Origin: Paenibacillus pabuli
GTDB taxonomy: Bacteria > Bacillota > Bacilli > Paenibacillales > Paenibacillaceae
Reading direction: 5' to 3'
Assembly (NCBI RefSeq): GCF_039831995.1
Contig: NZ_JBDOIO010000005.1
Coordinates: 744,001 to 808,000, forward strand
DNA length: 64,000 nt
Within the stretch, counting starts at the first letter, position 1. Each line of letters opens with the position of its first letter. A program made the translations under genes and the position numbers. Positions 1 to 64,000 of this stretch are shown piece after piece. The notes under the pieces are model-generated. The model was not told where the DNA came from and searched no databases. It worked only from the letters and a program-made list of their open reading frames with translations.

Positions 1-1010
1 GTATTATGCGTCAGTGATTCTATAACGCTGTTTGTCTTCGATAAGCTTTCGCTCTGATCCTGAGGGGTAGCTTTTGGAAGCAAACTGTGATCCCAGGAAT
101 GATTTCCGATCGCCATTCCATGTTCACTCGCATAGATCACGGCATCTCGATTGCGTTCCACCTTCTGCCCTACGAATAGGAATGTTGCCGCTACCTTCTG
201 TTCTGTCAGAATGTCCACAAACTGCTTCGTAAGCGTGGAAGGACCATCATCAAAAGTTAAAGCCACATATCCCTTGGGCAGACCAAAGAAAGACTCCTCT
301 TTATCAATGTCGATGACTTCTAAGGATGCTTGAGTGGTCTTAGGCTGATTCGATACTTGCGATACGACCAAGTGGCCTGTTCTTGCATCCTCATCTGAGA
401 TTCCCGACTTGTTTAAATCGTTTATTAGTACAGGAACCGTCGGTGCCTTCGAAGCATACGTTTTTTCCTCTGCCTGCGCCACCCCGATCGATCCGCTAAA
501 TGTATGTGCAGAATCGTCGTTCCCCTTCGAAGTGATAGATAGAACAACCAACAAGCCGGCAGTTACCAGGAACAGAACGAATATTTTAGGCATGTGTTCA
601 GAGAATTGCCGCAGGAGTTGTATCTGCTGCGGAGCAGGTTCCTCTACTATGTCCTCCTGCCTTCTATCTTCTGCCGGGACGGGCGGAAGGTTCCTGATCC
701 GCTTTATTTCATGTGTGTACGCTTCGCTGCATCCAAAATACTGCACATCCCGGGAAACATCAGTGGTTCTGATTACGGAACTATAAAAGGTATTTCGATA
801 AGGATCCCACTTGGAGTAGGGAGAGAGTCGGATCCTGTCGCCATTCAATGGCTTTAACATTTCAAGCTCAATATATGTAAACTCATCAATATCAATTTCG
901 TATGTAGCTTGCCTATCCTCTTGGGTCACGACGACTGTGATTTGATATACACCATCCGGGGTCTTCCCAAGCGATAACAGCTCTATTACCTGCGTAATGT
1001 ATGTCTCCAT
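1..1010 (-). CDS. Membrane-anchored polysaccharide deacetylase (NodB domain), 3' end cut by window
   Basis: 336 codons are visible and the C-terminus lies outside the window. The first 140 residues look cytoplasmic and match no family I recognise. One transmembrane segment follows (about 142-160), then a linker, then a carbohydrate-esterase family 4 (NodB) domain. That domain shows motif 1 TFDDGP (about 252-257, Asp254/Asp255) and motif 2 HSWDH (304-308), the usual catalytic Asp and metal-binding Asp/His residues. Family members deacetylate peptidoglycan or other cell-surface polysaccharides outside the membrane. The start ATG at 1008-1010 is preceded by an AGAGAGG-type ribosome site and an in-frame stop. 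It lies 33 bp downstream of the coiled-coil gene, so the two are probably co-transcribed. Odd point: the long N-terminal cytoplasmic part is not usual for this family. The deacetylase class is secure; the substrate is not. Confidence 0.85.
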   Translation of the reverse strand, partial: METYITQVIELLSLGKTPDGVYQITVVVTQEDRQATYEIDIDEFTYIELEMLKPLNGDRIRLSPYSKWDPYRNTFYSSVIRTTDVSRDVQYFGCSEAYTHEIKRIRNLPPVPAEDRRQEDIVEEPAPQQIQLLRQFSEHMPKIFVLFLVTAGLLVVLSITSKGNDDSAHTFSGSIGVAQAEEKTYASKAPTVPVLINDLNKSGISDEDARTGHLVVSQVSNQPKTTQASLEVIDIDKEESFFGLPKGYVALTFDDGPSTLTKQFVDILTEQKVAATFLFVGQKVERNRDAVIYASEHGMAIGNHSWDHSLLPKATPQDQSESLSKTNSVIESLTHN

Positions 1011-1043
1011 ACCATTCGTCCTCTCTTCCGATCAGACATGACC

Positions 1044-1766
1044 TTAATCGTTTGGAGATTCCTCAGTTGTTCCTGTGTTCGATGCAAACGGAGATGTCAG
1101 TCTGTTCGTAAAGTCATTTACAACATTAAGCAGATGCGTTTTCTCCTGGCGAAGAGCATCGAATTTCTGCTTCATTTGAGAGAGCTCGGATTCATATCTT
1201 ACATTCTTCTCCTCAAGCTCGCTGATTCTCTTATTCTTATCCGTAATCATCTCATTGTGCTTCTGAAGCAGACCGGCATAGTTCTGGCGTTCGAGCTCAA
1301 TTACACTTTTAAGCTCATCGTTCTGACCAGACATATTGGATTGAAGCTCCCGATAGTCTTCTAGCATTTGATCAACCTTCAGATTTTTATCGGTCAATTT
1401 CCGCTCCAGCTCCAGAATGCTCTTTTCACGTTCCTCAATGACCTTGCTCAAGTTCTTTAGGTCTCTGTTCAAACGATCATTTTGTCCGTTCGCATGGTTT
1501 AGTCGGTCCTGCAAATCGTTATGACTCATTTCAACATGCTGCTTATCCTTAATCATCTGTTCAACGGCAAATAATAGATCAAGCGAGCTTTTGTCCATAT
1601 GGGCCTTATTAATTAAAACAGAACCTGAAGGCTCTTCCTTCGCTTCGGAAGTAGTCGAATTTAGTGAACCTTCTTCTTGCGGCTCGTCGAAGTCCTTCTT
1701 CATGTGAAGGTCCTCTCTCGATTGCTGCTCAAGTCTACTCTTCTTCTTTTGGAACGGCGAAAACAT
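1044..1766 (-). CDS. Coiled-coil hypothetical protein
   Basis: 240 aa with no signal peptide and no membrane segment. After a short basic N-terminus (MFSPFQKKKSR) and an acidic linker, residues of about 60-215 are one long heptad-rich Leu/Glu/Lys/Asn coiled coil. The C-terminus resembles a low-complexity tail. The ATG at 1764-1766 follows an AAGGTGA ribosome site at good spacing. It lies just upstream of the membrane-anchored deacetylase in the same direction (33 bp gap). A structural or scaffolding partner for the deacetylase's cytoplasmic N-terminus is possible, but that is inference only. No family recognised. Confidence 0.75.
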   Translation of the reverse strand: MFSPFQKKKSRLEQQSREDLHMKKDFDEPQEEGSLNSTTSEAKEEPSGSVLINKAHMDKSSLDLLFAVEQMIKDKQHVEMSHNDLQDRLNHANGQNDRLNRDLKNLSKVIEEREKSILELERKLTDKNLKVDQMLEDYRELQSNMSGQNDELKSVIELERQNYAGLLQKHNEMITDKNKRISELEEKNVRYESELSQMKQKFDALRQEKTHLLNVVNDFTNRLTSPFASNTGTTEESPND

Positions 1767-1790
1767 ATATTAAGTCACCTTTTCTAAGAA

Positions 1791-1820
1791 AATGTTGATA
1801 AATGTTGATAAATGTCGATT
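1791..1820. repeat. Three tandem 10-bp repeats
   Basis: Direct repeats AATGTTGATA, AATGTTGATA and AATGTCGATT lie just upstream of the coiled-coil gene's ribosome site. They could be a regulator site or simple slippage; nothing in the sequence decides between these. Confidence 0.5.
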
Positions 1821-1904
1821 TAGGACATATGACCGCATATTAATTATCGGAAATTGGCCTTTATTTCTTAATATGTTGAATGAATATTTAAAAGTTCAGA
1901 GCGC

Positions 1905-1940
1905 AGAAAAAAGAGACGTGGACATTTCTCCATCGTCTCT
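1905..1940 (-). terminator. Rho-independent terminator of the 124-aa gene
   Basis: Read leftward, stem AGAGACG / CGTCTCT with a 15-nt loop is followed by six Ts. It lies 16 bp past the stop of the small unknown gene. Confidence 0.75.
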
Positions 1941-1955
1941 GACTTTTATCCTAGA

Positions 1956-2324
1956 TTACTTTTTTTCTTCTTGTGCCGTGGCTTCTCCGCCTACGAAACA
2001 GAGAATCTCAATATCATCAATGTCTATCATCTTATCCTTTTCTGCATCGTAGTACTCCCCAAATAGAAATAGTGACTCATTCTTCCTACTCAATAAATAA
2101 GGAATAATCTCCTCACAAAATTCTGTAACACTTTGAAACATAGATTCTGGGGCAATCCCTGATTCATCGATAACGAATAACTCTTTGTGAACAGTAAGGG
2201 CAGGGTTGCGATTTAAATGATACAGCCCAAAAGAGGTATTCTTACGACACTCATCGTAAATGGGTATTTCTATCTTTTCTATGAAATCTCCATCCGTATA
2301 ATTCAAGGTTAACTTTGCAGTCAT
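1956..2324 (-). CDS. Small hypothetical protein (122 aa)
   Basis: Acidic, soluble-looking protein of 122 aa with no family I recognise, ending in a Glu/Lys-rich tail. Two ATGs lie six bases apart (2330 and 2324). The AAGGAG ribosome site is only about 1-2 nt from the first but about 7 nt from the second, so I chose 2324 (MTAKLTL...). It is transcribed divergently from the YndJ-like gene at 2559 and ends in a clear terminator, so it is probably monocistronic. Alternation of charged and hydrophobic residues in the first 40 residues suggests beta strands. No function can be given. Confidence 0.7.
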   Translation of the reverse strand: MTAKLTLNYTDGDFIEKIEIPIYDECRKNTSFGLYHLNRNPALTVHKELFVIDESGIAPESMFQSVTEFCEEIIPYLLSRKNESLFLFGEYYDAEKDKMIDIDDIEILCFVGGEATAQEEKK

Positions 2325-2558
2325 CTCCATTCTCCTTTTTTAACAATATAGAAAAGCGCTCCTCTTGAAACTATCGTCGAGAAAGACTCAAGAGACTATT
2401 TTCACACGATCCTTCTCGCAGTAAGATGCTTATTTTCATATATTGACAATTATATGTGTTAGACTACAAAAAGAAGAATTGCCGATCTATAATAAAGAAC
2501 GCTACACAACTGGATGCAGGCAGTTATTACGATAAACATAGGTTAGAAAGGAAACACC

Positions 2559-3536
2559 ATGAATAGTTCCTTGAAGCAACGAATGAAATCATTATTAGCA
2601 CCCGCGTTTCCCGGTGGAATCATAAGCATTCTGATATTTTATCTTGATTACTTTCAATTCGAACTTGTTGAAAAATTTCTATTGTTTGCGGCTTTCGTCA
2701 TTGTACCTCTTGTAATCTTACTTTTGAACCATGACGTAAGAAATAAACATCAACGAATGATTTATGCTGCTATGAAATGGCTTCAATTTCCCGCTGCACT
2801 TCTTACCTTGGCCTCGGTAATGAGTAGTAAGATGTGGGGGTTAGAAAGTACGGCAATCCCAGGGATACTGTCCCTTGGGTGGCTATTGTTCACACTGCTG
2901 CTTGGCATCTATGGCTTGAGCACTATTGTGTTCTCTAGAGGAAAAGCAGCGGAGATAGCGATTGGCGCCGGGCTCGTTTATTTTTTTATAGGGGGCATTT
3001 GGTTTACCTTATATCAATATCAATTCGACCTCTTTGAGGCTAATGTGGCAACACACGCGTTAAGCTCGGTCCATTTTCATTTTTCATCTGCGATCGTTCC
3101 GATTTTTATTGGTGCACTGGGACGGATCATGACGAAAAAAAGCTGGTATCCATGGGTTGTTGCCATCGATATCATCGGACCCATATTGATTGCTTTCGGA
3201 ATGATTTTCTCCAAGCCGATCGAGTACATTGGTGTCACTTTGTTCGCATGTAATATTGTGGTTTATACCGCTTATCTCCTTGCTTACTTGAGAAAAAACG
3301 CTTTGGATATTAAGGCAGCCTTCTTCTTAGGCCTTTCTTGCCTAGCCTTTTACACGGTTGTTGTCATTTCCATCTTCTATCCGTTACTAAAAAATATGTA
3401 CTCCTTAACCATACTCGATTTTATTCCCATTTATGGATCTCTGTATGCGTTTGGATTTGTCTTATGTGGACTGATTGGTTGGGTGTATATGGTAGACTTC
3501 ATTAAGAAAAAAAGGATTGTCAAGGAGACTAGATAG
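2559..3536 (+). CDS. YndJ-like multi-pass membrane protein
   Basis: 325 aa with about nine to ten hydrophobic helices from residue 18 to 315 and a short basic C-terminal tail (KKKR). The central motif HFHFSSA (about 171-177), between two helices, resembles the histidine-rich motif of the Bacillus YndJ family, whose function is unknown. The clustered histidines could bind a metal. The ATG has a GAAAGGAAACACC ribosome site. Divergent from the 122-aa gene and followed by a separately promoted HEAT-repeat gene. Family placement rests on my memory of the motif and topology and is moderately sure. Confidence 0.7.
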   Translation: MNSSLKQRMKSLLAPAFPGGIISILIFYLDYFQFELVEKFLLFAAFVIVPLVILLLNHDVRNKHQRMIYAAMKWLQFPAALLTLASVMSSKMWGLESTAIPGILSLGWLLFTLLLGIYGLSTIVFSRGKAAEIAIGAGLVYFFIGGIWFTLYQYQFDLFEANVATHALSSVHFHFSSAIVPIFIGALGRIMTKKSWYPWVVAIDIIGPILIAFGMIFSKPIEYIGVTLFACNIVVYTAYLLAYLRKNALDIKAAFFLGLSCLAFYTVVVISIFYPLLKNMYSLTILDFIPIYGSLYAFGFVLCGLIGWVYMVDFIKKKRIVKETR

Positions 3537-3563
3537 GTTTAGGCTAGCCAATCGGCTTTAATG

Positions 3564-3592
3564 AAGTAGTTTAGCCAGGTTCGTGCTATAAT
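3564..3592 (+). promoter_or_regulatory. Extended -10 promoter for the HEAT-repeat gene
   Basis: TGCTATAAT at 3584-3592 is a perfect extended -10 element. The -35 position (3564-3569, AAGTAG) is poor, as is common with extended -10 promoters. The start codon is 63 bp downstream. Confidence 0.6.
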
Positions 3593-3654
3593 GGTGTTTA
3601 CCTGATTAACATTCATCATTCTGCCGAGATGGCGATGATTAAGGAGATTGAACT

Positions 3655-4107
3655 TTGACGAACAACCATGATATTGGAGCAGTTAACGAACTACCGGAAA
3701 ACTTTGAGGAGCTCAAACGAGCGGCTAATCGGTCGGCAAGCTGGAGAGACAGACTGAATGCGGTGAACGAATTGGGAAACTGGGATACCGTCCCTACCAT
3801 ACAGTTGCTACATTATGTTTTGAAAAATGATCAAGTGTTTCAAGTGCGCGAAGCCGCATATCACAAGCTCAAGCAGTTGGATGAAGATGTACAGATGCCT
3901 GCCAAAAACAAAGGCGATCTGTTTAAAGGTCTTCACAAAATTTTGCTACGGATTAAAAAAAGCCTTCCTGAAGGTCACACATTCGAGCAATTTAAGGAAA
4001 AACTGCAAAAGACACGTCTGGATATCTATGATACTTACGAGGGCGACAAAGATGCTGAGTTCGACTCCTGGCTCCATGGAATTTGGGAGACACTAGGTAG
4101 AAAATAG
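3655..4107 (+). CDS. HEAT-repeat domain protein
   Basis: 150 aa. Residues of about 20-75 form two HEAT-like helical pairs, with the phrase DRLNAVNELGNWDT followed by a second helix pair containing FQVREAAYHKLKQL. The rest is helical and acidic. Such repeats are protein-interaction scaffolds; no catalytic residues are seen. The start is a TTG (3655-3657) placed 8 nt after AAGGAG; no ATG with a ribosome site is available nearby. It has its own extended -10 promoter and a terminator 30 bp after the stop, so it is a single-gene unit. Confidence 0.78.
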   Translation: MTNNHDIGAVNELPENFEELKRAANRSASWRDRLNAVNELGNWDTVPTIQLLHYVLKNDQVFQVREAAYHKLKQLDEDVQMPAKNKGDLFKGLHKILLRIKKSLPEGHTFEQFKEKLQKTRLDIYDTYEGDKDAEFDSWLHGIWETLGRK

Positions 4108-4137
4108 CCGCCGTTCATCGTATCATAGCTGAGTACA

Positions 4138-4165
4138 AAGCCACTCCAAAAAAATGGAGTGGCTT
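4138..4165 (+). terminator. Rho-independent terminator of the HEAT-repeat gene
   Basis: Perfect 10-bp stem AAGCCACTCC / GGAGTGGCTT with an A-rich 8-nt loop, then CTTTATTT. Confidence 0.85.
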
Positions 4166-4236
4166 CTTTATTTCTTCAGGGTCACCTCCATCACTTGTAC
4201 ATTCCCTGTACGATGCGAAGTTACGTGATATAAGAT

Positions 4237-4423
4237 TTATTCTGGTATATAAGGAAGATCCAGTGTCTGCGGAACGTTGATGACATGCTTTTCTGTCGCC
4301 CACATCCGCATCACCATGAACGACATTGATTACACCAGCCGGGAACTCACTCGCAACAATCTCTGCAATCTTCGCTGCCGCCCGTGGCGTAAATGGACTG
4401 GGTTTAGCACAATCGTGTTCCTA
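4237..4423 (-). pseudogene. Remnant of an aldehyde dehydrogenase gene
   Basis: Read leftward from about 4420, one frame gives AKPSPFTPRAAAKIAEIVAS followed by EFPAGVINVVHGDADVG. This matches the conserved NAD(P)-dependent aldehyde dehydrogenase stretch around the Lys-Pro-Ser cofactor-binding motif and the following PAGVxNVVxG motif. It is preceded by an in-frame stop (4421-4423), and similarity ends near 4298. A +1 frame then carries a short unrelated-looking tail (KHVINVPQTLDLPYIPE, stop at 4237). There is no start codon or ribosome site and no catalytic Cys/Glu region. I read it as a decayed fragment of about 45 codons lying downstream of rlmH. Confidence 0.6.
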
Positions 4424-4486
4424 TCCTCGATAGGCGTTGAATACAGGCTACTGCGAGTTTTCCGCAAAAAACTTGCCCCTACGAAA

Positions 4487-4523
4487 GAAGCGTCAAGGAC
4501 ATTGAATTGTGCTTTGACGCTTC
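4487..4523 (-). terminator. Hairpin downstream of rlmH, probable terminator
   Basis: Perfect 10-bp inverted repeat GAAGCGTCAA / TTGACGCTTC with a 17-nt loop, 20 bp past the rlmH stop. The following T-run is short (CTTTCG), so termination may be weak. Confidence 0.5.
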
Positions 4524-4543
4524 AATTAACGATGACTTTGTGC

Positions 4544-5023
4544 TTACTTGTGATACGGTTCATTCCGATTGATCTTCACCGCACGGTAAATCTGCTCCAC
4601 CAGCACCAGCCGCATCAACTGGTGCGGCAGTGTCATGCGCCCGAAGCTCAGTCGCTGCTTCGCGCGGCGCAGTACCTCATCGGAGAGCCCGTGGCTGCCT
4701 CCGATGACAAACACGACATGGCTCGTCCCATACGTGCCGAGCTTGTCGATTTCTGCTGCCAGCTCCTCAGAACTCCAGAGCTGGCCGTCCAATGCGAGCG
4801 CAACGACATGCGCCTCGCTCTTCACATGCGCGAGGATGCGTTCACCCTCGCGCTCCTTCACCGCCCGCACCTCAGCTTCGCTCAGGGTGTCGGGCGCCTT
4901 CTCGTCTGCGACCTCGATCATCTGAAACTTGATGTACGGGGCGAGACGCTTGGCATATTCCTGAATGCCGAGCGTCAGATATTTTTCCTTCAATTTGCCT
5001 ACGCCAATAATCTGAATGAACAT
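4544..5023 (-). CDS. rlmH: 23S rRNA (pseudouridine1915-N3)-methyltransferase RlmH
   Basis: 159 aa, the usual length for the family. It is a small SPOUT-class methyltransferase with a C-terminal knotted SAM site: [10 protein letters not shown] (about 107-116) and the [17 protein letters not shown] stretch (about 131-147) that forms the trefoil knot. It methylates pseudouridine 1915 of 23S rRNA (E. coli numbering) on assembled 70S ribosomes in the cytoplasm. The ATG follows AGGAGGAAATGGTTTT. The position next to yyzF and the htrA/wal group is the conserved Bacillales arrangement. Identification is secure. Confidence 0.96.
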
Positions 5024-5151
5024 AAAACCATTTCCTCCTCATGATCCAATTCCGTATGTATCTATTTATGAACAGTGCTTCGCCACACCTATGATCTCAC
5101 TTATTAAACCTGCACCAGCATACAATACCACCTACCCATTCCCCGAAAACA

Positions 5152-5176
5152 CAAAAAGAGCGCTCCGACACGCTCT
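5152..5176 (-). terminator. Terminator of yyzF
   Basis: Read leftward, AGAGCG / CGCTCT with an 8-nt loop and then TTTTTGTG. It separates yyzF from rlmH. Confidence 0.75.
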
Positions 5177-5265
5177 CCCTGTTTCTTGCCTGTGATGTTC
5201 ATACCGGATGGCAGGCGAGCGAGCGTCCATAAGGGACGCACTGCTGCGGATGCCTACACAGTACG

Positions 5266-5433
5266 CTAGACGACCAGATACTCGGCCTTTTGTTCGCACT
5301 CGGCGCACTTCGCAGGCGGGTCCCAATCGGCAAATTCCGTCTCCTTCAGATCAACAATATCCGGAGCGTCCTCATACTCATCGACAAACATGTCAATGGC
5401 AATGTCCACGTGTTCTTTGCATACAACGTACAT
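5266..5433 (-). CDS. yyzF: CxxH/CxxC small zinc-finger-like protein (YyzF family)
   Basis: 55 aa, starting MYVVCKEHVD and ending in KCAECEQKAEYLVV. Cys5-x2-His8 and Cys43-x2-Cys46 give a likely zinc site joined by an acidic middle, as in the BA_5709/YyzF family found beside rlmH in Bacillales. Function is unknown. An in-frame ATG also occurs at 5445 but sits directly against the AAAGGA, leaving no spacing. The ATG at 5433 matches the family N-terminus as I recall it. It has a strong terminator just downstream. Confidence 0.82.
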   Translation of the reverse strand: MYVVCKEHVDIAIDMFVDEYEDAPDIVDLKETEFADWDPPAKCAECEQKAEYLVV

Positions 5434-5603
5434 CCGTTCAAGCATCCTTTCTGTAACCAGCTATGCTCCCGATTCACAACCGCTTATCCATATAGGATAG
5501 CCACTTCTATGTTCTATCACACCTGGGGTGGAAAAGAAACCCCTATCCTTCATTAATCGTATTTAACCCCCAATAATCTTCCCCAACCGGCAGAAATCAA
5601 ACC

Positions 5604-5651
5604 AAAAAAGCGTTCCTTTTTCGACATTATTCCATGTCCATAAGAAACGCT
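5604..5651 (-). terminator. Terminator of the lipoprotein gene
   Basis: Leftward stem AGCGTTTCTT / AAGGAACGCT (10 bp, one G-U) followed by six Ts. Confidence 0.75.
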
Positions 5652-5715
5652 CCAATGATTCCATACTACAGCGCTTATCTATGTTTCATTGCATTCAATC
5701 TTCAGTTCAACTTTC

Positions 5716-6237
5716 TTACTTCAATCCCGATTGTGCCTTGGTCAGCAGCTTGCCGCCATGGAACGCCAGAATGGCGTTTGCGCCCAAATCACCAGAACCC
5801 TTGTAATTATAGACGACTGAATTTTCCGCCTCACTCAGGGCCTCACCTTCACCGCCAACAATCTCCTTCACTTCATCATACGTCATGCCCACCTCAAGCT
5901 TCTCATATTGAGCAAACGTAATGAGTACCCCATCTCCCTTACCGGCAGATCCGTTATTTCCTGAAGCAGCAGAACCATTCCCACCCGCTTCATTTACCGC
6001 TGTTACCGTGCTGTTCAGCTCGTCCAGCTTCTTCTCCAACTCTGCAATCTTCTCATCCTGTTCTAAGCTCTTCTCACCTTGTGAGGCAAGCTGCTTCTCC
6101 AGACCTGCAACTCGTCCCTCCAAACCGCTGTTATCCGCAGATCCAGATGAAGATACCTCCGACCCACATGCAGAGAGTATGGACAATGAGAGCAGTAATG
6201 CTGTTCCTCCGAGCGATTTTTTCACCATATGTTTCAT
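5716..6237 (-). CDS. Lipoprotein with a coiled coil and a C-terminal DUF3862/SmpA-like domain
   Basis: 173 aa. A short basic N-terminus is followed by a hydrophobic stretch and the lipobox LSAC (Cys about 24), so the mature protein is lipid-anchored on the outer membrane face. Next comes a Ser-rich linker, then one heptad-rich coiled coil (about 38-75), then a Gly/Asn linker. The C-terminal domain opens with YEKLEVGMTYDEVKEIVGG (about 107-125), the signature of the DUF3862/SmpA-OmlA/BLIP-like fold. The start ATG at 6235-6237 has AGAGGAG 8 nt upstream; a further in-frame ATG at 6321 lacks a ribosome site. The gene is flanked by terminators, so it is its own unit. Function is unknown; proteins with this fold often act in envelope assembly or as inhibitors. 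Confidence 0.85.
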   Translation of the reverse strand: MKHMVKKSLGGTALLLSLSILSACGSEVSSSGSADNSGLEGRVAGLEKQLASQGEKSLEQDEKIAELEKKLDELNSTVTAVNEAGGNGSAASGNNGSAGKGDGVLITFAQYEKLEVGMTYDEVKEIVGGEGEALSEAENSVVYNYKGSGDLGANAILAFHGGKLLTKAQSGLK

Positions 6238-6403
6238 CAAATAAACTCCTCTTCTTCCAAATTGATCTTCAACCCAGCTACGACAAAAGCATGTTACCCG
6301 CATAGTTGTGCAACTTGGCACTATTTGAAATAGTCTATCACAGCCTTCACCTTATGTAACTGAGACTTTGGCTCTGGTTCAATCCGCTTATTCGAAAGGA
6401 AAA

Positions 6404-6485
6404 CAAAAAAAGTCCCCGATTCATGTCAGAAGGGTCAATCATTCCAGATGAATGATATGTCGCTTCTTTCACGAGCAGGGGACTT
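6404..6485 (-). terminator. Terminator of htrA with a long loop
   Basis: Leftward AAGTCCCC (6485-6478) pairs with GGGGACTT (6417-6410), followed by TTTTTTGTTTT. The roughly 60-nt loop contains a second small hairpin (TCATTC/GAATGA). Confidence 0.7.
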
Positions 6486-6511
6486 CTCACCAAATCCATT
6501 TCCGATTACCT

Positions 6512-7783
6512 TTACTCCGGTTTATCCGTCAGCTTCACCGACACCTTCTCGGCATTGCCGTCCCGGTAAAAGGATACTTCAATCGTATCGCCAATCTTTT
6601 TCTTATCGTACAGATATTTTCGCAGGTCGAGCGTTGAGGTAATTTTTTGCCCATCAAATTCCGTAATGACATCATTGAGCTTCAAGCCCGCGTCGGATGC
6701 CGGACCGGATGCTTCGAGCACTACCACGCCGCTGTCGACGTGAGATGGCAGCTTCAGATCCTTGCGCTGCTCGTCATCCAGTGGTGCATATGGATTACTG
6801 AGATCAACCGTGTACACGCCCAGGTATGGACGGGAGACTTTGCCGTTCAGCAGCAATGAATCCACGGTTTTCATCACTTCGTTCATGGGAATCGCGAAGC
6901 CCAGTCCCTCAACGCCAGTATCCGAAATTTTCATCGTGTTGATGCCGACCACTTTGCCGTTGAGATCAACCAGTGCGCCACCGCTGTTTCCTTCGTTGAT
7001 GGCTGCGTCCGTCTGGATTACGTTCTGCTCCCAGTCATACACACCATCTTGATTAATGGATACGGGCAGAATCCGATCTGTGTAACTGACAATACCGGAG
7101 GTCAGTGTACCGCCCAAACCGAGTGGGTTCCCTATGGCCAGCACGGTTTGACCACGCTGAAGCTTACTAGAGTCTCCAATCTCCGCTACAGGTCCAATGC
7201 CTTTATCGTCTTCTACTGACATGACTGCAATGTCGCTCACACGGTCTTTGCCGACTAACTTCGCCTTGTGCGTTTCACCTTCAACCGTTACGATCTCCAG
7301 ATCACTTGCCCCTTCGACGACATGATGATTGGTCATGATATAAGCTTTGCCATCTTCCTTTTTGAAAATGACACCTGATCCGAGCGCCGAGTCTTCCATG
7401 GACAGGCTGCCACCCGTCTTATGATTCACGATGCTCACCACCGAAGGACGCACCTCGGCCGCTGCCTGGATAATCCGGTCGTATGGGTCAGCCGTCTGCG
7501 CCGCCTGTACGTTTCCCCCGTTCCCGCCATTGCCTGTAGCGTTGGCTAGAGGGACAGATGCGGGCTGCATGATGAAGCTAAACAGCGTGACGGTCACGAT
7601 GGAACTGATTACCGAACTAATAACAGCCACCTTCACGGTGGAGCTGATGCCTGAGCGCGACCGGCGCGGATTTTGCCAGCGGTCCCGTCCACCGGGGCGG
7701 ATAATTTGAAGTTTGCCTTTCTGTACAGGCTCGGCGCGTCTTGATACTTTGGTTGAATAAAAATCGTCTCCGAACAATCCCAT
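6512..7783 (-). CDS. htrC: HtrA/DegP-type membrane serine protease with PDZ domain
   Basis: 423 aa. A cytoplasmic basic N-terminus (about 1-58) is followed by one membrane segment (about 60-85) and an S1C trypsin-like domain. The triad is His in TNHHVVEG, Asp in SDIAVMSV and Ser in GNSGGALVD. The C-terminal PDZ domain starts around RPYLGVYTVDL. Family members degrade misfolded exported proteins at the outer face of the membrane. The chosen ATG (7783) follows GGGGAGAGGATCACG; the in-frame ATG 30 bp upstream has no site. The position after walJ matches Bacillus htrC (yycK), so I use that symbol, although here a gap of about 670 bp and a small convergent gene separate it from walJ. A separate promoter is therefore expected. 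Confidence 0.92.
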   Translation of the reverse strand: MGLFGDDFYSTKVSRRAEPVQKGKLQIIRPGGRDRWQNPRRSRSGISSTVKVAVISSVISSIVTVTLFSFIMQPASVPLANATGNGGNGGNVQAAQTADPYDRIIQAAAEVRPSVVSIVNHKTGGSLSMEDSALGSGVIFKKEDGKAYIMTNHHVVEGASDLEIVTVEGETHKAKLVGKDRVSDIAVMSVEDDKGIGPVAEIGDSSKLQRGQTVLAIGNPLGLGGTLTSGIVSYTDRILPVSINQDGVYDWEQNVIQTDAAINEGNSGGALVDLNGKVVGINTMKISDTGVEGLGFAIPMNEVMKTVDSLLLNGKVSRPYLGVYTVDLSNPYAPLDDEQRKDLKLPSHVDSGVVVLEASGPASDAGLKLNDVITEFDGQKITSTLDLRKYLYDKKKIGDTIEVSFYRDGNAEKVSVKLTDKPE

Positions 7784-8451
7784 CGTGATCCTCTCCCCTT
7801 CGTTGTCACGCATCCAGATCCTGACTGCCGCCTGATCATTGTGGCATGGCCAACGATGGTGTTCTCACATAGCCCACTCCGCCGACAGATGAACCTTTCG
7901 ATCGCTTCTCCAAGTTCATTCTGTCGTCTCCGTTACGTGAAGACCCCAACGGTTTTCCATGCTTTCTCGCATTATTTAAAGTTGTTTTGCATATCGCTGC
8001 ATCCCCGCTATCCCGAGATGAAGCGTCTATGTACAACAGAACGGACACTCCCATCCTGTCCTTGACTCTATCAGCAACGTTCTCGCATTCTACGACATGC
8101 CAACTTCCCGAACAAACAAGCCTCTTATCCAAGGCTCCATATATACTAAACACGCCAAATGCAAAAAAGTTGCATAATTACGAAGATTGACGCAAATTTC
8201 TGCTAAAGCGGACTTATCGATAATGGACCTACAATAAAAACGCCCATAGTAACTATCACCACAAAACCCGGTTCGCTAAGCGTACTTTTTCTATTTTCCC
8301 AAGAACTTTTTCGGCTCAGGAAGCCACAGATTTCAGCATACACGCCTCGCAACTCAAATTATAGCGGCAAAAAGAGGAATGTTTTCCATCCAGCCTGACT
8401 ACAATAATAGTAAAAGACCAATTCGAAGGTTCATAGAAGGAGGATTCACTT
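7784..8451. other. Intergenic region between htrA and the 70-aa gene
   Basis: About 670 bp between two divergent genes. It must hold the htrA promoter (leftward) and the promoter of the small rightward gene. I see no clear sigma-A pair, terminator or repeat. A 105-codon open frame at 7836-8153 lacks a ribosome site and a recognisable composition, so I do not call it a gene. Confidence 0.5.
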
Positions 8452-8664
8452 ATGGAACGCACGCGTACCCTCACAGCCATGGATGAGGTTCATATGGCGG
8501 CCAAGCTGGCCGATCTCAAGGAAGAACATTACCGGAATACCCTAGCGTTAAGCACCATCATCGAGCTGCTGATCGACAAAGGCATTCTGACCCGCGAGGA
8601 AGTGGAACGTAAAGCCGCCGAGCTCGACAGCTTTATGGCTCACCCACCCTATCCCATGGCGTAG
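8452..8664 (+). CDS. Small conserved-looking helical protein (70 aa)
   Basis: 70 aa, predicted mostly helical and amphipathic, with the phrase LLIDKGILTREEVERKAAELD typical of a helix-turn-helix cap seen in small adaptor-like proteins. It has an excellent AGAAGGAGG ribosome site 8 nt before the ATG, the best evidence that it is real. It is one of the few rightward genes in this part and overlaps the 3' end of walJ by 32 bp tail-to-tail, so its transcript would be antisense to the end of walJ. Function unknown. Confidence 0.75.
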   Translation: MERTRTLTAMDEVHMAAKLADLKEEHYRNTLALSTIIELLIDKGILTREEVERKAAELDSFMAHPPYPMA

Positions 8665-9439
8665 GACGGTCATAATACGTATCACAGAGTTTGAACTCAT
8701 GATCTTTATAAAAACAGCCCCGGCTTTCCATGGCTTCACGCACCGTCATTTTCGCCAAATCCATCATATTATGGTCCCGGCTGAGATGTGCCAGATACGT
8801 GCGCTTGATGCGTCCGTTCATCAGTTCACTGAGCGCTGCCCCTGCCGCTTCGTTCGACAAATGCCCAATGTCGCTCAGAATGCGGCGCTTGGTGTTCCAT
8901 GGATAACGCCCCATGCGCAGCAATTCGACATCATGATTCGCCTCCAGCACAAGCACATCGGAATCTGCGATCGCATCGCGAACCTTGTCGCTCATATAAC
9001 CTAGGTCTGTTGCGACGGACAGCTTCTCGCTGCCATCATCGAACGTGTACCCCACGGGTTCCGCCGCGTCATGAGAGATGCCGAAAGATTCCACACGCAA
9101 AGAGCCAAAATCATGCTGCTCCCCCGTCTCGAACACTCTCCGGTTTTCCTCGGGAATGTTCCCAACCGACTTCTCCAAGGCCGCCCACGTATTCGTATTT
9201 GCATAGATTGGTAAATTATATTTCCGAGACATCGCGCCTAGTCCTTTAATGTGATCGGAATGTTCATGTGTAACCAGAATCCCGTCCAGCTCCGTTCCTG
9301 AAATCTCCCGTTCCAGAAACAAGGCTTCCAATCGCTTTGCACTAAGACCCGCGTCAATCATGAGGGACGTGCCCCCATGCTGTATAACCGTTGCATTCCC
9401 TGTCGAACCGCTGGATAACACGGTAAAATATATCCCCAT
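8633..9439 (-). CDS. walJ: Metallo-beta-lactamase-fold hydrolase WalJ (YycJ)
   Basis: 268 aa. MBL-fold hydrolase with the metal motif THEHSDH (about 56-62) and the second-half histidines in GISHDA and LEANHD. It closely matches the YycJ/WalJ family, cytoplasmic nuclease-like enzymes encoded at the end of the walRKHIJ operon and linked to coordinating DNA replication with cell division. Six bp separate it from walI, so it is co-transcribed. Catalytic residues look intact. Confidence 0.95.
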   Translation of the reverse strand: MGIYFTVLSSGSTGNATVIQHGGTSLMIDAGLSAKRLEALFLEREISGTELDGILVTHEHSDHIKGLGAMSRKYNLPIYANTNTWAALEKSVGNIPEENRRVFETGEQHDFGSLRVESFGISHDAAEPVGYTFDDGSEKLSVATDLGYMSDKVRDAIADSDVLVLEANHDVELLRMGRYPWNTKRRILSDIGHLSNEAAGAALSELMNGRIKRTYLAHLSRDHNMMDLAKMTVREAMESRGCFYKDHEFKLCDTYYDRPTPWDRVGEP

Positions 9440-9445
9440 AACGCA

Positions 9446-10189
9446 TTACTCCCCTGGTTTGTCTGTCTTGGGACTGAAAACATCCCCACTGATGCCCTGC
9501 ACGTACAACACTTCGCCACTTTCCAGCACGAACCGCCATGCCGGCATCGCTACCTGTATATCGGAATTGAACAACTGGCCGTAGTAGCCCAGCTGAATGT
9601 CTTTGACAATGGCATCGTTCGGCAAAAAGTTCTCGATCAGCGTTCCCAGCGCCTTCGGCGCCGGAAGCACCTGCTGATCGCTCTCCTCTGCGGTTGTAAT
9701 CCGCACCGGAGTCTGACGGTAACCCGTAATTTTCTGATCGCTGTAGAACAGCTCCAGACTGACATTGAAGAGCGGCCACTTCCCATCGACAAGCGGATGA
9801 AGCACAAATGCCCCATCCTCCGTCATTAGCTGATCCAGCCGATACGTGCCGATCTGCGGAATTTCGCCCGCCAGCACGTCCTCAAGCTCCCTCTGCGAGA
9901 AGATTAGCTTGCTGTCCACCGGCTTGTCCAGATCCATTTGAATCCCCGTCTTGTCCTCTTCTATAAACTCATAGGACAGCTTGGGCAGCTTCGGCGTTTC
10001 GTTCGGAATCGGTGCCAGTACTTGAATGCCCTTCTCTTCCATCGCCTGCTGCGTATTGTCTGCCAGCGAGGTGAAGTCCAGATTGGCTCCGGCCGTCTCC
10101 CGCGCATCCATCCAGATCTGGTAACCCAGCACCAGATTGAGCAGCAGGAAGGCATAGATCAATACATTTTTCGCCCGTCCCCAATCCAA
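9446..10189 (-). CDS. walI: WalK regulatory membrane protein WalI (YycI)
   Basis: 247 aa. One N-terminal membrane helix (about 8-26) with a large extracytoplasmic domain, as in YycI, which with WalH forms a complex with WalK at the membrane and tunes its kinase activity. The start is a TTG (10187-10189) placed 8 nt after GGAGG, giving MDWGRAKN, the family N-terminus (MDW...). The open frame reaches 42 bp further upstream without support. It follows walH after a 272-bp gap that is much longer than usual for this operon and is described separately. Confidence 0.93.
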   Translation of the reverse strand: MDWGRAKNVLIYAFLLLNLVLGYQIWMDARETAGANLDFTSLADNTQQAMEEKGIQVLAPIPNETPKLPKLSYEFIEEDKTGIQMDLDKPVDSKLIFSQRELEDVLAGEIPQIGTYRLDQLMTEDGAFVLHPLVDGKWPLFNVSLELFYSDQKITGYRQTPVRITTAEESDQQVLPAPKALGTLIENFLPNDAIVKDIQLGYYGQLFNSDIQVAMPAWRFVLESGEVLYVQGISGDVFSPKTDKPGE

Positions 10190-10250
10190 AACATTCACCT
10201 CCGTTATTTGATATAAGACGACTAATCTCACACTGGGCCACTACGCGGTC

Positions 10251-10460
10251 AGAACAACCTTCCGATCGCTGTTACCCCCGGATTTCATGAATTCCTCTTC
10301 GAAAGGGGAAATCCGGTGGTAGCGTATGCTTCCGAAGTAGCTTTCTTTCAGAAAGCTTTTAGCGAACGCTCCGCTTCTTCAGGTTATTTCTGCCCTCTCC
10401 GTTATCGTGTGACCTTACACCTCGCTCCAAATCGAATGACTCCGGCACCCTAGAACAACC
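10251..10460. repeat. 192-bp element between walH and walI flanked by 9-bp direct repeats
   Basis: AGAACAACC occurs at 10251-10259 and again at 10452-10460, directly after the walH stop. The 192 bp between them contain two hairpins: CCGGATTTC / GAAATCCGG, and AGCTTTC / GAAAGCT with a 5-nt loop. Removing one repeat plus the insert would restore a short walH-walI junction of about 80 bp. The insert has no open frame of interest. I read it as a small inserted palindromic element with a target duplication, or an intercistronic RNA-processing or attenuation element. Confidence 0.5.
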
Positions 10461-10461
10461 A

Positions 10462-11742
10462 TCAAGAAACAGTGGTCTCCTCTCCGTTGCTGAAGCGGAT
10501 GACCCATACAGGGATCAGCTTCAGTCCACCCTCAATCGTGGACGGGCGATACGCCGGGTACACGTCGACCACTTGGCGGCTCTCACCAGCTACCTTCTCG
10601 ATCAGGGCTTTCAGCTTGTCGCCACCTGACAGCTTCACCGATTTTTTCGTTTCAGCACCTTCGTTCAGGTATTCCAGCGAACGTTCATAGCTGGACACGG
10701 TCTCCTGCTGCATCTCCATACTGATGGTGCCGAAGCGGAACTGTACCGAATCCATAATCGGAAAACTGCCGTAATACTGTTGGAACTCCAGATGCGTCTT
10801 GTTATCCACGGTATCCAGCATCATGCGTGAGCGGCCTTTCCAGCCGCCATGCTGATTCACAAAATCCACCGCAGACAGCGCGTCCTTCGCTGCATCAATC
10901 TGTCCTGCAGGTGGTGCAGCCGGATCGGTATAGCTGATCCAACGCTGATCCTGCTTCACTTGCAGACTTCGTTTGCTGTCCGTATAGATCTCCGATCCAT
11001 CCTTTTCCCGAATATTCCGGGTCATGCTGGGATCGAAGAACAGGCTGCGCTGCATCTGCTCCACAGTAAACTGCCCTGTCGGTACATCCGCTTCAACCGC
11101 ATCCAGCGACTCTGCCGGAATATAATATCCACCGTCCGTCAGCGTGTATGGCGTCCAATTGGTACCGAAGTCGACATGCTGCTGCACGTCCTGTACCGTC
11201 AAGTCAGCCTGAGTTGCTTCATAGACGACATCACCCTTAGCACTGAAGAACAGTGCATGGGCTTTGGTTTCATTTTTCGCCGTATAGATCGAGATCCGGT
11301 TAATCGTTTCGCCCTGAAACAAGGAGTCCGTACCAAGCCGCATCACTCGCTGCAGCAGGGCAACCGGAATACCTTCCTTGAACGACAACTCAATGCCGGG
11401 GTTATCCTTACGGATCCGATCCCAGTTCACAGACTGGATGGTACGCCGCTGGAAATCATCAAATGTACGTCCTTGCAAACGTGAATAGATCAGCTGGTAG
11501 AAGGTATTGCCTGGGTAAAACACCGTATGTTTGTCCTCTCCCATATGAATCATCATCTGGTCGGGGAAGATCAGTTCCTCAATATCTCGTTCCTGACCCA
11601 TGTTCTCGGTCTTCACATAGTTCGTCTCAGACGTCACAATCGAATCCCCGCCACCGGGCAAACGATAGATCAGAAAATAACTCTGCACCAGACTGGCGGC
11701 AACGAGAGAAGCGAGCACCAGGGATTTAATCCGTTCCTTCAA
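10462..11742 (-). CDS. walH: WalK regulatory membrane protein WalH (YycH)
   Basis: 426 aa. One N-terminal membrane helix (about 6-26) and a long extracytoplasmic region, the layout of YycH, which binds WalK together with WalI. Start TTG at 11740-11742, 8 nt after AGGAGG; the frame reaches a GTG seven codons upstream, but that would destroy the ribosome site. The gene overlaps the 3' end of walK by 17 bp, suggesting translational coupling. Confidence 0.93.
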   Translation of the reverse strand: MKERIKSLVLASLVAASLVQSYFLIYRLPGGGDSIVTSETNYVKTENMGQERDIEELIFPDQMMIHMGEDKHTVFYPGNTFYQLIYSRLQGRTFDDFQRRTIQSVNWDRIRKDNPGIELSFKEGIPVALLQRVMRLGTDSLFQGETINRISIYTAKNETKAHALFFSAKGDVVYEATQADLTVQDVQQHVDFGTNWTPYTLTDGGYYIPAESLDAVEADVPTGQFTVEQMQRSLFFDPSMTRNIREKDGSEIYTDSKRSLQVKQDQRWISYTDPAAPPAGQIDAAKDALSAVDFVNQHGGWKGRSRMMLDTVDNKTHLEFQQYYGSFPIMDSVQFRFGTISMEMQQETVSSYERSLEYLNEGAETKKSVKLSGGDKLKALIEKVAGESRQVVDVYPAYRPSTIEGGLKLIPVWVIRFSNGEETTVS

Positions 11743-13576
11743 GGTGCTCACCTCCTTTTTCACGCATAGGCAGTGTGAACGTTACGGTTGTGCCTACATC
11801 CACTTCGGACTCCAAAGAAATGGTGCCGTCATGTGCCCTAACAATTTCCCGGGCAATGGATAGTCCCAACCCTGTACCGCCCATACTGCGGGAACGGGCC
11901 TTGTCTACACGATAGAACCGTTCAAAGATACGATCCAAGTCCCGCTGCGGAATACCCATCCCCGTATCAGATACCGAGATGGCAAGAGTATGCTCATCAC
12001 TGCGTCTGGCTGCAATTGTAATCGTTCCGCCCTCCAGCGTATACTTCAGCGCATTGGACACGACATTATCCAGGACCTGATCAATCTGGTCCCGATCCAG
12101 TGGAACCTCAGGAATGCCATTCTCGACCGACAATACAGGCTGAATATCCTTCTGATGCATCTGGAATGAGAAACGATCCGTTACCTCCTCCAGCATGTCC
12201 ATAATATCGGTCGGCTGTTTGCGCAGCAGTGCTTCCTTGGAGTCGAGCCTTGAGAGATGCAGCAGATCCGTAACCAGCCGTATCATGCGCTCCGTCTCGT
12301 TCTGAATAACGCCAACGAACCGTCCAGCCAGCTGCGGGTCTTCAAGTGCTCCATCATCAAGCGCTTCTGCATAGCTCTTGATCGTCGTCAGCGGCGTACG
12401 CAGCTCATGCGATACATTCGCAACGAACTCGCGCCGGGATGCCTCCAGCTCTTCTTGTTCGGTAACATCCTGAAGCACAGCAATCGTACCGGTAATGCCC
12501 AGCTCACGCCGATGAACCGGCGTAAACGTCATGCGGATCACCACAGGGTCTTCCTGCCCGGCAGGTGCAATCTGCAGCAGCGTTGAACCCGTAAAACCAC
12601 TCGCCAGTGCTTCCGCATCTTCCGGATCAATACCGAGCAGAACGGCAAAATGCCTGCCTTCGATATCCGCAGGACGCATGCCCAAAATGCTGCTAGCACG
12701 GCGGTTGACCAGAATGACTTTGCCATACTCATCGGTTGCAACCACGCCATCACTCATGTTCGTCAAAATGGACGTCAGCTTCTCTTTCTCCTCTTCATTC
12801 TGAGAGAGCGCGTCCCGCAGGCGACTGGTCATATAGTTGAACGCCCGACTGAGCTGTCCAATCTCATCTGTGCCGAATACAGGCGTCTGCTGATCGAAGT
12901 TCCCTTCGGCAACCGCTGTTGCCCTGCGGGTAACTTCCTTGATGGGCTGCGTAATGGTATGTGACAGAATGACGCCGAGCACTGCGGTCAGCACCAAGGC
13001 GATCAGTATGCCGGAAATGAAAATTTTGTTGATTCCCTCCATGGTGGAGTACAGCTCGTTCATGGAGGCGGCGATGTAAACCGCGCCGATGATCTTGCCG
13101 CCGGACATGACCGGCTTGGCAACGACCTTTTTACGGACATTGTCCTCGTCCACAATGTACTCCTCATTATCCCGGATGCCCTGCAGTGCCCGGCTAACAA
13201 CGGTCTGGGTATTTTTGCGACCCACATAATCGGAATGTGAGCTTAAGGAAGTGGTCAACACTTTGCCACTGGCGTCCAGCACCTGAATCTCGGCACCGTT
13301 AATGTTGAACAGATTGTTCACCAGTACACGCAGGTTTTCCGTTTTGTCCTCGCCAGCCTCAGCTTCTCCACCAGCCATGGTCTCACCCACAAGAACGGAC
13401 AGCATTTCCGCCCGTGCCTGCAGATCCTCGGTAAAGTTGCTCGTCAGGGAGTTCTTCATCGCACTCACGAAATAAACGCCAATCAATTGCATCGCAATCA
13501 GAATCAGCAGTACATAGATAATAATCAGTTTCGCCTGAATCGTTCGGAAGAACGAAAATCGCGAGAAACGCCCCAT
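11726..13576 (-). CDS. walK: Cell-wall sensor histidine kinase WalK
   Basis: 616 aa, the standard length. Order: membrane helix (about 13-35), extracytoplasmic PAS-like sensor (about 36-183), second helix (about 184-205), HAMP (about 206-260), cytoplasmic PAS (about 268-370), HisKA with the phospho-acceptor His in VSHELRTPLTTI (near 390), and a HATPase with N-box (DNVVSNALKYT), G1 (DTGMGIP) and G2 (GGTGLGLSI). It phosphorylates WalR in response to wall state, mainly through lipid II or wall cleavage products. The start overlaps the walR stop by one base (TAATG), so translation is coupled. Confidence 0.97.
   Translation of the reverse strand: MGRFSRFSFFRTIQAKLIIIYVLLILIAMQLIGVYFVSAMKNSLTSNFTEDLQARAEMLSVLVGETMAGGEAEAGEDKTENLRVLVNNLFNINGAEIQVLDASGKVLTTSLSSHSDYVGRKNTQTVVSRALQGIRDNEEYIVDEDNVRKKVVAKPVMSGGKIIGAVYIAASMNELYSTMEGINKIFISGILIALVLTAVLGVILSHTITQPIKEVTRRATAVAEGNFDQQTPVFGTDEIGQLSRAFNYMTSRLRDALSQNEEEKEKLTSILTNMSDGVVATDEYGKVILVNRRASSILGMRPADIEGRHFAVLLGIDPEDAEALASGFTGSTLLQIAPAGQEDPVVIRMTFTPVHRRELGITGTIAVLQDVTEQEELEASRREFVANVSHELRTPLTTIKSYAEALDDGALEDPQLAGRFVGVIQNETERMIRLVTDLLHLSRLDSKEALLRKQPTDIMDMLEEVTDRFSFQMHQKDIQPVLSVENGIPEVPLDRDQIDQVLDNVVSNALKYTLEGGTITIAARRSDEHTLAISVSDTGMGIPQRDLDRIFERFYRVDKARSRSMGGTGLGLSIAREIVRAHDGTISLESEVDVGTTVTFTLPMREKGGEHLEGTD
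11844..11857. promoter_or_regulatory. Candidate Noc-binding site inside walK
   Basis: ATTTCCCGGGCAAT matches 13 of 14 bases of the Noc recognition palindrome ATTTCCCGGGAAAT. It lies inside coding sequence and could be chance. Confidence 0.3.
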
Positions 13577-14298
13577 TATATCCCCACGCTTTTGGGACTG
13601 CGCACGAGATAACCCAGCCCGCGGCGAGTCAGAATCGTTTCCGGTTTGCTCGGATTCTCCTCAATCTTCTCGCGCAGACGACGGATCGTGACATCCACGG
13701 TACGTACATCCCCAAAATATTCATATCCCCATACCGCCTGCAGCAGATGTTCCCGCGTCATGACCTTGCCGGAGTTCTTCGCCATATAATAGAGAAGCTC
13801 GTATTCACGATGCGTCAGATCAAGCGGTTCACCGCTTTTATAGGCCGTATACATGTCCATATCAAATGCGAGGTCAAACAAGCGCATGACCTGCTTCTCG
13901 TCGTCCTCCGGAGCCTCGGCAGCCATTGCAGGCTTCTGTCGTCTGCGCATCTGTGCCTTCACCCGGGCGAGAAGCTCCCGCGTACTGAAAGGCTTCGTTA
14001 CGTAATCGTCCGCACCCAGCTCCAGCCCGAGCACTTTATCAATCTCGCCGTCCTTCGCCGTCAGCATAATAATCGGCATCTCCAGATGGGCGCGTACCTC
14101 GCGGCATACATCCATGCCATCCTTGCCCGGCAGCATCAGGTCCAGGAGCATCAGATCCGGTTTCTCGGATAATGCCAGTTCAACCGCACGAATGCCATCA
14201 AAAGCACAGATGACCTCGTACCCCTCTTTTTCCAAGTTAAACTTCAGAATGTCCGCAATGGGCTGTTCATCGTCCACCACCAAAATCTTCCCCTGCAT
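13576..14298 (-). CDS. walR: Response regulator WalR
   Basis: 240 aa. Receiver domain (1-120) with the acidic pocket (Asp9/Asp10), phospho-acceptor Asp in [13 protein letters not shown] (about 53) and Lys in VTKPF (about 102), then an OmpR/PhoB winged-helix DNA-binding domain (about 135-235, [14 protein letters not shown]...[15 protein letters not shown]). It is the essential regulator of peptidoglycan hydrolase genes. First gene of the wal operon; ribosome site AGGGGTGA 9 nt upstream. A WalR box lies before the M23 peptidase gene just upstream. Confidence 0.97.
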
Positions 14299-14498
14299 CG
14301 GCTGTATTCACCCCTATATCCTGCTTGATCCGCCCTAGCGGTCTTTATCTCTTTTTGGATCTTATCTTCTATGAAAAACGTAATTCTAACGGTTTGATCT
14401 ATAATGGTATCTTTACTGTATAGTTTAACATACCTGAAGGACAGTCACATCCCGATCCATCGATCCAAATGCTACAAATTGAAAATATTTTACAGCAT

Positions 14499-14531
14499 GA
14501 AAAAACAAGGCCGGCATCTAAGCCAACCTTG
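14499..14531 (-). terminator. Terminator of the M23 peptidase gene
   Basis: Leftward 10-bp stem CAAGGTTGGC / GCCGGCCTTG (two G-U) with a 6-nt loop, then TTTTTTC. It isolates the M23 gene from walR. Confidence 0.85.
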
Positions 14532-14548
14532 CTCCTGATTTCTTTCCG

Positions 14549-16081
14549 TTAGTTGAGATATGTCATCGGATTTTCTGGCGTTCCGTTCTTGATAATCTCG
14601 AAATGCAAATGCGTTCCGGTCGAACGACCGGTGTTGCCCATAACGCCGATGCTCTCACCTTTTTCAATCACTTGTCCAACCTTTACGCCAATGCTGTCCA
14701 GGTGGCCATACAGTGTTTCATATCCGTTACGATGGTTAATGATAATAACATTGCCATACCCGCTCTTCTGTCCTGCAAAAGTAACCACGCCTTCATCGGC
14801 GGATTTCACATCCCGGTTACCTACCAGATCGACACCTTTATGTTGACGACCCCAGCGTTGTCCGAAGCTGCTGCTCATCGTTGCGTTCGATACAGGCCAA
14901 GCGAATTCACCTGTACCCTCACCGACCACTTTCGTTCCGCTCAGCACCACCTCAGTAACCGCTGCCTTGATGACTTCCTGGCCCAGCCATTCTTCCTTGA
15001 TGACTTCACCATTTTCCTTGGTTACACGGTATTGCATGCTTTTTAGTCCGCTTTGTCCAGGACGTACCACTTTGGTTGTGCCTGCTTTTAGCTCATCACT
15101 TTTTCGCACTTCAACTTGTGGTTTGATCTCAATTTGCTCCACGACCTGCTCAACCGACTTCACCGTAACTGCCGGTTTAGGCACCGTCAGCGTAAGCTCG
15201 TCCCCGATCTGCAGTGACGTTTCCTTGATGCCTGGATTGTTCTTGCGAATCTCGCTTTGCGTAATCTCATATTTGGCCGCGATGGAAGAGATCGTATCTC
15301 CTTCACGCACCACATAAGTTACAGGCGCATCTTTACCAACGGTTAATGCTTTAACCGCCTCGGACACATCCCATATTTTATTTGGATCCGCCTTGACTGC
15401 CTCTGTCGCCACATCTTCCTTGATGTCCACCGACTTCAGCGTTGTACTTGGCCCTTCCGCTTTGCTTGACGAGTTGGCCGATACTGCCTTCGTCTTGAGC
15501 GAACTACGCACAGCCGATGCCGATATGTATTTGCTCTGCACTTGTTCCAGTATGGCATCTGCTGTTGCCTGATCCTTCACAATGCCGATCACTTCGCCAT
15601 CCACTTTGAGTTCCACGCCTTTGGCATATGCAGTCAGCATATCACCGAGCTTGTCCAGCGTTTCTTCGCTGTTCACTTCAGGTTTGTACGCTTTTACCGT
15701 TTCGGTCGTGATGCCATCTGTGTTCAGCACCATTTCCGCGTCAGGATATTTATTTTGGTATTCCTCGGTTTTGTCTGCAAATAGTTTGTGTAACTGCGCT
15801 TCATCCGTAATGCTGCCAATCTCATTCCCTTTCACCATAACCTTGTAATAGGGAACGGTGTTTGCAGCAACGTATTGCTTGCCTGCGAATCCGATCGATG
15901 CAGCGATGAATACACCGCATGCTGCTGTAATGATCCATTTACGCAAGGCCAGAACGCGCTTTTTATTTACACTGAAGTTGGACATGCTCATGTTGTTTTT
16001 GTCTTCGGCCGTCCGGTGTTCTCCGGATTGTTCGTGTACCCGGTTTTTGTCCGGTTGGCGTATGCCTCTGAAACCTTTCAT
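14549..16081 (-). CDS. M23 peptidoglycan endopeptidase with LysM and G5 domains
   Basis: 510 aa. Cytoplasmic N-terminus (1-46), membrane helix (about 47-70), an extended domain with a YabE-like start, LysM (about 258-310, VREGDTISSIAAKYEITQ), G5 (about 310-385) and a C-terminal M23 LytM domain. The zinc and catalytic residues are in HKGVDLVG, LYGHLD and HLHFEI. It should cut peptide cross-bridges in the wall, bound through LysM. The ATG at 16081 has AAGGAGAGAATC upstream. A perfect WalR box lies 166 bp upstream, and the gene precedes the wal operon, so WalR control is likely. All zinc ligands are present. Confidence 0.93.
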   Translation of the reverse strand: MKGFRGIRQPDKNRVHEQSGEHRTAEDKNNMSMSNFSVNKKRVLALRKWIITAACGVFIAASIGFAGKQYVAANTVPYYKVMVKGNEIGSITDEAQLHKLFADKTEEYQNKYPDAEMVLNTDGITTETVKAYKPEVNSEETLDKLGDMLTAYAKGVELKVDGEVIGIVKDQATADAILEQVQSKYISASAVRSSLKTKAVSANSSSKAEGPSTTLKSVDIKEDVATEAVKADPNKIWDVSEAVKALTVGKDAPVTYVVREGDTISSIAAKYEITQSEIRKNNPGIKETSLQIGDELTLTVPKPAVTVKSVEQVVEQIEIKPQVEVRKSDELKAGTTKVVRPGQSGLKSMQYRVTKENGEVIKEEWLGQEVIKAAVTEVVLSGTKVVGEGTGEFAWPVSNATMSSSFGQRWGRQHKGVDLVGNRDVKSADEGVVTFAGQKSGYGNVIIINHRNGYETLYGHLDSIGVKVGQVIEKGESIGVMGNTGRSTGTHLHFEIIKNGTPENPMTYLN

Positions 16082-16246
16082 GATTCTCTCCTTTTCAGCA
16101 CTTCTCAGTTCGCATTTCTGTCAAGACACACCCATTCGTGTCTGTCTCAAGTCTGTCGATATTTGGTTCTGGGTGTCCGCAAATCAGGACTTTGGCTGCG
16201 CTCATAAAAGTGTCAAAATTTTAACCTTTTATCACACCCGTATACT

Positions 16247-16263
16247 TTAACACAGGTTTTACA
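16247..16263 (-). promoter_or_regulatory. Perfect WalR box upstream of the M23 peptidase gene
   Basis: On the minus strand TGTAAA-N5-TGTTAA, matching every base of TGTWAH-N5-TGTWAH. It lies 166 bp before the M23 start and is oriented with it. Confidence 0.75.
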
Positions 16264-16460
16264 CTCATTTCAACTCTAGGCGTCACAGCCCAAAGCCGCG
16301 CCCCGCTTGGTTTTCCTGTATTATCCATAACATGGCAGCCAGATATTCTTACCCATTATGCCTCGAGTTCAGGTATACTATGTAGTTTCGGTCTAGTTTT
16401 AAGACTAGGTTCTAAGACCCACAACAATGCGAAATTATTTTCATAAAAATACAATAAGAA

Positions 16461-16493
16461 AATCCCTCGCCAGATAATCTCCGGTAAGGGATT
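16461..16493 (-). terminator. Terminator of the 252-aa membrane protein gene
   Basis: Leftward AATCCCT / AGGGATT with a 19-nt loop, then TTCTTATT. Confidence 0.6.
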
Positions 16494-16610
16494 GTGTAAA
16501 AAAAGATACTTGGGATCCTATCTTTCACTTGGTTGCTCTCAGCTTGTGAAGAGTGGATTGCTGGATCCATAGATACGTACACTTTTATGCGTATTTTTGT
16601 ATACCGTCAC

Positions 16611-17369
16611 TTATTCGGCCTGAAGCACTTCCATAAGATTATCGTATTCCTCGCTCGTCAGATATTTCGATATCACCTGTTCAATGTCACGTAATTCCTG
16701 TTCGGTCAGGCCATCTTCCATCGCACCCGAGATTTGTTGCATTTCATTTTGGGGAAGCTTCGCCATCAGCAGACTGAAGATCTTCTCTTTTTCCTCCAGA
16801 GGCAGCTTGTCCTTTGTTCCCGTAATATCATCCGGTGATACCACAACAGCATCCTCGCCTGAAGCAGCAGAATTACCGGAGGTTCCTGCCGTACCATTGC
16901 CAGCTGCTGTTCCGTTTCCACTTCCGGTAGCACCTTCTGAAGCCTTATTGGTGTTTGTGTCTATGCTGTCTGTGCCAGCGTTGGTGCTCTCGTCTCCACC
17001 CGTAGAATCCGTCTGATCAGTTCCATTCGACCCAGCATCTGTATGGCCAGAACCATTCTCTGAGCTTGTATCTTGTTCTGTCCCATTCCCCATCACCGAT
17101 ATGGCGTCCTCTGGAACCTGCTCCTCTTCGGCTCCGGTCGGCTGATCCGTTGTTCCTGACCCCGGTTTGTTCTCCTCGCTCGCCTTACCGCCGAGCGCTC
17201 CCTGGAACATGGATGTTAACCCCAGCGGTTGCCCTTCCCACTCAATATTAAAACTCGCCAGCAGCGATTTCACATACGACTGTACTATTAATCCGGTCGT
17301 CAGCAAGGTCAATGAACTAACCAGCATGACGGTAAGTACGATTTTGACAAACCATTGAAGCAACTTCAT
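16611..17369 (-). CDS. Membrane-anchored protein with Gly/Ser/Thr/Asn-rich linker
   Basis: 252 aa. An N-terminal membrane helix (about 8-35) is followed by an external segment, a long low-complexity Gly/Ser/Thr/Asn/Asp linker (about 60-170) and a helical, acidic C-terminal domain (about 175-252). Start ATG 17369 follows GGAGGAGGAGAACAGGG; the frame extends 48 bp upstream without support. Such linkers usually let a domain reach through the wall. It sits between purA and the M23 gene with its own terminator. No family recognised. Confidence 0.75.
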   Translation of the reverse strand: MKLLQWFVKIVLTVMLVSSLTLLTTGLIVQSYVKSLLASFNIEWEGQPLGLTSMFQGALGGKASEENKPGSGTTDQPTGAEEEQVPEDAISVMGNGTEQDTSSENGSGHTDAGSNGTDQTDSTGGDESTNAGTDSIDTNTNKASEGATGSGNGTAAGNGTAGTSGNSAASGEDAVVVSPDDITGTKDKLPLEEKEKIFSLLMAKLPQNEMQQISGAMEDGLTEQELRDIEQVISKYLTSEEYDNLMEVLQAE

Positions 17370-17485
17370 CCCTGTTCTCCTCCTCCGATTATCCAACCTG
17401 TCTGTGGCCATCAGCACATCAGGTCTGTGATTCTACTGTTAATCAGTATTGACGGAAATCTCGGGATTATATCAGGAGATATGCG

Positions 17486-17526
17486 AAAAACCCCCAGCCA
17501 TCGCTTATCAGGCGATAACTGGGGGT
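17486..17526 (-). terminator. Terminator of purA
   Basis: Leftward ACCCCCAG...CTGGGGGT with an inner ATCGC/GCGAT stem, then TTTTTC. Very stable. Confidence 0.9.
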
Positions 17527-17544
17527 CTATGATTCAACTCTACA

Positions 17545-18900
<1,356 letters not shown>

Positions 18901-19001
18901 TCAAAGTGAAAATACCGGCGGAGAAGCGTGCTAACGGACAGTGAAAATCCCCCCGTATTACATTCCAAGGAAGGTTTTCGCTGCTTTAACGCAGCAATTC
19001 T

Positions 19002-19030
19002 AGTGTACCAGTCCGCTTTTTCAAAGTCAA
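19002..19030 (-). promoter_or_regulatory. Sigma-A promoter of purA
   Basis: TTGACT (-35) and TACACT (-10) separated by exactly 17 bp, 170 bp before the purA start and just downstream of the PurBox pair. Confidence 0.8.
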
Positions 19031-19034
19031 ATGA

Positions 19035-19078
19035 AATGGCGAACAATTGGTAATTGCAATACTCTAATGTTCGGAATT
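19035..19078 (-). promoter_or_regulatory. Paired PurBox operator (PurR) upstream of purA
   Basis: On the minus strand AATTCCGAACATT (19078-19066) matches all 13 bases of AWWWCCGAACWWT. An inverted copy, AATGGCGAACAAT on the plus strand (19035-19047), matches 11 of 13. They face each other across 18 bp, the arrangement bound by the purine repressor PurR, which responds to PRPP. Confidence 0.82.
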
Positions 19079-19094
19079 AACCCCATATTTCGAC

Positions 19095-19147
19095 GCAAAA
19101 AACCGGCGCAGCCTGTCAAAACTAGCTTGACGGCTAACCCCGGTTTA
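19095..19147 (-). terminator. Terminator after dnaC
   Basis: Leftward AAACCGG...CCGGTTT with inner AGCC/GGCT and GTCAA/TTGAC stems, followed by TTTTGC. It ends the mazG-like to dnaC operon. Confidence 0.8.
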
Positions 19148-19270
19148 ATTGCACGATAGAACTCAGGCTCTATATATCGTATTTATAATCTATTTATAAG
19201 TTCATATTAACTAGTGGTTGATGATTACAAATCTTCTCTATAAACTAGCGAATAATATCGTCTCTACCAT

Positions 19271-20632
19271 CTACATGGCAAAGGCATCATTATGTGCCCG
19301 CTCATAGTTAACGAACTTATTGAAGTTCTTGAGGAACACCAGCTCAACCGTACCTACCGGACCATTACGCTGCTTGGCGATAATAATCTCGATAATATTT
19401 TTCTTCTCGGTCTCCTGGTTATAGTAGTCATCCCGGTACAGGAACGCTACGATATCAGCATCTTGCTCGATCGAACCCGATTCCCGCAAGTCACTCATCA
19501 TCGGACGTTTATCCTGACGCTGCTCTACACCCCGGCTCAGCTGGGACAAGGCAATAACCGGAACTTCAAGTTCCCGGCCAATCTGTTTCAACGTACGCGA
19601 GATCTCTGATACTTCCTGCTGACGGTTCTCGCCCGCTTTACCGCGGCCGCTGATCAGTTGGAGGTAATCGATCAGAATCATGCCAAGCCCTTTTTCTTTT
19701 TTGAGTCGGCGGCATTTGGCACGGATATCTGCTACTGTAATCCCTGGAGTATCATCGATGAAAATGTCCGCTTCGTTCAAGGCTGCAATGCCCATCGTCA
19801 GCTTCTGCCAATCTTCATCACCTTTGAAGTCACCCATACGCATGACACCCGCATCAAGGTTGGCTTCAGCACAGATCATACGCTGTACCAGCTGTGCAGC
19901 CGACATCTCCAGACTGAAGATGGCTACCGTCTCCTGTGCCCGTATTGCCACGTTCTGGGCAATGTTCAGGGCGAAGGCGGTCTTACCTACAGATGGACGA
20001 GCCGCTACAATAATCAAGTCACTCCGCTGGAATCCAGCAGTCATCTTGTCCAGATCGATGAACCCTGACGGAATACCGGTTGTAGTGCCCCGGTTTTGAT
20101 GCAGCGTCTCTACACGGTCGAATACTTCCATCAATACGTCCTGAATGGCGATAAAGCCACTACTGGAACGTCGGTTGGAAATTTCCAAAATGCGCCGCTC
20201 TGCTTCTCCAAGCATGGCTGCGACATCTTCGCCGCCCGTGTATCCTTCGCTGACGATCTGCGTAGCCGTACGGATCAAGCGTCGCAGCATCGATTTTTCT
20301 TCAATAATCTGTGCGTAATAATCCACATTGGCAGCGGTAGGTACACCATGGGCCAGCTTCGCCAAATAACTGACGCCTCCGATGTCCTCCAGCTCGCCTT
20401 TATCCTTCAGACGCGAAGTCAGCGTGACGAGGTCAATCGGTTGATTTTCCTCACCCAGCTGGATCATCGCTTCAAAAATCAATTGATGGGGCTTATCATA
20501 GAAATCCTCGGTTTGCACCCGTTCCATCGCTGTAATCAGGGCCTCGCCCTGCAACAGGATTGCACCCAGCACCGCCTGTTCGGCTTCCAGGTTCTGCGGG
20601 GGAATCCGGTCGAATAACATTTCGCCGCCCAT
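19271..20632 (-). CDS. dnaC: Replicative DNA helicase (DnaB type, named DnaC in Bacillus)
   Basis: 453 aa. N-terminal DnaB domain, then the RecA-like ATPase with Walker A ARPSVGKTAF (about 206-215), Walker B MILIDYLQL (about 315-323) and an arginine-finger region near SGSIEQDADIV. It unwinds the fork as a hexameric ring. ATG at 20632 follows GGAGGAG by 5 nt; an in-frame ATG four codons later is an alternative. It sits directly after rplI in the conserved yybS-gdpP-rplI-dnaC operon. Confidence 0.97.
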   Translation of the reverse strand: MGGEMLFDRIPPQNLEAEQAVLGAILLQGEALITAMERVQTEDFYDKPHQLIFEAMIQLGEENQPIDLVTLTSRLKDKGELEDIGGVSYLAKLAHGVPTAANVDYYAQIIEEKSMLRRLIRTATQIVSEGYTGGEDVAAMLGEAERRILEISNRRSSSGFIAIQDVLMEVFDRVETLHQNRGTTTGIPSGFIDLDKMTAGFQRSDLIIVAARPSVGKTAFALNIAQNVAIRAQETVAIFSLEMSAAQLVQRMICAEANLDAGVMRMGDFKGDEDWQKLTMGIAALNEADIFIDDTPGITVADIRAKCRRLKKEKGLGMILIDYLQLISGRGKAGENRQQEVSEISRTLKQIGRELEVPVIALSQLSRGVEQRQDKRPMMSDLRESGSIEQDADIVAFLYRDDYYNQETEKKNIIEIIIAKQRNGPVGTVELVFLKNFNKFVNYERAHNDAFAM

Positions 20633-20633
20633 C

Positions 20634-21077
20634 TTACTCCTCCGTTACCTGTACCTTCAAGGTAGCCTTCACTTCAGGGTGAACCTTGACGGTTACTTGG
20701 GTTACGCCGAGTGTACGAATTGGCTCGTCCAGCTCAATTTTGCGTTTGTCGACTTTCAGCCCTTTGGCTGCCAGAGCTTCAGCGATTTGTTTGCTTGTGA
20801 TCGCACCGAACAATCGGCCGCCTTCGCCGGATTTTGCTTTCAGTTCAGTTACTTCTGCCTCCAGTTTTTTGCCGAGTACTTCCGCTTCAGCTTTCTCTTC
20901 CTGCTTGCGTCTTTCCTCAGCTGCATTCTGGTTGTCCAGTGTTTTCATGTTGCCGTCCGTTGCCAAACGTGCCATTCCCCGTGGCAGAAGGAAATTCTGT
21001 GCGTATCCCTCGGATACTTCCTTCACTTGTCCTTTTTTCCCCTGACCTTTTACATCTTTTATAAAAATGACTTTCAT
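20634..21077 (-). CDS. rplI: 50S ribosomal protein L9
   Basis: 147 aa, standard length. Starts [20 protein letters not shown] and has the characteristic long central helix between an N-terminal RNA-binding and a C-terminal domain. It binds 23S rRNA domain V near the L1 arm. The start overlaps the gdpP stop by 4 bp, so translation is coupled. Confidence 0.98.
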
Positions 21078-23062
21078 TCGAACAGCCCCTCTTCCTTTTC
21101 GATTTCAGCCAGTACGTCCATCAGCCGTTTTTCTGCCTCTCCAAGCGTTCCTTCTAATTGCACGGCAGCATTCGTCAAATGTCCGCCACCGCCAAGTCTT
21201 TCCATAACGACCTGAACATTCATGCGCCCCAGTGATCTAGCACTGATGCCAATGAGTCCATCCGGACGCTCACTAATGACAAATGAGGCGACCACGTCAG
21301 TCATATTCAGCAATGTGTCCGCCACCTGGGCGATCATCATCTGTGGAATCTTGCTACCGGAGTCTGTCGCTGCCAGCGCAATGTTCCCGTATACCATTTT
21401 AGCATGCTTTATGATTTCTGCCTTAGCAATATATTCTGACAAATCCTCTTTCATGAGACGCTGGATCATTATGGTGTCTGCCCCGCTCCGACGCAGGAAG
21501 CCTGCAGCTTCGAATGTCCTCGAACCTGTATGCAGTGCAAAATGCTTCGTATCCACAGTAATCCCGGCGAGTAAAGCCGTTGCTTCAAGCGGAGTGAACT
21601 GCACCTTGTCATGAATATACTGCAGAAGCTCAGTCACAAGCTCCGCAGCAGAAGAAGCGTACGGCTCCAGATAGATCAGTACTGCATCGTTAATGAATTC
21701 CTCTCCGCGGCGATGGTGATCGACCACCACAACGCGGGTAGCCGATTGTACAAGTTTCGGCTCCATGGTCATCGAAGCCTTATGGGTATCCACCACAACG
21801 AGCAGCGTATGCTCTGTCATCATCTGGGTCGCCTGTTCGGGTGATACGAAGGCTTTGGACAATTTCTCATCCTTGTTTACCTGCTCCATCATCCGATCAA
21901 TGGACGGGTTCGGCCCATCCAGCACGATTCTTGCTTCTACATTGTATAAGCTTGCCGCCTTCCATACCCCTATGGACGCTCCGATTGCATCCATGTCAGG
22001 CATCTTGTGGCCCATGATAAGCACCCGATCGCTTTCCTGCATCAAGTCGCGCAAGGCGTGGGCAATTACCCGGGCTCTGACCCGTGTACGTTTCTCCACA
22101 GCATTGGACTTCCCGCCGTAGAAGGACAGGCGTTGTCCGGACTTCACAGCAGCCTGATCGCCACCGCGTCCAAGCGCCATATCCAAACTCGACTGTGCCA
22201 GTTCACCCATCTCGCTGATCGTATCCGAACCAAATGCGAGTCCAATACTGAGTGTCATCGGAACTTTAAGATCTGCCGTCATCTCCCGCACTTCATCCAG
22301 GATGACAAAACGGCTCTGTTCCAGCTCCTGCAGCGACTTATGATTCAGCATCATCAGATAACGGTCAGAAGAGAGGCGGCGTAAGTATACTTCATATCTT
22401 TTCGCCCAAGACGTGATCTCGCTCGTTACCCGCGCAATAAGCGCAGTCCGCTGTTGATCGTCCATCCCTTGTGCTGCCTCATCCAGATTATCCAATACCA
22501 GAATGCCCAGTGCTATGCGTTCATTCTCATATTTATCGCGCAGAACTGCAAGCTCCGTGATCTCGTAAACATATACATACCGCTCCTGCGGATTATGGAT
22601 AACGCCATAGAACCGGTCATCCAACTGGAATTCATCATGAAGTTCCTTGGCCGGTTCTTTGGTTCCATCCTTTTTTTCTTTCGGCTGAGGCAGCTTCGGA
22701 AAAAGGTTTTGCAGTGGATTGCCCACCATCGTCTTTTCCTGGAACATCTCCGCGACGAAGCGGTTGTGCCACTCTACCGTACGATCCTCGCTGTACAGCA
22801 CGATCCCGAATGGGAGCATACTGATCGCTTCGCCCTCCATCCGTTTGATGCGAATGGATAGGCCGTTAATGTAGTCGTTAAGCTCGCGGCGGAACGCCAT
22901 CTCCGCCTTAATCATGACGATTCCCAGCGCCGAAGCCAGTATCAGACTAATCAAACCAAGCGCCCAGTTATAGATGGTCACGAACATAACAAGCAGAAGC
23001 AGCAGTATGAACGCCCATACGGTATAGTAGCCGTGCCAGCGTTTCTTCAGAAATTTAGGCAT
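21074..23062 (-). CDS. gdpP: Cyclic-di-AMP phosphodiesterase GdpP
   Basis: 662 aa. Two membrane helices (about 10-55), a heme-binding-type PAS domain (about 80-150), a degenerate GGDEF domain (about 175-300), then DHH ([15 protein letters not shown], about 352-366; [12 protein letters not shown], about 425) and DHHA1 (GGGGH). It cuts c-di-AMP to pApA and sets the nucleotide level that controls potassium uptake and wall stress. Catalytic Asp/His residues of the DHH motif are intact. It is third in the yybS-gdpP-rplI-dnaC series. Confidence 0.96.
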
Positions 23063-23073
23063 GACTCATCACC

Positions 23074-23994
23074 CTAACGTTTTGGTCTCGATATTGCCTC
23101 GCGAAGCGGGAACGCCAGATCGATAATCCCGATAATCCGAAGCGGTCCGATGAAGAAGACCGCAACCGCCAGCAAATACGGTATAACCGGGTTCCACTTC
23201 TTCGCATGTGCCAAGAAGAAGAAGAAGCCGATGGCTTGAATCATGAAGCCCAGATTAATCAAAGGCGACAAGTTCATCGCAATCATGGTCCAGTAGGTTC
23301 CATCGCTCTGTCTGGAAATGACCTCAAAGAGCAGTGCCAAGAAGTAATACCAGATCAGGGCACGAGGCATGCGCCATTCGCGCGCAGGTGGCAGCTTCGA
23401 TACGGATACACCCATCACATTCAAAATAGGACGAGCAATCACGTGTGTGATAAGCGCCATCACCATGGATGTCACCACCAAAGCGAACGGAATCATGAGT
23501 TGGGTCTGCCTTGCTACATCCTGAGTCATTTCAGGTGTCCACGCAAACCCATTTACCATTTGATTAGACGTATTCGTTAGTGGTTCAACCGTAAGTCTCA
23601 CCACATCATCAATGTAACTCGACAGATCGAATTGGAAGATGACACTTCCAATCAGCAAAAGCAGCAGGTATTCTGCGAGCATAGCTCCGGTTCCCGCCAA
23701 TAATGCGAACAAGGCCGATTTCCTTTTCTTATACGCATTACCCATAATGATCGCAGGCAGGGTAAACAGCAGCAAGAGTAATAGATATATCGGATGAAAC
23801 AAGACTAATATGACCGCTACCGGAACAAGGTGCCATATAAACGATTTTACAGATAAGGAAGCATACAAAATAACTCCGGGTACCATCATGAAAAATATGG
23901 CGAGAACCGATAAAGGAGTTAACAGCGAAAGCAGCAAGAGCAGGTAAACTGCGCTCCAGACGGCTGACTTCAAGCTAAATTTCAACAAATTCAC
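23074..23994 (-). CDS. yybS: YybS-family membrane protein (DUF2232)
   Basis: 306 aa with about eight hydrophobic segments, the DUF2232 layout of YybS. The family function is not settled; it resembles small-molecule transporter membrane components. It overlaps the upstream MazG-like gene by 4 bp and sits 12 bp before gdpP, so all are one transcript. Confidence 0.9.
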   Translation of the reverse strand: MNLLKFSLKSAVWSAVYLLLLLSLLTPLSVLAIFFMMVPGVILYASLSVKSFIWHLVPVAVILVLFHPIYLLLLLLFTLPAIIMGNAYKKRKSALFALLAGTGAMLAEYLLLLLIGSVIFQFDLSSYIDDVVRLTVEPLTNTSNQMVNGFAWTPEMTQDVARQTQLMIPFALVVTSMVMALITHVIARPILNVMGVSVSKLPPAREWRMPRALIWYYFLALLFEVISRQSDGTYWTMIAMNLSPLINLGFMIQAIGFFFFLAHAKKWNPVIPYLLAVAVFFIGPLRIIGIIDLAFPLREAISRPKR

Positions 23995-24335
23995 CTCTTA
24001 CGCATATGATCTTCTAGCGCGGATATATCTTGGTACCAGTCTTCAAGCTGGTGACCTTCCGATTTGTGCTTTCTCAACTTCTCAATTAACAATGCATCCA
24101 GATCCTTGAACGGAATACCGAGCCTGCGGCCCAATATGTAACTACTCATCATCAGACTGGCGAGACTGTCCCCGATTCGGGAGGTACTGCCTTCCCATAA
24201 CGCTTTAAACAATCGGGATACCTGGTCAAGTACTTCGGTTTTCAGCCATTCAATCACTTTAGCGCGTTTGGCTACATCCAGTTCTTTAGGCATATTGGCG
24301 AAAGTCACTCTCCCCGAAAAAGCTTTATTCTCCAT
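23991..24335 (-). CDS. MazG-like protein
   Basis: 114 aa. After a short N-terminal tail comes a single MazG-like helical domain beginning LDVAKRAKVIEWLKTEVL, related to nucleotide pyrophosphohydrolases. The catalytic EXXE residues cannot be placed with certainty, so activity is unclear. The start is uncertain: the ATG at 24335 lies inside an extended -10 element (TGCTATAAT) and has no ribosome site. An ATG at 24293 (MPKELDVAK) would be downstream of the transcription start but also lacks a well-spaced site. It heads the yybS-gdpP-rplI-dnaC operon with a 4-bp overlap. Confidence 0.8.
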   Translation of the reverse strand: MENKAFSGRVTFANMPKELDVAKRAKVIEWLKTEVLDQVSRLFKALWEGSTSRIGDSLASLMMSSYILGRRLGIPFKDLDALLIEKLRKHKSEGHQLEDWYQDISALEDHMRKR

Positions 24336-24362
24336 TATAGCATAAAAAGGGGGTCCACAAAA
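24334..24362 (-). promoter_or_regulatory. Extended -10 promoter of the gdpP-dnaC operon
   Basis: TGC-TATAAT at 24342-24334 (minus strand) with TTTTGT 17 bp upstream as a weak -35. It overlaps the MazG-like gene's apparent start and lies beside a hairpin ending in TTTTT. Confidence 0.6.
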
Positions 24363-24371
24363 TCATCCCCC
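24344..24371 (-). terminator. Terminator of the CBS-domain gene
   Basis: Leftward GGGGG / CCCCC stem with a 13-nt loop and TTTTT, 8 bp before the next apparent start codon and interleaved with the promoter of the following operon. Confidence 0.55.
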
Positions 24372-24476
24372 ATGGCAGGTAATTGCCCGCGCTTCTTATG
24401 CTTCCTAATGCTTAACATGATACTGAGAGGCTCTGATTATCCGCGTTCACTGAACCTAATTTCAATTGAGCTTTTC

Positions 24477-24902
24477 TTACTTGGCTTTCATGGATTCTCT
24501 GGAGACAATGCCTTCACAGTATTCAATGATCTGACTGCGCCGTACAATACCGATAAAGCGTTCCATATCATCGACTACAGGCACAAAGTTCTGCACCTTG
24601 GCCAGGTTAATCAGGTCTTCCATATTGGCATCAATGGATACTGGCTTAATATCGAGGCGAAGAGGTACATCTTTGAGCAGAAATTTTGAAGCGTTTTCAA
24701 ATGTAATCTTTCCCTCAGCGTTTTTCATATACCACAATAGATCGCCTTCGGTGACCGTGCCTATATATTTGCCTTCCTTATTCAAAATGGGTACCGCCGT
24801 AAACCGGTGATATTCCATCCGTTCCAACGTTTGCCGCAGAGTAGAATCCGACGTTACACAGGTAACCTCTTGCTTAGGCAGCAAAAAAAATGCGATGTTC
24901 AT
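24477..24902 (-). CDS. Two-CBS-domain protein
   Basis: 141 aa. Two CBS repeats (about 12-58 and about 85-135) with the usual TLRQTLERMEYHRFTAVPILN and GTVTEGDLLW pattern. CBS pairs bind adenine nucleotides or c-di-AMP as sensors. No other domain is present, so it must act through a partner. The ATG at 24902 follows AAGGAGGATACGTAAGGGT; the 16 upstream codons are excluded. It lies between the LCP gene and the c-di-AMP phosphodiesterase operon, which makes nucleotide sensing a fair guess but not shown. Confidence 0.85.
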   Translation of the reverse strand: MNIAFFLLPKQEVTCVTSDSTLRQTLERMEYHRFTAVPILNKEGKYIGTVTEGDLLWYMKNAEGKITFENASKFLLKDVPLRLDIKPVSIDANMEDLINLAKVQNFVPVVDDMERFIGIVRRSQIIEYCEGIVSRESMKAK

Positions 24903-25009
24903 ACCCTTACGTATCCTCCTTGTGTATTTCTGCTTCAAGTTACGCCTCAACTTATATTATACGAATCAAAACGCAAGATGTTCCAAAAGGTTGAAATTGA
25001 CCTCCCATG

Positions 25010-25048
25010 AAAAAAAATCAGCAGCCCGCTCGTTAACGTACTGCTGAT
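25010..25048 (-). terminator. Terminator of the LCP gene
   Basis: Leftward ATCAGCAG / CTGCTGAT followed by seven Ts. Confidence 0.85.
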
Positions 25049-25082
25049 GGTTGTCATGCACACATTGCCTGTATGGAATTCA

Positions 25083-26117
25083 TTATTCGATCGCTTGCCG
25101 GTCTGGAATCATGACTTCACCGGCTGGGGTCGACTCATCCATCCAGTTGTTAATCAGCTCTTTGGCATATTGGACATCCTTCTCATCCGCTTGACCATAA
25201 TAGATGCCGTCTTTGCGCATTCCTTCGCCGAGAATCGTGAAGCTCGAGATTTGCGGTTTATCCTGAGTCAAGACCTGTTTGGCCAGATCAGTAATAAAAG
25301 ATGGCTGCATATCCGTCTGGAAGTTTTCTCCCATAATCTGAATCAATTCCGGGATTTTCGTGATCTGATTCAAACTCAGCATTTCATTCGCCATGGCGTT
25401 CAGGAAAATCTGCTGCCGTTTGGTACGATTAAAATCACTATCCTCGCGGTATCTTACATAATATAAGGCTTCCTGACCGTCATAGATTGGCTTGCCACCT
25501 TCAATCGTGAATTGCACATGATTCGGATCCTTGTTCACGATATCCTCTTCAATCGGCAGCTTGACACCACCTAATGCATCAACGACCTTTTTGATTCCGT
25601 CAAAATTAATCGTAGCATAGTAGCCTACATCCGCATCGAGAAACTTCTCCACCGTGTTGATGGACATATTCTCCCCTCCGAAAGCGTAGGCATGTGCGAG
25701 CTTGTCATAATCATCTACGCCATCCTTGTCGGCATCACGTCCAACAATCTGTACATACGTATCACGGGGGATGGAGACGAGCAATACACGTGATTCCTTC
25801 GGTCTGACAACGGCATACATGACCGTATCCGAGCGACCACGCGTTTTCTCGTAAGCACGTTTGTCGGAACCAAGCAGCAGCACAGAAAACGGCTCTTTGC
25901 GATAAACGGTCGGGTCAGGCGTTTTATTGCCCTCCTGCGGAACATACGATTTGGACAACTGGCCCTCTACAGAGCCTGCCAGGAACAGATCAAATGCAGC
26001 TACAGCCAGCTGCTGGCGAAACAAATACCCGCCAATTAACAAAACAACGAGCGACACGAGGGTTATATATATGCCTTTTCTTCTTTTCTTCTTCTTTTCT
26101 TTAGTTCTGCTTTTCAT
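25083..26117 (-). CDS. LytR-CpsA-Psr (LCP) family wall glycopolymer ligase
   Basis: 344 aa. Highly basic N-terminus (KEKKKKRRK), one membrane helix (about 16-38), then an LCP domain (about 75-250) with the lipid-phosphate and sugar-binding arginines in LLGSDKRAYEKTRGRSD and VSIPRDTYV. Family members transfer teichoic acid or other glycopolymers from lipid carriers to peptidoglycan at the outer membrane face. The ATG follows GAAGGAATCGATGA. A one-mismatch WalR-like box lies about 160 bp upstream. Confidence 0.93.
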   Translation of the reverse strand: MKSRTKEKKKKRRKGIYITLVSLVVLLIGGYLFRQQLAVAAFDLFLAGSVEGQLSKSYVPQEGNKTPDPTVYRKEPFSVLLLGSDKRAYEKTRGRSDTVMYAVVRPKESRVLLVSIPRDTYVQIVGRDADKDGVDDYDKLAHAYAFGGENMSINTVEKFLDADVGYYATINFDGIKKVVDALGGVKLPIEEDIVNKDPNHVQFTIEGGKPIYDGQEALYYVRYREDSDFNRTKRQQIFLNAMANEMLSLNQITKIPELIQIMGENFQTDMQPSFITDLAKQVLTQDKPQISSFTILGEGMRKDGIYYGQADEKDVQYAKELINNWMDESTPAGEVMIPDRQAIE

Positions 26118-26275
26118 TCATCGATTCCTTCTTCACTGTCAAAATGAAATTCGATACTACACACCATTAAACGTCTGGAACTGCTTATGACACGGTGCTC
26201 TCTGAACTTTCTCTATCTTGGACAGGGAACAACGCTCATGCTCGTTCTATTTTAAACATTGCTACAGGACGAAAA

Positions 26276-26292
26276 GTTACAATACGGTTAAA
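26276..26292 (-). promoter_or_regulatory. WalR-like box upstream of the LCP gene
   Basis: On the minus strand TTTAAC-N5-TGTAAC, matching 11 of 12 fixed positions of TGTWAH-N5-TGTWAH, 160 bp before the start. Confidence 0.4.
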
Positions 26293-26297
26293 TTGAA

Positions 26298-26346
26298 AAG
26301 AACAGCACTTCCTTTTTGGCTCGTTCAAAGGTAAGGCTGCTCTCTT
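26298..26346 (-). terminator. Imperfect hairpin terminator of the MFS gene
   Basis: A broken but long stem (around CAGC/GCTG and CCTTT/AAAGG) lies 30 bp past the MFS stop and is followed by TTCTTTTC. Confidence 0.5.
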
Positions 26347-26375
26347 CAAATTATACGTATATCGGTTCTATGAGG

Positions 26376-27968
26376 TCAATTGGTGGATACTGTATCCAAG
26401 CGTTTGTTTTTCTCTCGTGTACGCAAACGTCCAGTGATCAGGGCAGCTGCCAGGGTCAGCACGCTGAAAATAACGGCAGACCAGAACAGCCCGTTGTAAC
26501 CTTGACCTGTCGTTTGATGAACGGCTTGGAGCAGTACATCCCGGATACCCGGGTCGGGAATTTGGGACATTCCTTCCGTCAGACTTGCGACATCACTTCC
26601 CGATGCTCCGCCTGCTCCTGATGCATACTGTTGAAGCGCTTCTGGTGGAACCTGAATTCCCTGATCAGCGAGCCCTGTCTGAATATTGGAGCCCAAGTTG
26701 GAGAACGAACGCGCGAGAAATCCTGCAAAGATGGTAGGCGCAATGGCCATAGCCATTTGGCGGAATAAGGAACTGGTTGCCACGGCAATTCCCTTATTGT
26801 TCTCACCAGCTTGTTCCGTGACGAGCACGTTTACCGGTGCCCCCAGCATCATGCCGAAACCGATCCCTACAAGTACGCTCGCAATGACGAACTGCCAGAT
26901 ATGCTCTACCCATAGCGGGAACAGCAGGAATCCAATCGCAGACAGCAAGCCGGCCACGGATAAGGTCCAGATCGGTCCTTTGCGGTCGACCAGGTAACCA
27001 CCACCACCTGCACCAATTCCTGAAGCCAAAGCAAGTGGGGTAAACCAATAACCTGAAGCTGTGCTGGATACACCCAGATATTGCTCCACGAAGCCTGGAA
27101 TGAAGATCACGGATGCCAGAATTGCTCCAGAGAAAAAGGCAATCAGCAGCGTCCACCGAAAGGACGCAATGCCAAGAAGTTGAGTCGATACGACAGGTTC
27201 ACGTTGTGAGCCTTCCAGCCTTTTTTCCAAAAAGTAAAAGAGAACCAGAGTAACTACACCTGCCAGGAAGAAACCATAGAACATCGGCGAACCGAGGCTC
27301 TGCAGCATATCTACACCGTCCAGATTACTGAAGCTGTACATCAAACTCAGTACCCCGAGTGTTAGAACAGCTATACCACTCCAGTCCACAGCAGCTCGGT
27401 TTAACTCCTGTTCTTCATGGATAAATCGAATGCCTGCGATAAATAAGAGAATGGCAATCGGTACATTAATGAGGAATAACCAGTGCCAGTTTCCCGTAAT
27501 ATCCAAAATAAATGCACCAATGTTCGGCCCTAGAATCGCTGCAACACCATTCATGCCTCCAAGCAGGCCCAAGGCTGTACCCTGACGTTCAGCAGGGAAC
27601 TTGCTCAGCACATACGAACTGGCAATGATAAAGATCCCGCCACCACCCAGCGCCTGGATGACACGTGCAATCAGGAAGAAGGTAAACGATGGACTCAGTG
27701 CGACAAGCAAGGAGCCTATTCCGAACAATGCGACTTCAATCAAAAACAGCTTTTTACGGCCATAACGGTCGGACAGCTTGCCTGCAATCGGCACACTCAC
27801 CGCAAGACCAAGTGTATAGAGGGTGATTGTCCATGCTCCCCACGTCGGAGATACGCCAAACGAAGCATTTAGCGTTGTCAGCGATGACGTGATAATACCA
27901 TTATCGAGTGCAGCCATGAATACCCCTATTGCAAATAAAATGAGCGGCCATTTCATTTGTTTTTGCAT
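26376..27968 (-). CDS. MFS drug exporter, DHA2 (14-helix) type
   Basis: 530 aa with 14 hydrophobic helices. Motif A GKLSDRYGRKK lies between helices 2 and 3 (about 62-72) and a motif-C-like GPNIGAF in helix 5. A large extracytoplasmic loop is present near residues 430-490. This is the EmrB/QacA-like proton-coupled exporter class; the substrate cannot be read from sequence. ATG at 27968 follows GGGGAGGTAACAAGAG. A palindrome that looks like a TetR-type operator lies 83 bp upstream. Confidence 0.9.
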   Translation of the reverse strand: MQKQMKWPLILFAIGVFMAALDNGIITSSLTTLNASFGVSPTWGAWTITLYTLGLAVSVPIAGKLSDRYGRKKLFLIEVALFGIGSLLVALSPSFTFFLIARVIQALGGGGIFIIASSYVLSKFPAERQGTALGLLGGMNGVAAILGPNIGAFILDITGNWHWLFLINVPIAILLFIAGIRFIHEEQELNRAAVDWSGIAVLTLGVLSLMYSFSNLDGVDMLQSLGSPMFYGFFLAGVVTLVLFYFLEKRLEGSQREPVVSTQLLGIASFRWTLLIAFFSGAILASVIFIPGFVEQYLGVSSTASGYWFTPLALASGIGAGGGGYLVDRKGPIWTLSVAGLLSAIGFLLFPLWVEHIWQFVIASVLVGIGFGMMLGAPVNVLVTEQAGENNKGIAVATSSLFRQMAMAIAPTIFAGFLARSFSNLGSNIQTGLADQGIQVPPEALQQYASGAGGASGSDVASLTEGMSQIPDPGIRDVLLQAVHQTTGQGYNGLFWSAVIFSVLTLAAALITGRLRTREKNKRLDTVSTN

Positions 27969-28050
27969 CTCTTGTTACCTCCCCGATCAGATCACGATTG
28001 CCCAGCGTACAGCCGGGATAATACATATATATTAAACAAATTCAAACAAT

Positions 28051-28068
28051 AATGACTCATTGGTCATT
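28051..28068 (-). promoter_or_regulatory. Palindromic operator upstream of the MFS gene
   Basis: Perfect 6+6 palindrome AATGAC-N6-GTCATT, minus-strand form AATGACCAATGAGTCATT. This size and form is typical of TetR- or MarR-family operators. No regulator gene is adjacent, so a distant one would be needed. Confidence 0.5.
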
Positions 28069-28137
28069 TTAAAACAAATGGATTTCATATGTCAATTCAT
28101 TAATATGAATATACAGTGATTTATAGCCTAATTTATT

Positions 28138-28185
28138 GAAAAAAGCTGCCCCCAGGTTGAATCGAGTCTAACCTGGGGGACAGCT
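28138..28185 (-). terminator. Terminator of the S9 peptidase gene
   Basis: Leftward AGCTGTCCCCCAGGTT / AACCTGGGGGCAGCT (16-bp arms with one bulge) and six Ts; very stable. Confidence 0.9.
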
Positions 28186-28250
28186 GGGTTCATTATGGAA
28201 ATAACCTGATGCTGCTTAATATAGCCAAAAGAAGTACTTAGATATAGTTA

Positions 28251-30680
28251 TTACTGCATCAAATGACGATTGAGGAATTTTTCAATGGCATGATACAGAT
28301 CAAGCTGATTCTCGACATTGGCGAAGCCGTGGCCTTCGTTCGCTTTTAACATGTAAGGTACATCTACGCCACGTTCGCGCAGTGCTTCCACGATCTGATC
28401 AGACTCTGCCTGTTTTACCCGTGGATCATTCGCACCCTGTACGACGAACAGCGGCGCCTTCATCTGATCAATGTGGAACAATGGTGAGGCTGCGGTCAGC
28501 AGCTCCTTGTCTTTCTCCGGATCACCCATGCGCTCATAGAACATGTTCCGCTCGGACTCCCAATATGGCGGAAGAGAATCCAGTAAGGTGAACAGATTGG
28601 AAGGTCCCACATAGCTGATTCCAGCCGCATACACTTCCGGTGTGAATGCCAGTCCGGCTAGTGCTGCATAACCTCCATAAGATCCGCCATAGATGGCTAC
28701 ACGTTCTGGGTCAACTGTTCCTTCTTTAACCAGCCAGTTCACGCCATCCGTAAGATCGTTCTGCATCGCTTTGCCCCACTCTTTGTTTCCTGCATCCAGG
28801 AACGCTTTGCCATACCCGGTGGACCCACGGAAATTTACCTGAAGTACAGCATACCCGCGGCTGGCGAGGAACTGGACTTCCGGATTGAAGCCCCATGAAT
28901 CACGAGCCCATGGGCCGCCATGCGGAACAACAACGAGTGGCAGCCCGGCAGCTTTTGCTCCATTAGGCAGGGTCAGATAACCATGCAGCGTTAAACCATC
29001 GCGTGACTTATATGTTATAGGTTTCATGTCCGCCATTTTGCTCTCATCGATCCATGGTGCAGCATCAGCCAGTTTGTCCAGCTTGCCTGTCTTCGAATCG
29101 TAGAAATAATAGGTACCCATCGACTTGTCACTATAAGCGGCGAACAGGACCTGACCTTCTTCGCTCATGTTGGAAATGCTAACTTCCTTGCCGGGAACTT
29201 TGGCTTGAAGATCCTGCATTAATTTTTTGAACTCGTCATCGAAGAATTCATAGTTTACCTTGTCTGTCTCATAAACTGCTGCAAGAATCGTCCCCTTCTC
29301 TTTTGAAGGCACGAAGCTGCTTACATCCACATCCTTGTTTTCGTAAATGGTTCTAGTTACCTTCTTGGTGCTAGGGCTAAATTCTACGATAGCTGTTTTA
29401 TCTCGGTCCAGGTTGGACGCAACATAGATATTCTTATTGTCATAGGTGAACATTAGTGGAACAAACGTCTCTCCAAGCTCTGTGGTTAGCAATGGCTCAA
29501 ACGGTTTATCCTCTGACTCACGATACATTAACGAAGATACGTTGCCATCACTGGATACGGCTACACGAATCTTACCCTCGTGGTCTGTTAACCAGCCCGA
29601 GATATTACCTGGATTCTCGGCGGCGAGCACAGCTTCGCCTGTCTTAATGTTGATGCGGTATACGTCGAAGATCCGAGGATCGCGTTTGTTCATCCCCACC
29701 AGAATTTCGTCTGGAATGTTCTCCAGCGGATCAACTAACATGGCTCTTGTATTGGGGTATGGAGTCAAATCCTTGCTGTTTTTGCCATCGATATCCGTAA
29801 CATAAATATGATAATTCTCGTCTCCGGCTTCATCCTTCACATAGAGCAGCTTATCATCAGTAGCCCATACAAAGGCAGCAATACTACGATCTGTTTCACT
29901 CGTGATCCGGATCGGCTGACCTGAGCCGCCATTTTCCTTAACCACAACGTTCATACGGTTATTCCACGGTTCAAGATAGGCCATATGTTTGCCATCCGGC
30001 GACATCTGGAATCCAGCCTGAGCAGGCTGCTTGAAGAAGTCCTCCAGTGGTGTAAGTCCCTCCGCTGCTACATCAAGCCCAAGTGCCAAATACAATGCTT
30101 CGGCAAATTCACCATGGGTTACCGTACCTTTGGCATTAAATGCACTGCCTTCAATGATAAAATGCTGCTTAAGGCGGACCGCATCTTCGGTATGCACAGC
30201 GGGAATTTGTTTCATATCGCTGTAAACGACCTGAATTCCGTTATCCTTCAATTCAAATGCCCGGGTAAATAATGAGGCCATCTGCGCACGCGTGAGTGGT
30301 GCATCCGGAGCGTAGCCTTTGGCTTGTCCTTGAATGAGACCACTCTGCTTCAGTGCATAGATTGCTGGCGCGGCTTCATCTTGGGCCAGAACATCAGCAA
30401 AGCCTGTAAGGGAAACAGGTGCGTCGAGTTTAAGTACACGTTGTAAGATGATTGCCGCTTGAGCACGTGTTATCGGTGTCTGTGATTGTTGCATTCCATC
30501 TGTTGTACCATCTATGTATCCCAGTTGCTGGAGCGTCTGTGTTGCCTTCGAGGTTATGGCTTCAGCAACGGCTGCTGTAGGCCTACTTGCTTCTGCTGCC
30601 TGAACTGCAGGCTGAATCAGAGCAATCGACATGGCCATGGTTAGCGTTACAGCATATACCTTTTTGCTAATTGCGTTCAA
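28251..30680 (-). CDS. SLH-anchored S9-family (prolyl oligopeptidase type) peptidase
   Basis: 809 aa. Signal peptide (about 1-28, cut after a QA site), then three S-layer-homology repeats (around residues 50-210, with TRAQAAIILQRVL, TRAQMASLFTRAF and a third, weaker TxGEFAEAL repeat). A beta-propeller-like region (about 230-540) follows, then the S9 alpha/beta-hydrolase domain. Catalytic Ser667 is in GGSYGG, Asp752 in GANDPRV and His784 in EGHGF. It should release short peptides at the cell surface, held to the wall polymer by the SLH repeats. Start is a TTG, 8 nt after AAGGGGG. A large exported S9 peptidase with SLH anchoring is uncommon. Confidence 0.88.
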   Translation of the reverse strand: MNAISKKVYAVTLTMAMSIALIQPAVQAAEASRPTAAVAEAITSKATQTLQQLGYIDGTTDGMQQSQTPITRAQAAIILQRVLKLDAPVSLTGFADVLAQDEAAPAIYALKQSGLIQGQAKGYAPDAPLTRAQMASLFTRAFELKDNGIQVVYSDMKQIPAVHTEDAVRLKQHFIIEGSAFNAKGTVTHGEFAEALYLALGLDVAAEGLTPLEDFFKQPAQAGFQMSPDGKHMAYLEPWNNRMNVVVKENGGSGQPIRITSETDRSIAAFVWATDDKLLYVKDEAGDENYHIYVTDIDGKNSKDLTPYPNTRAMLVDPLENIPDEILVGMNKRDPRIFDVYRINIKTGEAVLAAENPGNISGWLTDHEGKIRVAVSSDGNVSSLMYRESEDKPFEPLLTTELGETFVPLMFTYDNKNIYVASNLDRDKTAIVEFSPSTKKVTRTIYENKDVDVSSFVPSKEKGTILAAVYETDKVNYEFFDDEFKKLMQDLQAKVPGKEVSISNMSEEGQVLFAAYSDKSMGTYYFYDSKTGKLDKLADAAPWIDESKMADMKPITYKSRDGLTLHGYLTLPNGAKAAGLPLVVVPHGGPWARDSWGFNPEVQFLASRGYAVLQVNFRGSTGYGKAFLDAGNKEWGKAMQNDLTDGVNWLVKEGTVDPERVAIYGGSYGGYAALAGLAFTPEVYAAGISYVGPSNLFTLLDSLPPYWESERNMFYERMGDPEKDKELLTAASPLFHIDQMKAPLFVVQGANDPRVKQAESDQIVEALRERGVDVPYMLKANEGHGFANVENQLDLYHAIEKFLNRHLMQ

Positions 30681-30788
30681 TATTAAGTCCCCCTTATAAG
30701 TGAATTACAGAATAATTTGGAATTATTCGTAAATCATTTTACCATGATAATCCATAAGTTTACAGTGAGGGAAATACCGCAGCAACAT

Positions 30789-31682
30789 CTAATTCTTGGA
30801 GCCAGAAAAACCGTAATTGAGCAGTTTACGTGTTTCGTTAAAGCGGCTTTCACGACTTTCTGTACCGAATACGACTGAGATTAACCTTTTGCCATCGCGT
30901 TCTGCTGTTCCTACAAAATGGTAGCCTGTTTGTGGATCATAGCCGGTCTTCAATCCATCATTGCCATCGTAAGCGTAAGGTCCTCCGATAGAGGGCAGCA
31001 TCCAGTTCGTGTTACTCATATAAATACCCTTTTGATGCATGGAGACCTGAGTTTGGCTGGAGATCTTTAATACTTCGGGGTAATTTTCAATCAGATATTG
31101 TGCAAGTTTGCATGCATCCGCAGCGGTCATGACCGTCTGTCCCTCAATCACATTAGGACGGTTAGGACCCAGCTGCTTCTCACTTAAACCTGTTGAGTTC
31201 GTGAAGACGGTATCCGTTGACATGCCTATCTCCGAGGATTTCTCATTCATCTTCTGTACAAATGACTGTTCTGTACCACTAATATGCTCTGCAAGCGCAA
31301 CAGCTGCATCATTAGCAGAATACACCGCCATCGTCTGGAATAGCTCTTGTACCGTGAATTTCTCACCTTGCTTGAGTGCAAGCTGAGTGCCCCCCACTGA
31401 ACTTGCATACAGGCTCACATCAACAGCATCATCCCAGCGTACCTCGCCATTCATGACCGCTTCCATAACAAGCAGCTCTGTCATCAATTTGCTGATACCT
31501 GCAGGGGCCATTTCCATCGAACCGTTATAATCCATCAAGATCTTGCCTGTACTCAAATCCATCAGCACTGCAGATTCCGCCTTGATTCCCGGTTTGCCTA
31601 TCAGCATGTCCGGTTTAACACCCACATATATAATGACCAGCAGAGCCAGCAGCATTCCTGCCCGTTTCCACCATATTCTCAT
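30789..31682 (-). CDS. D,D-carboxypeptidase-like (DacA/DacF family) protein lacking the catalytic serine
   Basis: 297 aa, the DacF-like length without the C-terminal PBP5 domain. One N-terminal membrane helix (about 7-26), then an S11 penicillin-binding domain. The SxN motif (S122-A-N124) and KTG motif (K245-T-G247) are intact, but where the family has P-A-S-x-x-K this protein has P-A-G-I-S-K: Gly62 replaces the nucleophilic serine (codon GGT, one change from AGT) while Lys65 remains. Unless this is a sequencing error, it cannot form the acyl-enzyme and may be a binding or regulatory pseudoenzyme. ATG at 31682 follows AGAGGTGATTCACGG; the in-frame extension is unsupported. Confidence 0.85.
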   Translation of the reverse strand: MRIWWKRAGMLLALLVIIYVGVKPDMLIGKPGIKAESAVLMDLSTGKILMDYNGSMEMAPAGISKLMTELLVMEAVMNGEVRWDDAVDVSLYASSVGGTQLALKQGEKFTVQELFQTMAVYSANDAAVALAEHISGTEQSFVQKMNEKSSEIGMSTDTVFTNSTGLSEKQLGPNRPNVIEGQTVMTAADACKLAQYLIENYPEVLKISSQTQVSMHQKGIYMSNTNWMLPSIGGPYAYDGNDGLKTGYDPQTGYHFVGTAERDGKRLISVVFGTESRESRFNETRKLLNYGFSGSKN

Positions 31683-31778
31683 CCGTGAATCACCTCTTAT
31701 AGATATAGACGAAGGAAAGAGGCATTTGGTCTGCACTTTTTTGCAAAAAAGTTAAATTTTTTTTATTTTTTTGTCATC

Positions 31779-31830
31779 AAAAAAACATGGACTCTATCCA
31801 CCCCATGCCAGAGTGATAGAATCCATGTTT
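31779..31830 (-). terminator. Terminator of the opp operon
   Basis: Leftward AAACATGGATTCTATCAC pairs imperfectly with a copy ending CCATGTTT, followed by TTTTTTGATG. About 150 bp past the oppA stop. Confidence 0.8.
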
Positions 31831-31981
31831 GGAAAACACTTTTTATTGTACCTAGAAGGATTACTTCAACTGATCTAGCAACCGAACTCATCAAAGGACC
31901 CCAATCCTTATGGTTGCTACATTGAATCGAAAGTAACCTTTTCTTGAAAACAAGGCACTTAAAGATAGATTAAAATTATGA

Positions 31982-33808
31982 TTACTCAGCCACTACTGGT
32001 TTATCTGCGTTGACAGCCAGATCGTTCAGGTAGATACCCGTTCCATCACCAATAGCGTAGTTCATCACGCGTTTGTTCACCGGTGCTACAACAGCACGGT
32101 ACAATGTTGGGAATACTGGAACTTCATCAACCATGTACTGCTGCCATTCATTGTAGATTTCTTTACGTTTTTCTACATCAAAGGCTTCAGCAGAGACACC
32201 TTTTGCAAGCAACTCATCATTTTTCTCGCTTGAGAATCTGGAGAAGTTATACAGTGCATCGCGACCATACAAGCCTGCTGGGTCTACGTCAATACCAACG
32301 CCCCATGCTGCTTGATATACATCGATGTTTGGATCATCTTTACCTGTGTTACCAACGCGGTCATAGAAGCTGTTAAACTCAACCATTTCCAGGTTCACTT
32401 TCAGACCAATTGCTGCCCAGGATTGAACATAGTATTGGGCCAAAGGTTGAGCGATGTCACCACCTGTCATAGAAACAAAGTTGATTTCCAGCGGTGATCC
32501 GTCGGGTTTAGTACGGAACTCGCCATCTAGTTTGTAGCCAGCTTCATCAAGCAATGCTTTTGCTGCTTCAGGATCATATGCTACGCCCGGATTGTTGGAA
32601 TCATGGAATTCCGGGTGAGACGGTGGAATCAATGTTGTTGCGTTCCAACGAAGACCATTGTAGAAACGTTTACCAACTTGGTCGTTGTCTACAGCCATCC
32701 ACATCGCTTTACGCAGGTTTTTGTCAGCCATTTTTGCATCAGGATTCGTTACAACTTTTCCATTTGCTTCATCCCATGTACCCAGTTTGAAACCGATGTA
32801 CGTATAAGCACGATCGATTGTACCCAGGAATTCTACGTTGGACATATCTGCATTGTCTTTATATTGCTCTGTCGGGAATGCATCCACGAGGTCTACCCCG
32901 CCAGATTTCAATTCTTGAACAACCGTTGTTGGGTTGATAACTTTCAAAGTCACTTTATCCAGTTTTGGAGCTCCACGCCAGTAATCTTCATTCTTAACGT
33001 AGGTTACAGACTCACCTGGAGTAATGGTCTCCACTTTAAATGGGCCAAAACCGATTGGAGTTTCACGTACTTCTTTGGAAGAGGACATTTTTGCTACTTC
33101 CATATCCCCGAAGATATGTTTAGCCAGCGGATACGTCCAAACGCCACCTGTAAGCAGGGACGGTGTAGATTCTTTATACGTAATGCTGATTTTTTTGTCG
33201 CTCAGCACTTTAATACCGGAAATTGTTTTTGCTTTACCTGCGTGGTATTCATCCATACCTACTACATTTGTGAAGTTGGAATCGTAACGGGGACCATCAT
33301 AGTCTTTGTGACCGATCACCTCAAACGCAAACTGCAAATCTTCAGCTGTTACTGGCTTGCCGTCATGCCAGTTTACATTATCACGAATGGTCAATGTGAA
33401 CGTTTTGCCGTCTTCCGATGTCTCATACGTTGCTGCACCATCATTGGTGTATACATAGTCTTTATCCCAAGTCAGCAAACCTTCATCAAACCAACCGAGA
33501 ACTACGGAATCAGGGTTACCGGAATAGAAGTTATAGTTCAGTGTTCCTTCAAATGCTGTGTCGGACACGAGCCCGTAAGTGATGGATCCACCTTCAATGG
33601 CAGTGCCCTCGTTGGTTTTAACATTGTTAAAATCCTCAATGGAGTATACGCCTTCTTCATTAGCAGGCTTCTCCTCTGTCTTAGTCTCCCCTGTGTTCGA
33701 AGAAGGCGTTGGTGTTGCTGCCTCTTTCTCCGAGCACGCCGCAAGCGCCAGTACAAAGACCAACATCATCGTGAAAAATAGTCCCCGTGAAAAAAATCTC
33801 TTTTTCAT
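31982..33808 (-). CDS. oppA: Oligopeptide-binding lipoprotein OppA
   Basis: 608 aa. Lipobox ALAAC (Cys about 25), a Pro/Thr/Glu-rich linker, then a family-5 (SBP_bac_5) solute-binding domain. It captures peptides outside the membrane and hands them to the OppBC channel. Last gene of the operon, preceded by AAAGGGAGGAAAGGTTC. Substrate preference cannot be read from sequence. Symbol by role, since several Opp-like systems exist in such genomes. Confidence 0.9.
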   Translation of the reverse strand: MKKRFFSRGLFFTMMLVFVLALAACSEKEAATPTPSSNTGETKTEEKPANEEGVYSIEDFNNVKTNEGTAIEGGSITYGLVSDTAFEGTLNYNFYSGNPDSVVLGWFDEGLLTWDKDYVYTNDGAATYETSEDGKTFTLTIRDNVNWHDGKPVTAEDLQFAFEVIGHKDYDGPRYDSNFTNVVGMDEYHAGKAKTISGIKVLSDKKISITYKESTPSLLTGGVWTYPLAKHIFGDMEVAKMSSSKEVRETPIGFGPFKVETITPGESVTYVKNEDYWRGAPKLDKVTLKVINPTTVVQELKSGGVDLVDAFPTEQYKDNADMSNVEFLGTIDRAYTYIGFKLGTWDEANGKVVTNPDAKMADKNLRKAMWMAVDNDQVGKRFYNGLRWNATTLIPPSHPEFHDSNNPGVAYDPEAAKALLDEAGYKLDGEFRTKPDGSPLEINFVSMTGGDIAQPLAQYYVQSWAAIGLKVNLEMVEFNSFYDRVGNTGKDDPNIDVYQAAWGVGIDVDPAGLYGRDALYNFSRFSSEKNDELLAKGVSAEAFDVEKRKEIYNEWQQYMVDEVPVFPTLYRAVVAPVNKRVMNYAIGDGTGIYLNDLAVNADKPVVAE

Positions 33809-33825
33809 GAACCTTTCCTCCCTTT

Positions 33826-34740
33826 TTAACCTCTTCTTTGTCTTGCATCAGTCGCACGCTTAAGGGCTTGACCGACATTATTTATACTCAACATCAATAC
33901 CAGAATAAGTACTGACGCAGGTAGCCATATCCACCATCTGAATTCCAGGGTTTGCGGATTACGTGCATAACTTACAAGTGTTCCAAGACTCGGCGTGCTC
34001 TCAGGGAATCCAAATCCCAAGAAAGACAAGCCGGATTCAAGGCCAATATTGGCAGCGAGGTTCAATGTCATCGTTACGATGATGATGGAACTCAGATTGG
34101 GTAGAACCTGTGAAAGCATGATTTTCAGATGGGAAGAACCCAACGTTTTTGATGCCTTTACGTATTCTAGTTCTCGCTCTTGTAATGCCTTAGACCGAAT
34201 CAATCTGGCAATTCCCATCCATAGGAAAGCAGTCATGATTAGCGAGAACGAAGTAATATTATATTTGGGTACTGCTGTAACAAACGCGATAACAATCATC
34301 ATAAACGGAAGAACCATGAAGAAATCCACTATACGCATGAATATATTATCAATCAATCCTCCGAAGTAACCGGACAGTACACCAATCACGATTCCCAAGA
34401 AACCTGTCATTACCGTAACTAGAATGGCAATGGATAATGAGTTCCGAGTACCAATGACTAATTGTCCAAATACATCTCGGCCCCCGTAGTCTGTTCCTAA
34501 CCAATATTGTGAGGAAGGCGGCTCATACAAGGCGAATAGATCCACTTTAACAATTTCGTCCTGATCCAGGAACAAAGCAGTACCGTAGACTAGTAATAAC
34601 ACTAATCCTAAAAATATAAGCGAAATTAGCGCCACTTTATCTCGGACTAGCTCCCTCCATAAAATACTCAAGCTAGAGGGGCTTTTATCAATCTTCTGTG
34701 CAGTTATAACGACATCATTGGCCTTGCTCATCTTATTCAC
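33826..34740 (-). CDS. oppC: Oligopeptide ABC permease OppC
   Basis: 304 aa. OppC-N domain then a BPD_transp_1 domain with six helices in all, and the EAA-like loop around MGIARLIRSKALQERELEYV. Forms the membrane channel with OppB. It lies 17 bp before oppA and 18 bp after oppB. Confidence 0.93.
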   Translation of the reverse strand: MNKMSKANDVVITAQKIDKSPSSLSILWRELVRDKVALISLIFLGLVLLLVYGTALFLDQDEIVKVDLFALYEPPSSQYWLGTDYGGRDVFGQLVIGTRNSLSIAILVTVMTGFLGIVIGVLSGYFGGLIDNIFMRIVDFFMVLPFMMIVIAFVTAVPKYNITSFSLIMTAFLWMGIARLIRSKALQERELEYVKASKTLGSSHLKIMLSQVLPNLSSIIIVTMTLNLAANIGLESGLSFLGFGFPESTPSLGTLVSYARNPQTLEFRWWIWLPASVLILVLMLSINNVGQALKRATDARQRRG

Positions 34741-34758
34741 CCCAAAATCTTCAAGTTC

Positions 34759-35721
34759 TTACTTGATCCGTATACGTGGATCTACCAATCCAAGAATAAT
34801 GTCAGATAACAGCGAGCCCAGAATTGTAGCTATACCAAATATCAGGACAAGCGCAGTCACAACACTGAAATCCCGAAGAGAGATTGAGTTAAGAAACAGC
34901 TGACCCATGCCCGGATAACTGAATATACTCTCAATGATAATGGTACCTCCGATAAGTCCAGTGATCTCATAACCAAAGAATGCGGCGATCGGAAGTAGAG
35001 AGTTTCTTAAAATATGCCTATTGTAAACTCGTGATTCCGAGGCGCCCTTGGCCCTGGCAGTCAGAACAAATTCTTTGTGCTTAATATCGATAATTTCACT
35101 ACGTAAGTATTGAACAGTTGATACCGTAGCAATTAACGCCATAGATAAGGCCGGTAATAACAGATGATAGAACTTGCTTGCAACGTAACTAAATGTTCCT
35201 GGGGTAAGTCCAGGTGCTACGCTACCTCCAGTTGGGAATAATCCAAAGTGGAACCCAAAAATCCATAACATAACGAGTGCAAAAATAAATAAAGGTGCTG
35301 CAAAACCTAAATAGGTGTAACCCGTAATTAAACGGTCAGACCATGTATCATTGTAACGACCACTGATAATACCGAGTGGAATCGCAATCAAGTATGTGAA
35401 CACAAGCGTTGCAACAGCCAGCCAGAATGTATTTGAGATTCTTTGACCAATCAAGTCCATAACTGGCATTTTAAATCGAAAAGATTGCCCGAAGTCGCCT
35501 TGTGCTGCATTTCTGATCCAGTCCCAATACTGTACATACCATGGATTATTAAGTCCTAGTCGTTCTCTCTGTTCATCCAGAGCTTTAGGATCAATGCTCG
35601 GGTCAAGCAAGCCGGTGAGGGCGTCGCCTGGCATCGCCTTGGCCATCAAGAACACCAAAAGACTTAGCAAAAAGATCTGAGGGATCATAATCATGATTCT
35701 TCGTAGTATTATATTCCACAT
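34759..35721 (-). CDS. oppB: Oligopeptide ABC permease OppB
   Basis: 320 aa, six helices, and the permease EAA-type loop around LTARAKGASESRVYNRHILRN (the consensus AxGxxxxxxxxxHxLRN). Channel subunit. Seven bp after oppF. Confidence 0.94.
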   Translation of the reverse strand: MWNIILRRIMIMIPQIFLLSLLVFLMAKAMPGDALTGLLDPSIDPKALDEQRERLGLNNPWYVQYWDWIRNAAQGDFGQSFRFKMPVMDLIGQRISNTFWLAVATLVFTYLIAIPLGIISGRYNDTWSDRLITGYTYLGFAAPLFIFALVMLWIFGFHFGLFPTGGSVAPGLTPGTFSYVASKFYHLLLPALSMALIATVSTVQYLRSEIIDIKHKEFVLTARAKGASESRVYNRHILRNSLLPIAAFFGYEITGLIGGTIIIESIFSYPGMGQLFLNSISLRDFSVVTALVLIFGIATILGSLLSDIILGLVDPRIRIK

Positions 35722-35728
35722 ATGGCCT

Positions 35729-36661
35729 TCAACCTTTCTGAGGTAGAGCTACTCGGTGAGTATCGGAAATGGATTTGAGCGAGTATGCAAGCCCTTCCTC
35801 ATCAAAGAAATTTCGGTATGAATTCTCGTACTCGGATTTGACCATCTGACGGAAAGCATTCATTTCGTCACGTTTGGTTGGATCCATATCCGGAATGGCT
35901 GCTATGAGACGCTTGGTATAGATATGCTGTGGATTCTCAAAAATATCATCGGTCGTTCCTTGCTCTACGTAACGACCCTTATACATAATTCCAATCTGAT
36001 CACACATATGACGGATGATTCCGAGATCATGGCTGATGAACAGATAGGTCAGATTTAACTCCTTTTGAATCTCCTGCATGAAATTAAGTACCTGTGCCTG
36101 TACGGATACATCCAGTGCGGATACTGGTTCATCTGCAATGATCAGTTTCGGCTTCAATGCAATTGCCCGGGCAATTCCGATCCGCTGCCGTTGTCCTCCG
36201 GAAAATTCATGAGGATACTTGTAGATTGACTCTGGACTCAATCCTACCTTTTCTAACAAATCTCTGACTTGTCTCTTCTCTTCCGTAGCTGTCAGCCGTT
36301 CATAGTTGCGGAGAGGTTCGGCAATAATGTCGATAACTCTCTTCTTGGGATTCAGTGAAGAGTAGGGGTCTTGAAAAATCATTTGTACATCTCGCTGGAG
36401 TTGTCTATCTTTACGCCGCTCTTTGGCAAGATCCTTGCCGTTGAATAGAATTCTTCCAGCTGTCACATGGTTGAGCCCAATGACGGCCCTCCCTGTAGTC
36501 GTCTTGCCTGATCCTGACTCACCAACAAGGCCGTAAGTCTGTCCCTGCTCAATAGAGAAGCTTACATCGTCGACTGCTTTGATACTGCCAATTTCACGCT
36601 TGATCAATCCACCGCGAATCGGAAAGTGTATTTTGAGTCCTTCAACTTCGAGTAATGCCAT
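35729..36661 (-). CDS. oppF: Oligopeptide ABC transporter ATP-binding protein OppF
   Basis: 310 aa. Walker A GESGSGKTT (about 44-52), signature SGGQRQRIGIARA, Walker B LIIADEPVSALD, and the C-terminal oligopeptide/dipeptide extension. ATG at 36661 follows AGGAGGAATAACATA; the in-frame open stretch upstream belongs to the end of oppD. Confidence 0.95.
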   Translation of the reverse strand: MALLEVEGLKIHFPIRGGLIKREIGSIKAVDDVSFSIEQGQTYGLVGESGSGKTTTGRAVIGLNHVTAGRILFNGKDLAKERRKDRQLQRDVQMIFQDPYSSLNPKKRVIDIIAEPLRNYERLTATEEKRQVRDLLEKVGLSPESIYKYPHEFSGGQRQRIGIARAIALKPKLIIADEPVSALDVSVQAQVLNFMQEIQKELNLTYLFISHDLGIIRHMCDQIGIMYKGRYVEQGTTDDIFENPQHIYTKRLIAAIPDMDPTKRDEMNAFRQMVKSEYENSYRNFFDEEGLAYSLKSISDTHRVALPQKG

Positions 36662-36665
36662 TATG

Positions 36666-37673
36666 TTATTCCTCCTCAGCTTGATCAGGGAAATGAAAGT
36701 GCTGGTAACAGGTACAACGTACAAAGTGACCTGGAGCAATTTCATGCATCTGCGGGTTCTCTTCATGGGCCGAATCACTAATCCATGGAATTCGGGCCTT
36801 GAACCGGCACCCTTTGCGAGGAAGATTCTTTAATGAAGGTACAATGCCTTGAATGACATGCAGCTTCGGTTTTTCTTCAGTAATGGTAGGAATAGAGTTC
36901 AATAGAGATCTAGTGTAGGGATGCTTCGCATTGGTCATTAGCGTGTAGATGTCAGCAATCTCAACGATTTCACCAGCGTACATAACTGCAACGCGATCCG
37001 CCATCTCGGCAACCACGCCAAGGTCATGTGTAATCAGAATGATCCCGGCATTGATCTCGTTCTTCAAATCCCGGATAAGTTCAAGAATCTGAAGTTGAAT
37101 CGTAACGTCAAGTGCTGTTGTAGGCTCATCGGCAATCAGCAGTTCCGGTTTATTTGCAATGGCAATTGCAATAACAACACGCTGCCTCATACCGCCAGAT
37201 AGTTCGTGGGGATACTGCTTGTATATCTGTTCGGGACGTGGAATCCCTACTTGGTTAAGCAGATCAATAACCTTGTCTTTCTTTTCTTTAGAAGACATCT
37301 TAGGTTGATGTAGTGTCAGAATCTCATCGATCTGGTCACCAATGATCATCAGAGGATTTAATGCGGAAAGTGGGTCCTGAAAGATCATTCCCATCTCTTT
37401 ACCGCGGAGTTTGTTTAATTTGTTAGGAGGGATATTCGCAATATCCTGTCCTTTATATAGAATCTGGCCATCAATTTTGGCTTTGTTGTGAAGACCCATA
37501 ATTGAAAATGCGAATGCACTCTTGCCTGATCCTGATTCTCCAACAATCGCTAGTACTTCGTTTTTCTTAACCGTAAGGTTAACGTGATCAACTGCTGCAT
37601 AATAGTCATCTTCAATTCTGAATGATGTAGTTAGATTTCTGACTTCCAATAGCTCTGTATTCAAATCAATCAC
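36666..37673 (-). CDS. oppD: Oligopeptide ABC transporter ATP-binding protein OppD
   Basis: About 335 aa. Walker A GESGSGKSA, signature SGGMRQRVVIAIA, Walker B LLIADEPTTALD, and the C-terminal oligopeptide-binding extension with Cys residues (GCRF...CTCYQ). The start is not certain: the GTG at 37673 (VIDLNTE) and the TTG at 37664 both lie close to an AGGGTGA-type site. First gene of the unusual D-F-B-C-A operon. Confidence 0.93.
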   Translation of the reverse strand: MIDLNTELLEVRNLTTSFRIEDDYYAAVDHVNLTVKKNEVLAIVGESGSGKSAFAFSIMGLHNKAKIDGQILYKGQDIANIPPNKLNKLRGKEMGMIFQDPLSALNPLMIIGDQIDEILTLHQPKMSSKEKKDKVIDLLNQVGIPRPEQIYKQYPHELSGGMRQRVVIAIAIANKPELLIADEPTTALDVTIQLQILELIRDLKNEINAGIILITHDLGVVAEMADRVAVMYAGEIVEIADIYTLMTNAKHPYTRSLLNSIPTITEEKPKLHVIQGIVPSLKNLPRKGCRFKARIPWISDSAHEENPQMHEIAPGHFVRCTCYQHFHFPDQAEEE

Positions 37674-38323
37674 CCTAACCCCAAAATTTCCGCAGACTGT
37701 ATTCATGTATATAAGAATGCATCTACTGTATATTTCCATGTTCTTGAAGATAACGAACAAAAGTTTATACAAAATACCAATTCATTAGGAGAAACGAGTT
37801 TCGACATTGTTATTTAGACCATTGGTCAATTAATGTTGATAATTCCTAGCGGAATTATACAGCAAAATAATTAATGTAATCATACGTGTAAATTTAGGTG
37901 ACGTCAATGATTATTTTGAGATTTTTGGTATAAATGTTTTTTGTAATACAGTTTTGGGTATTAGTTATATTTAAAAGGTGGATATCAAGGGATTTTCGAA
38001 ATTATTTCGACTCGTTATACGTGAGGTTCTGGAGTGGAAGAATAGATAATGCATATAATATAACATGATTCTAACATTATAGTTGTAATTTTATGTTATT
38101 TTACTGTTTATTACAGATACTAATGTTAGGTATGTGGAATGTATTTGCTATGGACCGATTTGTATATGTTAGCTGTCTTTATAGCAAATTTATGCCTATG
38201 CCATCATATTTATGCTATTCATTAAGTCGATGTTAAAATTCTAGTTATTATAGTATAGATTTATTTATTTGCTGCTGTAAAGGACTAATTGTAATCTTTT
38301 ATCATTTTTTTTACAAAAGAATG
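37674..38323. other. AT-rich opp upstream region with palindromes
   Basis: About 650 bp, strikingly AT-rich and without open frames of note. It contains GACCATTGGTC (37817-37827) and ATAATTCC-N4-GGAATTAT (37839-37858), both palindromic and so possible operators for the opp operon. No sharply defined promoter pair can be chosen among many AT-rich options. Confidence 0.55.
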
Positions 38324-38350
38324 AAAAAAGCCCTGCAAAATGCAAGACTT
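38324..38350 (-). terminator. Terminator of the VanY/CwlK-like gene
   Basis: Leftward AAGTCTTGCA / TGCAGGGCTT (three G-U) with a 3-nt loop, then TTTT. Confidence 0.75.
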
Positions 38351-38391
38351 ATCCAATATTTATACATTAAATTGTATTTTAATTAGATCGG

Positions 38392-38982
38392 TTATGGTGA
38401 ATCCGGTGGGCGTTTGCCACGCTTCAAATCATTGATACTTAAGCCAAAATCCATCTGTAGGTGAGGATAATCCGGAAAGTTAGCCCAGTCGCCGCCCCAC
38501 GTAAATCCTAACTCCTTGGCCATATCGACAACTTCCATCCAGTCTGCTTGACCATTGTGGTTATCATCACGTTCCATATCCCATACTACATCACCATCCG
38601 GCGTCCGAAGAGCAAAATCAATGGCTAGTCCATAATTATGATAAGACTCCCCTCCCTTGGCATTGGTCACTATATTCCCAGCGGTGGAGCGTCCTTGATT
38701 AAACAGCTCATCCTGCTCTTCTATACTACGATAACCGTGAGTAATAACAATATCTATACCACGTCTGGCTGCTTTGCGTACCAATAACTGCTCACTCTCC
38801 GCCACAACGGGATGGAGACCTGTGATGGGTGCAACCTCTTGTATATGATCTGGCCAGATTTCATAAGTATCCTCTTTTTGTTGCAGCCACACATATAATA
38901 CTGATATCAGCAGCGTAGCTATTAGCCAAAAACGCAAGCTTCTCTTTTGCTTCTGCTGCTCTTTTTTCTTGATTGTCTTCAT
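38392..38982 (-). CDS. M15 peptidase, VanY/CwlK type
   Basis: 196 aa. Basic N-terminus, one membrane helix (about 19-35), then an M15 zinc peptidase domain with HGYRS, SYHNYGLAIDFA (zinc His and Asp) and the final zinc His in YPHLQM. Such enzymes are D,D-carboxypeptidases or L-Ala-D-Glu endopeptidases acting on peptidoglycan; the YHNYGLAID form fits the CwlK-like group. ATG 38982 follows CAGGAG by 5 nt. Followed by a terminator, so monocistronic. Confidence 0.9.
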   Translation of the reverse strand: MKTIKKKEQQKQKRSLRFWLIATLLISVLYVWLQQKEDTYEIWPDHIQEVAPITGLHPVVAESEQLLVRKAARRGIDIVITHGYRSIEEQDELFNQGRSTAGNIVTNAKGGESYHNYGLAIDFALRTPDGDVVWDMERDDNHNGQADWMEVVDMAKELGFTWGGDWANFPDYPHLQMDFGLSINDLKRGKRPPDSP

Positions 38983-39130
38983 ATGCACTCCTGATGTTTG
39001 ATCTGTCATAACTGGAATATTGGGTCAGCTCATCATTTGTTTAAATTTATAATCTATTCTATTATAAATCATTTGCATTCCAATTACTTCTCTCCATCAA
39101 TTCGATCAGGTCCTCTTTCTTTTGAAAACA

Positions 39131-39161
39131 TAAAAAAGCAGCCGGCTATAAGCCGGCTGCT
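39131..39161 (-). terminator. Terminator of the rpsF-ssb-rpsR operon
   Basis: Leftward AGCAGCCGGC / GCCGGCTGCT with a 5-nt loop and TTTTT. Confidence 0.9.
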
Positions 39162-39182
39162 TCGTATGCAAGCTGAGTAAGA

Positions 39183-39455
39183 CTACTCAGTTGTGTATGG
39201 CAGCAATGCGATTTGACGGGAGCGTTTGATCGCGATCGTCAGCATGCGTTGATATTTAGCGCTAGTACCTGTTACACGGCGTGGCAAAATTTTTCCACGT
39301 TCGCTGATAAATTTACGAAGCAAGTCCGTATCTTTATAATCGATGTGAGTAATTTTGTTAGCTGTGAAGAAGCACACTTTACGACGTTTGTTACGGCCGC
39401 CACGGCGAGCCGGTCTTTTATCGTTGTCTCCGCCTTCTCTTTGCTTGAAGCTCAT
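39183..39455 (-). CDS. rpsR: 30S ribosomal protein S18
   Basis: 90 aa with the conserved core [19 protein letters not shown] and [19 protein letters not shown]. Binds S6 and 16S rRNA in the platform. Last gene of rpsF-ssb-rpsR. The Arg/Gly-rich N-terminus is normal. Confidence 0.98.
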
Positions 39456-39510
39456 GCTTTTCAGTCCTTTCCTATCGTTAAGCCAATCACTCTAAGAGTG
39501 TCGGTTCACG

Positions 39511-39996
39511 TTAAAATGGCAAATCATCATCCGATATATCAATCGGTTTTCCGTCATCGGAAAAAGGATCCTGATTGTTGCTACGCGAATTATTGTTATT
39601 GTTCGCGCGTCCGCCGCCTCCATAAGAAGGCTCTTCACGCATCGGTTGCCCACCGCCGCCACCGTTATTATCACGGTTAGCTGACTCCAAGAAACGGACA
39701 TTATCGGCAATGACTTCGGTCACGTATACACGTTTTCCTTCGTTATTCTCGTAGTTCCGTACTTGAATGCGTCCTTCGACTGCAGCTAGGCGTCCTTTGC
39801 GCAAATAGTTTGCACAAGTCTCAGCAAGCTGTCTCCAGGTAACGACCGGAATGAAATCCGCTTCCCGCTCTCCCCCTTGGCTTGTAAACGGTCTGTCCAC
39901 CGCCAAAGTAAATTGCGTAACTGCTACTCCTGCTGGAGTGTAACGCAACTCAGGATCCCGGGTTAACCGGCCGATCAGAATGACACGGTTCAACAA
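39511..39996 (-). CDS. ssb: Single-stranded DNA-binding protein SSB
   Basis: 161 aa. OB fold (1-105, starting [12 protein letters not shown]) followed by a Gly/Asn-rich linker and the acidic tip DDDLPF that recruits replication and repair partners. Middle gene of the operon. Confidence 0.98.
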
Positions 39997-40044
39997 TGTA
40001 ATCCCCTCCTTCAGAGCGTATTGGTGCGTTAATCACGAGTTGTC

Positions 40045-40338
40045 TTAGGCAGACTTAACATCGTTCGTAATGAGATAACGAATTACTTCGTCAGAAATCT
40101 TCATGAGACGCTCAAGCTCAGTAACTACTGCTGGTTCAGCAGTGAAGTGTACCAGAACGTAAACACCATCACGGAATTTCTTGATCTCATACGCAAGACG
40201 GCGTTTACCCATAACGTCGTGAGCTGTAACTTCACCACCGCCGTTGGAGATGATGCCTTGGAATTTATCGACTGTAGCTTGAACAACTTCTTGCTCAACG
40301 TCAGGACGAATAATGTACATCACTTCATATTTGCGCAT
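40045..40338 (-). CDS. rpsF: 30S ribosomal protein S6
   Basis: 97 aa, starting MRKYEVMYIIRPDVE, normal length. ATG at 40338 follows AAGGAGGTGAAAATT; the 20 upstream in-frame codons are not used. The promoter is TTGCAT-17 bp-TATATT. The roughly 70-nt leader holds CTCAA/TTGAG and a second small hairpin, consistent with S6:S18 feedback control, though the exact motif cannot be confirmed by eye. Confidence 0.97.
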   Translation of the reverse strand: MRKYEVMYIIRPDVEQEVVQATVDKFQGIISNGGGEVTAHDVMGKRRLAYEIKKFRDGVYVLVHFTAEPAVVTELERLMKISDEVIRYLITNDVKSA

Positions 40339-40414
40339 AATTTTCACCTCCTTATGGACTCTGGCCCTCAATCCAGGTTGAGAGCAAGGAACGAGCACAA
40401 ACTCGAACTATATT

Positions 40415-40443
40415 AATATAACAAAAATAAGACAGCAATGCAA
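40415..40443 (-). promoter_or_regulatory. Sigma-A promoter of rpsF-ssb-rpsR
   Basis: TTGCAT and TATATT separated by 17 bp, about 75 bp before the rpsF start. Confidence 0.75.
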
Positions 40444-40538
40444 GCAAACGTTCCCTGTTTGTATTGGCACATGTTCATTCGAGTTCTGGAGCACACTATG
40501 GATGCAGTAATAAGAAAAATATCTAAGGAGGTCTTAGC

Positions 40539-40733
40539 ATGGGTGAACAAACCGAGTTTGAAAAAGGTGACAAAGCACCGAATGATGGAGAGTACACCGA
40601 AGTCGGAGAAAAAAGCTTCCATACCGAAATTCAAAACCCTAAACGGATAACCCTTAAAAAGGGGGAATCCTTCCCTGAAACGAGCAACCAAAACCGGAAG
40701 TGGAAAAGATTAACGAAAGCGCGTGTTCATTAA
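40539..40733 (+). CDS. YjzC-like small protein
   Basis: 64 aa with the YjzC-family pattern: FxxGDKAPNDGEYTEVGE, then NPKRITLKKGESFPETSNQNRKWKR. Function unknown; no metal or catalytic residues seen. ATG follows AAGGAGGTCTTAGC. It is divergent from the rpsF operon. Confidence 0.82.
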   Translation: MGEQTEFEKGDKAPNDGEYTEVGEKSFHTEIQNPKRITLKKGESFPETSNQNRKWKRLTKARVH

Positions 40734-40739
40734 AGATAA

Positions 40740-41016
40740 ATATTATTTAATATCACATGTATATAAAACGTAATAATGCACATAATACAATCAGGCGGTA
40801 CACGAGAGAGGTGTGGTTCCGTTGGACAACGCAGCCGATCGTGTAATGTTGGAGATTCATCACGTAATCTAAGAAGCAAGTGGTAGTGTGTAAGGCCCTT
40901 CGTCTGAGCACGAGTATTGCATCTGCAGTACGCCAGGTTTCTGATCTTACGACCGATTGTTTCTAACTAACCGATGTATCGCCTACAGGGAGCCCTTCGG
41001 GGCTCTTTTGTTTTGG
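40740..41016 (+). ncRNA. Candidate structured RNA or tiny-peptide transcript
   Basis: After the YjzC-like gene, about 250 bp end in a strong terminator at 40990-41016 (GAGCCC-TTCG-GGGCTC-TTTTG). It contains CGTTG-GA-CAACG and GATT...AATC hairpins and GAGAGGTG followed 8 nt later by a TTG opening a 16-codon frame (MDNAADRVMLEIHHVI). It could be a small RNA, a leader peptide, or just the 3' UTR of the YjzC-like gene. Confidence 0.35.
40990..41016 (+). terminator. Rho-independent terminator, rightward
   Basis: GAGCCC-TTCG-GGGCTC stem-loop followed by TTTTGTTTT. Confidence 0.85.
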
Positions 41017-41053
41017 GTCATCAAACTTTTTCATTGTTTTACTCTGGGAAAAA

Positions 41054-41079
41054 TAAAAAAACCTCCCATTCAGGAAGGT
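41054..41079 (-). terminator. Terminator downstream of tRNA-Ser
   Basis: Leftward ACCTTCC / GGGAGGT (one G-U) and TTTTTT. Confidence 0.8.
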
Positions 41080-41130
41080 CTATCGCTTTATAATACTTAA
41101 CGTATCTGAGTTAAATGAAATGCTGTAAGT

Positions 41131-41222
41131 GGCGGAAAGGGTGGGATTCGAACCCACGCACGCTGTGACACGCCTAGCTGATTTCGAGTCAGCCCCCTTG
41201 GGCCTCTTGGGTACCTTTCCGC
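41131..41222 (-). tRNA. tRNA-Ser(CGA)
   Basis: Minus-strand cloverleaf of about 92 nt: acceptor GCGGAAA / TTTCCGC, anticodon stem GCTGA / TCAGC with loop CTCGAAA (anticodon CGA, reading UCG), a long variable arm of a class II tRNA, and T arm GTGGG-TTCGAAT-CCCAC. The 3' CCA is not encoded. A terminator follows. Confidence 0.95.
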
Positions 41223-41322
41223 AGCAATACTGATTATAGCATGATCATTTACAGAACGCAACACCTTCGCTGCGCTTGCATGAAAACGTTATTATGGCAT
41301 ACATCTTACTGCAGATTTTCAT

Positions 41323-41550
41323 TTAAGACTCTGCTGCATCCTCAGCCGAACGAAGTACCTTTTTCATGTTTTTTTCAAACTTTGCTCTTGGAATAAGTAC
41401 ACTGTGCTTACAGCCTACACATTTGATTCGAATATCCATCCCCATGCGAATAATCTCCATTTCATTGCTTCCACAGGGATGCTGCTTCTTCATCTGTACA
41501 ATGTCTCCAAGCTGGAAACTTTTACGCTCCACCAGTACCATTCCCTTCAT
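41323..41550 (-). CDS. yyzM: DUF951 small zinc-finger-like protein (YyzM)
   Basis: 75 aa, with MKKQHPCGSNEMEIIRMGMDIRIKCVGCKHSVLIPR, the DUF951 signature (Cys in HPCG and CVGC). Starts overlap mscS: ATG at 41550 has AGGAG 4 nt upstream; another at 41541 is possible. It probably binds zinc; function unknown. Translationally coupled to mscS. Confidence 0.85.
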   Translation of the reverse strand: MKGMVLVERKSFQLGDIVQMKKQHPCGSNEMEIIRMGMDIRIKCVGCKHSVLIPRAKFEKNMKKVLRSAEDAAES

Positions 41551-42481
41551 CCTTCTCCTGCCCCGCTGCCTGTTCCAATGCTGCAAGCTTGCCCATCTCA
41601 TGATACTCGAGTATTTTCTTCACATCATTCTGGATTTGACGCTCTACAGAGGCTCTGGAGTTTGGCATACATTCAGAGACAATCCGAACGACATATTCTG
41701 ATGTGGACATCGATTGAATACCAAGCACATCCGGAACCTTCACAATGTTGAGATCACGTTCTTCAATTCCAGCCAATGCCTGCTTAACCAAACGAACCGA
41801 CTCATCCAATGTTTGGTCTCCCTTCATCGGGATATCTACAACTGCAAGTGAATTGGACATGGAGAAGTTCGTCACACTGGCAATCGTACCGTTCGGAATA
41901 ATATGAACTTCACCTTGCCAGCTAACCAGTTTGGTTGTTCTCAGTCCGATGACTTCAACCGTTCCTTTATAGGTACCTGTCTGAATAACATCCCCTACAG
42001 CGAACTGGTCCTCCAATATAATGAAGAAACCCGTAATAACATCCTTCACTAATCCCTGTGCACCAAAACCGATGGCAAGTCCAAGCACACCTGCACTGGC
42101 CAGTAGGGGTCCGACTTGTATGTTGATCTCTGATAACAGTAACAGAATCATTATGAAATTACACGTTATGGAAGTCGCATTTTTCAGCAATTCACCTACT
42201 GTGACAAACCTGCGTGGGTTTACACGAACTTTGCCTTCCTGCTTCCGTTCCAGGCTGCGATCAATAATGCGGTACACAATCTTGATCACAATACGGGTGA
42301 TAATAAAAATAATAACAATGCGAATCGAGCTGAACAGAATGTTTAGCCACATATCGGCATCCGTAACGGAATTCCACAACTTGTCAGTCCAGGTGATTGC
42401 ACTTTTCACAGTGCCTTCTATGGTTTTAGGATCATCCCCAGAATTAGCAGGAGCTGCAGCGAAAAAGTTAAATGGCAACAT
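41522..42481 (-). CDS. Small-conductance mechanosensitive channel MscS
   Basis: 319 aa. Helices at about 43-62 and 90-115, then the pore helix TM3 (GPLLASAGVLGLAIGFGAQGLVKDVITG, about 125-150) with the Gly/Ala pattern of MscS, and the beta and C-terminal domains. It opens under membrane tension to release solutes. Start ATG at 42481 (a TTG lies just before) follows AGGAGG. In the middle of a three-gene unit DUF3343-mscS-yyzM. Confidence 0.93.
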   Translation of the reverse strand: MLPFNFFAAAPANSGDDPKTIEGTVKSAITWTDKLWNSVTDADMWLNILFSSIRIVIIFIITRIVIKIVYRIIDRSLERKQEGKVRVNPRRFVTVGELLKNATSITCNFIMILLLLSEINIQVGPLLASAGVLGLAIGFGAQGLVKDVITGFFIILEDQFAVGDVIQTGTYKGTVEVIGLRTTKLVSWQGEVHIIPNGTIASVTNFSMSNSLAVVDIPMKGDQTLDESVRLVKQALAGIEERDLNIVKVPDVLGIQSMSTSEYVVRIVSECMPNSRASVERQIQNDVKKILEYHEMGKLAALEQAAGQEKDEGNGTGGA

Positions 42482-42496
42482 CAATCCCGACCTCCT

Positions 42497-42760
42497 CTAC
42501 ATGGGTATGTTATCATAGCTGTCTTCGGTTTTGAAATAGAGGCCCCGGATCTCCACAAACTCGTTCCGAATAATCTGCTGCACTCTTGCCAGATCTTCTT
42601 TTGGGAACTGTATACAGAGGGCACAGCCTGCCGTAATCTCTTTCGGGGTAGGAAACAAATCAATTTCAATCTCAGCAAACTCAAGCAGCATTTCCGCCCG
42701 CAAAGCCTGCTGGGTAGAATCAAAGGCAATCAGCATCCAGTCATCCATCCACTCGTCCAT
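42497..42760 (-). CDS. DUF3343 protein
   Basis: 87 aa, with MLIAFDSTQQALRAEMLL and GCALCIQFPKED of the DUF3343 family, thought to carry sulfur or selenium species and often near aminotransferase class V enzymes; one of those is 1.4 kb away here. ATG at 42760 follows AAAGGAGCCGGTT. It sits 15 bp before mscS. The Cys residues in GCALC could be functional. Role inferred. Confidence 0.78.
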   Translation of the reverse strand: MDEWMDDWMLIAFDSTQQALRAEMLLEFAEIEIDLFPTPKEITAGCALCIQFPKEDLARVQQIIRNEFVEIRGLYFKTEDSYDNIPM

Positions 42761-42909
42761 AACCGGCTCCTTTCCAACTTTCAGGCATCTTCTATGGTCT
42801 GTTCCCATTGGTGTAATCCTTTAGGAAAAAGCTTGTCCTTACGAAGTATAAAACCTTCTATCTTTCCATATACTGTTACTACCATTCTCAAGGGGAAAGG
42901 ATAGATCCT

Positions 42910-43515
42910 ATGAATCCCAATTCGCGTTCTTATTCGTCCCAAGATATGACCAGTTTAAAAATACCACACACCGATCCAGGTATACACTCCGCCATTATAC
43001 ATCGTTTAATGTTTCATCTCTATAAGGCTCATTCTCTGCAAAATGTCGTCATTGTCTGTATCGGCACAGATCGCTCCACAGGAGACTGTCTTGGACCTCT
43101 GGTAGGCTCTTCACTTGCCAAGTGGGACAGCCCCCTATTTCATCTCTACGGCACATTGGACGAACCTGTGCATGCGATGAACCTTCAAGAAACGCTGAAC
43201 ACCATTCAAAATACACACCATAACCCCTATGTGATCGGAATAGACGCCTGCCTTGGGCAGTCCTCCAGTGTAGGATGTATTCAGGTCGTCAATGGACCGC
43301 TCAAACCTGGTGCGGGTGTAAATAAAGAATTACCGCCGGTCGGCGATATCCATCTTACAGGTATCGTTAACGTCGGCGGCTTTATGGAATACTTTGTTCT
43401 GCAAAACACACGGCTTAGTCTTGTCATGCGCATGTCTGAAATTATTGCGAGCAGTCTTTACTCAGCCATTCGCGAATGGCATACACGCTCTACTCTCCTT
43501 GCTGTGCCAGAGTAA
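42910..43515 (+). CDS. yyaC: Spore-linked protease-like protein YyaC
   Basis: 201 aa, matching the YyaC family related to the germination protease GPR: VVIVCIGTDRSTGDCLGPLVG and IGIDACLG carry the conserved Asp residues. Expressed in sporulation in Bacillus. Ribosome site AAGGGGAAAGG. Its 3' end overlaps yyaB tail-to-tail by 26 bp. Confidence 0.9.
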   Translation: MNPNSRSYSSQDMTSLKIPHTDPGIHSAIIHRLMFHLYKAHSLQNVVIVCIGTDRSTGDCLGPLVGSSLAKWDSPLFHLYGTLDEPVHAMNLQETLNTIQNTHHNPYVIGIDACLGQSSSVGCIQVVNGPLKPGAGVNKELPPVGDIHLTGIVNVGGFMEYFVLQNTRLSLVMRMSEIIASSLYSAIREWHTRSTLLAVPE

Positions 43516-43990
43516 TGGCTTCCTTCTCTTCAGGGGATAGTGTATAAGATGACTCTCCCCCTTTAAGAGGCTTGGCATATACATAAGAACCATCACGATT
43601 ATAGATCCCTGTGAGGATCATTCCATCGTCATTATCGTTAATCATGGCCATGGAGAAACTCAGATCACTGCCTCTTTCTCCATAGGCGTTATAACGTTTC
43701 ACGCCAACCTTACCCTGAATACGGGTCAGTTTTTGCATGACTGCCTGGATCTGACCAGTCTGCAATTTATACTCGTCCTCAATGCTGTCCATCTGAATTT
43801 TCAGATTGATCAACAACGATTCCAGATCCTCTACTCCGCTGCCAGCCATCATTGCTTCGTATTTTCGTTTGAACTTGCGTAACTTCGCGCCCTGGGCAAT
43901 ACTTACAATCAGTAAGATCACCAATAATAATGCCATTCCGCCAATAATCCATAGCAGCTGTTCCAGAATCAGCTCGTTTAATTCAGCCAT
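43490..43990 (-). CDS. yyaB: DUF4446 membrane protein (YyaB-like)
   Basis: 166 aa. One N-terminal membrane helix (about 9-30), a coiled coil (about 36-90), then the DUF4446 domain (GVKRYNAYGERGSDLSFSMAMINDNDDGMILTG). The start is probably the ATG at 43990, with AGAGGGG about 12 nt upstream. Function unknown. It is convergent with yyaC. Confidence 0.85.
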   Translation of the reverse strand: MAELNELILEQLLWIIGGMALLLVILLIVSIAQGAKLRKFKRKYEAMMAGSGVEDLESLLINLKIQMDSIEDEYKLQTGQIQAVMQKLTRIQGKVGVKRYNAYGERGSDLSFSMAMINDNDDGMILTGIYNRDGSYVYAKPLKGGESSYTLSPEEKEAITLAQQGE

Positions 43991-44171
43991 GTAGTGCAAC
44001 TACCCCTCTGTTTGTTTGTTCATATACCTGTCCGTTCATTTGCCAACGAACCATCATACATTCGTTAGATCTTCCCCTTATAAATAAACCCTTTATCTCT
44101 AATAACTAATCAGCTGTTTTCCAATTCCAATAGATATATTTCTCTAATCCGATGTCCTTAGATACCGATCG

Positions 44172-45332
44172 TCATAAGTTACCGCGTACGGTCAATTCGT
44201 TTACTGCATGAATTAGAGCATCTATCTCTTGGCTGGTTGTTGTATACCCTACACTGGCTCGGACTGCTCCGCTCAATGTCGTTCCGGCAGATTCATGAGC
44301 AAGAGGTGTACAGTGAAAACCGGAACGCACAGCAATGCCATATCGGCGATCCAGTTGAAAAGCTAGCTGAGCAGAATCATGCCCCTCTACTGTAAAGGAT
44401 ACCAACCCGGTACGTGGTTGTTCAAGCTCCGGTCCTAACATCCGAATTCCCGGTACAGATGATAACCCTTGCATCATGTATTGCGTCAATTCCCACTCAT
44501 GCTTATAGATCGATTCCGGAGTCACCCCCATCACATGTCTCACGCCGGCTGCCAGCCCTGCCATACCTACTGTATTCGGAGTTCCTGCCTCATATCGGTC
44601 TGGACGAACAAGTGGCTGCTGAATGGCTTCAGACTGACTACCTGTCCCACCATGGAGAAGCGGTTCGAGATCAAGCTCAGGAGCTATGTAGAGTCCTCCC
44701 GTTCCCTGTGGACCAAGGAGACCTTTATGTCCTGGAAAAGCCAGCATATCGATACCCAGCTGCTGTACGTTCACCGGCATAATACCAGCACTCTGAGCGG
44801 CATCTACGAGAAATGTCGCCCCATGTTTACGGCAGATCAGCGATATTTCGCCAATAGGTAAAATGCTGCCAAGCAGGTTGGAACTGTGTGTACATACAAC
44901 CAATCTAGTGTTTGGACGAAACATGCGTTCCAGTTGAACCAAATCGATAACACCTGCAGCATTCACAGGTACATAATCGACTTCTACATGTCGAACTCTT
45001 CGCATGTACTCCAGAGGTCGCCTGACCGAGTTATGCTCTGCCATTGTAGCAATGACATGATCGCCTTCTCGCAAAATGCCTTGAATCGCAAGATTCAGCG
45101 CTTCTGTCGTGTTGGAACCAAGCGCAATATCGTTGGCATTACTTATACCAAAAAGACTGGATAGAACTTTCCTGGTGTCAAAAAGGACACGGCTTGCTTG
45201 AACAGCCATCCTATGACTGCCTCTTCCCGGGTTCGCTCCTGCTACATCAAGGGCATTCAACATGGCTTCACCAACAGCAGGTGGTTTAGGCCATGATGTC
45301 GCAGCATGATCCAGATAAATAACTTCCTTCAC
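44172..45332 (-). CDS. Cysteine desulfurase-like PLP enzyme (aminotransferase class V)
   Basis: 386 aa. PLP lysine in FPGHKGLLGPQG (about 217), catalytic-type Cys in RSGFHCTPLAHE (about 347), AEHNSVRRPLE active-site His region. Fits the group that frees sulfur or selenium from cysteine or selenocysteine, in line with the neighbouring DUF3343. Start GTG at 45332 (MKEVIYLDHAATSWPKP) rather than the upstream ATG. PLP residues intact. Confidence 0.88.
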   Translation of the reverse strand: MKEVIYLDHAATSWPKPPAVGEAMLNALDVAGANPGRGSHRMAVQASRVLFDTRKVLSSLFGISNANDIALGSNTTEALNLAIQGILREGDHVIATMAEHNSVRRPLEYMRRVRHVEVDYVPVNAAGVIDLVQLERMFRPNTRLVVCTHSSNLLGSILPIGEISLICRKHGATFLVDAAQSAGIMPVNVQQLGIDMLAFPGHKGLLGPQGTGGLYIAPELDLEPLLHGGTGSQSEAIQQPLVRPDRYEAGTPNTVGMAGLAAGVRHVMGVTPESIYKHEWELTQYMMQGLSSVPGIRMLGPELEQPRTGLVSFTVEGHDSAQLAFQLDRRYGIAVRSGFHCTPLAHESAGTTLSGAVRASVGYTTTSQEIDALIHAVNELTVRGNL

Positions 45333-45421
45333 CTCACAACCACCTCTGTCCTGTTTATTGAACATTCCGCCATAAATCCAATCATAAGCAAAGTGTTACA
45401 TAGGAAAGCAGTATCTTCCTA

Positions 45422-45471
45422 GAAAAAATAATGACATATCGTTTCTCCATCGTACAGAGGCGATATGTCAT
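45422..45471 (-). terminator. Terminator of parA-parB
   Basis: Leftward ATGACATATCG / CGATATGTCAT with a 19-nt loop and TATTTTTTC. Confidence 0.85.
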
Positions 45472-45517
45472 CAGATGAGAAAAGCCCCGCGTGTTGTAAG
45501 TTGATCAACAGGATTGT

Positions 45518-46363
45518 CTATTGAAGCAGTTCCAACAATCGCTCCAGATCCTGTTTGCTGTAGTAGTTGAGCTCGATTTTGCCTTTATCTTTGTTGTGCT
45601 TTATCTTCACTGTTGTTTTGAAACGTTCGCGCAAGGATTCCTCCACCGTATCAATGAAGGGGTCTTTTTTCTTGATTTTGGATTTGGCCTTGGCTTCACC
45701 CATCTTGGAACGATCCAGCTGCTGTACAGCTTCTTCCAGTTCACGTACACTCCATTGTTGGTCAATGGTTTGTTTGGCCAGCTGTTTCACCATGTCCTGG
45801 TCCTTCACACCGACTATGGCACGTGCATGCCCCATGGACAATGTTCCACGTGAAACATGATCTTTTACTTCTTCCGGCAGCGAAAGCAAACGCAAGAAGT
45901 TCGCGATGTGAGAACGTGATTTCCCCACTTTGACAGACAATTCTTCCTGTGTCAGCGAGAACTGGTCCATCAACCCTTGATAGGCTACAGCCACTTCCAT
46001 CGCATTGAGATTCTCCCGTTGTAAATTCTCAATCAGGGCAATTTCCATGACCTGCTGATCACTAAAATTACGAACGACTGCAGGCACTGTTGCATTCCCG
46101 CAATATTGAGATGCTCTAAAACGCCGTTCCCCGGCAATAATCTCATAACCTCTCAGTACAGTACGTACGATAATGGGCTGTATGACGCCATGCTGACGTA
46201 TAGATTCCGCCAGTTCATGAATAGCGTCCTCATCAAATACCTTCCGTGGCTGATAAGGGTTTGCCCGCAATTGAGCAATCGGAATTTCTACAACCTTGTC
46301 ATCGTCATTTATTGAAAGCGATGGAATGAGGGCATCGAGACCTTTTCCGAGCCGCTTACTCAT
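45518..46363 (-). CDS. parB: Chromosome-partitioning protein ParB (Spo0J)
   Basis: 281 aa. N-terminal CTPase motif GERRFRA region with IIAGERRFRASQ, helix-turn-helix (about 120-145, LTQEELSVKVGKSRSHIAN) and C-terminal dimer domain. It loads on parS as a CTP-switched clamp. Overlaps parA by 8 bp. Contains a parS-like site. Confidence 0.97.
   Translation of the reverse strand: MSKRLGKGLDALIPSLSINDDDKVVEIPIAQLRANPYQPRKVFDEDAIHELAESIRQHGVIQPIIVRTVLRGYEIIAGERRFRASQYCGNATVPAVVRNFSDQQVMEIALIENLQRENLNAMEVAVAYQGLMDQFSLTQEELSVKVGKSRSHIANFLRLLSLPEEVKDHVSRGTLSMGHARAIVGVKDQDMVKQLAKQTIDQQWSVRELEEAVQQLDRSKMGEAKAKSKIKKKDPFIDTVEESLRERFKTTVKIKHNKDKGKIELNYYSKQDLERLLELLQ
45842..45857. promoter_or_regulatory. 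parS site inside parB
   Basis: TGTTCCACGTGAAACA, a perfect match to TGTTNCACGTGAAACA, in the same relative place as the parS inside Bacillus spo0J. Confidence 0.9.
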
Positions 46364-47117
46364 ACGATATCACTTCCTTTGCGAGCTCTAAATACACTTC
46401 TGCTCCGCGTGAACGGGGATCATACGTAATAATGGACTGCCCATGCGAAGGGGCCTCACTAAGTCGCACATTACGCGGAATAATCGTTTGATATACCTTT
46501 TGTTGAAAATACTTCTTCACTTCTTCAATCACCTGGATCCCCAGGTTTGTACGGGCATCAAACATGGTGAGCAATACACCCTCTATTTGCAAAGAGGTAT
46601 TCAAATGTTTCTGCACCAAGCGGACTGTGTTAAGCAGTTGGCTCAGCCCTTCAAGTGCATAGTACTCACACTGGATCGGAATGATCACCGAGTCGGAAGC
46701 GGTTAACGAATTGATCGTTAACATGCCAAGGGATGGTGGGCAATCGATCAGTATGTAATCATAGTTTTTTTTCACCATGGCGAGTGATTTTTTCAGACGA
46801 ACTTCACGTGATATAGTGGATACCAACTCAATCTCGGCTCCGGCAAGTTGAATCGTTGCAGGTATGATATGAAGGCCTTCAATTTGGGTTTCCACAATGG
46901 CTTCCTGAGGATGTACTTCATTAATGATGACATCATATATACAATTGGCCACATCTGCTTTGTTGATTCCGACTCCACTAGTCGTATTCCCCTGAGGGTC
47001 AATATCAACAAGAAGTACCCTTTTCCCGAGTGAAGCCAGTCCTGCACCCAAGTTAACAGATGTCGTCGTCTTCCCCACACCGCCCTTTTGATTTGCTACG
47101 GCCATAATCTTAGACAA
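46356..47117 (-). CDS. parA: Chromosome-partitioning ATPase ParA (Soj)
   Basis: 253 aa. Deviant Walker A KGGVGKTTTSVNLG (about 10-23), Walker A' DIDPQGN, Walker B LIDCPPSLG. Acts with ParB in origin segregation and tunes DnaA. Precedes parB with an 8-bp overlap. Confidence 0.97.
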   Translation of the reverse strand: MSKIMAVANQKGGVGKTTTSVNLGAGLASLGKRVLLVDIDPQGNTTSGVGINKADVANCIYDVIINEVHPQEAIVETQIEGLHIIPATIQLAGAEIELVSTISREVRLKKSLAMVKKNYDYILIDCPPSLGMLTINSLTASDSVIIPIQCEYYALEGLSQLLNTVRLVQKHLNTSLQIEGVLLTMFDARTNLGIQVIEEVKKYFQQKVYQTIIPRNVRLSEAPSHGQSIITYDPRSRGAEVYLELAKEVISYE

Positions 47118-47269
47118 TTACTTCACCTCAAATAAAATAGGAGTCTTTTCTTGTAGGTTGTGAGATACAGTTAACTAAAAGCAGGTGGCTATCGTCCACA
47201 CAAACAACAACTACCGTTCCGTTCTTCAAACACGTTCTTCAATTCAAGCCTCAACCAGCTCTATAGACA

Positions 47270-47294
47270 GAAAAAGCGGCCCCATTGCCGCCTT
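47270..47294 (-). terminator. Terminator-like hairpin after noc
   Basis: Leftward GCGGC / GCCGC with a 6-nt loop and TTTTTC. Confidence 0.55.
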
Positions 47295-47303
47295 AAGCTT
47301 CAA

Positions 47304-48122
47304 CTATTTGCGTTTTGGAATATGAATGACGATCTCGTAATGATCTTCGTGATCTGCTTCTTTGGTTTTGATATCCATACCGGAACCGGATACCATATCA
47401 ATCGATTGGCGAATTGTATTTAGAGCGAGTCTGACATCTTTGGTAAATGAGATGCGTTTTGATTTTTTGATTTTGGAAGCTTCCTTGTAGAAGGCAACCC
47501 TTGCTTCAGTTTGTTTTACGTTCAGCTCTTTTTCAATAATCTCGCCGAGCAATTTCATTTGCAGTTCTTCTGAGTCCAGTGATAACAACGCTCTTGCGTG
47601 ACGCTCCGATATCTTCCGTTCCATCAATGCAGTCTTGATCCCTTCCGGGAGTTGTAATAACCGGATTTTATTAGCGATGGTTGATTGGCTTTTGCCCAAT
47701 CGCTGTGCAAGACTCTCTTGGGTCAGCTGGTGAAGATCTATCAACTTTTGATACGCAACGGCTTCTTCAATAGCCGTGAGACCTTCACGCTGCAGGTTCT
47801 CGATCAAGGCAATGGAAGCGGCCTGAGAATCATTAAACTCGCGTACAATGGCTGGAATATGCTCCAATCCCAGTTTTCGAACCGCACGCCAGCGACGTTC
47901 CCCGGCAATAATCTCATACGATCCATTCCGTACACGGACGACAATCGGCTGGATGATCCCATGGGTTTTGATTGTCTGCAACAACTCATCAATTTTATCA
48001 TCGTCAAAAATCGTACGAGGTTGATACGGGCTGCTTACTATTTCACCTACCGGAATTTGTTTCACTTCATCTCCGTTATTGCGCTCCGCCAAACCAAACA
48101 ACTTCGAAAATTGTTCTTTCAT
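47304..48122 (-). CDS. noc: Nucleoid occlusion protein Noc
   Basis: 272 aa. ParB paralogue: [10 protein letters not shown], helix-turn-helix [19 protein letters not shown], and an amphipathic N-terminus ([11 protein letters not shown]) used to bind the membrane. It blocks Z-ring assembly over the nucleoid by CTP-dependent spreading from its own sites. ATG at 48122 matches the family N-terminus. Confidence 0.94.
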
Positions 48123-48501
48123 TCCGTATATTACCACCTAGTTTCGTAATAGCTCCCGCAACAGTGCAGGTGCTTCTTATTCTATATGCGACCCCTCATA
48201 TGTTGTCGTTCTTCGAATAAGTTTTGCTTTATACATCACGTTCTGAATAAATGTCTATACTTCATGCAAAATCTATTTATATATAATCTATAATCTATGA
48301 CCTCTGATACACAGGATCGGCTACTTCTATTCTATCATCTTTTCTATCATAATCCTATTCTAACCTATTCTTTAAACTCTCCTAATTTTCCTGCTTTTTC
48401 TCCGAGCATCTTGTCGGTTTTAGCCTGATTTCCTCCTTTTTATCACCTGTTTTGTTTTTGAATTGTTACTCGCTTTCCAGTATGTATGTGAAAATAAAAA
48501 A

Positions 48502-48525
48502 AGGATGTTTCACGTGAAACATCCT
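48502..48525 (-). terminator. Terminator of rsmG overlapping parS
   Basis: The extended palindrome around parS (11-bp arms) followed leftward by TTTTTTTATTTT, about 110 bp past the rsmG stop. The stem is the parS itself, so transcription ends at a segregation site. Confidence 0.7.
48506..48521. promoter_or_regulatory. Perfect parS site, also the stem of the rsmG terminator
   Basis: TGTTTCACGTGAAACA, all 16 bases of consensus. It extends to GGATGTTTCACGTGAAACATCC, and read leftward it is followed by seven Ts. Confidence 0.92.
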
Positions 48526-48632
48526 CATCAATATTTTTAATTATCTGACTATCAAATTTGTATATTTAAATATCAATAGTTCGCCCAAAAATACACGAAG
48601 TAATCAAAGTATACTGGTTTACCCAACTTTTC

Positions 48633-49358
48633 CTATTGCACCAATGGGGTCTTGAGTGGTGTCCCCGGTTTACGAGGATATTTGTGAGGCGTTTTATCAA
48701 ACTTTTGTATCAAGATGATATGACGCGCTGACTCTTCTACTGGCAGCTGGAATGGATGAACGGCTTTTACCCGTCCTCTCAGCTGATTGAAGCTAAATTC
48801 TGCTTCCTTCATTTCTTCCCGAGGATCTCCGCCTTTCATTGCCGCAAACATCCCGCCTTTGCGAACAAAAGGCAAACAGAATTCATTCAGTACTGCCAGC
48901 TTCGCTACTGCGCGCGCAGTAACCAGATCGTAGCTGTCCCGGTATCCTTCTTTGCGTCCCAGCTCCTCCGCCCGGCCATGAATTAATTCCACTCCGGTTA
49001 GACCGAGTGTATCCACGACATGCTGCAAAAAGCCAATACGTTTATTGAGTGAATCAATAATAGTCAACTTGATATGCGGGAAGCAGATCTTGAGCGGAAT
49101 GCCGGGGAAGCCTGCTCCAGACCCAATATCCGCAAGCTTTTCCACCTTGGTCATATCCGTATAAAAGGCCAGGGATACCGAGTCATAAAAATGCTTCGTA
49201 TACACCTGTTCCCGTTCCGTAATACCCGTCAGGTTCATCTTTTCATTCCAGGATACCAGCTCCTGAAAATACAATTCGAACTGTTCCAGCTGGCGTTCAT
49301 CCAGCTCCAACCCATGCTCTTTCAGCCGATGCTGCAATTGCTGTTGAATATCGTCCAT
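48633..49358 (-). CDS. rsmG: 16S rRNA (guanine527-N7)-methyltransferase RsmG
   Basis: 241 aa. SAM-binding motif IGSGAGFPGIPLKI (about 74-87) and the VTARAVAKLAVL motif. It methylates G527 of 16S rRNA. Overlaps mnmG by one base. Confidence 0.97.
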   Translation of the reverse strand: MDDIQQQLQHRLKEHGLELDERQLEQFELYFQELVSWNEKMNLTGITEREQVYTKHFYDSVSLAFYTDMTKVEKLADIGSGAGFPGIPLKICFPHIKLTIIDSLNKRIGFLQHVVDTLGLTGVELIHGRAEELGRKEGYRDSYDLVTARAVAKLAVLNEFCLPFVRKGGMFAAMKGGDPREEMKEAEFSFNQLRGRVKAVHPFQLPVEESARHIILIQKFDKTPHKYPRKPGTPLKTPLVQ

Positions 49359-51247
49359 TATTGTCCCCTTGCTGCAGTTACACGATTATAATGCTCCAGG
49401 TAGACCAGCAAAATCGAGATGTCCGCAGGAGTCACCCCTGCAATCCGGGAAGCCTGCCCAATTGAAATGGGACGAATCGTGGATAGTTTTTGCTTCGCTT
49501 CCATAGCCAGACCATGTACATCATTATACTCAATCGTATCCGGAATTTTCTTTTTCTCCATCTTTTGCAAACGTTCCACGTGGATCAATTGTTTCTCAAT
49601 ATAACCCGCATATTTGATTTGAATCTCTACTTGTTCCTTCATATCTGCTGTCAGTTCCACCTCAGAGGGTGAGACCTGTTCAATCCAGTCATACGTAATT
49701 TCCGGACGACGCAATAGGGTAAGCAGTGTGCTTCCATCCTGAATCGGTGTGGAGCCAAACTCTTCAAGCTTCGGATTCACATCCGCAGGACGTGCCTTAG
49801 CCGCTTTTAGACGTTCAACTTCTGCATCCACTTTAGCCTTCTTGTCGAGGAATTTGGCATAGCGCTCATCTGAAACCAGACCAATGTCGTGACCAATTTC
49901 GGTCAAACGCAGATCTGCATTATCATGGCGAAGCAGCAAACGGTACTCGGCACGTGAGGTGAGCAAACGGTAAGGCTCGTTTGTTCCCTTTGTCACCAGG
50001 TCGTCAATCAACACGCCAATATAGCCTTGGGAACGATCAAGGATAACCGGCTCTTGGCCTTGTACTTTACGTGCTGCGTTAATCCCAGCCATAATCCCTT
50101 GTCCTGCCGCTTCTTCATAACCGGAAGTACCATTGATTTGTCCAGCCGTGAAAAGACCTGGCAGGCGCTTCGTTTCAAGTGAAGGCCAGAGCTGTGTAGG
50201 AACCATCGCATCGTATTCAATAGCATAGCCGTTACGCATCATTTCCACTTTTTCCATTCCGGGAATCGAGCGCAGAACGGCGAGCTGAACATCCTCCGGC
50301 AGACTGGTGGACAGCCCTTGTACATAATACTCGGATGTATTTTTGCCTTCTGGCTCCAGGAAGATCTGATGTTTCGGCTTGTCGCTGAAACGGACAATCT
50401 TGTCTTCAATGGATGGGCAGTAACGCGGCCCCGTACCTTCAATGACGCCCGAGAACATCGGTGCACGATGCAGGTTATCATTGATGATCTGATGTGTTTC
50501 AACCGAAGTGTACGTCAACCAGCATGGCAGTTGTTCATTATCGGAGGATTCTGTCTCATACGAGAAGAATTTCGGTTCATCATCACCAGGCTGAATTTCC
50601 GTTTTGCTAAAATCAATTGTATCCTTATGCACACGAGGTGGTGTACCTGTTTTGAAACGAACCAGATCGAAACCGAGTTCCCGCAAATGCTCGGACAATT
50701 TGAGCGAAGGCTGTTGGTTGTTCGGTCCGCTTTCGTACATCAACTCACCCATGATGACTTTACCACGCAGATAAGTGCCTGTAGTCAGAACAACTGCTTT
50801 GGCCCGGTACTCTGTACCCGTCTGAGTTACTACACCCACACATTTGCCGTCTTCGACGATCAAGCGGTCTACCATGCCTTGACGCATGGTCAGATTGCGC
50901 TCATTCTCCATCGTTTCTTTCATTTTATGCTGATAAGAGAACTTGTCTGCCTGAGCACGCAGAGCGTGAACTGCAGGACCTTTCCCTGTGTTGAGCATTC
51001 TCATCTGAATAAACGTCTTGTCAATATTCCGTCCCATCTCACCGCCAAGCGCATCAATCTCGCGCACGACATGTCCTTTAGCCGGTCCCCCAATGGATGG
51101 GTTACAAGGCATGAAAGCCACCATATCCAGATTGATGGTAATCATCAGTGTTTTGGATCCCATGCGGGCTGCGGCCAGTGCCGATTCCACACCCGCATGT
51201 CCAGCACCAACGACGATTACATCATAGCTGCCGCCATCAAAAGCCAT
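49358..51247 (-). CDS. mnmG: tRNA uridine-5-carboxymethylaminomethyl enzyme MnmG (GidA)
   Basis: 629 aa. FAD motif [17 protein letters not shown] at the N-terminus, the catalytic [12 protein letters not shown] region, and the C-terminal GidA-associated domain. With MnmE it builds the cmnm5 group at the tRNA wobble uridine. It lies about 215 bp from mnmE. Confidence 0.97.
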
Positions 51248-51463
51248 TCTTGTTTACCTCCTTATGCCGCAGCATGTTTGAATCCTATGCACACGGTCTA
51301 TTGTAAAAAAGTCGAATGCCCTCCTTATTCACCTCGGAGACATTCCCATCTATATCAAGCCATCAAGTCTGTAGTTTCTACAGACGTCATTGCCATGCTG
51401 ACCATTCACAAGGAATGGACTTCATTATCATACTACTTTTCACAAGAAGTATGTTTGTTCATT

Positions 51464-52840
51464 TTACTTTCCTAGACAGAACTGGGAGAAAATCTGATCA
51501 ATCAGCGCGTCATGTGCCGTATCGCCCACAATCTCACCAAGGTGCTCCCACGCGAGACGTACATCAATCTGAATCATATCAATTGGAATGAGCTGTTCTG
51601 CTGCCTCGTATGCATCAACTAAGGATTGCTTCGCCTTTTTGAGCAAAGCAATATGGCGTACATTGCTGACATACGTCAAGTCTGCCGACTCCAGCTTGCC
51701 ACTGAAGAACAAGGTAGAGATGGCCTCTTCCAAGCGATCAACACCCAGATCATCCTTCACCGACATCGGAACAAGGCGCTCTTCCGGGATGTAACGAAGC
51801 AGAATGTCGCGGTCTGCCTGCGGCGCTAAGTCCATTTTATTCATAATGATAATTGATTGTCTACCGCGGATTTGTTCCAATAATTCGATCTCATCCTGGT
51901 GCAGTGGCTCTGCCGCATTAATCACCATCAACAACAGATCGGCTTCTGCAACGGCAGAGCGGGATCGTTCTACCCCGATTCTCTCGACGACGTCCATCGT
52001 TTCCCGAATGCCGGCTGTATCCAGCAGCTTAAGCGGGATGTTGTTAATCGTAACAAATTCCTCAATGACATCTCGCGTCGTTCCCGGAATGTCTGTTACA
52101 ATAGCCCGGTTGTCCTGAGCGAGTGCATTAAGCAATGAGGATTTTCCTACGTTCGGCCGCCCTACAATTGCTGTCGTAATTCCTTCACGTAATATCTTGC
52201 CCTGTTCTGCCGTTACCAGCAATTTATCAATTTCAGTCATGACCAGACTGGATTTTTCTTTAATAAAATCAGCGGTTAGCGACTCCACGTCATGCTCGGG
52301 ATAGTCAATGTTCACTTCGATATGAGCCAGAGTTTCCACCAAAGTATGTCTCAGATCACGCAGTTTGGAAGACAGCTTTCCCTCCACTTGTTTGAGTGCT
52401 ACCGAGAACGCTCGATCCGACTTGGAACGAATGAGATCCATGACGCCTTCGGCCTGTGACAGATCAATCCGTCCATTCAGGAAAGCTCGCTTCGTAAATT
52501 CACCTGGCTCTGCAAGGCGAATATTGAGCTGAAGCAGGAGATCCAAAACCCTTTTCACGGAGACTACTCCACCATGCGCACTAATCTCAACTACATCTTC
52601 CGTTGTAAATGAACGAGGTGCCCGCATAACCGTAACCAACACTTCTTCAATTTTCTCACCGCTGCCAGGTTCAATGATATGACCGTAGTGAACGGTATGA
52701 GATGCGGCTTGGGTTAAAGGGGTTTTACTGCGGAAAATTTTCTCCGTCTCCGATACTGCATCCGGACCGCTGACCCGAATAACAGCAATCCCTGCTTCGC
52801 CAACAGCCGTGGATATCGCTGTGATCGTATCACTGATCAT
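51464..52840 (-). CDS. mnmE: tRNA modification GTPase MnmE (TrmE)
   Basis: 458 aa. Folate-binding N-terminal domain, TrmE helical domain and GTPase with G1 GRPNVGKSSLLN, G3 DTAGIR, G4 NKMD, ending in CLGK with the catalytic Cys. Partner of MnmG. Confidence 0.98.
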   Translation of the reverse strand: MISDTITAISTAVGEAGIAVIRVSGPDAVSETEKIFRSKTPLTQAASHTVHYGHIIEPGSGEKIEEVLVTVMRAPRSFTTEDVVEISAHGGVVSVKRVLDLLLQLNIRLAEPGEFTKRAFLNGRIDLSQAEGVMDLIRSKSDRAFSVALKQVEGKLSSKLRDLRHTLVETLAHIEVNIDYPEHDVESLTADFIKEKSSLVMTEIDKLLVTAEQGKILREGITTAIVGRPNVGKSSLLNALAQDNRAIVTDIPGTTRDVIEEFVTINNIPLKLLDTAGIRETMDVVERIGVERSRSAVAEADLLLMVINAAEPLHQDEIELLEQIRGRQSIIIMNKMDLAPQADRDILLRYIPEERLVPMSVKDDLGVDRLEEAISTLFFSGKLESADLTYVSNVRHIALLKKAKQSLVDAYEAAEQLIPIDMIQIDVRLAWEHLGEIVGDTAHDALIDQIFSQFCLGK

Positions 52841-52933
52841 CGTTATCTCTCCCTGCTCTATTTTAAAATGGTTGTCCTTCGGACCGACATCTGAATTTCA
52901 TGGTTTGAGTTCTCATCAACATACTTATCTACG

Positions 52934-52973
52934 AAAAAAGCAATGGCTTCTGCACCGGGCAGGAAGCCATTGC
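52934..52973 (-). terminator. Terminator of jag
   Basis: Leftward GCAATGGCTTC / GAAGCCATTGC with a 12-nt loop, then TTTTTTCG. Confidence 0.9.
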
Positions 52974-52988
52974 GTCTTCAATTTCGTG

Positions 52989-53690
52989 TTATTTCGTCAT
53001 AATGACCACGCGCCGATTGGGCTCTTCGCCCTTACTGTACGTCTTAATCTGCGGGTGATTTTGCAGTTTCGCATGAATGACTTTGCGTTCAAGTGGAGGC
53101 ATCGGCTCCAGGACAACTTCCTTGCCGGAACGGATCGCTTGTCCCGCCAGGCGTTCAGCCAGATCCTCAAGCGTCTTCCGCCGGCGTTGACGGAAATTCT
53201 CCGCATCCAGCACAATTCGAACGAAACTTTCCGAATAACGGTTAGCTACAATGTTCGTTAGATATTGAAGTGCATCCAGGGTCTGTCCACGCCTGCCAAT
53301 AATCATGCCAAGGTCTTCCCCGGCAATATTGAAGATATGTCCATCCCGCTGTTTTTTGATATCCACTTCAACATCCAGTCCCATACCTGCTGCTACTTCT
53401 TTCAAGAAAGCAGCCGCTTCCTCATAGGGATTTTTAGCTGCGACATCCTCAAGCTTAGCTTCAACCTGAGGTACATGTGCGGCCGGCTCGACCCGCTGTG
53501 GTACAGCTTCGGGCACAGGCAGAAGCTTGACTTCAACTTTCGCCGCCTTTACCCCGATCAAACCCAGGAATCCTTTTGACGGCTGCTCTAACACTTGTAT
53601 CTCGACCTTGTCCCGGCTCACGCCAAGCTCAGCCAATCCTTGGTTTACAGCATCTTCAACGGTTTTTCCTGACGCAATGACTTTGGTCAT
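52989..53690 (-). CDS. jag: RNA-binding protein Jag (KhpB/EloR)
   Basis: 233 aa. Jag-N domain (1-50), a linker, KH domain (GRRG loop in IIGRRGQTLDAL) and R3H domain at the end. Binds RNA and affects cell elongation. Starts 4 bp inside yidC's stop. Confidence 0.95.
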   Translation of the reverse strand: MTKVIASGKTVEDAVNQGLAELGVSRDKVEIQVLEQPSKGFLGLIGVKAAKVEVKLLPVPEAVPQRVEPAAHVPQVEAKLEDVAAKNPYEEAAAFLKEVAAGMGLDVEVDIKKQRDGHIFNIAGEDLGMIIGRRGQTLDALQYLTNIVANRYSESFVRIVLDAENFRQRRRKTLEDLAERLAGQAIRSGKEVVLEPMPPLERKVIHAKLQNHPQIKTYSKGEEPNRRVVIMTK

Positions 53691-54565
53691 TTCGATTTTT
53701 TGGCCCCTTTCGACCCTTTTCCAGAGACGGTTGCCTTGCCACCGTTTTTGCGTTTAGCTCCATTTTTGGAGGAACTATTCTGCTTCACGTTGACTTCAGC
53801 CACGACTTTATCATTATTCCGGTAAAGGAAATAGTTTTGCACGATCGTGTAGATGTTACTGTAGAACCAGTACAGCGGAAGTGCTGACGGGAACTGGTAG
53901 GACATCACGAAGATCAAGATAGGGTAAACCCACAGCATAAACTGCATCGGTCCAACCTGTTGTGCAGGATTCATGCGCATCATCATCCATGTTTGTACGA
54001 ATGTTGTGATGGCAGCCAGCACAGGCAGTATAAACAGGTGATCCGGTTCCCCGAGCTGGAGCCACAAGAAATCATGGGTTCTCAGACTGGAGTTTCCGTA
54101 AATTGAGTTATAAAGTGCGATGTAAATCGGCATCTGAATGATAAGCGGTAGACAACCCGCCATCGGATTAACTTTATTCTCCTGAAACAACTTCATCGTT
54201 TCTTGCTGAACTTTCTCAGGTGTATCTTTATACTTGGCTTGAATCTCCTTCAACTGCGGCTGAATTGCCTGCATGGCTTTGGAGCTGCGGACCTGCTTCA
54301 TTGTTAGTGGCAAAATCAACGTCCGCACAATCAGCACCATGACTAGGACAGCTAGTCCATATTCACCGTTAAACCAGTTGGCGAATGTATCGAGCGCCAG
54401 TGAGAACCAGTACACAACATTGCTTTGCCAGAATGAGCCACTATTCTTCAGATCTTCCGTAGTAACCCCGGCTCCTTGTGGAGTACATCCGGCGAGTACA
54501 GTGACCATTGCAATGACTGCAATGAGGAGAATCCACTTCCCCTTTGATGTCTTCAATCGCGACAC
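53687..54565 (-). CDS. yidC: Membrane protein insertase YidC (SpoIIIJ)
   Basis: 292 aa. Lipobox VLAGC (Cys27), five transmembrane segments, conserved Arg in the groove (IVRTLILPLTMKQVRSSKAM) and a basic C-terminal tail (GKGSKGAKKSK). Inserts membrane proteins; in Bacillus SpoIIIJ is needed in sporulation. Confidence 0.96.
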   Translation of the reverse strand: MSRLKTSKGKWILLIAVIAMVTVLAGCTPQGAGVTTEDLKNSGSFWQSNVVYWFSLALDTFANWFNGEYGLAVLVMVLIVRTLILPLTMKQVRSSKAMQAIQPQLKEIQAKYKDTPEKVQQETMKLFQENKVNPMAGCLPLIIQMPIYIALYNSIYGNSSLRTHDFLWLQLGEPDHLFILPVLAAITTFVQTWMMMRMNPAQQVGPMQFMLWVYPILIFVMSYQFPSALPLYWFYSNIYTIVQNYFLYRNNDKVVAEVNVKQNSSSKNGAKRKNGGKATVSGKGSKGAKKSK

Positions 54566-54639
54566 TTCATAACCCCTCTCTTAACCATTCCATTCCACCG
54601 TAAATCATACCATAATTAGGAGGACAAATAAACCGAAGC

Positions 54640-54990
54640 TTACCGTTTGTTAGGCTTAAGAAGAGCCGCTTTGCGCATGACGTGCAGCAGACTTTTCTCC
54701 ATTTCCTGATAGGTCATGTCCAGCGCACCTTTTCTCACGATGAAGATCAGGTCCATTTGTGTGACAATCTCTTTTTCACGGTGCCTTATAATTTCCTTAA
54801 TCATGCGTCTCATCCGGTTTCGTACAACAGCGTTTCCGATTTTCTTGCTGCATGATACACCTACCCGGAATTGCTCCGTATCTTTACGGCGGCAGCCATA
54901 CACCACAAATTGATGATTGGCAAAAGATTTCCCATACCGGTATACGCGGCTAAAGTCCGCCCGGTTTCGCAAACGCAGTCTTTTATACAC
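54640..54990 (-). CDS. rnpA: Ribonuclease P protein component
   Basis: 116 aa with the RNP motif RNRMRRMIKEIIR. Aids the catalytic RNA in tRNA 5' maturation. Starts with GTG at 54990 following AAGGAGAAGCGCC. Confidence 0.95.
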   Translation of the reverse strand: MYKRLRLRNRADFSRVYRYGKSFANHQFVVYGCRRKDTEQFRVGVSCSKKIGNAVVRNRMRRMIKEIIRHREKEIVTQMDLIFIVRKGALDMTYQEMEKSLLHVMRKAALLKPNKR

Positions 54991-55228
54991 GGCGCTTCTC
55001 CTTGCTGTTCTCCACCATCCATATTGACGGAGGCCTCATTACTGATTTAGTATAGGCTTTCTTGAATAACGGTAAACCGCTCTAATGACAACTTCATTAT
55101 ATATAAGGAAACTTTTTTAAAAAATTTCGTAACTGATTGATCGTTCTTCAATGAGAGAACTAACCTTTTTCGCAGCCAATTTAGGCCCGATCTTTATCAG
55201 CATCCAGTCTAAAATGACACATTTTAAG

Positions 55229-55254
55229 AAAAAAAAGACCACACTCGGTGGTCT
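55229..55254 (-). terminator. Terminator of rpmH
   Basis: Leftward AGACCAC / GTGGTCT with a 5-nt loop and eight Ts. Confidence 0.85.
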
Positions 55255-55263
55255 TCTCATGCA

Positions 55264-55398
55264 TTAAGCACTCAGGACTTTACGGCCTTTCAGGCGACGT
55301 GCAGCCAAAACTTTACGGCCGTTGCTCGTGCTCATTCTTTTCCGGAAACCATGAACTTTTTTACGTTTGCTTACGTTCGGTTTGAATGTAGGTCTCAA
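55264..55398 (-). CDS. rpmH: 50S ribosomal protein L34
   Basis: 44 aa, [20 protein letters not shown]..., near identical to the family. The start is a TTG (55396-55398), 9 nt after GGAGG; the longer frame is not used. Promoter TTGACT-17 bp-TTAAAT lies just upstream. Confidence 0.97.
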
Positions 55399-55471
55399 TG
55401 TATTGCACCTCCTTACAAGGAAATACTTATGTGATGAATCATTTTCATCTTCACAGAAAACACCTTTATAC

Positions 55472-55500
55472 ATTTAACCACGTACACCTGGAAAAGTCAA
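55472..55500 (-). promoter_or_regulatory. Promoter of rpmH
   Basis: TTGACT and TTAAAT with 17-bp spacing, about 75 bp before the TTG start. Confidence 0.7.
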
Positions 55501-55616
55501 CTCTATCCCCCTTAGATTCTCCCTCTTTTTAAAGCCCTTTCCAGCCTTCCCTTCAGAGCTCGTACTCCTTACCGCAGAATTTGATTTTGAATAAAAGAAT
55601 TCTGATGCGAGAAAAG

Positions 55617-55744
55617 TTATCCCCAACTGGCTTTGCGCAGTCTTTATATTCGTCACTTCAAGGGTTATCCACACCCCGATCTGGATTTCTCACTCACCTC
55701 TCTCCCTCCACTTTAATAACCTGAAGTTATTCACATGTGGATAA
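55617..55744. other. DnaA-box cluster beside rpmH (left part of the origin)
   Basis: TTATCCCCA at 55617-55625 (one mismatch), TTATCCACA at 55665-55673 (perfect), and head-to-head TTATTCACA/TGTGGATAA at 55727-55744. In most relatives these would be next to dnaA; here they are about 4.6 kb away from the next group. Confidence 0.85.
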
Positions 55745-55906
55745 CGGATTTAACTTATTTTATTCATAGGAAATTTCCTTGGTAAATCGATCTACGTCTC
55801 CCTCCTGAAGGTGACAAACTCTCTAATTATCTTTCTCAACTCACTTAGCGAATTTATAAATACTTTTGCCAATTTAAAATTTAATGTATCCGCTTTAATT
55901 TGAAGG

Positions 55907-55935
55907 TTTACAAGCTTTCAAGAAAGGTGTAGGAT
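55907..55935 (+). promoter_or_regulatory. Promoter upstream of gntR
   Basis: TTTACA and TAGGAT with 17-bp spacing, just before a GntR operator. Confidence 0.7.
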
Positions 55936-55946
55936 AAAAAACACAT

Positions 55947-55958
55947 CTTGTATACAAG
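55947..55958. promoter_or_regulatory. GntR operator upstream of gntR
   Basis: Palindrome CTTGTATACAAG followed by TAT, the core of the Bacillus gnt operator (ATACTTGTATACAAGTAT). It lies about 12 bp after the -10, where bound GntR would block its own promoter. Confidence 0.8.
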
Positions 55959-56096
55959 TATACTTACGTATCCATTGAGGAAATTTTCGCATTACCCTAA
56001 CTCTCTTTGGTTTACAAAAGTAATGAAACTGGGCTCTTTGAAAAACGGCAAGAAGAAGAAACTATGTTATGGACTTTGGCTTCCTTTCAGACAGCA

Positions 56097-56168
56097 TGCA
56101 AACTGCAAAAAGGTTGTGCTATGATCAGTGTACAGGTCCATTTGGATGGAGTACCGAATGTTGGACCT
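56097..56168 (+). promoter_or_regulatory. Second gntR promoter and leader hairpin
   Basis: TGCAAA and TATGAT with 17-bp spacing and TGC before the -10 (56097-56125). The following leader has an AGGTCCA / TGGACCT inverted repeat (56134-56140, 56162-56168). Confidence 0.5.
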
Positions 56169-56205
56169 ACATGAACTGATTATTTGAATAGGAGCGTTAG
56201 CCATT

Positions 56206-56880
56206 ATGTTGTTTCCTTCTTCCTGGCTGCAGGGAGCTTCCCGCGGGGAAGCCATCGCCTGCGAATTAAGGCTGCGCATCATCAGTGGAACCCTGCGTCC
56301 TGGAGAAATTTTGTCTGAGAATCGAATCGCCGCTGATTTTGAAAGCAGTCGATCACCTGTCCGCGAAGCTTTGAGAACACTGTCGAATGAAGGCCTGATT
56401 CGGCTTGAACGGATGGGTGTGGTCGTTCTTGGATTGAAGATCAAGGATGTTGAAGAGCTGTACGATGTCCGTTTTCTGATTGAGAGCTTTGTCCAGCAGC
56501 GACTTGCCGGGTCCGTTCCCGAGCAATTGATTACTTCGCTTCGTAATATACTGGACAAAATGGAGCTGGCTGGCAGGCATCAGGATGCCATCGAGTTTGC
56601 TTATCAGGATCTGACCTTCCATGAGACCATCATCGAGGCCGCCGAGCATTCCCGTATTTCCCATTTATGGAGAAGCATTCGTTATGTTGTCATGACGGTT
56701 ATGCTGCTCACAACCCGAAGGGTGTTTGTTCAGGGCGATCCAAAAGTAAGCGCTGTAATTCAAAAACACCGATTGCTCATTGAAGCACTTGAATCAGGTG
56801 ACAAAGCATCCATTCAGGCCGGAGTGCGTACGTACTTTCAGGATTCCGGCAAAACCCTGCATGAAAGCTTCGACTCCTAA
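56206..56880 (+). CDS. gntR: Gluconate operon repressor GntR (FadR-type)
   Basis: 224 aa. N-terminal winged helix (about 10-75, LRPGEILSENRIAADFESSRSPVREALRTL) and a C-terminal FCD ligand domain (about 85-215) with metal-binding His candidates. First gene of gntR-gntP-gntK. Ribosome site AGGAGCG. Confidence 0.9.
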   Translation: MLFPSSWLQGASRGEAIACELRLRIISGTLRPGEILSENRIAADFESSRSPVREALRTLSNEGLIRLERMGVVVLGLKIKDVEELYDVRFLIESFVQQRLAGSVPEQLITSLRNILDKMELAGRHQDAIEFAYQDLTFHETIIEAAEHSRISHLWRSIRYVVMTVMLLTTRRVFVQGDPKVSAVIQKHRLLIEALESGDKASIQAGVRTYFQDSGKTLHESFDS

Positions 56881-56961
56881 CAATGAAACGAGAACGTTTT
56901 AAAGTTTACATTTTGGGTTTAAATACTGTCGACTACTCGCAATCACATCCGGCTGGATGGA

Positions 56962-56990
56962 TTGCCGCTCAACTTGTCGACAAGTATACA
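56962..56990 (+). promoter_or_regulatory. gntP promoter with a GntR operator in its spacer
   Basis: TTGCCG-17 bp-TATACA. The spacer contains CTTGTCGACAAG (56973-56984), a variant of the gntR operator, followed by TATAC. Confidence 0.72.
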
Positions 56991-57058
56991 AAATGCGATT
57001 TAGTTTCATATTTTTGGACATATTATAGGGAGAAAAACTTCCCTGACGGCAAATTCAC

Positions 57059-57074
57059 TTGTAAGCGTTTATAT
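57059..57074 (+). promoter_or_regulatory. Candidate cre site (CcpA) before gntP
   Basis: TTGTAAGCGTTTATAT matches WTGNAANCGNWNNCAW at all but one fixed position. It lies downstream of the promoter, where CcpA would block elongation. Confidence 0.45.
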
Positions 57075-57096
57075 TCAAAACAAAGGAGCATACATC

Positions 57097-58458
57097 ATGA
57101 GCACTCTTTTTGGACTATCCCATAATGCAACATTATTAGTTTGGACATTGATTGCGATCGTATTTCTGATCGTGTTGATCTCCAAATATAAATGGAATCC
57201 CTTCGTTACCCTTTTAATATCCGCATTGATGCTTGGTCTGCTTGCAGGCATGAAACCTGCCGATGTCATCTCGTCCATTACAGGCGGACTCGGCGGTACG
57301 CTTGGAACAATAGCCATTGTTATCGGGCTTGGCACGATGCTGGGTAAAATGATGGCTGAATCAGGCGGTGCCGAACGAATCGCGACCACACTGGTTGATC
57401 GCTTCGGCGTTAAACGTGTGCACTGGGCCATGATGATCGTTGGATTTATCGTGGGTATTCCTGTCTTCTTCGAAGTTGGCGTAATTCTGCTGATTCCGAT
57501 CATTTTCACCGTTGCACGCAAAACGAATATGTCGCTCCTGCAGATCGGGATTCCGATTTTGGCGGGTCTGTCGACTGTACATGGTCTGGTTCCACCGCAT
57601 CCGGCTCCAATGATTGCTATTGATGCATTCAACGCCGATTTAGGGAAAACCATTCTGTACTCCCTCATTGTTGGTATTCCGACAGCTATTATTGCAGGTC
57701 CTTTGTTCGGTAAATTTATCGGCAAAAGAATACACACTGAACCGCCAGCGGAGCTGGCAGAGCAGTTCGCAACGAAAAAAAGCACCAATCTTCCAGGGTT
57801 CGGCATTACCCTGTTTACGATCTTGCTGCCAGTCATCCTTATGCTGATCGGCTCCATTGCCAATATCGTAGACCCCAATGCCACAAGCGGCTTTACGGTC
57901 TTCAGTGAGTTTATCGGGCATGAGATCATTGCCCTGTTGATATCCGTTGTGTTTGCCCTCTTTTCGCTCGGCTTCGCACGCGGATTTACGAAACACGATA
58001 TTTCCCGCTTTACCAGTGAATGTCTGGCGCCTACGGCGACCATCATCCTCATTATTGGTGGGGGCGGCGCATTTAAACAAGTCTTGATCAATAGCGGTGT
58101 CGGCAATGCGATCGCAGAAGTCGCTACTCATGCCAATATCAACGTCATTTTGTTTGCTTGGCTGGTAGCTGCACTGATTCGGGTAGCCACAGGCTCGGCA
58201 ACGGTCGCCATGACTACGGCAGCTGGTATCGTTGCTCCGGTTCTAGCGCTGACTCCAGGAGCTAATATTGAGCTGGTTGTACTTGCTACTGGTGCAGGCT
58301 CACTTGTTTTGTCCCACGTGAATGACGCGGGCTTCTGGATGATTAAGGAGTTCTTTAATATGAGCGTCTCCCAGACACTGAAAACGTGGACCGTTATGGA
58401 AACACTATTATCCGTCGTTGGACTGATCTTTATTTTGCTGCTTAGTACCGTGATTTAA
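57097..58458 (+). CDS. gntP: Gluconate permease GntP
   Basis: 453 aa, about 12 to 14 hydrophobic segments with the GntP-family features GLGTMLGKMMAESGGAERIA and GGGGAFKQVLINSGVG. It takes up gluconate by proton symport. ATG follows AAAGGAGCATACATC. It lies 60 bp before gntK. Confidence 0.94.
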   Translation: MSTLFGLSHNATLLVWTLIAIVFLIVLISKYKWNPFVTLLISALMLGLLAGMKPADVISSITGGLGGTLGTIAIVIGLGTMLGKMMAESGGAERIATTLVDRFGVKRVHWAMMIVGFIVGIPVFFEVGVILLIPIIFTVARKTNMSLLQIGIPILAGLSTVHGLVPPHPAPMIAIDAFNADLGKTILYSLIVGIPTAIIAGPLFGKFIGKRIHTEPPAELAEQFATKKSTNLPGFGITLFTILLPVILMLIGSIANIVDPNATSGFTVFSEFIGHEIIALLISVVFALFSLGFARGFTKHDISRFTSECLAPTATIILIIGGGGAFKQVLINSGVGNAIAEVATHANINVILFAWLVAALIRVATGSATVAMTTAAGIVAPVLALTPGANIELVVLATGAGSLVLSHVNDAGFWMIKEFFNMSVSQTLKTWTVMETLLSVVGLIFILLLSTVI

Positions 58459-58517
58459 GATTGCATCTATTAGAAGATAAAATTTCACCGTATCAAGGGA
58501 AAGAAGGATTACACCAA

Positions 58518-60065
58518 ATGAAAAAATATATGATTGGCATGGATATCGGGACCACCAGCACCAAATCCGTACTATTTACGGAGCAAGGTGAGGTTGTGAG
58601 CACTTCAACTCAGGAATATCCTCTATATACACCTGCGCCTGATGTAGCTGAGCAGGATCCGGAGGAAATTGTACAAGCCGCTATTCGCTCCGTACGTGGG
58701 ATCATGGATCAGAGCGGCGTAAGTGCAGGACAAATCATGTTTTTGTCCTGCAGCTCTGCCATGCACAGTGTGATTGCCATGGGCCAAGATCATAAGCCGC
58801 TCACTCGCTGCATTACTTGGGCCGATAACCGAAGTGCAGCCTGGTCAGCCCAATTACAGGAGAGCGGGCAAGGTCATCGCATCTATTTGCGTACAGGTAC
58901 ACCTATCCATCCCATGTCTCCACTAACCAAGCTCATGTGGCTGCGTCATGATGAACCTGATCTTTTCCAGCGTACAGCCAAGTTTATCTCCATTAAAGAG
59001 TATCTGTTCTTCCGTTTGTTCGGACAATATATAGTGGATCATTCCATCGCTTCCTGCACCGGTCTTCTCAATCTGGAAGAGCTGGATTGGGATACGGAAG
59101 CGCTGGAGGTTGCAGGGATCACACCTGAACACCTCTCGAAGCTTGTTCCAACGACATATACTATAGAGGGAATGGACAGCGAATGTGCAGAAAAAATGGG
59201 ACTATCCCCCTCTACTCCTTTTGTGATCGGAGCAAGTGACGGGGTTTTATCCAATCTCGGCGTAAACGCCATCGAGCCTGGAGTTGTGGCAGCAACTATT
59301 GGTACCAGTGGTGCCATTCGTACGGTCGTTGATCGCCCTGTTACCGATCCCAAAGGACGGACCTTCTGTTATGCCCTTACTGAGGATCTCTGGGTCGTTG
59401 GCGGGCCTGTGAATAACGGTGGCATGCTGTTTCGCTGGGTGCGTGACGAATTCGCAGCGTCTGAAGTGGAAACAGCGAAAAGGCTTGGTATCAATTCGTA
59501 CGACGTCCTAACCAAAATTGCTGAGCGAGTCAGTCCGGGATCTGAAGGACTACTGTTCCATCCTTATTTATCAGGAGAGCGTGCCCCACTATGGAATCCG
59601 GATGCCCGTGGTTCCTTCTTTGGTTTGACTCTCCATCATCAGAAAGAGCACATGATTCGTGCTGTTCTGGAAGGGGTTATTTTCAACCTGTATACCGTCT
59701 TGCTGGCCATGGAAGAACAGATCGGGCAACCAACCTCCATTCAGGCTACCGGAGGATTCGCACGTTCCCCTCTCTGGCGTCAGATGATGTCCGATATTTT
59801 CAATCAGGAGGTCGTTGTCCCGGAGAGCTTCGAAAGCTCCTGTCTGGGCGCCGTGGTCCTTGGTCTGTACGCTACAGGACGAATCAAGTCACTTCATGCC
59901 GTCTCTTCTATGGTGGGTACAACACACAGACATACCCCTGTTCGAGAAAACGCAGCAATTTACCGTGAACTGCTCCCCATTTTCATTCGCATCTCGCGCA
60001 AACTTGAAGAGGAATATGCAGATATTGCGGAATTCCAGCGCAAATTGTCCTTAAGAACCGAGTAA
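58518..60065 (+). CDS. gntK: Gluconokinase GntK (FGGY family)
   Basis: 515 aa. FGGY N-terminal motif MIGMDIGTTSTKSVLF and ASDGVLSNLG, C-terminal GERAPLWNPDARG and ATGGFARSPLWRQMMSD. Phosphorylates gluconate to 6-phosphogluconate. ATG at 58518 follows GAAGGA; the 19 upstream codons are excluded. Completes a repressor-permease-kinase unit. Confidence 0.95.
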   Translation: MKKYMIGMDIGTTSTKSVLFTEQGEVVSTSTQEYPLYTPAPDVAEQDPEEIVQAAIRSVRGIMDQSGVSAGQIMFLSCSSAMHSVIAMGQDHKPLTRCITWADNRSAAWSAQLQESGQGHRIYLRTGTPIHPMSPLTKLMWLRHDEPDLFQRTAKFISIKEYLFFRLFGQYIVDHSIASCTGLLNLEELDWDTEALEVAGITPEHLSKLVPTTYTIEGMDSECAEKMGLSPSTPFVIGASDGVLSNLGVNAIEPGVVAATIGTSGAIRTVVDRPVTDPKGRTFCYALTEDLWVVGGPVNNGGMLFRWVRDEFAASEVETAKRLGINSYDVLTKIAERVSPGSEGLLFHPYLSGERAPLWNPDARGSFFGLTLHHQKEHMIRAVLEGVIFNLYTVLLAMEEQIGQPTSIQATGGFARSPLWRQMMSDIFNQEVVVPESFESSCLGAVVLGLYATGRIKSLHAVSSMVGTTHRHTPVRENAAIYRELLPIFIRISRKLEEEYADIAEFQRKLSLRTE

Positions 60066-60090
60066 ATGTTTCCTCAATAATCACCAAAAA

Positions 60091-60137
60091 AGAGGTTGTT
60101 CACTTAGACCACACGTTGGCCTTAAGGAACAACCTCT
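60091..60137 (+). terminator. Terminator of the gnt operon
   Basis: AGAGGTTGTTC / GAACAACCTCT with a 25-nt loop, flanked by runs of A and T on both sides, so it could work in both directions. Confidence 0.85.
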
Positions 60138-60371
60138 TTTTTTCGTCCATTTATTTGGTTCAATCTATTAATTCAAATTCAGCAATCACACCCGAAATTC
60201 ATGTCATCCTTCCTCCATCCATCCAGCACGTCAACCTGCCTCTTTTCATGCTAATCGGCTTGACTGCCTCCATTTTCGATCCCTCAAAACCCAGCTTATG
60301 CAAACAACCCTAGATGAGGTTAAAGAGGCGAACTTCAACAGATCCCCAAACCTGCCATTCTGAATACGTGG

Positions 60372-60663
60372 TTATCCACAGACGTGTTATTCACAACTTT
60401 GGGGTCATTTTACACACAATTCAGCGATTTTCGACGGACAACCTGTGTATAAAACATTTTGGCTTTCTGGTTCATCCTGTCGAAAATTAAACAATTTATA
60501 AACAATATATTGTGTTGTGATTAAAAATTATACACAAGTTATTGAATTTGTGGATAAAATCTCGCGATACGTTGAAATGCGGGGCTTCTTTTGCTATGAT
60601 TGTATTACTTTTGGATGTGAATATGTGATCTGACTCATAATATTATCAACAGCCTGTGGATAA
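60372..60663. other. DnaA-box cluster upstream of dnaA
   Basis: TTATCCACA at 60372-60380, TTATTCACA at 60387-60395, TGTGTATAA at 60444-60452, TTATACACA at 60528-60536, TGTGGATAA at 60549-60557 and 60655-60663. Three match consensus and three differ by one base. Confidence 0.88.
60572..60600 (+). promoter_or_regulatory. dnaA promoter
   Basis: TTGAAA-17 bp-TATGAT with TTGC before the -10. A DnaA box ends 14 bp upstream and another lies about 55 bp downstream, so autoregulation is expected. Confidence 0.8.
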
Positions 60664-60807
60664 AGTTGTGAACAATTTTCCGTTGTTCATTCTTTTTTTG
60701 TTTTCGACCTGCGGGGGTTTGGGGATAAATTCAACAATATATCTCGTATTTCGACACTGCATCATGGCTTAAGCCACACTTGGAACATGTAAAAGGAGTG
60801 ACAGTCT

Positions 60808-62154
60808 GTGGACAGCCATACTTCTGATTTATGGCAGCAAATTTTATCAATCATACAAAACAAGCTCAGCAAACCCAGCTTCGATACCTGGTTCAAAGCC
60901 ACCAAAGCAACGAAGCTGAATGACAGTTCAATCGTCATTTCCGCGCCAACTACGTTTGCCGTCGAATGGCTGGAGAGCCGTTACACCAAATTGGTTGGCT
61001 CGACAGTATATGAACTGCTAGGCAAACAAGTCGATGTGAAATTTGTCATCGAAGAGAACAAGCCTGCTGAACCGGATCCGCAGCTGCCGGCACCAACGCC
61101 TACGGTAGTTCAGGAAGAAGCGGTACTCAGCATGCTGAATCCAAAATATACATTCGATACATTTGTCATTGGACCAGGCAACCGTTTTGCCCATGCCGCA
61201 TCGCTGGCGGTCGCTGAAGCGCCCGCCAAAGCGTACAATCCTTTGTTTTTATACGGGGGAGTTGGACTCGGCAAAACCCACTTGATGCATGCCATTGGCC
61301 ATTACGTTTTGGAGCATGATCCGGGGAGCAAGGTTGTTTATTTGTCATCTGAGAAATTTACGAACGAATTCATTAACTCCATCCGTGACAACCGCGGGGA
61401 GAGCTTCCGTAACAAATACCGGAATGTCGATATTCTGCTTATAGATGATATTCAGTTCTTGGCGGGAAAAGAATCGACACAAGAGGAATTTTTCCATACG
61501 TTTAATGCGCTGCATGAGGAGCGGAAACAGATCATTATCTCCAGCGACAGACCACCGAAGGAAATTCCGACCCTGGAAGAGCGGCTTCGTTCCCGCTTCG
61601 AATGGGGATTAATTACGGATATCCAGCCTCCGGATCTCGAGACACGGATCGCCATTTTGCGTAAAAAGGCGCGTGCGGAAAACCTCGATATTCCTAACGA
61701 AGCAATGATGTACATCGCCAACCAGATCGACACCAATATTCGTGAACTGGAAGGTGCACTAATTCGAGTAGTTGCCTACTCTTCACTGACGAATCAAGAC
61801 GTAACGACTCATCTGGCTGCAGAAGCATTGAAGGATATCATTCCTTCCAGCCGTCCTAAAATGATCACTATTCAAGACATCCAACAAAAGGTCGGCGAGT
61901 ATTACAGCCTTAAGCTTGAAGATTTCAAAGCACGGAAGCGGACCAAAGCCGTTGCTTTCCCTAGACAGATTGCCATGTATCTATCGCGTGAACTGACCGA
62001 TTTCTCTTTGCCCAAAATTGGGGAAGCATTCGGAGGACGAGATCATACGACAGTCATTCATGCACACGAAAAAATCTCCCAATCGATCAAAGTCGATCAG
62101 GAGCTCTATAAAGTTATCAACAACTTAACCGAAAAAATAAAGAATCAAACCTGA
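60808..62154 (+). CDS. dnaA: Chromosomal replication initiator DnaA
   Basis: 448 aa. Domain I (1-80), short linker, AAA+ domain III with Walker [10 protein letters not shown] (about 150-158) and Walker [10 protein letters not shown], and domain IV with the DnaA signature [15 protein letters not shown]. Start is GTG at 60808, after AAAGGAGTGACAGTCT. Confidence 0.98.
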
Positions 62155-62187
62155 ACAAGTCCCAAGCCTATGCACAACGTGTACACA

Positions 62188-62231
62188 TGTGGATAGGCTT
62201 AATTTTATGGGTTTATACCCACTTATCCACA
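62188..62231. other. DnaA boxes between dnaA and dnaN
   Basis: TGTGGATAG (62188-62196) and TTATCCACA (62223-62231). They precede the unwinding element. Confidence 0.85.
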
Positions 62232-62240
62232 TATTCAGTG

Positions 62241-62261
62241 CCCCTATTACTATTATTACTA
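62241..62261. other. Predicted origin unwinding element with DnaA-trios
   Basis: After the last DnaA box and a CCCC cluster come CTA, TTA, CTA, TTA, TTA, CTA. The complementary strand reads 3'-GAT-AAT-GAT-AAT-AAT-GAT-5', six consecutive DnaA-trio repeats (3'-[G/A]AT-5'). Confidence 0.82.
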
Positions 62262-62374
62262 TAAAGATCTAAAAGATATCATCTCCAAATACGCCGTTTG
62301 AAGCTCGGCCTCCGGCCTTTTGATTAACACCTTTCAATACCCAAACACCCAAAAAATCCGCTAGGAGTGAAACC

Positions 62375-63517
62375 ATGAAAATCAGCATAATGAAAAGCTA
62401 TCTGAACGAATCTATCCAGCATGTATCCAAAGCCATCTCCAGCCGCACGACAATCCCCATCTTGAGCGGGATCAAATTCGACGTTAATCATCAAGGTGTG
62501 ACGTTGACAGCAAGTGACACGGATATATCGATTCAATCCTTTATCCCGCTTGAAGAGGGAGATAAAAGCGTAGTTCAGGTTGAACAACCAGGTAGTGTTG
62601 TACTGCCAGCCAAGTTTTTTGTCGAGATCATCAAAAAACTGCCTTCCCAGGAAATCCACATGGAGGTCAAAGACAATTTCAACACCTTCATCTCAGCAGG
62701 CGCTACCGAAATTCAGCTGGTTGGTCTGGATCCGGAAGAATTCCCGGTATTGCCAAGCATCGAAGAGAACCAAACGGTCTCCATTCCTGGAGATCTGCTT
62801 AAGAACATGGTGAAGCAAACGGTATTCTCCATTTCCACCCACGAAACGACTCCAATCCTGACGGGTGTACTCTGGAGCCTTGGGGATAATGAGTTGAAAT
62901 TTGTGGCAACCGACCGTCACCGTCTTGCTACTCGTTCAGCAATGCTGGATAATGCAGAGGGAGTACGTTTCAACAATGTCGTCATCTCGGGTAAAACGCT
63001 GAACGAACTCAGCAAAATTGTGCCGGATCAAAATACACTTGTGGATATCGTTGTTGCCGACAACCAGGTCCTGTTCAAAATTGATCGTGTCCTGTTCTAT
63101 TCACGCATTTTGGACGGAACATATCCGGATACTTCTAGAATTATTCCGACTTCGTACAAAACAGAACTTGTTTTGGATACAAAAAAATTAAGTGAGTCAA
63201 TTGACCGGGCCTATTTGCTGTCTCGTGAAGAAAAAACCAACATTGTGCGCATGCAGACGATGGAATCCGGAACAATCGAAATTTCATCAAGCTCCTCTGA
63301 GCTGGGGAAAGTAAGAGAAGAAATTGAACCTGCCGAATTTACCGGCGATCCGCTGAAAATCTCGTTCAACTCCAAATATATGCTGGATGTGCTGAAAGTG
63401 GTGGAGAGTGAGCAGCTGATGATTGCTTTTACCGGCGTCATGAGCCCGATCATTTTGAAGCCGCTGGATGACAGTCACAGCCTTTACGTCATCTTGCCTT
63501 ACCGGACGACCAACTAA
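62375..63517 (+). CDS. dnaN: DNA polymerase III beta (sliding clamp)
   Basis: 380 aa, three clamp domains, N-terminus MKISIMKSYLNESIQHVSKAI, C-terminus ILPYRTTN. It forms the dimeric ring that holds polymerase on DNA. Ribosome site TAGGAGTG 6 nt before the ATG. A weak GGCC-TCC-GGCC hairpin lies before it. Confidence 0.98.
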   Translation: MKISIMKSYLNESIQHVSKAISSRTTIPILSGIKFDVNHQGVTLTASDTDISIQSFIPLEEGDKSVVQVEQPGSVVLPAKFFVEIIKKLPSQEIHMEVKDNFNTFISAGATEIQLVGLDPEEFPVLPSIEENQTVSIPGDLLKNMVKQTVFSISTHETTPILTGVLWSLGDNELKFVATDRHRLATRSAMLDNAEGVRFNNVVISGKTLNELSKIVPDQNTLVDIVVADNQVLFKIDRVLFYSRILDGTYPDTSRIIPTSYKTELVLDTKKLSESIDRAYLLSREEKTNIVRMQTMESGTIEISSSSSELGKVREEIEPAEFTGDPLKISFNSKYMLDVLKVVESEQLMIAFTGVMSPIILKPLDDSHSLYVILPYRTTN

Positions 63518-63533
63518 CGAAAGGAAGATTCCA

Positions 63534-63749
63534 GTGAACCGAGTAACGATTCGTACGGAATATATTAAGCTTGACCAATTTTTGAAACTGGCAGATTGCA
63601 TCCCGACCGGAGGCATGGCCAAAGCCCTGCTTCAGGAAGGACTTGTACGTGTGAATAAAGAGCCAGAAGAACGCCGGGGACGCAAGTTATACCCTGGGGA
63701 TATCGTTGAGGTGGACGGAGAAGGCGCGTTCGAAGTTGCCGCAGAATAA
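63534..63749 (+). CDS. yaaA: S4-domain RNA-binding protein YaaA
   Basis: 71 aa S4 domain (IKLDQFLKLADCIPTGGMAKALLQEGLVRVN). Start GTG at 63534 after AAAGGAAG, 17 bp past dnaN; the earlier ATG in the same frame lies inside dnaN and is unsupported. RlbA-like ribosome factor. Confidence 0.9.
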   Translation: MNRVTIRTEYIKLDQFLKLADCIPTGGMAKALLQEGLVRVNKEPEERRGRKLYPGDIVEVDGEGAFEVAAE

Positions 63750-63803
63750 ACAGTTTGATCCCTGCTGCCTCCTGACGGACGGGATAAAAGGGAGGGTAAC
63801 CGC

Positions 63804-64000
63804 TTGTTTGTCAACAGCATTGATCTGCAGCAGTTCCGCAATTATGAACATCTGAAACTGGAATCTTTCGGTCCAGTGAATCTGTTAATTGGGCAAAATG
63901 CCCAAGGTAAAACCAATCTTGCAGAGGCCATCTTTGTGCTTGCGCTCACCAAGAGCCACCGTACATCCCGCGACAAGGAGTTGATCCGTTTCGGTGAGGA
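63804..64000 (+). CDS. recF: DNA repair protein RecF, 3' end cut by window
   Basis: 65 codons visible. [20 protein letters not shown] and Walker [11 protein letters not shown] identify RecF, the ATPase that loads RecA at gaps. Start TTG at 63804, 7 nt after GGGAGGG. Confidence 0.95.

Follow-up and report, generated by a model that had tools for sequence, protein, structure and literature searches.

Why a gluconate operon should lie within a chromosomal replication origin, and what became of the DnaA boxes on either side of it, are the questions raised by this locus. The window (the whole stretch of Paenibacillus pabuli DNA that was analysed, 64,000 nucleotides) contains rpmH (ribosomal protein L34; 55264..55398, minus strand; PF00468/TIGR01030) at the left edge of the origin interval, dnaA on its right (60808..62154, plus strand; TIGR00362) and a gene call for dnaN at 62375–63517. 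A longer open reading frame of 69 amino acids, starting at 55473, is an alternative for rpmH, and we infer the shorter start from the usual length of L34. Gene calls and profile matches revealed three plus-strand genes in the rpmH–dnaA gap, together occupying 56206–60065: gntR, encoding a regulator with GntR-HTH and FCD domains (56206..56880; PF00392, PF07729), gntP, a gluconate:H+ symporter (57097..58458; TIGR00791, 544.8 bits versus a cutoff of 292.75) and gntK, an FGGY gluconokinase (58521..60065; TIGR01314 equivalog, 830.5 bits versus a cutoff of 648.55). No NCBIfam equivalog model scored above its cutoff for gntR, which was therefore assigned by its neighbourhood and by operator-like sites. 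This set of kinase, permease and regulator is the one expected of a GntR-controlled gluconate operon, and these calls and matches bear out the complete gnt operon that an earlier note on this DNA had described. The note was also right that rpmH and dnaA are otherwise neighbours with boxes between them: across 70 origins lacking gnt genes (gnt-less), the gap spans 0.45–1.95 kb (measured from the start of the rpmH match, differing by at most 75 bp among loci) and has boxes inside.

DnaA boxes were scored at up to one mismatch to TTATCCACA, with expectations from order-1 resampling. Four boxes lie on the rpmH side (55617, 55665, 55727 and 55736; 0.275 expected), eight on the dnaA side at 60372–60728 (60372, 60387, 60444, 60528, 60549, 60643, 60655 and 60720; 0.345 expected) and two between dnaA and dnaN at 62188–62231 (62188 and 62223; 0.075 expected). 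These counts are far above chance on both sides of the operon, and the latter two groups are Bacillus-type oriC boxes; the operon itself contains one (0.87 expected). On the rpmH side, two outer boxes, TTATCCCCA (55617) and TTATCCACA (55665), occupy 55617..55673 on the plus strand and are followed by an abutting head-to-head pair, TTATTCACA-TGTGGATAA, found by motif match at 55727..55744. No other 18-mer in the 64 kb matches as well; the runner-up, at 62179, has 4 mismatches. The upstream cluster is not contiguous from rpmH to dnaA: gnt interrupts it, leaving 4.6 kb between its parts, and with the operon in its upstream half the origin has boxes spread over some 6.6 kb (55617–62231). The two clusters 4.6 kb apart that the earlier note described are confirmed, but not their extent, since the dnaA-side array reaches 60728 and two more boxes lie past dnaA.

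That dnaA-side array (60372..60728) includes the core array common to gnt-less relatives. Beyond dnaA, a predicted unwinding site on the plus strand (62223..62262) consists of a box TTATCCACA, a GC patch and a DnaA-trio-like run of TAN type, and is similar in 139 loci, none of which has more than 9 mismatches in the 36 bases compared and the closest of which has 0. Next to it, the abutting pair GTGTACACATGTGGATAG (62179..62196, motif match) is built like the rpmH-side pair; matches to CTATACACATGTGGATAG with at most 2 mismatches occur at 69/69 gnt-bearing, 49/53 retrieved gnt-less and 8/17 named gnt-less loci. Core array and predicted unwinding region look intact, and the geometry agrees with an operon read head-on to the leftward fork, as previously claimed, provided that unwinding occurs in the dnaA–dnaN gap.

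We next compared relatives. An identical arrangement across the whole host genus, part of what the earlier note would have counted against its reading, holds only partly: 56 of 75 genomes carry gnt in the origin and 19 do not (G026, G027 and G063 were scored gnt-less from the position of rpmH and the extent of the contig). The layout also occurs in 37 of the 38 genomes examined from the GTDB genus g18 (G322 and G325 lie outside the 38, and L193, from G274, is counted through gntK and gntR on a dnaA stretch) and in 5 of 20 examined from g13, a figure that is not a frequency estimate because five of these 20 were chosen for having gntK near dnaA among the matches listed. Lineage G313 appears to have lost the insertion again. 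A join artefact of assembly is excluded by 18 of the 56 genomes, which are single-contig assemblies with the same layout; 6 of these run unbroken through the region, and 12 start at dnaA and have the operon at the opposite contig end. Among the open-licence papers that searches turned up, none has a gluconate operon at oriC, or the Paenibacillus oriC, as its subject by title.

The detailed comparison covered 96 gnt-bearing origins, the window itself standing outside them, and the 70 gnt-less gaps (53 retrieved loci and 17 named ones: 5 Paenibacillus, 1 Brevibacillus and 11 other Bacillales). The near-copies L007, L009 and L010 (of L154, L112 and L186) were dropped, the undropped counts being 98 and 71, and L011, L157–L162 and L193, whose stretches contain no rpmH, fall outside both sets. 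Gene content varies: gntP is absent from 21/96 gnt-bearing origins (L101 and L136 were scored as gntP-bearing on a partial match) and gntR from 3/96, where only gntK is left (gntK itself is partial in L125, L156 and L202), with the head-to-head pair kept in all. A gnd gene is present in 27/96, none of them in the host genus, and no gnd remnant was found between operator and gntR in the window; the operon was probably gnd-gntR-gntP-gntK initially.

Where did the operon enter? In g1, g13 and g15, 32/32 gnt-less origins show a plus-strand box near −135 from the core and another box at −83. On the dnaA side of gnt-bearing origins, the core array is present in 95/96 (for L197, the 165 bases nearest the contig end are missing and its array is incomplete) and the −83 box in 93/96, with a −135-like box in 16/96, including 4/5 in g13. 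The entry point was probably inside the upstream box array. That the entire ancestral cluster is represented by the dnaA-side array, with the rpmH-side boxes mere extras, became less likely to us on reading the sequences and counting a −135 box in 32/32 gnt-less versus 16/96 gnt-bearing origins; the counter-count is 0/20 in gnt-less origins of g5, g7, g9, g17 and g19, so a −135 box is no family-wide feature. With these two counts (16/96 and 0/20), descent of the stranded pair from the −135 box is likely at best.

A match to the head-to-head pair TTATNCACATGTGGAWAA with at most 2 mismatches is found on the rpmH side in 96/96 gnt-bearing origins, compared with 0/70 gnt-less gaps (minimum, 3 mismatches) and 0/19 gnt operons located elsewhere (a comparison leaving out L157 and L162); the last count leaves unsupported the candidate explanation that the pair is a component of the gnt module. 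Both arms match TTWTNCACA exactly in 84/96 origins, in the remaining 12 a single arm has one mismatch, and a further box lies 28–65 bp upstream of the pair in 94/96. Among 36 diverse genomes, conservation averaged 1.73 bits per column in the pair, and 0.27 and 0.22 in the two 60-bp stretches beside it, although two of the flank columns show conservation too (as high as 1.51 and 1.28 bits). The freest pair column (0.04) is the N of one TTWTNCACA arm; second comes the W of the opposite arm, at 0.87. The pair persists where gntK alone remains (L178, L181 and L195), and it lies as little as about 2.0 kb (L195) or as much as 9.6 kb (L184) from dnaA. Pair and gnt go together in 150/150 rows, yet these amount to four independent contrasts on the tree (sign test, p = 0.125), and with only four we claim no P value below 0.05 for the tie. 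At the level of sequence, the stranded outer boxes are unusually well conserved as a strong head-to-head pair, which presumably binds DnaA. We regard this pair, rather than a sugar switch, as the interesting part of the locus, and the tie of a strong pair to gnt-bearing origins as new here.

The operon's own control sites are of an ordinary kind. A promoter-like element, TTTACA-17-TAGGAT (55907..55935, plus strand), came from a pattern scan that found 13 sites versus 9.1 in shuffles, so its identification leans on a few relatives in which visual inspection showed a similar element. An exact GntR-type operator-like site, TTGTATACAAGTATAC (55948..55963, plus strand), lies just downstream, and a second, TTGTCGACAAGTATAC, with 2 mismatches to it, in the gntR–gntP gap (56974..56989, plus strand). 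Such sites, at up to 2 mismatches, occur in 92/96 gnt-bearing origins, 15/19 gnt loci elsewhere and 0/70 gnt-less gaps, which, as a sequence motif, makes a conserved putative operator at the gnt promoter. The operator-like site travels with the operon at either location, whereas the DnaA pair does not. After gntK, a terminator-like hairpin (60086–60139, with a T run to 60148; plus strand, −23.7 kcal/mol) is absent from the pattern-scan list owing to that scan's loop limit of 8 bases; hairpins of −15 kcal/mol or lower follow gntK in 93/96 gnt-bearing origins versus 2/48 shuffled stretches. The promoter, operators and terminator that the earlier note had assigned to the operon are thus recovered as one promoter-like site, two operator-like sites and a terminator-like hairpin, and the operon looks ordinary and insulated.

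In the account that we consider probable, a gluconate operon was inserted long ago into a bipartite, Bacillus-type oriC, entering its upstream half so that outer DnaA boxes came to lie on one side and the core array on the other. The insertion would have stranded a DnaA pair, with no role for gnt in initiation; the operon would be an autonomous GntR-controlled unit. The pair may act locally, at the rpmH or gnt promoter, titrate DnaA, or contact the core or dnaA–dnaN boxes across 2–10 kb, and of these we think local action or titration of DnaA the most likely. Direct control of initiation by gluconate, the sugar-acid switch that the earlier note had entertained, is unlikely. The operon and its operator-like sites do lie between the box clusters and are read head-on to the leftward fork, but operon content erodes without any change in the boxes, hairpins follow gntK, the core and unwinding region look intact and 19/75 genomes of the genus lack the arrangement; that gluconate influences initiation through GntR strikes us as very improbable.

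Two more specific readings concern the pair itself. After separation from the core boxes, it might supply rpmH–rnpA, or the gnt promoter, with a DnaA control of its own. We find this rather doubtful: in 96/96 origins the pair is located after rpmH and ahead of all gnt genes, and according to part of PMC4447404 DnaA activates or represses several B. subtilis genes, but the loci compared have anything from about 60 to 265 bp separating the pair from the operator-like site, gnt operons elsewhere lack the pair and it remains after loss of gntR. The pair might instead be a working part of a three-part origin, with DnaA bound there contacting the core array and the dnaA–dnaN pair across kilobases. 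The similarly built pair TATNCACATGTGGATA conserved in the dnaA–dnaN half would suit this, as would the strength of the rpmH-side pair in just those origins whose outer boxes are stranded; passages of PMC6669920 describe the halves of the split B. subtilis origin as both essential in vivo and a dnaA–dnaN-half box as active up to 462 bp upstream, which its authors read as looping. However, pair–dnaA distances of 2.0–9.6 kb exceed the loops in those passages, gnt-less origins manage without a strong pair and the dnaA-side array looks complete, making such an origin unlikely. That the pair was kept and strengthened for long-range contact in initiation with the pair by the unwinding site seems quite unlikely to us; if true, origins tolerate, and evolution maintains, DnaA contacts across 2–10 kb of unrelated genes.

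The number of entries bears on the same account. A gntK tree was built from 52 chosen rows, excluding L162, L178, L181 and L195 as long rows; one branch in it separates 32 origin copies from 20 copies elsewhere (94/84, unstarred), and this branch recurs in 92% of 200 bootstrap trees. A quick tree with more rows places L162, a copy from elsewhere, among the origin copies. The 52-row tree fits one move into the origin with later losses. Parsimony on the species tree gives a minimum of 4 changes, three gains and one loss, compared with at least five losses for a single gain, so that a single origin leans on shared place and the gntK tree. Independent entries into the origins of g1, g18 and some of g13 are an alternative, as is spread via recombination in the conserved rpmH and dnaA flanks; the three gains and some gntK groupings across genera would allow either. 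In the g18 lineage of G282, G310 and G306, gntK groups with g1 copies, a hint of transfer. All three groups nonetheless agree in the operon's place and orientation, in gene order and in the flanking pair, and origin gntK copies cohere against those elsewhere, and we regard separate entry or spread as a somewhat doubtful possibility. We infer one move into the origin followed by several losses. Nearly a hundred genomes with outer boxes stranded at differing distances, and dozens of insertion-free relatives, form a natural experiment in which an insertion tied to a strong DnaA-box pair offers a sharp way to test what the upstream half does.

Compared with known systems, the gnt genes resemble the B. 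subtilis gluconate operon, with its order gntRKPZ and its operator, in having an FCD-type GntR, GntP, an FGGY gluconokinase and a palindromic operator-like TTGTATACAAG, but differ in the order gntR-gntP-gntK, the location at the origin and the lack of an origin gnd in the host genus. As at E. coli oriC, where gidA and mioC flank the box array and do not split it, transcribed genes border the origin. The origin shares with the bipartite B. subtilis oriC a box array between rpmH and dnaA and, in the dnaA–dnaN gap, a second cluster with a DnaA-trio-like predicted unwinding site; unlike it, a three-gene operon lies within the upstream half. Passages of a review (PMC4285127) state that bipartite origins span up to about 2 kb and that the reason for split bacterial origins is unknown. 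Finally, the small, near-core group of boxes on the rpmH side resembles the extra-oriC box clusters of B. subtilis and the datA and DARS loci of E. coli, and its sequence fits TTWTNCACA, as for a candidate cluster that could titrate DnaA. Removal of six extra-oriC clusters from B. subtilis led to early initiation, according to part of PMC5295017; a further statement on B. subtilis counts against a strong titration role. Unlike those clusters, datA and DARS, the group here is probably origin-derived and stranded by an insertion.

Three plus-strand genes occupy the rpmH–dnaA interval of the window, coding for a GntR regulator of the FCD type, a gluconate symporter (GntP) and a gluconokinase of the FGGY family. 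Both flanks of this operon and the dnaA–dnaN gap show strong enrichment of DnaA boxes, whereas the operon itself shows none. The genome (6.9 Mb in five contigs) also carries another gntK copy of 70% identity, set in a sugar-ABC context, and, elsewhere, a GntP paralogue (46% identity). Within the dnaA–dnaN gap, a DnaA box is accompanied by a GC patch and a DnaA-trio-like run, which place the predicted unwinding site downstream of dnaA, as in Bacillus subtilis, so that the gnt genes, like dnaA, would face the leftward fork; this agrees with the head-on orientation proposed in an earlier note. GC skew is near zero across the operon (56001–60000), compared with about −0.12 to −0.16 leftward, at 51–56 kb.

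That note had also described rpmH and dnaA as adjacent in most Bacillales, which was true of those seen, with gaps of 462–1013 bp in 11 named Bacillaceae and Caryophanaceae loci. Within the genus of the window, whose clade in a DnaA–YidC–RnpA tree includes Paenibacillus xylanexedens (L007), DnaA and GntK positions, together with the stretches read, showed that 56 of 75 genomes have gnt genes in the rpmH–dnaA interval. The remaining 19, comprising P. massiliensis-like and 90%-DnaA lineages, G014 and G074, have a gap of 0.8–1.1 kb without gnt genes (derived for three of them from rpmH position and contig extent). From a wider family sample of 295 genomes, loci were fetched from among the matches listed (g numbers denote GTDB genera). 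The arrangement occurred in 37 of 38 g18 members fetched and in 5 of 20 from g13, those five having been chosen because they had it, and in none of the fetched loci from g7 (0/14), g9 (0/3) or g5, g15, g17 and g19 (0/1 each). Two gnt-less g7 loci (L224 and L225) have a gap of ~1.9 kb with another ORF of 315–382 aa, apparently a different insertion.

To locate the insertion point, box positions were anchored on boxes 0, +21 and +127 of the core, the part of the dnaA-side array shared with gnt-less relatives. Gnt-less origins of g1, g13 and g15 all carry a plus-strand box at about −135 and a box at −83 (32/32 each), with a further plus-strand box 28–65 bp farther out in 30/32. Among 96 deduplicated gnt-bearing origins, a count that excludes the window, the core (95/96) and the −83 box (93/96) stay beside dnaA (the L197 stretch is cut), where a −135-like box is found in only 16, and the rpmH side carries an abutting head-to-head box pair (55727–55744 in the window) plus a further plus-strand box 28–65 bp outward in 94. 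The most likely entry point of the operon is therefore between the −135 and −83 boxes. Counting against this, the −135 box is found in 0/20 gnt-less origins of g5, g7, g9, g17 and g19 (19/20 have the −83 box), and 4/5 gnt-bearing g13 origins have both the pair and a dnaA-side −135-like box. The window's own clade has two extra dnaA-side boxes, at about −156 and −141.

After removal of duplicate loci, the best match to the stranded 18-bp pair in the rpmH–dnaA interval had at most two mismatches in 96/96 gnt-bearing origins and at least three in 70/70 gnt-less origins; upstream of gnt operons elsewhere, the best match had at least five in 19/19. An operator-like site, by comparison, was found with at most two mismatches in 92/96 origin copies, 15/19 gnt loci elsewhere and 0/70 gnt-less gaps. 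Across 36 diverse genomes, pair columns averaged 1.73 bits, whereas the 60 bp to either side averaged 0.27 and 0.22, with single columns up to 1.51 and 1.28 bits. The DnaA-box consensus is TTWTNCACA, and the two freest pair columns coincide with its variable positions. Over both arms, gnt-bearing origins showed zero or one total mismatch to this consensus (96/96), while pairs upstream of the core in gnt-less origins were weaker, the best abutting pair having at least two (53/53 fetched by handle). In G313, an operon-less g18 genome, two outer plus-strand boxes are left at a distance of ~0.6 kb from the core, and the pair's second arm has been lost. Pair and operon go together in 150/150 rows, which on the tree amount to four contrasts of four (p = 0.125). 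A pair of similar build lies in the dnaA–dnaN half (62179–62196), beside the predicted unwinding site. It is conserved in most Paenibacillaceae loci read and in some other Bacillales, with or without gnt (69/69 gnt-bearing, 49/53 gnt-less and 8/17 named loci), suggesting that, in these origins, abutting boxes represent a functional DnaA form.

In 93/96 gnt-bearing origins, the 200 nt 3′ of gntK contain a hairpin (≤ −15 kcal/mol) with a trailing T run, compared with 2/48 mononucleotide-shuffled stretches; by eye, the hairpin sequence varies among lineages. With the operator-like site at its promoter, this terminator-like hairpin makes the operon look like an autonomous unit, and gnt transcripts should stop ahead of the core array. 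Gene content varies: gntR was present in 93/96, gntP in 75 (two partial) and gnd in 27, none in the window's genus, and gntK was the sole remaining gnt gene in three. In L173, a g18 locus that was read completely, gnd lies between operator and gntR. Partial matches to gntK (L202 from G037, L125 from G005, L156 from G054) and gntP (L101 from G042, L136 from G032) indicate operons broken or shortened in some members, or sequencing errors. The interval goes on collecting inserts, with gaps up to 9.75 kb: some origins have extra genes between gntK and dnaA, for example L182 (G290) and L184 (G286), the latter with a transposase-like gene between operon and core array. In L153 (G068), rpmH and gntR are 1788 bp apart, apparently with an extra minus-strand gene on the rpmH side, and the order of pair and box is reversed, which looks like local replacement or inversion.

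Parsimony alone would choose several gains at the origin, since the species tree (fasttree, DnaA–YidC–RnpA, 150 loci) requires at least four changes of state and a single gain would take five losses. We nevertheless prefer one move followed by losses, because place, orientation and flanking pair are the same in all three groups (g1, g18 and part of g13) and because a careful gntK tree built from 52 selected rows splits 32 origin copies from 20 copies elsewhere by one branch (support 94/84; in 92% of bootstrap trees). In a larger, quick gntK tree (91 rows), L162, a long row from elsewhere, sits among the origin copies. All of gntR, gntP and gntK were matched in 11/19 fetched gnt loci elsewhere.

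Sequence comparison thus establishes the insertion, its terminator-like end and the conservation of the stranded pair. DnaA would presumably bind this pair, and for its role we favour a DnaA site that acts locally or by titration over one that contacts the core at long range. The analysis gave no support to the effect of gluconate on initiation surmised in the earlier note, and we found no description of a gnt operon at the origin in the open-licence literature searched. A role for the upstream half of the origin in Paenibacillus is plausible, given that work on B. subtilis describes each half of its split origin as essential in vivo (PMC6669920).
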